From: a virus
Direction: 5' to 3' (one strand)
Length of the DNA: 21,198 nt
IMG/VR virus record: IMGVR_UViG_3300004092_000011
Location: 1-21,198 of that record
Positions within the stretch are counted from its first letter, which is position 1. Each line of letters opens with the position of its first letter. Below the pieces are notes generated by a model. That model had not been told where the DNA came from, did not search any database, and saw only the letters and a list, made by a program, of their open reading frames with translations. Positions 1 to 21,198 of the stretch are shown here, one piece after another. The position numbers and the translations under genes were made by a program.

Positions 1-542
1 GTTCCAACTGATGTCCCTCCGTTTGCTGCTGCACCTACACTATAAGATAATCCACCAGTAAATACAGAAGCTGGCCCTTCATAAAATGTAAATGTACCTC
101 CATTTCCTCCGCCTCCTCCTCCCGACGTACTAGTAGCCCCACACCTTCCAGATCCTCCGCCACCACCTCCACCCCATAGATACGCTTGAACCCAAACAGT
201 TAAAGGGTTAATAGTCCAAGTTCCAGACCCAGAAAGATAGGTTGTATTGATTGTGTTAGCAGCAGGAGCTTGCGAAATAAAGTTGGTTCCGTTTGATGTC
301 ACTACATTGCCAGATGTCCCAGCAGTTGACGGATAAGTGGCCGTAGAGTAAGCAGGATTGGCTGAATTTCCTCCAGATTGCAAAACTTGTCCAGCCGATC
401 CAGTAACTAAAGAATTTATTTGATTATTAGAACTTCCAACTAATACACAATATTGAGTAGTTGGACTGCCTAAAAAAGTTCCCGATCCTGAAGCCGTTAT
501 AACGCCTGTGACATGTATATTTAACGCATTATTATAAACCAT
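1..542 (-). CDS. Tail fibre-like protein A, glycine-rich head (3' end outside window)
   Basis: The gene reads from ATG at 542 off the left edge, so its C-terminus is missing. The start is preceded by AAAGGG seven bases upstream, a good ribosome site. Residues 1-65 carry the module shared with the next five genes: an N-terminal VTGVxTxxGxGTF stretch, TQYCVLVGSSNN, and GSAGQVLQSGG. After a WTINPLTVW segment comes a strongly Gly-rich region (WGGGGGGSG, then SGGGGGNGG), followed by FTFYEG. Gly-rich heads of this kind are known from distal adhesins and fibres of tailed phages, where the polyglycine segments pack against each other and present receptor-binding loops. Role inferred: receptor-binding fibre or fibre tip. 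It is the most distal of six tandem paralogues on this strand. Sure of the coding frame and family resemblance, less sure of the exact structural role. Confidence 0.8.
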   Translation of the reverse strand, partial: MVYNNALNIHVTGVITASGSGTFLGSPTTQYCVLVGSSNNQINSLVTGSAGQVLQSGGNSANPAYSTATYPSTAGTSGNVVTSNGTNFISQAPAANTINTTYLSGSGTWTINPLTVWVQAYLWGGGGGGGSGRCGATSTSGGGGGGNGGTFTFYEGPASVFTGGLSYSVGAAANGGTSVG

Positions 543-554
543 TGATCAACCCTT

Positions 555-1328
555 TCATCCTATAAGATAGCCGAAAATTAAAGATTGTGTTGTAACGGAA
601 ATAACTTTAGATCCCCCACTGACTTGTAAACTAAATTGAAGTGTAGCATCTCCCGAAGGAGTTTTCGGGTATAAAAATGTTTTATTGAAGTTTCCAGAAG
701 TTGCATTATACGAGTTGAAAGGGTTTAATCTCAAAAGCTGATTAGTTGAAGCAGGTCTTACTAAGTTTAATATTAAAGAGGTATGTGATGAGGTTATCCC
801 TGTTATTGAAATGATACCTCCAAAATAATACCTAGCGTTTCCGCCAGTTCCAGACGGATAGGTAAAAGTAGAAGTACCGTCAAAATTATTTGCTTGATCA
901 AAAACTTTATTTGAGAATATTAGCGTGTACACAGTTCCGTCACCTGTTACGTTTGATTGTGTACTAGCAGTATATTGAAATGCAGCTTGGGTAACATTAT
1001 TTACGCATCCGCTGTCTGTTGCTGTAAGATTACTATTTTTTACAAATATTCCTCCAGTTCCAGCAGAAACAATAATTGCGTTATTTGTAGATATTCCACC
1101 CTGATCGATTATAAAACCCCCAGGCACACTCTGATACGTCGGGTCAAAACCTGCACCATTTGACACCAAGACTTGACCCGCCGTGCCTACCGCAGTACTG
1201 GCTATCTGATTACTAGCACCACCTAACAAAACTCTGTATTGAGTTAAAGAAGAACCCGAAAATGTTCCGTTTCCGTTTGAAGTCAAAACCCCTGTGACAT
1301 TTATATTTGAAGAATTATTATATGCCAT
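555..1328 (-). CDS. Tail fibre-like protein B with C1q-like head
   Basis: This 257-residue protein has two parts. Residues 1-70 are the shared module: MAYNNSSNINVTGV, GTFSGSSLTQYRVLLGG, GTAGQVLVSNGAG. From about residue 128 comes a C1q/TNF-type jelly-roll-like head, with GDGTVYT, NNFDGTSTFT, an aromatic-rich strand YYFGGIISI, and a late GDATLQFSLQVSGGSK strand. In phage proteins this head forms trimeric knobs at fibre tips; that is family knowledge, not seen here. The TAPVTG segment typical of the head is altered here to TYPSGTGG, unlike genes C and D. The ribosome site is weak (GGT) and the upstream gene stops only three bases before the start, so translation is probably coupled. Function inferred: receptor-binding protein. 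Confidence 0.8.
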   Translation of the reverse strand: MAYNNSSNINVTGVLTSNGNGTFSGSSLTQYRVLLGGASNQIASTAVGTAGQVLVSNGAGFDPTYQSVPGGFIIDQGGISTNNAIIVSAGTGGIFVKNSNLTATDSGCVNNVTQAAFQYTASTQSNVTGDGTVYTLIFSNKVFDQANNFDGTSTFTYPSGTGGNARYYFGGIISITGITSSHTSLILNLVRPASTNQLLRLNPFNSYNATSGNFNKTFLYPKTPSGDATLQFSLQVSGGSKVISVTTQSLIFGYLIG

Positions 1329-1331
1329 ATT

Positions 1332-2084
1332 TTACCAACATAAAAAACCGCTAAACTTAGAAGTGTTAACAATATTTATAACTTTTGTCACCGATGCAAT
1401 TGTCACAGTGAAGCTTGCTGTGTCCGAAGCGTTCATATATACCAATATACCCGATGTTATCGTTGTTGCTCCAGACACGGAATAATTATAAGGATTGAAC
1501 TGCTCCATGAAATATGTTGCTGAAGTGGTTACAAGATTTAATATACCTTGAGTATGGGTGGATAAAATCCCACTTAACGATAGGGTGATAGATAAAAAAT
1601 AAGATCCTGCCACTGGAGCGGTAAAGGTAGAGGTTCCATCATAATTACTATTTCTATCGAAGGTGACCGATGAGAAATCGATTGTATAATCCGTTCCGTC
1701 ACCTGTTACCAAACTTTGTGCAGCTGCCAACGCTGAAAAACAAGATGCACCTGAATTTGTCATATTTCCAGTTGATCCAACTATCAAAAGACTATCTTTA
1801 GCTAAATTTCCAGACGTTCCGCTATATCTCATCAATGCGTTTGTAGTAGAAGATACAGGCCCAGCTATAAAAGTGGAATAAACATCGGTATATGAGGGAT
1901 TAACTCCAGCTCCACCAGACGTAAGAAAATTGGTAGCATTTCCGACCGCTGTACTCAACATATTATTGTTACTTGATCCAATAAGTACGCCGTATTGAGT
2001 CAATGCAGATCCTGAGTATGTCCCAGTTCCCGAAGCTGTTACTACACCTGTAACATTTATATTTGATGAATTATTATATGCCAT
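1332..2084 (-). CDS. Tail fibre-like protein C with C1q-like head
   Basis: This 250-residue paralogue begins with the same eleven residues as protein B (MAYNNSSNINV) and has GSALTQYGVLIGSSNN at about 27-42. The GQVL element is degraded to NATNFLTSGGAG. The C-terminal half is a C1q-like jelly roll: GDGTDYT, SNYDGTSTFTAPVAGSYF, SGILSTHTQGILNLV, ASDTASFTVTIAS, and a final FSGFLCW. Its first 80 bases are close to those of B, and a 34-base block is identical to gene D, so the genes arose by duplication or exchange segments. There is no clear ribosome site. Likely a receptor-binding fibre or fibre tip. Confidence 0.8.
   Translation of the reverse strand: MAYNNSSNINVTGVVTASGTGTYSGSALTQYGVLIGSSNNNMLSTAVGNATNFLTSGGAGVNPSYTDVYSTFIAGPVSSTTNALMRYSGTSGNLAKDSLLIVGSTGNMTNSGASCFSALAAAQSLVTGDGTDYTIDFSSVTFDRNSNYDGTSTFTAPVAGSYFLSITLSLSGILSTHTQGILNLVTTSATYFMEQFNPYNYSVSGATTITSGILVYMNASDTASFTVTIASVTKVINIVNTSKFSGFLCW
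2023..2056 (-). repeat. 34-bp direct repeat, copy in fibre gene C (partner 2782-2815)
   Basis: This 34-base segment is identical at 2023-2056 (gene C) and 2782-2815 (gene D). Each copy ends 28 bases downstream of its gene's start codon. It encodes the VTGVVTASGTGTY stretch of the shared N-terminal module. The flanking sequence has already diverged, so the identity is conspicuous. It is large enough to support homologous exchange between fibre genes, particularly by an annealing recombinase such as the RecT-like protein encoded in this window. Confidence 0.85.
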
Positions 2085-2090
2085 ATGTAC

Positions 2091-2843
2091 TCAACAAATT
2101 AATTCCGCTGAAAATTGTGATCCTGCAATTACGCCAATGCTTTTAGTACTTCCGCTAACTTGATAGGTACAGGTTGCAGTATCTCCTGAAGTCATATTAG
2201 CCAATACAGAGTAAGAACTTGTGTATTGAGAAGCAAATAATTCGCCTGGGTTTACTTGTAAAAATGGGTATGTAGTTGATGAGGTGACCAATTTAAATAT
2301 TCCAGAAGTGAAAGAACTAGATAATCCAGAAAGAGAAACTAAAAAAACAAAATTATATATCCCTGTTACAGGGGCCGTAAATGTAGAAGTTCCATCAAAA
2401 TTACTTCCTATATTTAGTCCTGATTGTGTAAAAGTTGGCGTGTATACCGTTCCGTCACCAGTCTTTGAATTCTGAACAGTAGCAGCAGGATTAAAAAAAC
2501 ATTGTGAAGGCAAAGTTACAAATTTAGTAGTATCAGAATATTGCACAACGCTAGTCGCTGCTAATAGTCCAGTCGTATTTGCGTACTGAAATGCCCTGTT
2601 ATTTATTGTGGTTCCTGGGCCTACTATATAACTTCCTGAAACAGTCTGGTACGACGGAGGCATGCCCGATCCGTTTGAGGTCAGTACTTGATTGGCCGTT
2701 CCTACCGCAACGCCAACAATTGTATTATTAGCCCCTCCAATCAAGGTATAGTGCTGAGTTAATGCAGAACCTAAATAAGTTCCAGTTCCCGAAGCTGTTA
2801 CTACACCTGTAACATGTATGCCATCCGCATTTTGAAACGCCAT
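2091..2843 (-). CDS. Tail fibre-like protein D with C1q-like head
   Basis: This 250-residue protein has the shared module (GIHVTGVVTASGTGTY, SALTQHYTLIGG, GTANQVLTSNGSG) followed by the clearest C1q-like head of the set: GDGTVYTPTF, SNFDGTSTFTAPVTGIYNF, SGLSSSFTSGIFKL, and GDTATCTYQVSGSTKSIGV. The head ends at the C-terminus, as expected for a fibre-tip knob. An AAGAGA ribosome site lies close to the ATG. The gap upstream of this gene (2844-2926) holds a 33-bp tandem repeat, so D may begin a separate transcript or be a junction in the cassette. Role inferred: receptor binding; no ligand can be named. Confidence 0.8.
   Translation of the reverse strand: MAFQNADGIHVTGVVTASGTGTYLGSALTQHYTLIGGANNTIVGVAVGTANQVLTSNGSGMPPSYQTVSGSYIVGPGTTINNRAFQYANTTGLLAATSVVQYSDTTKFVTLPSQCFFNPAATVQNSKTGDGTVYTPTFTQSGLNIGSNFDGTSTFTAPVTGIYNFVFLVSLSGLSSSFTSGIFKLVTSSTTYPFLQVNPGELFASQYTSSYSVLANMTSGDTATCTYQVSGSTKSIGVIAGSQFSAELIC
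2782..2815 (-). repeat. 34-bp direct repeat, copy in fibre gene D (partner 2023-2056)
   Basis: Second copy of the identical 34-base block, at the same offset from the start codon as in gene C. See the partner entry for interpretation. Confidence 0.85.
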
Positions 2844-2851
2844 TAAATCTC

Positions 2852-2917
2852 TTAAAATCTAGTGTAGTTAGTCACTCCCTACATTTAAAATCTAGTATAG
2901 GGATTCACTCCCTACAT
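2852..2917. repeat. Two adjacent 33-bp tandem repeat units between fibre genes
   Basis: Unit 1 is 2852-2884 and unit 2 is 2885-2917, directly adjacent with no spacer. They match at 29 of 33 positions; the differences cluster in the centre (positions 13-20 of the unit). Both begin TTAAAATCTAGT and end TCACTCCCTACAT on the plus strand. Unit 2 contains a short hairpin, TAGGGA (2898-2903) with TCCCTA (2909-2914). The array fills most of the gap upstream of fibre gene D. It could be a regulatory element, a transcript punctuation signal or a recombination junction; the sequence does not decide. Confidence 0.8.
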
Positions 2918-2926
2918 AACAATGCA

Positions 2927-3628
2927 TTAAGTGATCGACAAGTTTCCGACTGATGCTAACACTGTAAACGTTGTGTTAGCTACTGTGCAAACAAATTTGA
3001 CGCTATCAAATGCATTTGAGGAAGCTAGTGCCGTTGTTCCTTGAGATGAACCAAAGTTCATAGTCTGTGAGTTTGTAGCTAAGTTAATTGTCCATCCAGA
3101 GGCAGAGTTTCCAGCAACCGCGAAAACAGTTCCAACCGCACAAGTAGAAGGGGGTGTAAATGTAATCAAGCTAGATGCATCATTCACAACGTAACCAGTA
3201 TTGACAGCCATTGCTTGAGTTGCACCAGTCACATTGACATAAGGAATCTGAGCGGTCAAAGTTTGCATAGACGGTAACGCGCCAGCTCCGTTTGAAGTAA
3301 GAACTTGACCACTCGTACCTAAACCGATTTGTTGTAGTGTTCCTGTGCTTGTCGTTCCTGCTGCTAATAATTCATAAGCTGTAAGAGTTGCTAAACCTGT
3401 TCCTCCTCCTGCTACGACTGCCGTACCAAATGCAGGATTAGCACTTGAACCAGCAGATATCAAAGGAACCCCAGCAGTAGCAGAAGGGGCGACATTAGAA
3501 AGAGTGTCGCTAGAGCTTCCACCAATCAATACATAGTATTGCGTTACTGCTGTGCCTGTAAATACTCCAGATCCGTTATAACCTGTGATCCCAGCAGTCG
3601 ATAAATTGATTGCATTATTCGTAACCAT
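2927..3628 (-). CDS. Tail fibre-like protein E with two shared modules
   Basis: This 233-residue protein has a strong ribosome site (AAGGGG, seven bases before ATG). It carries two copies of the shared module. The first is a variant with VTQYYVLIGGSSS and SATAGVPLISAGSSANPAFG (about 28-68). The second, after a VAGGGTG hinge, reads TAYELLAAGTTSTG and GTSGQVLTSNGAG (about 82-116). The C-terminal domain differs from B-D: PYVNVTGATQAM, VVNDASSLITFTPPS, AVGTVFAVAGNSASGWTI, then AFDSVKFVC and a final SVGNLS. I read it as a beta-rich head of the same type as protein F. Function inferred: fibre or receptor-binding protein, possibly proximal in the fibre cassette. Confidence 0.75.
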   Translation of the reverse strand: MVTNNAINLSTAGITGYNGSGVFTGTAVTQYYVLIGGSSSDTLSNVAPSATAGVPLISAGSSANPAFGTAVVAGGGTGLATLTAYELLAAGTTSTGTLQQIGLGTSGQVLTSNGAGALPSMQTLTAQIPYVNVTGATQAMAVNTGYVVNDASSLITFTPPSTCAVGTVFAVAGNSASGWTINLATNSQTMNFGSSQGTTALASSNAFDSVKFVCTVANTTFTVLASVGNLSIT

Positions 3629-3653
3629 GAAAAAACCCCTTTTTCATTAATTT

Positions 3654-4316
3654 TTATCCTAAAGTCCAACTTCCAACCGCAGAAGTTGAGTACCACGTTG
3701 AATCTGCTGAACGATAAATCAATTTTATTGAACATCCGATAGATGTACTTGTTGCGGTTCCTGATTCTGTAGATGAGTCATCGGCTAAAACTATATATTG
3801 ACCTGTGAACGCTTGGACTATTACAGGAGATTCAATTGCAAAAATTTGAATTTCATTTCCTTGAGATGGGCTTGATGGAAGTGAAACGGTCAAAGGAGCG
3901 TAGCAAAAATAACCACTAGCATTTTGAGCGTTAAAATCTGAGTTTTCATCTGTGTATGGGATGGTTAAAATAGGGATATCTTGCATCGAGGGCAATTCGC
4001 CAGATCCGTTAGATGTCATGACTTGAGCAGCCGATCCATTATCTATGGAAATCAAATTCTTATCGGCATCTGTGGCGACTAGTTCGCTTGCGGTCAAAAT
4101 AGCGTTTACGATGTTACCAGAAACCGCAATCCCACCAACTGGAGGCACTACAGGATCACCGACATAAATTCCATCGGTCAAAGAGGCAACAGCGTTTCCT
4201 GTGGTTGGTGTTACCTGAATCTGATAAGGGGTTCCGCTTACTGTACTAACGGCACTACTACCCGAACCTATAGCGTCAAATTCACCAGTGAAAGCATTTA
4301 TTGTATAGGATGTCAT
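3654..4316 (-). CDS. Tail fibre-like protein F
   Basis: This 220-residue protein is the first of the six fibre-like genes in transcription order, with an excellent AAGGAG ribosome site. The N-terminus (TINAFTGEFDAIGSG) departs from the others, but the module is still recognisable at about 86-118: ASELVATDADKN, GSAAQVMTSNGSGELPSMQ. The C-terminal domain resembles protein E: IPYTDENSDFNAQ, YAPLTVSLPSSPSQGNEIQI, VIVQAFTGQYIVLADD, SIKLIYRSADSTWYS, ending GSWTLG. The proline- and glycine-containing turn pattern suggests a repeated beta-structure. Its divergence from the others fits either a virion-attaching role or an older duplication. Coding status is firm; the assignment as fibre rests on the shared module and position. 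Confidence 0.75.
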   Translation of the reverse strand: MTSYTINAFTGEFDAIGSGSSAVSTVSGTPYQIQVTPTTGNAVASLTDGIYVGDPVVPPVGGIAVSGNIVNAILTASELVATDADKNLISIDNGSAAQVMTSNGSGELPSMQDIPILTIPYTDENSDFNAQNASGYFCYAPLTVSLPSSPSQGNEIQIFAIESPVIVQAFTGQYIVLADDSSTESGTATSTSIGCSIKLIYRSADSTWYSTSAVGSWTLG

Positions 4317-4326
4317 TTTTTACTCC

Positions 4327-4605
4327 TTAAAAATAGCTTGCCACGTCGTCCCAGATATAGAACGGCCCCCATCCTCTAGGAATAGGTAGATTATAGGTGT
4401 TTAAAAAACTATTATCATCATACGTGAGTTGGGCTACAGACCAAGAAGCATCAGAGGTTAAGGCATTTGGGTCGCTATTCCATCCGATATATAAAATTTG
4501 ACCAGAATCATTATTAATCATTCTTTTGATTAGTTGAGGACTAGATCCCCATATTGATTCTGTCGCTAGAAGGCCAGAATAATTATTAAGATTTGGTAAA
4601 GTCAT
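4327..4605 (-). CDS. Small protein of unknown function upstream of fibre cassette
   Basis: I prefer the ATG at 4605 (92 residues, beginning MTLPNLNNYSG). It has AGGAG four bases upstream, whereas the longer reading starts from a GTG at 4626 without a ribosome site. The protein is rich in W, Y and N (SIWGSS, YIGWNSD, SDASWSVAQLTY) and ends GWGPFYIWDDVASYF, an aromatic C-terminus. There is no signal peptide and no membrane segment. It lies ten bases upstream of fibre gene F, so it is probably co-transcribed. A fibre-associated or assembly role is plausible from position only; I do not recognise the family. Confidence 0.65.
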   Translation of the reverse strand: MTLPNLNNYSGLLATESIWGSSPQLIKRMINNDSGQILYIGWNSDPNALTSDASWSVAQLTYDDNSFLNTYNLPIPRGWGPFYIWDDVASYF

Positions 4606-4693
4606 TCGTCTCCTGTATAGCTTCACGAATAGGTTTTAAGATATTCGATCCATCATTTACATTTAACATCTATTTTATTTAGTAGCTACATTT

Positions 4694-4909
4694 TTAATCT
4701 TCCCTATACTTTTTTTGATTTTCTTTAGAAATATCTGTCTCGTCATCATTTTCATGACAACGAGTAACAGAATCAAGAGCATTTGATCCGCTAGATCTTG
4801 AGTTTTCCAAGATAGTGAGATCAGAAAGTTTTGCTTCATTGAAAGGTTGCTCCTCTCTAATTTGTTTTATATTAGATATTTTAAACTCCTTAGAAAGGAA
4901 CTCCCTCAT
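4694..4909 (-). CDS. Hypothetical charged small protein
   Basis: This is a 71-residue open frame whose start overlaps the end of the SSB-like gene by 20 bases. It is hydrophilic, rich in E, D, K and S (KENQKKYRED at the C-terminus), with no recognised domain. The ATG at 4909 has only a poor ribosome site. A much better AAGGAG sits further in (near 4885), but the codon at the proper distance is ATA, not a standard start. Either the gene is read by coupling from the upstream frame or it is not real. The strand, overlap and length fit a small phage early gene. Function unknown. Confidence 0.45.
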   Translation of the reverse strand: MREFLSKEFKISNIKQIREEQPFNEAKLSDLTILENSRSSGSNALDSVTRCHENDDETDISKENQKKYRED

Positions 4910-5357
4910 CTGAAGAGAAATTCATTTTTGATTGCTGGATAGTGTTAACATTCGCCTGCGTCTGTTGGGTATGATTTTGATTTGGTTGTGCCACAAGTTG
5001 ATTGTAATGTGATTGCGGTTGAGTGGTTTGCTGATCAAAAATACTAGCTTGCTGTGTCCATGGAGTGACAGTTTGGTGTTGTTTGTGCCACTGATTGACA
5101 TTGTGCATAATGAACTTGATACAAGCGTCATGATCTGATCTTGAATCAAGCATGAAGCACTCTTCATATTCTGATCCTGACATTCTATCTGGCATTTTGT
5201 AACTTGCCATAGTAGGAAAGTAACCTGTACCATCTTTGCGAGCAACGATCTTAAATCGTAAAATAAAGGGAGTGTCTCCATTAATTTTTATCTCTGCTAT
5301 CCCCACGTATTTTTCCGCAGGTGTTGGAGTAAAGTTTTTCCATTCAAATTTATTCAT
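4890..5357 (-). CDS. SSB-like or SpoVG-like nucleic-acid-binding protein with disordered tail
   Basis: I choose the ATG at 5357 (155 residues, MNKFEWKNF); AGAAAGG lies six bases upstream, while the longer form starting at 5411 has no such site. Residues about 14-80 form a compact beta-rich domain with YVGIAEIKINGD, FILRFKIVARKDGTGYFP and MASYKMPD. This pattern recalls the SpoVG fold (hydrophobic strand, then NGLF and MPSRK in that family); the resemblance is my inference. Residues about 95-140 are a low-complexity Q/N/T-rich tail, and the protein ends SSDEGVPF, like the acidic tip of single-stranded-DNA-binding proteins that recruits partners. It sits just downstream of a replication-type gene. 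Most likely a phage ssDNA-binding protein; a SpoVG-type regulator is the alternative. Confidence 0.6.
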   Translation of the reverse strand: MNKFEWKNFTPTPAEKYVGIAEIKINGDTPFILRFKIVARKDGTGYFPTMASYKMPDRMSGSEYEECFMLDSRSDHDACIKFIMHNVNQWHKQHQTVTPWTQQASIFDQQTTQPQSHYNQLVAQPNQNHTQQTQANVNTIQQSKMNFSSDEGVPF

Positions 5358-5502
5358 ATACAGCCTTTCTTGTGTTTCATGTAAATTATAATTCTTCAAA
5401 TAATTAAACAAGTTCTTTTTATCATTTTTGTGAAAGATTTACCATGCGAAATCTATCATCACAATAACAATTATATCATAAATTTACTAATAAATCTATC
5501 GA

Positions 5503-6465
5503 TTATCGCATTGCTTTGACCGACTCAAACAATCCAGCTAAATTATTAAAAAAAGATATGGGATTCATGTTTAGCATGATCTCTTTTCCTTGAAAAGATG
5601 TATCTTCTACGTGTCTGTCCCCTATTTTTAGAGTTCCCCATTTCATTTCTCTTGAGAATGATCTAGCCGTTTCCGTGTTGGTGTTGCAGTTCTGCCCTCG
5701 TGCGTTGTGTTCATTTTTAAGCAAATGTTTAAAATAAGCAATTTTACAGTCAGGGACAAAGCCTTGTTGATTTATTTTAAACTGCATGTGTGAATAAGTA
5801 TCTTTGAGTTTCTCGATTGTATGCGAATGGCTAAGAAAGCTCATTTCGTCCTCGCTAACGCAGTTTTTGCTGTCGGTGAGGTTTAGACTCATCAAGTAGT
5901 TAAAACGCTCTTGGTGGTCAGCTTTGCGCTTGTGCTTGCGAGTTATAGAAGGTATCACGGTGGCATTTCCATCGCCTATCTCTCTTGACAAAGAGGCATT
6001 GCCTTCCAGTGCCTGTAAATTAGGCATTGGTTTCTTAGGCATTGGTAGTGGCTGGTTTACCGGCGACGATTTCACCGGCGACGGTTTTTCCGTTTGCGGT
6101 GAAATTATTTTAATTTTTGGTTTTGTAACATTCGAATCCTCAGTCACTTCTGTAAATATAGGCGTATGATGATAGGTGAAATTGTAGTGCGAAAACCTTC
6201 CTTTTACCCTAACCTGCTCTCTTCTTACGTATCCAAGTTTGATCACATGTGCGATGGTCTTTTGCATCTTTTCTTTGCCCCATCCTAAAATATGTCTTGT
6301 ATATCCTAAGTAAACCGTCCAATCCCCTGAGTTTGAGAAAAGGTAAGTTAAAATACGAAAATCAGCATCGGTTAGATTTTTATCAACGATTAGACGATTT
6401 GGGATCGTCGTGTATTGCTCGTCGTATGGTGGTTGATATTTTTTAAATATAGACTTATCATTCAT
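5503..6465 (-). CDS. Winged-helix replication protein (O-like/HTH_36 type)
   Basis: The protein has 320 residues, with AAGGA eight bases before ATG. Residues about 20-100 form a helix-turn-helix/winged-helix domain: TIPNRLIVDKNLTDADFRIL, LGYTRHILGWGKEKMQKTI, LGYVRREQVRVKGRFSHYNF. This is the standard architecture of phage and plasmid replication initiator-like proteins (HTH_36 group). Residues about 110-165 are a Pro/Lys-rich linker (PSPVKSSPVNQPLPMPKKP). The C-terminal half (about 175-320) is charged and not recognised; by analogy with lambda O it could contact a helicase or loader. No helicase or primase lies in the window. The nearby non-coding region with short tandem repeats (6533-6610) is a candidate target. 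Confidence 0.7.
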   Translation of the reverse strand: MNDKSIFKKYQPPYDEQYTTIPNRLIVDKNLTDADFRILTYLFSNSGDWTVYLGYTRHILGWGKEKMQKTIAHVIKLGYVRREQVRVKGRFSHYNFTYHHTPIFTEVTEDSNVTKPKIKIISPQTEKPSPVKSSPVNQPLPMPKKPMPNLQALEGNASLSREIGDGNATVIPSITRKHKRKADHQERFNYLMSLNLTDSKNCVSEDEMSFLSHSHTIEKLKDTYSHMQFKINQQGFVPDCKIAYFKHLLKNEHNARGQNCNTNTETARSFSREMKWGTLKIGDRHVEDTSFQGKEIMLNMNPISFFNNLAGLFESVKAMR

Positions 6466-6530
6466 TTGTATAATCCTTTTTTGTTTTTAGGCAGTGGGAT
6501 TATCCTTGACATGACAACAACTTTTATCTG

Positions 6531-6559
6531 TTGCAATAAACACTAAAATGACATACAAT
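6531..6559 (+). promoter_or_regulatory. Plus-strand promoter candidate for orphan RNA
   Basis: TTGCAA (6531-6536), a 17-base spacer and TACAAT (6554-6559) match the sigma70 consensus well in sequence and spacing. Transcription would begin near 6566, run against the neighbouring minus-strand genes and end at the terminator at 6660-6701. Predicted only from sequence. Confidence 0.4.
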
Positions 6560-6588
6560 ATTCAAAACTTACTAATTTTGTTTATTGC
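6533..6588. repeat. 10-bp perfect inverted repeat upstream of replication-type gene
   Basis: GCAATAAACA (6533-6542) is the exact reverse complement of TGTTTATTGC (6579-6588), separated by 36 bases. The arms flank the TACAAT -10 candidate at 6554-6559. This is a possible operator or replication-protein site. Confidence 0.5.
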
Positions 6589-6610
6589 TTGCATTTTGTT
6601 TGTTGCAACT
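6575..6610. repeat. Two 18-bp tandem repeats (iteron-like)
   Basis: Units 6575-6592 and 6593-6610 are adjacent and share ATTTTGTTTxTTGC at their start; they differ at four positions. They lie about 110 bases upstream of a winged-helix replication-type gene, as iterons often do, but two copies are too few to prove it. Confidence 0.45.
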
Positions 6611-6659
6611 GATACAGTTTTTTTGTTGTCGTGTAAGGATAGTCACACAACTGCACTGG

Positions 6660-6701
6660 GTAAAGCCTGTTAGACCAAAAGTCTGATAGGCTTTACTTTT
6701 T
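6660..6701 (+). terminator. Strong intrinsic terminator, plus strand
   Basis: The arms 6660-6675 and 6681-6696 pair over 16 bases with two G-U wobbles; the loop is CAAAA and five T follow (6697-6701). On the minus strand no T tract follows the stem, so the signal is directional. No plus-strand gene precedes it. Confidence 0.8.
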
Positions 6702-6839
6702 AATAATTTTACACGAAAAATAGACGAAAATCTATCAGAACCTACCTCAGTAGTGCCTTGAAAGCTTTTTAGACTATTTTTCATGAAAAATCTCTATCCT
6801 AATTCTAATCCTTGCGGATTATTGTAATATTGTTTCATT

Positions 6840-6880
6840 GAAAGGGGGCGATTGAAAATTTGCCCCTTTTCTTCTTTATA
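6840..6880 (+). terminator. GC-rich hairpin with T-rich tail
   Basis: GAAAGGGGGC (6840-6849) pairs with GCCCCTTTTC (6862-6871), ten pairs with one wobble and a 12-base loop. The plus-strand tail is TTCTTTA; the minus-strand tail is poorer. It may punctuate plus-strand transcription or, less likely, end the minus-strand gene at 6985-7302. Confidence 0.5.
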
Positions 6881-6984
6881 GAGGCCTTATATCGATCTAA
6901 GGTATCTAACGGTATGACCAATCTGTTTTAATCGCAGCAGCGAAAGATTTGAGGCCTTTTTTGGCAAACACAAAAAGTTAGTCA

Positions 6985-7302
6985 TTAAATTTCATTTATA
7001 TAAATTGAGTTCGTGTTTTTTTTGCCACCACTAGTGACGCGCGGTACAATTGTGATTAACGGTTGTTTTAAGTATTTATTTGTTGTTGACAAAATTTTTA
7101 AACATTTTCTAAAGGTTGTTTCGCTCATACTGCAAGATCTAGACATTTCAAGCATTGACAGCTTACAACAATCTTCATCCTGAGTGACTCTTTTCAAATG
7201 AACATACACCGCTATGCAATATGCAGTCAACCCGACCTCAAACATAGCGTTAGGTATTTTTACGTTGAAATATTTCTTTCTTGAAACCTTAATTTTCTGC
7301 AC
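6985..7302 (-). CDS. Small winged-helix DNA-binding protein
   Basis: The protein has 105 residues and begins with GTG at 7302, which has AAGGA seven bases upstream. Residues about 12-35 (YFNVKIPNAMFEVGLTAYCI) and 45-90 (CCKLSMLEMSRSCSMSETTF, then KCLKIL and YLKQPLITIV) follow the helix-turn-helix plan of HTH_36/replication-initiator-like proteins, with a likely recognition helix around SMSETTFRKCLKIL. It ends with a basic wing (RVTSGGKKNTNSIYINE). It resembles the N-terminal domain of the protein at 5503-6465 but has no C-terminal half. It may be a second replication protein or a regulator. Confidence 0.65.
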   Translation of the reverse strand: MQKIKVSRKKYFNVKIPNAMFEVGLTAYCIAVYVHLKRVTQDEDCCKLSMLEMSRSCSMSETTFRKCLKILSTTNKYLKQPLITIVPRVTSGGKKNTNSIYINEI

Positions 7303-7325
7303 GTGATATCCTTATTTTAAATATA

Positions 7326-7354
7326 TTGAAATAAAATCGTTAAATCCATATGTT
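7326..7354 (+). promoter_or_regulatory. Plus-strand promoter candidate for second orphan RNA
   Basis: TTGAAA (7326-7331), a 17-base spacer and TATGTT (7349-7354); the -10 is only a 4 of 6 match. It precedes a stretch that ends in a strong plus-strand terminator at 7425-7458. Confidence 0.3.
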
Positions 7355-7360
7355 AAAAGT

Positions 7361-7458
7361 GCTTTTATCCTTTTCTTTATTCGGGCTTGGAACTAAAGGA
7401 AAGATAAACGTTTTAGATACCACTATACCTAAGCATGAAAGTGCTTAGGTATTTTTTT
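7361..7458 (+). ncRNA. Candidate small RNA, about 98 nt
   Basis: A plus-strand transcript from the 7326-7354 promoter candidate would contain an imperfect A/T-rich stem (TATCCTTTTCTTTA near 7368 against TAAAGGAAAGATA near 7394) enclosing CGGGCTTGGAACT, and would then end in an 11-pair terminator. There is no coding frame of note. It sits between two minus-strand genes and is transcribed against both. Inferred; the terminator is the solid part. Confidence 0.35.
7425..7458 (+). terminator. Strong intrinsic terminator, plus strand
   Basis: ATACCTAAGCA (7425-7435) pairs perfectly with TGCTTAGGTAT (7442-7452) around a six-base loop, and a run of seven T follows (7452-7458). The minus-strand side lacks a T tract, so it does not serve the minus-strand gene that ends at 7465. 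Confidence 0.8.
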
Positions 7459-7464
7459 AAACAA

Positions 7465-7962
7465 TTATTTTATAGAACCTCCGAACATATCCATTTGTTT
7501 TGGGCATGGAAAGGCCTTCTTTAGAGCGTCTCTGATTAAGTCGTTAGGCTCAACGTATACCCCAGTTTGCAGAGATAGCTGTAAGGCTTGGTTTTTAATA
7601 AAATCAATATGGTCTTTCTCTATGACAAGACATATTGATTTAGGATTTTTGAACTTACCCCAATTTGATTTATTTTTTGGAACTTTATTGAGAGAAGGCC
7701 TTCCTATGGAATTTTTAACCCACCTACAATTAATTTTACAAAATTCTAGTGATTCATCTATACGAGATAATCCAGTGCATCCATCGGGTATATTTCCCAT
7801 GTCTTCAAAAAAGTCAACGAAAGACTCCTTCCATTGGTCGCACATGGTTATACCTTTTGCTCCGTATTTCTTGTATCGAGGAACTTTCTTGTTATAACAA
7901 AAATCTTTAATCCTACGCCATACTTTATACTCTTTGCTATATGACATTTTATGCACGGTCAT
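7465..7962 (-). CDS. HNH/AP2-like phage DNA-binding protein with ribbon-helix-helix-like tail
   Basis: The ATG at 7962 (165 residues) is chosen because AAGGAG lies seven bases upstream. Residues about 7-85 match the plan of phage AP2/HNH-associated proteins: YKVWRRIKDFCYNKK, RYKKYGAKGITMCDQWKESF, DFFEDMGNIPDG, LSRIDESLEFCKINCRW. In the family the last part normally reads LDRIDNDGNYxxxNCRW, so this copy is altered (LSRIDES). These proteins accompany mobile endonucleases, but no full HNH catalytic set is visible, so cleavage is doubtful. Residues about 109-150 (ICLVIEKDHIDFIKNQALQL, EPNDLIRDALKKAF) look like a ribbon-helix-helix module. The protein ends QMDMFGGSIK. Likely a DNA-binding regulator or degenerate homing-type protein near the immunity region. 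Confidence 0.6.
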   Translation of the reverse strand: MTVHKMSYSKEYKVWRRIKDFCYNKKVPRYKKYGAKGITMCDQWKESFVDFFEDMGNIPDGCTGLSRIDESLEFCKINCRWVKNSIGRPSLNKVPKNKSNWGKFKNPKSICLVIEKDHIDFIKNQALQLSLQTGVYVEPNDLIRDALKKAFPCPKQMDMFGGSIK

Positions 7963-8008
7963 CAAAACACTCCTTGTATCACATTGATAATAAGCAAAAT
8001 TAATCTAA

Positions 8009-8044
8009 ATCTTAATCTCAAATATTTTAATTTGAGATTAAGAT
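8009..8044. repeat. 15-bp perfect inverted repeat between repressor and HNH-like gene
   Basis: ATCTTAATCTCAAAT (8009-8023) is the exact reverse complement of 8030-8044, with a six-base centre. A partial T-rich tail follows on the minus strand. It could end transcription of the Cro-type gene, or serve as an operator for the downstream gene. Confidence 0.65.
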
Positions 8045-8085
8045 CTTACTATGTGCAAATGTTCACAATGTAGAATTAAAATTTA

Positions 8086-8322
8086 TTATTTAACTAAGCG
8101 GCTCATCACTGAAGTCCTACCTACATTTTCGGTTAATGGCTTTATTTCCCCTTTGGTTATCTCGATGATCCTATTGGCATATTTAGGCGAAATTGGGATT
8201 CCTCTTTTGACTTTCCACACCACAGGCCTTGAACACCCAACCATCTCAACAAAGTGTGTTGTGGTCATGTTTTTTTTTCTTAGCCACTTCTCTAGGGCTG
8301 AATTTTCGCAAGTTATTATCAT
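8086..8322 (-). CDS. Cro-like helix-turn-helix repressor
   Basis: This 78-residue protein has an ideal ribosome site (AAAAGGAG, four bases before ATG). Residues about 10-60 follow the Cro/YdaS pattern: ALEKWLRKKNMTTTHFVEMV, with the first helix of the reading head at TTTHFVEMVG and the recognition helix at CSRPVVWKVKRG, then ISPKYANRIIEITKGEIKP. It resembles small phage Cro-type and YdaS-type repressors in length and layout. A sigma70-like promoter with near-consensus boxes precedes it at 8342-8370, and the plus-strand operon starts divergently at 8488. Likely role: control of the early operon and of its own promoter. Operators are not proven. Confidence in HTH identity is high. Confidence 0.8.
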   Translation of the reverse strand: MIITCENSALEKWLRKKNMTTTHFVEMVGCSRPVVWKVKRGIPISPKYANRIIEITKGEIKPLTENVGRTSVMSRLVK

Positions 8323-8341
8323 ACTTCTCCTTTTGGGTTAA

Positions 8342-8370
8342 ATTGTAGCAAATGATCTTTATATTGTAAA
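8342..8370 (-). promoter_or_regulatory. Promoter of the Cro-type repressor gene
   Basis: On the minus strand, TTTACA (8370-8365), 17 bases, then TACAAT (8347-8342): five of six matches in each box. Transcription would begin near 8335, leaving a short leader with the AGGAG site. This is the best promoter I see in the window. Confidence 0.65.
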
Positions 8371-8419
8371 TATTAATACTTCACAAAAAAGGGCGAAAAT
8401 GTAATGATTCGGTTAATGG

Positions 8420-8448
8420 TTGGCCGTATGTTTACGTCATACGGCCAA
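8420..8448. repeat. 11-bp perfect inverted repeat in the divergent regulatory region
   Basis: TTGGCCGTATG (8420-8430) and CATACGGCCAA (8438-8448) are exact reverse complements around TTTACGT. The element is much more GC-rich than its surroundings and has no T tract on either side, so it is not an intrinsic terminator. It lies between the repressor promoter and the plus-strand operon, so it may be an operator or a leader hairpin. Confidence 0.75.
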
Positions 8449-8487
8449 TCTACGAAATCGATTTGCAACCAAAAGTAAGATAAAATT

Positions 8488-8703
8488 ATGATAATCAATC
8501 TAACCAAAACGAATCTCAAAAATATTCAGAATTTAAAAGAATTAAATAGACGAGATTGGAAATATCAATCCAATCACTGTATAGCCAGTCATGTTTGTAT
8601 TGAAAAGGCTTTTAAAGTAGAGTTCAATAAAATGCTGTATCCCCTACCTTTTCTTTTTCTTTCGGGTATATTTCTAGGAATCGCGATTATGTTATCTCTA
8701 TGA
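8488..8703 (+). CDS. Small tail-anchored membrane protein
   Basis: This 71-residue protein is the first gene of the plus-strand operon. Residues 1-48 are basic and polar (NLTKTNLKNIQNLKELNRRD). Residues 50-71 are one hydrophobic stretch (LYPLPFLFLSGIFLGIAIML) that ends at the C-terminus, so the protein would be anchored in the inner membrane by its tail with the body in the cytoplasm. The ribosome site is weak. The stop overlaps the next start (ATGA at 8700-8703), so the two are coupled. Position next to a repressor suits an exclusion or lysogeny-related accessory gene, but that is inference. No family recognised. Confidence 0.6.
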   Translation: MIINLTKTNLKNIQNLKELNRRDWKYQSNHCIASHVCIEKAFKVEFNKMLYPLPFLFLSGIFLGIAIMLSL

Positions 8704-8882
8704 AACAAAAAAATCAAATAAAATTGATTTCAACAACTAGGGTGATGACAGCTCACTTAAAACAAAAGAATATCATGGAAAAGCTTGGATTAAGTAAAGT
8801 TTCATTCCTTGGAGAATCTTACAAAAACAATAGATTAATTAAATCAAAAATTAACATTCGATTTTCGAATATTAAAAGGTAA
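8700..8882 (+). CDS. Small basic protein of unknown function
   Basis: This 60-residue protein is strongly basic (about a quarter K or R), with no hydrophobic segment and no recognised motif; it includes RVMTAHLKQKNIMEKLGLSK and a C-terminal SKINIRFSNIKR. It overlaps the preceding gene by four bases and the next ATG follows two bases after its stop, so the three genes form one translational unit. Nucleic-acid binding is possible from charge alone. Moderate confidence that it is a gene, because of the tight packing. Confidence 0.5.
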   Translation: MKQKNQIKLISTTRVMTAHLKQKNIMEKLGLSKVSFLGESYKNNRLIKSKINIRFSNIKR

Positions 8883-8884
8883 TT

Positions 8885-9217
8885 ATGTTAAGTAAATTAT
8901 TATACGCTTATATTTTCACCATGTCGGCTTTCTGCGTTGCAGAGGAGCCAACCTATATCGATGATGATGATTTTAGCGTTAAAAACGACTCGTTTTATAT
9001 CCATTTAGGTCATAATGTATGGATAAATACGGACACCGTACACAGAGACAAAACAGGATTGTATTTTTATGAAAGTTCAATAAAATGCTCCGTTGTCAAA
9101 TCTGGTAAAACATCTTTTTTAACTCATGATAAGACGTGGAAATGTCCGTACTGTTATAGTTATTGGCCCATTGGTCGATCATGCGGAAATAAAGATTGCC
9201 CATCTAAGTATAAATAA
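8885..9217 (+). CDS. Secreted or periplasmic protein with Cys4 ribbon
   Basis: This 110-residue protein has AAAAGG five bases before ATG. Residues 1-19 look like a signal peptide: K4, hydrophobic core LLYAYIFTMSAF, and a cleavage-type CVA before EE. The mature part begins with an acidic stretch (IDDDDF) and ends in a four-cysteine cluster: C87-x2-C90-x9-C100-x4-C105, in the form of a zinc ribbon, followed by PSKYK. A metal-binding ribbon on an exported phage early protein is unusual; alternatively the cysteines form disulfides in the periplasm. Being next to the repressor, it may be a cell-surface modifier or superinfection-exclusion factor (inference). No family recognised. Confidence 0.6.
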   Translation: MLSKLLYAYIFTMSAFCVAEEPTYIDDDDFSVKNDSFYIHLGHNVWINTDTVHRDKTGLYFYESSIKCSVVKSGKTSFLTHDKTWKCPYCYSYWPIGRSCGNKDCPSKYK

Positions 9218-9226
9218 ATTAAAAAT

Positions 9227-9255
9227 CCTCTTTTAAGGATGTGACTTAAAAGAGG
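9227..9255 (+). promoter_or_regulatory. Hairpin in the leader of the exonuclease gene
   Basis: CCTCTTTTAA (9227-9236) pairs perfectly with TTAAAAGAGG (9246-9255). The AAAAGG ribosome site of the next gene (9256-9261) starts immediately after the 3' arm, and the arm itself contains GAGG. The stem could modulate ribosome access, or weakly terminate the preceding transcript. Confidence 0.5.
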
Positions 9256-9267
9256 AAAAGGACATGT

Positions 9268-9828
9268 ATGTTACAAGAAAATAATATCCCCTCTGGATAT
9301 CTGCGAGTCACTGAGGTATTACAACCGTTTTCCACCCTAGGAAACATTGACCCTAACACTTTAGCAAACGCAGCAGATCGAGGCACTCGGGTACATGCTT
9401 ATTGCGAAAGCTATGCACTTGGCCTATTTGTATTTGATATCGATCTTGATTGCAATAATTATTTTTCTGTTTATAAAGACTGGTTTGACTCTATGGTTAA
9501 AGAAGTTATTCACACAGAAACAAGATGCAACTCAAAAAAGTACCGTCTATCTGGAGCCTTTGACATGATAGCCATTTTGAAAGGCGACAGCAAACCCTCT
9601 TTAATCGACATAAAGACCCCCGCTTTAGGTTCCCTATCTTGGCAACTACAAACGGCAGCCTATAGAATGCTAGCCAGAGAAGAAATGGGAATAGAGTGCA
9701 GTAGGAGAATTTGCCTAATGCTACCTAAGCAAAAGCAAGCCGTCAAAATCATGGAATATGAAAATCATGATAGAGATGAGCAACTTTACATAAATGCTTT
9801 GGAGCTTTACAGATTTTTCAATTCTTAG
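9268..9828 (+). CDS. PD-(D/E)XK exonuclease of the RecB/Cas4-like phage recombination type
   Basis: This 186-residue protein has AAAAGG six bases before ATG. The nuclease core is visible: RGTRVHAYCE with H43, E84 in HTETRC, GAFD with D99, SLIDIKTP giving D114-x-K116, and the helix WQLQTAAYRML with Q126 and Q128, as in lambda-exonuclease-like and Cas4/RecB nucleases. In phage recombination systems such enzymes resect double-stranded ends and hand the single strand to an annealing protein; the RecT-like gene downstream is the expected partner. It acts in the cytoplasm on linear DNA. No iron-sulfur cysteine cluster is seen, which argues against a true Cas4. Confidence 0.8.
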   Translation: MLQENNIPSGYLRVTEVLQPFSTLGNIDPNTLANAADRGTRVHAYCESYALGLFVFDIDLDCNNYFSVYKDWFDSMVKEVIHTETRCNSKKYRLSGAFDMIAILKGDSKPSLIDIKTPALGSLSWQLQTAAYRMLAREEMGIECSRRICLMLPKQKQAVKIMEYENHDRDEQLYINALELYRFFNS

Positions 9829-9876
9829 ATGATTTCAGAAAGTTTTGATCTTTTTCTTTTCGTAAAAGATTGAATA

Positions 9877-9885
9877 TGTTACTAT
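9877..9885 (+). promoter_or_regulatory. Extended -10 promoter candidate
   Basis: TG-T-TACTAT (9877-9885) matches the extended -10 form and lies about 48 bases upstream of the 50-residue gene. No convincing -35 box is seen. It could give the distal recombination genes their own transcript. Confidence 0.3.
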
Positions 9886-9932
9886 TTAAACATAACCGCA
9901 CAGAGCGAGATTAGGTAAAAAAGGGGTTATTT

Positions 9933-10085
9933 ATGGAAATAATAGACTTGGAAACAACAGAATTCACTGACGACGACTATGATACAAATTTACGTCAATA
10001 TTTTTATGACGCAAGTTTGTGCCAAGATTACAGGTGTAGAAAGTGCAGAGATTACGGATGTAATTATTGCCTACTATTCTATTAG
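9933..10085 (+). CDS. Cys-rich 50-residue mini-protein (possible zinc finger)
   Basis: This short frame starts at ATG 9933 with AAGGGG six bases upstream, a very good site. The N-terminal half is acidic (EIIDLETTEFTDDDYD). The C-terminal half has five cysteines in a regular pattern: C30-x4-C35-x2-C38-x4-C43-x2-C46 (CRKCRDYGCNYC). The spacing suits metal binding. It fills the gap between the exonuclease and the Gp157-like gene and reads in the same direction, so it probably belongs to the recombination operon. A DNA- or protein-binding adaptor is possible. No family recognised; frame and ribosome site support a real gene. Confidence 0.6.
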   Translation: MEIIDLETTEFTDDDYDTNLRQYFYDASLCQDYRCRKCRDYGCNYCLLFY

Positions 10086-10110
10086 AAATAAATTAAAACA
10101 ATGAGGTATT

Positions 10111-10701
10111 ATGGACAATGAAGTTGGTTTCTTAAATCAAGAAATCCAAAAGAGTCAAGAATTTTTATTCATTGACTTGGAACAAATAGACAATCAATTA
10201 TATAAAGAAATTGATTTAAGCGGAATGCAAGAGTCAGCTGTTTTAGCTAAAATAGCTACCGAAGAGGATGCAAAAAATGTTTTGTTAATGATTTTGCAAT
10301 CTAGAAGAATGGAGTCAGTTGTTGAGGATAATCGCATCCACATAACTAAACCACATTTTGAATACCAAAGACTGGTAAACAATACAACTAAAAAATTGAA
10401 AAACAAAATTCAAGAAATTGAAGACTACTTAACCGAGAAGATTTCAAAATGGATTTGCGAGCAAAAGCAAAATCCTTTCACTGCTATAGAAGAGCTACAT
10501 ACCGATGAAGGCTCTTTATATACTAAAAAAAACTGGGATTTTGAGATTCTGGACGGTCGAGTGATAGAAGAAAAATACAAAACCATTGACATGGAAAAAA
10601 TTGAGAAGGACATCAAAAACGGAGTCCGACAGATAGACGGAGTCAGAATCTTTCAAAAAGAAAAAATAACTATAAGATCAAAAGCAAGGAGTAATGAATG
10701 A
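10111..10701 (+). CDS. Gp157/DUF1351-like protein of RecT operons
   Basis: The protein has 196 residues, with GAGG four bases before ATG. The central part (about 85-120) is a charged coiled-coil-like helix (RLVNNTTKKLKNKIQEIEDY). The C-terminal third shows a pattern I associate with proteins next to phage RecT genes: KTIDMEKIEKDIKNG followed by GVRIFQKEKITIR, compared with the IPGVRIYEEK-type ending of that group. Members have been linked to phage recombination or resistance, but the biochemical role is unknown. The stop overlaps the RecT-like start by four bases (ATGA), indicating coupled synthesis. The assignment rests on the C-terminal pattern and context, so it is moderate. Confidence 0.6.
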   Translation: MDNEVGFLNQEIQKSQEFLFIDLEQIDNQLYKEIDLSGMQESAVLAKIATEEDAKNVLLMILQSRRMESVVEDNRIHITKPHFEYQRLVNNTTKKLKNKIQEIEDYLTEKISKWICEQKQNPFTAIEELHTDEGSLYTKKNWDFEILDGRVIEEKYKTIDMEKIEKDIKNGVRQIDGVRIFQKEKITIRSKARSNE

Positions 10702-11627
10702 GCAATTTTAATCGACCAAACCCACAAACTAGAATTGTAAAAAACAATTTTTGGTTTTCTATGCCATGCGGACAAGAATTACAACAACTAATTGAATTTT
10801 GTAAGATAATGGCTACCGCGCCTTTTTACAGCAAGCTTCAAGCTGGTGGAGTACTGGCAATTTATCTAACAGCACAAGAGCACAATGTACCTTTTATGTC
10901 TTCTCTGAATGGAGGCATGTATACCTATGACGGAAAAGTTACATTCTCTGCCCAATTAATCAATGCCATGATATTAAATGCAGGGCATAGAGTAGATATC
11001 ATCTATTTAAGTGAAGTGCGTTGTCATCTCAGATTCATTCGTTGTGACAGAGGAAGAGGTGAAAATAATACCATGGATTACGAGTATACAATCGAACAAG
11101 CTCAAAAGGCAGGATATCTAAAAAAAACAAGCTGGCAAACAAGCCCAAAGGATATGCTTTTTAGTCGTTGTCTTACAGGAGGAGGACGCAAGTTTATTCC
11201 TGAAATATTTATTGGCGTACTGGTAACAGGCGAGCTTGTTGGTGATGATTCAGATGGTGAAATATTACCTATGATGCCACTGCAAGATTCGAATCAAAAT
11301 CTTTTGGATTTTAAAAATGATCAACAAGATGCTCCAGAAAATAACAATAAACAAGAGGATTCTTTAGAAAATAGCAACAAGGTAAAAGTACATATTCCTG
11401 ATGAAGGTTACATTGAATTTTGTAATAAACACAATATATTCAAAAATGAAGATGGAACATCAACAATAAAAATGCAGTACGTTCTTGAGACATGCAATAA
11501 AATGAATATGGAAGAAGTTCAAGTAATCAATTTCGCAATAAAATATGAGAGTATTTTTGAAGAAAGATTTGAAGTTTGGTTTAATAAAAATAATCCTAAA
11601 GACTTCGGTGTACAAGAAAATCTTTAG
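10698..11627 (+). CDS. RecT-like single-strand annealing protein
   Basis: This 309-residue protein starts at ATG 10698 after AAGGAG. The core (about 30-180) follows the RecT plan: LAIYLTAQEHNVPFMSSLNG, GKVTFSAQLINAMILNAGHR, RCHLRFIRCDRG, YTIEQAQKAGYLKKTSW, then SPKDMLFSRCLTGGGRKFIP and EIFIGVLVTGEL. The SRCLTGGGRKFIPEI segment corresponds to the conserved region read in relatives as AR(A/C)LSRxxRxxxPD. Residues about 195-235 are an Asn/Gln/Asp-rich linker, and the C-terminal 75 residues (HIPDEGYIEF and following) are a separate helical domain. It would anneal single strands produced by the exonuclease at 9268-9828. Last gene of the plus-strand operon. Confidence 0.75.
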   Translation: MSNFNRPNPQTRIVKNNFWFSMPCGQELQQLIEFCKIMATAPFYSKLQAGGVLAIYLTAQEHNVPFMSSLNGGMYTYDGKVTFSAQLINAMILNAGHRVDIIYLSEVRCHLRFIRCDRGRGENNTMDYEYTIEQAQKAGYLKKTSWQTSPKDMLFSRCLTGGGRKFIPEIFIGVLVTGELVGDDSDGEILPMMPLQDSNQNLLDFKNDQQDAPENNNKQEDSLENSNKVKVHIPDEGYIEFCNKHNIFKNEDGTSTIKMQYVLETCNKMNMEEVQVINFAIKYESIFEERFEVWFNKNNPKDFGVQENL

Positions 11628-11652
11628 GATTAAATTGACTGATAATGAGTAG

Positions 11653-11680
11653 AAAAGTGGGCTACAATATGTAGCCTACT
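11653..11680 (-). terminator. Terminator between converging operons
   Basis: AGTGGGCTAC (11656-11665) pairs with GTAGCCTACT (11671-11680), ten pairs with one wobble and loop AATAT. On the minus strand four T follow or close the stem (11656-11653), so it ends the tail operon. It may also slow plus-strand transcription from the RecT-like gene. Confidence 0.6.
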
Positions 11681-11685
11681 AGAAT

Positions 11686-12045
11686 CTACACTAAATCTAT
11701 ATTGGCAGGTTCTTTAAATTCAACTACAAGATTTTTTTCATTCTCAATAGCGTTATCTTTTAAGACAACAGCTTTACTTATTTCTATTAAATTTTTTAGA
11801 TAGTTGATAAGCTTGTGATATTCATTTCTAGACTCAACCAACGCTTGCGTATTCATGTCTAAACGAGATTGTAATACTTGTTGTTGCAAAACCAATCTCT
11901 TAGGTGAACAATCTTCTAATTTAACAGGGCAACCACCATCCTCGGGAATCCACCAAGATTCAATATAATTCGGGCATTCTTTATCAGAATTGCAAAGACG
12001 ATTTTTAACGAATGGGCAGTTATCTTTACATGCTGTGCTTTGCAT
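11686..12045 (-). CDS. Cys-rich small tail-operon protein
   Basis: I choose the ATG at 12045 (119 residues, MQSTACKDNC): it overlaps the upstream stop as TAATG and has GAAGG at proper distance. A longer frame starts at 12093 inside the previous gene. Six cysteines lie in the first 46 residues (C6, C10, C18, C24, C39, C46), with CPNYIESWWIPEDGGC between, which suggests metal binding. The rest (about 50-90) is helical and possibly a coiled coil (VLQQQVLQSRLDMNTQALVE). It is the last gene of the tail operon, right after the collar-type fibre, so a fibre-assembly or cap role is possible (inference). I do not recognise a named family. Confidence 0.65.
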   Translation of the reverse strand: MQSTACKDNCPFVKNRLCNSDKECPNYIESWWIPEDGGCPVKLEDCSPKRLVLQQQVLQSRLDMNTQALVESRNEYHKLINYLKNLIEISKAVVLKDNAIENEKNLVVEFKEPANIDLV

Positions 12046-12698
12046 TAAAAAACCTTCATTCCAATCACTCCGACGTTTGCCATAGGTCGCCATGAATTAC
12101 CGTGATTATGACCATTTGAACCACCTCCTGAACCCCCTCCAGTAGCACCAGTATTAACATTCATAGAACCAGAGTTCAAAGTACTGGATATCCTGCTAGT
12201 CAATTGCCCTGAACTTCCAGAAGAAAAAAGTATTAATCCGTGAGTGTGTGAGGGTATCTGATTTATTGTTAAGAATGCGTCAGACTGTTGCCAGGAACCT
12301 GTATTAACTCCTCCATTTTGAGCATTGTATTGACCATAAGGAGCCATCGATTGATCGGCGCATGCGCAAAGAGAGTTTCCAGTATTTGGCACTAATTCCC
12401 AATTAGGAGCAGGAGGGAGGGAATTGTAAAACCACATTCTAGTCCCAACAGGAAAACCGACAGATCCGAAAGTTGTTTGAAAATTTCCATAATTTGAACC
12501 TACCTTTCTTCCAATCAATATCAAATCTGATTGTAAAGGTGTTCCTCCTTGCAACTGAGAAAGATTTGAAATATTTATTTCACGAATCAGAGAAATAGCA
12601 CATTGATAATCTGTTAGTCCAGAACGCAATAAAACGACATCCGAATCATTAGCAACCGATGCAACTGGTAAGTCTGATAACTGTACAGGTGATGACAT
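12045..12698 (-). CDS. Short tail fibre / collar protein with HxH metal sites
   Basis: The protein has 217 residues, with AAAGGAG before ATG. The N-terminal half (SSPVQLSDLPVASVANDSDV, SDLILIGRKVGS) resembles virion-attaching parts of short tail fibres. GFPVGTRMWFYNSLPPAPNW is the usual collar-domain opening. Two HxH motifs, H151-T-H153 (IPSHTHG) and H197-N-H199 (GHNHG), are separated by a Gly/Ser-rich stretch; in T4 gp12 and gp37-type trimers such motifs hold metal ions along the fibre axis. NSWRPMANVGVIGMK is the classic C-terminal signature of tail collar proteins. Likely the receptor-binding short fibre or a fibre scaffold at the baseplate. Confidence 0.85.
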   Translation of the reverse strand: MSSPVQLSDLPVASVANDSDVVLLRSGLTDYQCAISLIREINISNLSQLQGGTPLQSDLILIGRKVGSNYGNFQTTFGSVGFPVGTRMWFYNSLPPAPNWELVPNTGNSLCACADQSMAPYGQYNAQNGGVNTGSWQQSDAFLTINQIPSHTHGLILFSSGSSGQLTSRISSTLNSGSMNVNTGATGGGSGGGSNGHNHGNSWRPMANVGVIGMKVF

Positions 12699-12707
12699 AC
12701 TTCTCCT

Positions 12708-13196
12708 TTAACTTGGTATTGTTTTCATTTGCCCATATACAATATATGGCCCAGTTCCACCGCTGACAGTAATCCCTCCGTTAGCTGCGATTGATGACAC
12801 CGTTAGGGTGGATGATGTTGATGTTGTTGTAAAACTTGTACCACCAGCATAAGAAGGCGGTATATATGTAATTCCTTGAAAGTAATTGGCTGGCGCACCT
12901 GTATCGATAATGCTTACAATTGCCATACCTCCATTGATTGGATCAACTATTGCAGTAGCTCCCGAAACGTCTCCTGTCACAACTGATTGAGATTCTTGCT
13001 GTGCTAAATATTGTAGCCAATTATTTGTAAAACGAGCCAACCAATTAAACCAATTTCTCGGCGGAAATTCCAATCTAGACCATCCATACATTTGCTTTTC
13101 TGGTGGAGGAGTGAGAACGTTATTTTGTTGAGATACTGGATCAACTTGATCTAATGAGGCCCATACAGGGAAAGCTGAAGGTTTAGAAAAAGTCAT
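12708..13196 (-). CDS. Baseplate/fibre-associated tail protein
   Basis: This 162-residue protein has AGGAG seven bases before ATG. Residues about 10-70 show the pattern of the baseplate-to-fibre connector proteins of tailed phages: SKPSAFPVWASLDQVDPVS, PPPEKQMYGWSRLEFPPRNW, then FNWLARFTNNWLQYLAQQ. The remainder is Gly/Thr/Ser-rich and beta-prone (GGTSFTTTSTSSTLTVS, GGITVSGGTGPYIVYG). It lies between the DUF2612 wedge gene and the collar fibre, each spaced by about ten bases. Role inferred: proximal fibre or connector. Confidence 0.65.
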   Translation of the reverse strand: MTFSKPSAFPVWASLDQVDPVSQQNNVLTPPPEKQMYGWSRLEFPPRNWFNWLARFTNNWLQYLAQQESQSVVTGDVSGATAIVDPINGGMAIVSIIDTGAPANYFQGITYIPPSYAGGTSFTTTSTSSTLTVSSIAANGGITVSGGTGPYIVYGQMKTIPS

Positions 13197-13208
13197 AAAA
13201 ATCTCCTA

Positions 13209-14003
13209 TTAACTTGGTGGCAAATTGCCGTTTGTTTGTATTGATTCAGAAAGTTGACCTGCTCCTGTCGTATCAATAGTATAATCTGGATATTGTCCCA
13301 ATGCCTCTGAAAATCCACCCCCGAAATTAGGATTGACTGTTTGGCCTCTCTGAATAAATAAATCTACTGCCCCAGATCCTGGGTTTACTTCTAAAGGATT
13401 CACCTGAGTTATATCATCTGGATCGGGCGCAACATAAAATTGCTCGGTAATTGGATCGCTAGAAAATGAAAATGGATTGGTGTTGTATGTGGCTATCAAT
13501 GCTACAAATAAAACTCCAGCAGGGCTAACAGATTGAAGAACTTGTATTAAAGAACTTGGGTCAGCATTAGGATAAATTACTGAATCTAATCCATAAATTC
13601 CATCGGTAGTTAATTGGTAACCAGCTGGGATATTTTCCATATACCATATTGTGGTCGCTTCTGTTAAAAACTTTATAATATAAATTATTTGCTCAGGAGT
13701 TCCAGCACTTTGATTAACAAATATTTGAAATTGTAAATCTTCACGATAAGAAGAATCACTTTGACCCGACATGCGTTCTAACCCAAGAATTTGACCCAAT
13801 CCATCTAATTGAACCCCTTCCGCAGTATTTAGATAACGCATTGTCTGCAAAAGCTGCTGTTGCGTATTAATAACCTGAGCCTGCGCAATCAATGCTTGTA
13901 TGACTAATTGAAAATTCGTGAAACTACCGTCTGGATTTTGTAATTGAAATTGTGAAGCTAAAAGAGCTAGTGATCTTTCAAAATAATTTGATATATCAAC
14001 CAT
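13209..14003 (-). CDS. Baseplate wedge protein, DUF2612 family
   Basis: The ATG at 14003 (264 residues, MVDISNYFERS) overlaps the preceding stop as TAATG, with GGTGAG upstream; a TTG 36 bases earlier is less likely. The DUF2612 features are clear: LALLASQF, TMRYLNTAEGVQLDGLGQIL, GLERMSGQSDSSYREDLQFQ, NQSAGTPEQIIYIIKFLTEA, and LQSVSPAGVLFVALI. The C-terminal 70 residues are less conserved and Pro/Gly-rich (NFGGGFSEAL). This family sits after baseplate J in many myophages and forms part of the wedge. Confidence 0.8.
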   Translation of the reverse strand: MVDISNYFERSLALLASQFQLQNPDGSFTNFQLVIQALIAQAQVINTQQQLLQTMRYLNTAEGVQLDGLGQILGLERMSGQSDSSYREDLQFQIFVNQSAGTPEQIIYIIKFLTEATTIWYMENIPAGYQLTTDGIYGLDSVIYPNADPSSLIQVLQSVSPAGVLFVALIATYNTNPFSFSSDPITEQFYVAPDPDDITQVNPLEVNPGSGAVDLFIQRGQTVNPNFGGGFSEALGQYPDYTIDTTGAGQLSESIQTNGNLPPS

Positions 14004-16012
14004 TAACTCACCGTTACCGAAATTCTTGTTAAATCCCAAATCGATACTTGATTGTCTTCAATCGTTATATCCGAGGTTGAAAAAGATGGGCTATCTTCCA
14101 ATGAGTTTGTCGCTGCAATTGTCATGTCACCGCTTGCTATTCCTGAAACGGTAAATATTTGAGCTAATACCCTTTGTAAAAGAACATCTATACCAACACC
14201 AAGAGACTCCCCATAATTGAAAATGGATTGAGCTACTAATTGAACTCCTCCAGATGGGAAAGTTTCCTGAGTGTAAAGCGTTAGCGCGACCTGTACCCAG
14301 ATATAGATAGGGGTTGGCCTACTGAAATAGATTGTTTGCGTGTTGCCTTGGGAGTCGATGATTGCGATGCCCTCCCCATTGTTAACATTACCAAAAGTTT
14401 CGATTCCAGCTGGCTTTGTTTTCCAGATCTGATCTGCGACTTCATAATCTGCTCCTCCTTCTACAACGGCCTCGAAAGATTTCGGCGGTCTTCCTCCGTT
14501 TATTGTTGCTGTTTGATCTGTTACGCTAGTTATCACAGAAGTCACAAAAATCGTATTTGCTACATTAACCGTGATAGATAATTGCTGGTTACCTGTCCCT
14601 CCGTAAGATGCCGATTTTACCGCGGGAAGTGCTTCATACGCTGTAACCAATAGAGCCATTGTTGTAACTTGATTAGTGTTAAATGTGACGGTAAAGGGAG
14701 CCATACCCTCTACTGTGTTAGTTATTATGTCACCAGATTGAAAAGCTAACGGAAACACAATATCGATTTCAGTTTGTTGTAACGAAGTATTTTCAAAAAC
14801 TGTACAGGACGTAACGCCAGCGACATTTTGTAATATTCCTGCCGTGATGGCTTCTACAGTTGCAGAACCTAAAAGTTTTATAGAATTTTGTCGCCTGATT
14901 CTAAGTTGTGCGTCTGTTTCAATCAATGTACCTGTGTTTCCTGCAACCGAGTTGTTGACTGAATTCCATCCAGCAATAGCTGTTACGATAAATGTGAGTG
15001 TATTCACAGGGCAAGGAATAGGGCCATAATTTTGAGCTAGAAAATTTATCGGAGATGAAACATTAGTCACTATAAGATTTGTGCCTACAGAGCAAGAGAA
15101 TGGCGTTGAAACGACATTAGCATTAATGGCGAATGTGCCGTCCATGTTGTCAATTGCCGTCCAAACAGGCGTATTTTGATTCAATATTGCTACAATGGCA
15201 GAGGTCAGATCGTTATTATTTGCAGGGGCTAAATAGGTTATAGCGTACGAGGCTTGTGAAGCTCCTCCTGTTATTGATATCGAATTGATCGTTATATTAT
15301 ATCCACTTGGTGGCGTTATAGTGATGATATTTGGATTAGTTGGAGTGGCTGTTGTAGATGCTATGAAAGAAGCAATCTGAGCAGCGATCAACCCTAATGT
15401 TGTATCGGAGTCTGTAGTGAATGGAATAGCCGTTTGTTTTATTCCATTCAGAGTTAAAACGATCGAATTGCTACTAACAAAAATTGCTCCAGAATTAGAA
15501 AAGGTAATGACAGGTAAAGAGTAGGAAAAAACGGAGTTATTCAAAATAATATTGTACACTTGAGCGGCCAGAGCTTGCACCATTACCGTAACTATATTGG
15601 CAGATTCTGCTGTTATTGTACCTCCAACATTTGCGTAAAATGTGTCCCCTGTCGTAGGTATTCTAGCTAGTGAATTTTGCGGTATGAATGTTCCTTGGAT
15701 GCCGTTGCATGTAGCTGTCACAGATGTTTGGGTTGCTGGTAATCGAGTAATTCCATTGAGTTGAACCACATTATCTAATGACACGCCAGCAGCACTATTG
15801 GGATATTGAGATAAATAGACATCTTCTAGGTTTTCCCATTGATCGGCGTAAGACTTAGAAAATATTCCTATTAATTGACCGATCACCGATTGAGGATCTA
15901 AATTGACATCACCTAGCGCAGCGATAAAATCATTTTCTAAGAATTGTTTAACGTTAGCGAGTCTTGGCGTGTTGAATCCTTCAGGTGTTAAACCATAAAT
16001 AGGCGTTGTCAT
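14003..16012 (-). CDS. Baseplate J-like wedge protein
   Basis: At 669 residues this is the largest protein in the window. The N-terminus has the family opening: MTTPIYGLTPEGFNTPRLAN, LGDVNLDPQSVIGQLIGIFS, QWENLEDVYLSQYPNSAAGV, LDNVVQLNGITRLPATQTSV. A central beta-rich segment with TDAQLRIRRQNSI and ILQNVAGVTSCTVFENTS is the conserved baseplate J core, and EAVVEGGADYEVADQIWKTK a later conserved part. T4 gp6 and P2 J belong to the same group and form the ring that triggers sheath contraction. The gene starts four bases before the end of the gp25-like gene. Longer than P2 J, so an inserted domain (about 160-280) is likely. Confidence 0.85.
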   Translation of the reverse strand: MTTPIYGLTPEGFNTPRLANVKQFLENDFIAALGDVNLDPQSVIGQLIGIFSKSYADQWENLEDVYLSQYPNSAAGVSLDNVVQLNGITRLPATQTSVTATCNGIQGTFIPQNSLARIPTTGDTFYANVGGTITAESANIVTVMVQALAAQVYNIILNNSVFSYSLPVITFSNSGAIFVSSNSIVLTLNGIKQTAIPFTTDSDTTLGLIAAQIASFIASTTATPTNPNIITITPPSGYNITINSISITGGASQASYAITYLAPANNNDLTSAIVAILNQNTPVWTAIDNMDGTFAINANVVSTPFSCSVGTNLIVTNVSSPINFLAQNYGPIPCPVNTLTFIVTAIAGWNSVNNSVAGNTGTLIETDAQLRIRRQNSIKLLGSATVEAITAGILQNVAGVTSCTVFENTSLQQTEIDIVFPLAFQSGDIITNTVEGMAPFTVTFNTNQVTTMALLVTAYEALPAVKSASYGGTGNQQLSITVNVANTIFVTSVITSVTDQTATINGGRPPKSFEAVVEGGADYEVADQIWKTKPAGIETFGNVNNGEGIAIIDSQGNTQTIYFSRPTPIYIWVQVALTLYTQETFPSGGVQLVAQSIFNYGESLGVGIDVLLQRVLAQIFTVSGIASGDMTIAATNSLEDSPSFSTSDITIEDNQVSIWDLTRISVTVS

Positions 16013-16368
16013 GGTAAAATCTGCTCCATCTCTAAATTTCCGTTAATCGTCATACAATTAAAACTTACTGTAAAATTTCGATTAATTCCATCAAAATCAC
16101 TGTCGAATGAGGTTATCTGTAATACTCCTCTAGTAGAAGCTATTTCATTTTTCAAAAAACTTTCAACTTGAATTTGATTTGGATTCTTTATAAAGAAATA
16201 TTGGTAGTATGGAACACCTGCCAGAATGTCCAAATACCATTCTCCTTGAAAGAATCTTAACCTTATGGCGAGATTTTGAGCGATTTGATCAACTCCACCC
16301 ACTAACGCAAGATCAAAATCTTCAAAAATCACGTCTCCAGTTGTTGGATTTAAGGCTATGTCTATCAT
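16009..16368 (-). CDS. Baseplate wedge protein, gp25/DUF2634-like
   Basis: This 119-residue protein shows the expected features of the T4 gp25/GpW group: a short N-terminal NPTTGDVIFEDFDLALVGG, then the helix DQIAQNLAIRLRFFQGEWY followed by LDILAGVPYYQYFF. The C-terminal half is two beta-strands (VLQITSFDSDFDG, NFTVSFNCMTIN). It overlaps both neighbours by four bases. Structural wedge subunit that contacts the sheath; the RLRFFQGEW motif and the order before baseplate J make this secure. Confidence 0.8.
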   Translation of the reverse strand: MIDIALNPTTGDVIFEDFDLALVGGVDQIAQNLAIRLRFFQGEWYLDILAGVPYYQYFFIKNPNQIQVESFLKNEIASTRGVLQITSFDSDFDGINRNFTVSFNCMTINGNLEMEQILP

Positions 16369-17018
16369 GTGATAATTCCTTTTATAGAATTTAAAGCGAT
16401 TTGAGCGTTTAAAGCTGCTGTGGCAGTTGTAGCAAAAGTAACTGGATCATTGAAAACCTGTGTAGACATTGAAGTAAAAACATTGATTATCTGTTGAAGC
16501 AATTCAACCGATGGAGTTCCTATCGCAACAAGTCCAGATGTCTTGATGTCTACCTCACCAGTCTGTTTAATTTTGATGCTAGAATTTTTGTAAGTCAAAA
16601 GAAGATCGGTATTGTTAGAAGCTGCCGAAGTTTCAGAAAATGGAAAAAGCCCCATAATGGCCACCCCATCGGAAAGATCAAACTTTCTCGGGTCATCTGG
16701 GCTAACTTGACCGCCTATTGTAAGCCAAAGGTCGATGCTCCTTTCCATGAAAAGCAAGAGGCAAGTATCACCTTCAACAACTGGAAAAGTTAAGCTTGCT
16801 CCGCCAGCTCTTGGAAATATTACAGGCACGTTATTAAGAACAGGCATTGGCATCGTTGTTCCATTAGAAAAAACCTTATTCAAAAGTGGCTGTACGGTTG
16901 CTTTTTGGGTCGTGTAATCATAACTAATGATTGAAGCAGGTAGAGCCGTATGTATGCCTGTTAAAGCGTAATTGGTGGCCAAAGAGATTGCATCGTTAAG
17001 CGTTTTTGGACTTGTCAT
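16365..17018 (-). CDS. Baseplate spike protein, Gp138 N-terminal domain type
   Basis: This 217-residue protein opens with THTALPASIISYDYTTQKAT-like residues (IHTALPASIISYDYTTQKAT at about 22-41), the hallmark of the Gp138 OB-fold found in membrane-piercing spikes. VNNVPVIFPRAGG-type residues follow (LNNVPVIFPRAGGASLTFPV), then GDTCLLLFMERSIDLWLTIG and a conserved DPRKFDLSDGVAIMGLFPF. The last third has SSIKIKQTGEVDIKTSGLVA, a short beta-helix-like stretch, and an Ala-rich tail. It caps the tube and pierces the outer membrane. The gene overlaps its neighbours by four bases. Confidence 0.8.
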   Translation of the reverse strand: MTSPKTLNDAISLATNYALTGIHTALPASIISYDYTTQKATVQPLLNKVFSNGTTMPMPVLNNVPVIFPRAGGASLTFPVVEGDTCLLLFMERSIDLWLTIGGQVSPDDPRKFDLSDGVAIMGLFPFSETSAASNNTDLLLTYKNSSIKIKQTGEVDIKTSGLVAIGTPSVELLQQIINVFTSMSTQVFNDPVTFATTATAALNAQIALNSIKGIIT

Positions 17019-17920
17019 TGTGTCGGCCCCGATATTATTTCTGTTGTTTCAAGATTGGATGACCATATACTACCATACGTGTCACCCTCATGTACTATAT
17101 TTTCTACTCGATAAGGGCCACGAAAATTCAAATGGTATGAAGATAAGTCTATGCGAGACCCTGGGATTATAAAAGGATTCAAAGCCACACTCACTTTATA
17201 TCCAGTGGTGGGCGTGGACGTATAAAGTTGTTGTCTCCTGTACGTATATCTTTGAGGTATTCCCTGCATCCCATTTGATTGATTCACTTGTATTAGTGGG
17301 CCTGTTAAAAATCCATTTATTGGGATAACTTGTAAGTGATCCCTAAGTTGACCTTTATTTTGTATGCTCCATTGTAAATTAAGCTTATCACAAACTGATT
17401 GAAGTGCATCTTTTCCCATTCCAATAAAATTAAATCCCTGTCTATAAACTAAATTATCTATATTTTGAGGGCCTGAAAAATCTAATCCCATTTGTACAGC
17501 TATTGCCGATAAAATTATCAAAGCTGGCGTATCACCAACATATGAAAGAGAAATTATCTCTTGATTGATTGTTGACTCCCCTTCTCCACATTCAAGTATT
17601 GTGACAATTTCGGGCTGATCAAACAAGTGTGATACAGCTGAAGTATTTCCATTGAATATTAGTGAAGGGCCAGCAATGTTTCCATTTTCAATCTCATATC
17701 CTGCGTAAAGAGTAACTCGATCACCAAAATCTTTTATAGCGTTTCTATGTTCTTGGCTCATATTCCATACTTTTATAACTGCTGAATTTGTTGTAACCGA
17801 TAAGGATTTTAAAATGGAAAACGATATTCTAAGACCTGTTAACTCAATAAAATCTATATATCCATCAAAGGATTGATTTCTAACTCTAATCTGTAAAATT
17901 GCCGATCTGTAGAATCTCAT
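17015..17920 (-). CDS. Baseplate hub protein
   Basis: This 301-residue protein lies between the plug gene and the spike gene. MRFYRSAILQIRVRNQSFDG, LRISFSILKSLSVTTNSAVI and KVWNMSQEHRNAIKDFGDRV match the N-terminal beta-barrel of hub proteins of the gp27/gpD group; TLYAGYEIENGN and GNTSAVSHLFDQPEIVTIL continue it. LNLQWSIQNKG and PRYTYRRQQL-like residues (IPQRYTYRRQQLYTST) belong to the later domain. Four-base overlaps with both neighbours. Function by family: the hub trimer holds the spike and links it to the tube. Confidence 0.75.
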   Translation of the reverse strand: MRFYRSAILQIRVRNQSFDGYIDFIELTGLRISFSILKSLSVTTNSAVIKVWNMSQEHRNAIKDFGDRVTLYAGYEIENGNIAGPSLIFNGNTSAVSHLFDQPEIVTILECGEGESTINQEIISLSYVGDTPALIILSAIAVQMGLDFSGPQNIDNLVYRQGFNFIGMGKDALQSVCDKLNLQWSIQNKGQLRDHLQVIPINGFLTGPLIQVNQSNGMQGIPQRYTYRRQQLYTSTPTTGYKVSVALNPFIIPGSRIDLSSYHLNFRGPYRVENIVHEGDTYGSIWSSNLETTEIISGPTQ

Positions 17921-18285
17921 CCTGTTTCTGACTCTTGTAAAGATATTTGGGCTTGAGCCTGAGTTTCTAGCTCGTTAGGTTCGTAATAGATGATCTCGTT
18001 TGTTTGTCCCATATCAAAACGCTCAATAGTATCCCAAAGACCATTTATATTCTGACAAAGAATATCTCCCAAAGGCATTCCAGTTAAAGCCTTAAATTGA
18101 GCGGTCAGATCAAAATTAGTGACCACTTTAACCCCCAATAAAATTGGCTGATCATTTCCATCTGAAATATTCATTACCCAATAAGCGTTTAATGCATTCC
18201 ACCTAAATCTTAAAATAAATATAACACTAGTCAAAGTGATCTGATTTTGCCAAGCTGCTGGCTCTTTAAATGGTATGATTTGCAT
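17917..18285 (-). CDS. Baseplate plug-like protein
   Basis: This 122-residue protein begins QIIPFKEPAAWQNQITLTSV and runs through VIFILRFRWNALNAYWVMNI and SDGNDQPILLGVKVV. The C-terminal part GMPLGDILCQNINGLWDTIE, RFDMGQTNEIIYYEPNEL is the signature of small plug proteins found between Dit-like and hub genes in simple myophages such as the cyanophage Pam3. The start overlaps the upstream stop as TAATG. It would sit at the tube end inside the hub. Identification rests on the RFDMGQTNEI segment and gene order. Confidence 0.7.
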   Translation of the reverse strand: MQIIPFKEPAAWQNQITLTSVIFILRFRWNALNAYWVMNISDGNDQPILLGVKVVTNFDLTAQFKALTGMPLGDILCQNINGLWDTIERFDMGQTNEIIYYEPNELETQAQAQISLQESETG

Positions 18286-18965
18286 TAAAGGACTCCTGCA
18301 ATTGCTGCTAGATTAACTAAAACATTTGGCAATATTGCTCTAGGAACAGTTAGAAGGCTTTGAACTCCTACATTTGTCGCAGTCGTTGCTTGATCTTTAA
18401 GGCTGAAAGGAGGGTCATTTTGTAATATTGGGATGTTGGTATTTTCTGCGACTATATTTCTTGGTGTGTTGTCCATTACTCCACCGAAAACATTATTCTG
18501 ACTCGCGTAATTTTGAATCTCGTCATCGTATACAATCTTTTGAAGTTCAATATTAAAAGTTAGAGTTTGACCAGTTTTCACAGTTCTAGGAACGTCAAGA
18601 GACGTGATCGCCATATTTCTATAAACTTTGATTCCTGTAACAATGTCAACAATTTGGCGCCTTTCGTAAATCTGAACCAGTGTATTAAAGGCAGCCACCG
18701 ACCTATTGAATGTAGCAAAAATATTTAGCGGTGTATCGGTAATCAATCCAGATAAAATAACAATTTCAGGCTGCTTGAATATGTGATCACTTATTATTGT
18801 GCCCCTTTCGATAGGGTAGTAGGTAACTCTTGCACTGTATTTGTGTTCCTCTGAAACCATGGTATCGAAGGTAATTAAGTTAGACCCAATATTAGCACCT
18901 TGTACAGCCATATTTATTTGGCTCTGAGCATATTTTGCATTTTTGTATAGAAGACTTAAAGCCAT
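18285..18965 (-). CDS. Dit-like tail/baseplate adaptor protein
   Basis: This 226-residue protein has NLITFDTMVSEEHKYSARVT, YYPIERGTIISDHIFKQPEI and VILSGLITDTPLNIFATFNR, the conserved line of Dit-like N-terminal domains in myophages (SEEHxY, then PVExGxxxSDH). The central VYRNMAITSLDVPRTVKTGQ and TLTFNIELQKIVYDDEI complete the domain. The last 60 residues are variable and end in a hydrophobic ILPNVLVNLAAIAGVL. The gene follows the tape measure, whose stop it overlaps as TAATG. It connects tube and hub. Confidence 0.8.
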   Translation of the reverse strand: MALSLLYKNAKYAQSQINMAVQGANIGSNLITFDTMVSEEHKYSARVTYYPIERGTIISDHIFKQPEIVILSGLITDTPLNIFATFNRSVAAFNTLVQIYERRQIVDIVTGIKVYRNMAITSLDVPRTVKTGQTLTFNIELQKIVYDDEIQNYASQNNVFGGVMDNTPRNIVAENTNIPILQNDPPFSLKDQATTATNVGVQSLLTVPRAILPNVLVNLAAIAGVL

Positions 18966-20050
18966 TATTCGACCGTTGGATTATTGTTGATTACTTCCCT
19001 TATTTTTTCGTCAAAAATTTGATTAAAGACATCCCTAAATTGATCTCCTAAAAAAGTAGCCTGTTGCTGGCTTGTTCCTTCTGGGATATTAAATTCGAAT
19101 CGGTTGTTAGTTGTAATATCTAAATTTCTGTTATTGATTTTTGATACTTCTTGATCTCTAACACGGTTAAAAAACTCTTGATTGTCTTTTGAATATTCTT
19201 TCTTAATAAGTTGAAGTTGACCTTCACCAAAAAGAGTGGCAACATGATCATAAAGTCCTCTGAATAGAAACTTTACCCCATCCAATAGTCCTTCTTCCGT
19301 TGCTATCTCATTAAATACGTTTGCACCACCTACGCTTTTTGTTAATGCTGGAATTGCGAAACTGGACACCTTATTAGAAAATTTAGTCCATTCTGTTTCT
19401 AATTGATTTATTTCTTTCTTAAACTCTCTAGCAGCATCCACATTTTTATATAGAGTTTGTTCCGAAATTCTCTCTTTTTCAATTAATTTTTGAAACTCAT
19501 CTTCTGTTAATTTAAATAATTGTTGAATAGATTCAGCAGTTTTTAAGTCAGATTGGAAAATATTTTGTATAATTCTTAGCTGTTCAGATTCATTTTCAAA
19601 TTTTTTTACATGTTTTATTATGTCCGATAAAGCTTGTTTAATCGTGACAACTTCACCATTTACGCGAAGTCTCACGGTTCCATATGATTGTTGAACTAAT
19701 TTATAAAATTCATTTGAAACCCCTCTTGATGCCTCACCTATCTGTATAGAAAGATTCTCAAGAAAAGGGGTTAAAAACTCAGGTTCTACGTCAAACTTTT
19801 GAAAAGCATTTTGAAGAGCTGTTAAATCCGTTAATGAGGTTTTTGTAAACTTGGCAATTGCATTATTTTTTAAAATATTATCTGAAAATTCTTTTGAATA
19901 TTTGACGATTTTTCCAAAAGTGCTTTCTATTGCTAAACGCCCAATATCAAATTTCGTTTTAAAGTTTGATATTGCTTTTTCAAATTTGTCAAGATTGGTT
20001 CTATCGAAAGCGAAACTTAGGCGTGTGACTAACTCTCTAGCAACATTCAT
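18965..20050 (-). CDS. Short tail tape-measure protein
   Basis: This 361-residue protein starts at ATG 20050, overlapping the stop of the chaperone -1 extension (ATGA). It is largely helical: LSFAFDRTNLDKFEKAISNF, RIIQNIFQSDLKTAESIQQL, EDEFQKLIEKERISEQTLYK, REFKKEINQLETEWTKFSNK. Residues about 150-225 look like a coiled coil. The mid-region LTKSVGGANVFNEIATEEG is a break. Position after the chaperone gene and before Dit is diagnostic for tape measures. It is very short for the class; by the usual rule of about 1.5 angstrom per residue the tail would be near 54 nm. No lytic domain is seen. Confidence 0.75.
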   Translation of the reverse strand: MNVARELVTRLSFAFDRTNLDKFEKAISNFKTKFDIGRLAIESTFGKIVKYSKEFSDNILKNNAIAKFTKTSLTDLTALQNAFQKFDVEPEFLTPFLENLSIQIGEASRGVSNEFYKLVQQSYGTVRLRVNGEVVTIKQALSDIIKHVKKFENESEQLRIIQNIFQSDLKTAESIQQLFKLTEDEFQKLIEKERISEQTLYKNVDAAREFKKEINQLETEWTKFSNKVSSFAIPALTKSVGGANVFNEIATEEGLLDGVKFLFRGLYDHVATLFGEGQLQLIKKEYSKDNQEFFNRVRDQEVSKINNRNLDITTNNRFEFNIPEGTSQQQATFLGDQFRDVFNQIFDEKIREVINNNPTVE

Positions 20051-20615
20051 TTTTTAGCCCTTCTCCTTGCGTCTTCTTGAATATCTGCTCTCATATCTAA
20101 AATAGCGTTAGCCCTGTATACGTCGTCAAGATTCCATATACGTTCTAATTCTTCAAGAGAGGCCATTTTTTCCATAACCAACCGCCAAACTGGAAACTCT
20201 TCTTTTATTTCGATTTGAAGGTTTTCTTCGTAACTTCGGCTTGTATTGTCTCCTCCGAAAATGAGGGGAGTCCAATACCGATCAGGGAAAAAAAATTCGC
20301 ATAATTTACCTCGATCACAAATAGGAGCATTTTATAAACGCCTGCCATGTCTCCAGCGAATTCAAGATCAAAAGTAGCAGGAACCAACTCAACCCCATTT
20401 TTTCGAACTCCTTGAATCATTTCCATACAAATAGATTCAAATTGATTTTCATCAAGTGATTGACACAATGCTTGAAAATTGGAGGACTCCTTACCAAAAA
20501 TCATGACTCCAAATAGCTTAATCAGTTTAGCTTTTAGTCTTAAGGCTCTTCTAGCTGGTAATTGAGTCACTGAGTAAACCGCTCCATCAATCACTTTTTC
20601 TTTCGTTTCTATCAT
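20047..20615 (-). CDS. Tail assembly chaperone, -1 frameshift fusion product (G-T type)
   Basis: Frame 0 is read from 20615 to the slippery run, then -1 to a stop at 20049-20047: join of 20615..20289 and 20289..20047, giving 189 residues (109 + 80). The shift would occur on T-TTT-TTT (20295-20289) in codons AAT TTT TTT TCC. The -1 frame is open from there to the stop and reads like protein: FPDRYWTPLIFGGDN, then EEFPVWRLVMEKMASLEELE and IWNLDDVYRANAILDMRAD. The W..V..K.ASLEELE..W.LDD pattern is typical of T-type extensions of phage tail chaperones. Lambda G/GT use the same mechanism. The stop overlaps the tape-measure start (ATGA). An internal ATG at 20175 could alternatively give a separate short protein. 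Confidence 0.75.
20205..20615 (-). CDS. Tail assembly chaperone, frame-0 product (G type)
   Basis: This 136-residue protein is the unshifted product. Its start MIETKEKVIDGAVYSVTQLP and ARRALRLKAKLIKLFG fit tail assembly chaperones placed between tube and tape-measure genes. Central parts are NFQALCQSLDENQFESICM and FDLEFAGDMAGVYKMLLFVI. The C-terminus after the slippery site (SLIGIGLPSFSEETIQAEVT) is the alternative end. The ribosome site is weak (GCAAG). Chaperones of this type coat the tape measure during tail assembly, and the ratio of short to fused forms is set by frameshifting. Confidence 0.8.
   Translation of the reverse strand: MIETKEKVIDGAVYSVTQLPARRALRLKAKLIKLFGVMIFGKESSNFQALCQSLDENQFESICMEMIQGVRKNGVELVPATFDLEFAGDMAGVYKMLLFVIEVNYANFFSLIGIGLPSFSEETIQAEVTKKTFKSK
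20288..20296 (-). promoter_or_regulatory. Programmed -1 frameshift slippery site (T8 run)
   Basis: On the minus strand GCG AAT TTT TTT TCC contains eight T (20295-20288). The heptamer T-TTT-TTT (20295-20289) allows both tRNAs to re-pair in -1. The -1 frame has a stop about 40 bases upstream of the site and then none until 20049-20047, as expected if the shift occurs here. Confidence 0.7.
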
Positions 20616-20652
20616 TCTTGCTTGCTCGTGTTATATTTTTATTTAAAATCTT

Positions 20653-21084
20653 TTAAGATTCGCTGTTTGATCCAACAAACATATCTGCTTCATCCATCAT
20701 TAGACTCCATTGACGATCTGATATATCTTTTCCGAAAGTAGAATTGGCGTATTGAGTTACCCAGCAACGGCCAGCGAAATATATAGAATTACCGCTAATA
20801 TCTTTCACTAAAATAGGAAAAACGCCCGAGTTTGTAGCTTCATCAATAGCCATAAAACCAGATAAAATATCGTTGGAAGGGCTAGATTGTTTAAGAGTCA
20901 GTGTTAGAGTTCCTGTAAAGTTATTAGTCTTTCCACGAGTGACAAGGCCATCGGCTCCGACTACCGTGTTCCATGTAGGTTCATTTCGGTCAATTTCAAG
21001 AAATGTACCATCTGAAAATCCACTCATTGGAATTCCACCAATAGTAATTATCACTTGCTTAGGGTCATATGTTCGAACACCCAT
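20653..21084 (-). CDS. Tail tube protein, DUF3277 family
   Basis: The protein has 143 residues, with TAGGAG before ATG at 21084. It shows the DUF3277 line: GGIPMSGFSDGTFLEIDRNE, then WNTVVGADGLVTRGKTNNFT, GTLTLTLKQSSPSNDILSGF and FPILVKDISGNS, with SDRQWSLMMDEADMFVG at the end. This family forms the inner tube of myophages that carry the DUF3383 sheath. Highly expressed virion protein; placed between sheath and chaperone as expected. Confidence 0.85.
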   Translation of the reverse strand: MGVRTYDPKQVIITIGGIPMSGFSDGTFLEIDRNEPTWNTVVGADGLVTRGKTNNFTGTLTLTLKQSSPSNDILSGFMAIDEATNSGVFPILVKDISGNSIYFAGRCWVTQYANSTFGKDISDRQWSLMMDEADMFVGSNSES

Positions 21085-21118
21085 GTTAAATCTCCTATTT
21101 TACCGATTAAGTACCAAT

Positions 21119-21198
21119 TTAAACCGAAACAGTACCAGTTATATTTATTGCCTGTATGGCTCCCGCCAAAGTGGCGTTAAAACTAACATTATTCAAAA
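21119..21198 (-). CDS. Tail sheath protein, DUF3383 family (C-terminal end only)
   Basis: Only the last 26 codons are inside the window; the stop is TAA at 21119-21121. The residues read LNNVSFNATLAGAIQAINIT then GTVSV, which match the end of DUF3383 tail sheath proteins (F.A.LAGAIH...I.GTVS). It precedes the tube gene, the standard order. The rest of the gene lies beyond the right edge. Confidence 0.7.
   Translation of the reverse strand, partial: LNNVSFNATLAGAIQAINITGTVSV

Follow-up and report, generated by a model that had tools for sequence, protein, structure and literature searches.

The window, a 21,198-base virus record, is a fragment of a contractile-tailed phage. We propose with high confidence, on the strength of its sequence, that its tail-assembly chaperone gene would yield two proteins from one start, a 136-aa chaperone and a minor 189-aa chaperone, the latter by stimulated -1 frameshifting on T_TTT_TTT. 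Very probably some ribosomes slip back one base on the T run and thus give the longer chaperone. This reading recovers the second half, lost in plain annotation, of a chaperone gene from a group of mostly uncultivated phages; in practice, the two ORFs (G and T) should be annotated as joined. The features concerned are as follows.

20653..21084, minus strand: tail tube-position gene, KPP10_Orf10-like, upstream of the chaperone (PF11681, E 2.5e-7; PHROG 280, E 1e-40)
20205..20615, minus strand: chaperone short form (G / TAC-N), 136 aa (PF21822 and PHROG 1613 matches)
20308..20312, minus strand: SD-like GAGGT, 12 nt before the heptamer, a probable 5' frameshift stimulator (GAG codon conservation)
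20295-20288, minus strand: T8 run (read base by base; T_TTT_TTN phase conserved in relatives)
20295-20289, minus strand: slippery heptamer T_TTT_TTT, codons 108-109 of G
20047..20289, minus strand: -1 frame extension (T part), 80 codons plus stop TGA (dN/dS 0.12 in relatives)
20273..20281, minus strand: hairpin 5' arm TCGGTATTG, 7 nt past the heptamer (covariation in relatives)
20236..20248, minus strand: hairpin 3' arm (CAATA...GCCGA, with a 4-nt bulge in the window phage; pair probabilities 0.62-0.96)
18965..20050, minus strand: tape-measure-like protein, 361 aa (PHROG 8125 tail length tape measure, E 8.8e-8)

Base-by-base reading bore out what the first-pass annotation had described at this site. 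The T8 run indeed lies in the codons AAT TTT TTT TCC, preceded in the 0-frame by GCG, and the heptamer forms an X_XXY_YYZ site that is in phase and close to the 3' end of G, as in G/GT-type chaperones. From the slip site the -1 frame is open for 80 codons, reads FPDRYWTPL...RRRAKK and stops at a TGA (20049-20047) that overlaps the tape-measure ATG (20050-20048) as ATGA, all as claimed. Upstream it is blocked by a TAA, which had been placed about 40 bases before the site and which starts at 20334, 39 nt 5' of the heptamer. Recomputation of the long form (G-T) gave the predicted length of 189 aa (109 + 80), the 109 aa being common to both forms, while unshifted G reads on for 27 codons past the slip site to reach 136 aa. 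The T part had also been said to escape a plain ORF scan, and it is absent from the start-to-stop ORF listing of the window.

In a profile search the G part matched PF21822 Phage_TAC_15 (E 3.4e-17; 63.6 bits against a cut-off of 22), the family found in Pakpunavirus, Felix O1-like and phiEt88-like phages, and PHROG 1613 tail assembly chaperone (E 5.5e-17). The earlier label of a lambda-type chaperone therefore stands for the proposed mode of action but not for the sequence family. Among solved structures, the G profile had no match. The Pfam match of the T part (DUF1007, E 0.13) is at chance level, and its matches to PHROG 4364 and 4625 are weak (E 0.002-0.004); these small families of unknown function are possibly T parts annotated as stand-alone ORFs. 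The chaperone gene sits at the canonical tail-assembly chaperone position, between tail tube and tape measure, in an order shared with phiEt88 and Moogle. Downstream of it lie the tape-measure-like protein, Dit-like and Pam3 plug-like proteins and baseplate genes, and this order and the families resemble those of phiEt88. Elsewhere in the window, five successive minus-strand ORFs at 3-3628 with similar N-terminal residues (MAYNNSSNINVTGVVTASGTGTYSGSALTQY...) are apparently tandem paralogues and perhaps receptor-binding or fibre proteins; one of the five was compared with PHROG and gave no match. A replication-initiation-like protein is encoded at 5503-6465 (minus strand), and a divergent early block at 9268-11627 (plus strand) encodes exonuclease-like and RecT-like annealing proteins.

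A comparison with related phages had been put forward as a check on the frameshift, and its outcome favours it: the heptamer is kept and the -1 frame is open and under strong purifying selection. The slip run occurs in the same phase in all eight close relatives, and the -1 frame is open and similar in all seven whose sequence reaches far enough. Wider profile scans with both parts, G and T, added loci L013-L105, which brought the set to about 100 IMG/VR and genome loci overall; after removal of duplicates, 56 sequences were left, which group into 44 clusters at 85% identity. Wherever a locus has both parts, the T part lies in the -1 frame. At the same place, all loci but two carry a heptamer T_TTT_TTT or its TTC, TTG or TTA version, the exceptions to T_TTT_TTN being L099 (G_GGT_TTT) and L100. 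Because the run, its phase and the -1 frame recur in all relatives examined, with these two differing in the heptamer only, the slip site is not a chance occurrence. In the stretch past the G stop, the T frame of close relatives has a dN/dS of 0.12, compared with 0.82 and 1.5 for the two control frames, and T-frame stops were found in none of 43 clusters versus 42 and 43 clusters for the other two frames. The -1 frame is thus under protein-level selection, as expected of a translated -1 frame. Together with the canonical gene position, these relatives support the earlier reading of a programmed -1 frameshift, from which a fusion protein is predicted.

Upstream of the slip site, the sequence Glu-Val-Asn is common in relatives at six codons' distance. 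GAG encodes this Glu in all 37 of 37 clusters, versus 160 of 458 (35%) Glu codons elsewhere in G (Fisher P 2e-16, a value that overstates independence since the clusters are related, so that the true figure is weaker), and two further conserved Glu columns use both codons (20:15 and 21:11 GAA:GAG). The energy of pairing with the anti-SD was -6.8 kcal/mol versus -3.1 kcal/mol in synonymous shuffles, and 8-mers reached the energy minimum only if they ended 9-13 nt upstream of the heptamer. The GAG motif is missing in 7 of the 44 clusters. Beyond the window's own group, Moogle, PHB05 and VPs20 carry GGAGGCA/GAGGTG/GAGGTC at the same place as the window's SD-like motif. Upstream of a TTTTTTC site, and equally spaced from it, we also observed GAGGTC, GAGGTG or GGAGGCA in L010 (Chaseviridae), L110 (Justusliebigvirus) and L108 (Moogle); the T part is unannotated in the Chaseviridae records. 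Since other PF21822 phages share the SD-like motif, the 5' stimulator may predate the window's group.

Downstream of the slip site, relatives carry a hairpin that starts ~7 nt after the heptamer, with (N)CGGTATTGG in the 5' arm and, for example, CCAATACCG as its partner. A phage's own hairpin arms pair better than arms swapped among phages (0 of 5000 permutations), 77% of cells are paired in 18 aligned loci versus 21-44% in slid versions, and the covariation score was reached in 0 of 500 shuffles, with U-A/G-C and C-G/G-C as two-sided changes. RNAalifold yielded an identical 10-bp stem when the GAG and non-GAG groups were run separately, a stem that appears only with four rows dropped (those with no stem or with another spacing), and it yielded no consensus structure on all 18 aligned sequences. 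The stem of the window phage is interrupted by the 4-nt bulge and weaker than in many relatives, and its arm pairing taken alone was not significant (P 0.25). A clear stem was not seen in L006 and some distant loci. Taken together, the 44 diverged versions form an unusually clear natural data set in which a slip site, an SD-like motif and a hairpin would jointly set a -1 frameshift.

From the site, its phase and conservation, the selection on the -1 frame, the GAG constraint and the hairpin covariation, all read in the sequence itself, we infer a ribosomal shift and putative roles of the products in the following way. Ordinary reading would give the short 136-aa chaperone, and programmed -1 ribosomal frameshifting would give the minor long 189-aa form when the tRNAs on TTT TTT slip one base back on T_TTT_TTT. 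The SD-like GAGGT may pair with the anti-SD while the ribosome occupies the heptamer, and the hairpin ~7 nt downstream may resist unwinding, each probably raising slippage in the manner of E. coli dnaX. If lambda gpG/gpGT is a guide, the part common to both forms would coat the tape-measure protein and the T part would recruit tail-tube subunits.

An almost identical product would be expected if RNA polymerase instead added or dropped a base in T8, so that mixed mRNAs yielded both proteins, and the T8 runs in the window and in 11 of the 44 clusters are in principle long enough for such transcriptional slippage. However, run length is 6 in 16 clusters and 7 in another 17, and the T6 runs (T_TTT_TTC/G/A) still keep the phase-specific heptamer in every case; the conserved SD-like element and downstream hairpin, moreover, work on ribosomes. 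We consider transcriptional slippage improbable and favour ribosomal slippage because the 16 T6 clusters are always in heptamer phase. Even less credible, in our judgement, is a separate small T gene with its own start and no fusion. Annotations of related phages routinely show a separate hypothetical ORF at this place (PMC12846349), and in the window the first half of the T part has a single ATG, which is in frame and would leave 42 aa. Yet this ATG is missing from many relatives, the T residues before it (RYW, YEKNL, WRL) are conserved, and no start codon (ATG, GTG or TTG) that retains 80% of T was found in the window or in most relatives. The idea that the T run is a sequencing error, or a frameshift that disabled a once-fused gene, has nothing in its favour but the broken frame itself, and its likelihood is close to nil: isolated phages and dozens of independent contigs show the same break, phase and heptamer, and the 0-frame continues for 9-39 codons past the site in relatives. 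The conservation of the -1 frame refutes it.

Of 234 genomes from the phylum to which the Parachlamydiales and Rhabdochlamydiaceae MAGs belong, 4 also contained the chaperone; two of these 4 were compared for gene order. Most of the 30 window ORFs have homologues, largely syntenic, in contigs G003:C12 and G108:C3 of genomes of this phylum; in G108:C3 the phage genes have ABC-transporter-like and serine-hydrolase-like ORFs close by. The loci of this Chlamydiota-linked observation are L103-L105 and L114-L117. Environmental Chlamydiota may thus host tailed phages or prophages of this kind, the alternative being misbinned contigs. In the clade with Chlamydiota-genome members (L029, L031, L071, L073 and their kin), GAY TGY replaces GAG GTN, so that there is no SD-like motif, and the downstream hairpin is a perfect 10-bp stem. 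It is conceivable, and we offer it as speculation that may well be wrong, that a dnaX-like signal with three parts, traded among lineages, governs the PF21822 chaperone frameshift, the Chlamydiota-linked clade having lost the SD-like arm, having the perfect 10-bp hairpin instead, and having had its chaperone ratio retuned in those hosts.

Among known systems, the slip site of lambda gpG/gpGT is G_GGA_AAG, unlike that of the window, and the frameshift site of P2 E/E' is of the T_TTT_TTG type, which also occurs in relatives L004, L027 and L054, although P2 E/E' is another chaperone. Frameshifting (-1) of tail chaperones is well established for lambda and many other phages, and lambda gpG/gpGT resembles the proposed arrangement in its place before the tape measure and in making a minor long chaperone by a -1 shift at low level (PMC5009743). 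The likeness to E. coli dnaX lies in the upstream SD-like element, the -1 heptamer and the downstream hairpin (PMC3711429, PMC5009743). SD-type stimulators of -1 frameshifting, which occur in dnaX and, by one estimate, in 56% of insertion elements, are placed at 9-14 nt spacing (PMC5009743); the window's GAGGT, at 12 nt, falls within this range, and a hairpin a few nucleotides downstream is found across the group, the window's own stem being bulged and weaker. The gene is unrelated to dnaX, however, and its T_TTT_TTN differs from the A-rich dnaX site.

The closest counterparts are other PF21822 phages. The chaperones of C11, PAK_P5, Moogle, PHB05, Amme-3, VPs20 and phiEt88 belong to PF21822 with an open -1 frame (E 1.7e-23 for C11 and 7.5e-20 for Moogle), and the Moogle record annotates its chaperone as a joined CDS. 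A TAC-N/TAC-NC -1 frameshift has been proposed for Pakpunavirus Adele, other Vandenendeviridae and Andersonviridae, and Felix O1-like phages, with GTTTTT as the reported motif (PMC12846349). The window shares with these phages the PF21822 family, the gene order, a -1 frame open to the tape measure and a T-rich site, but its group uses T_TTT_TTN in place of GTTTTT. Neither an SD-like motif nor a hairpin is mentioned in the TAC-N/TAC-NC section of PMC12846349, and the passages of the open literature that were searched held no mention of an SD-like element plus covarying hairpin for tail chaperones. Provisionally, then, a dnaX-like stimulator set on a tail chaperone would be a new detail, whereas the frameshift itself is of a known kind already proposed for PF21822 chaperones, of which the window is a well-supported further case.
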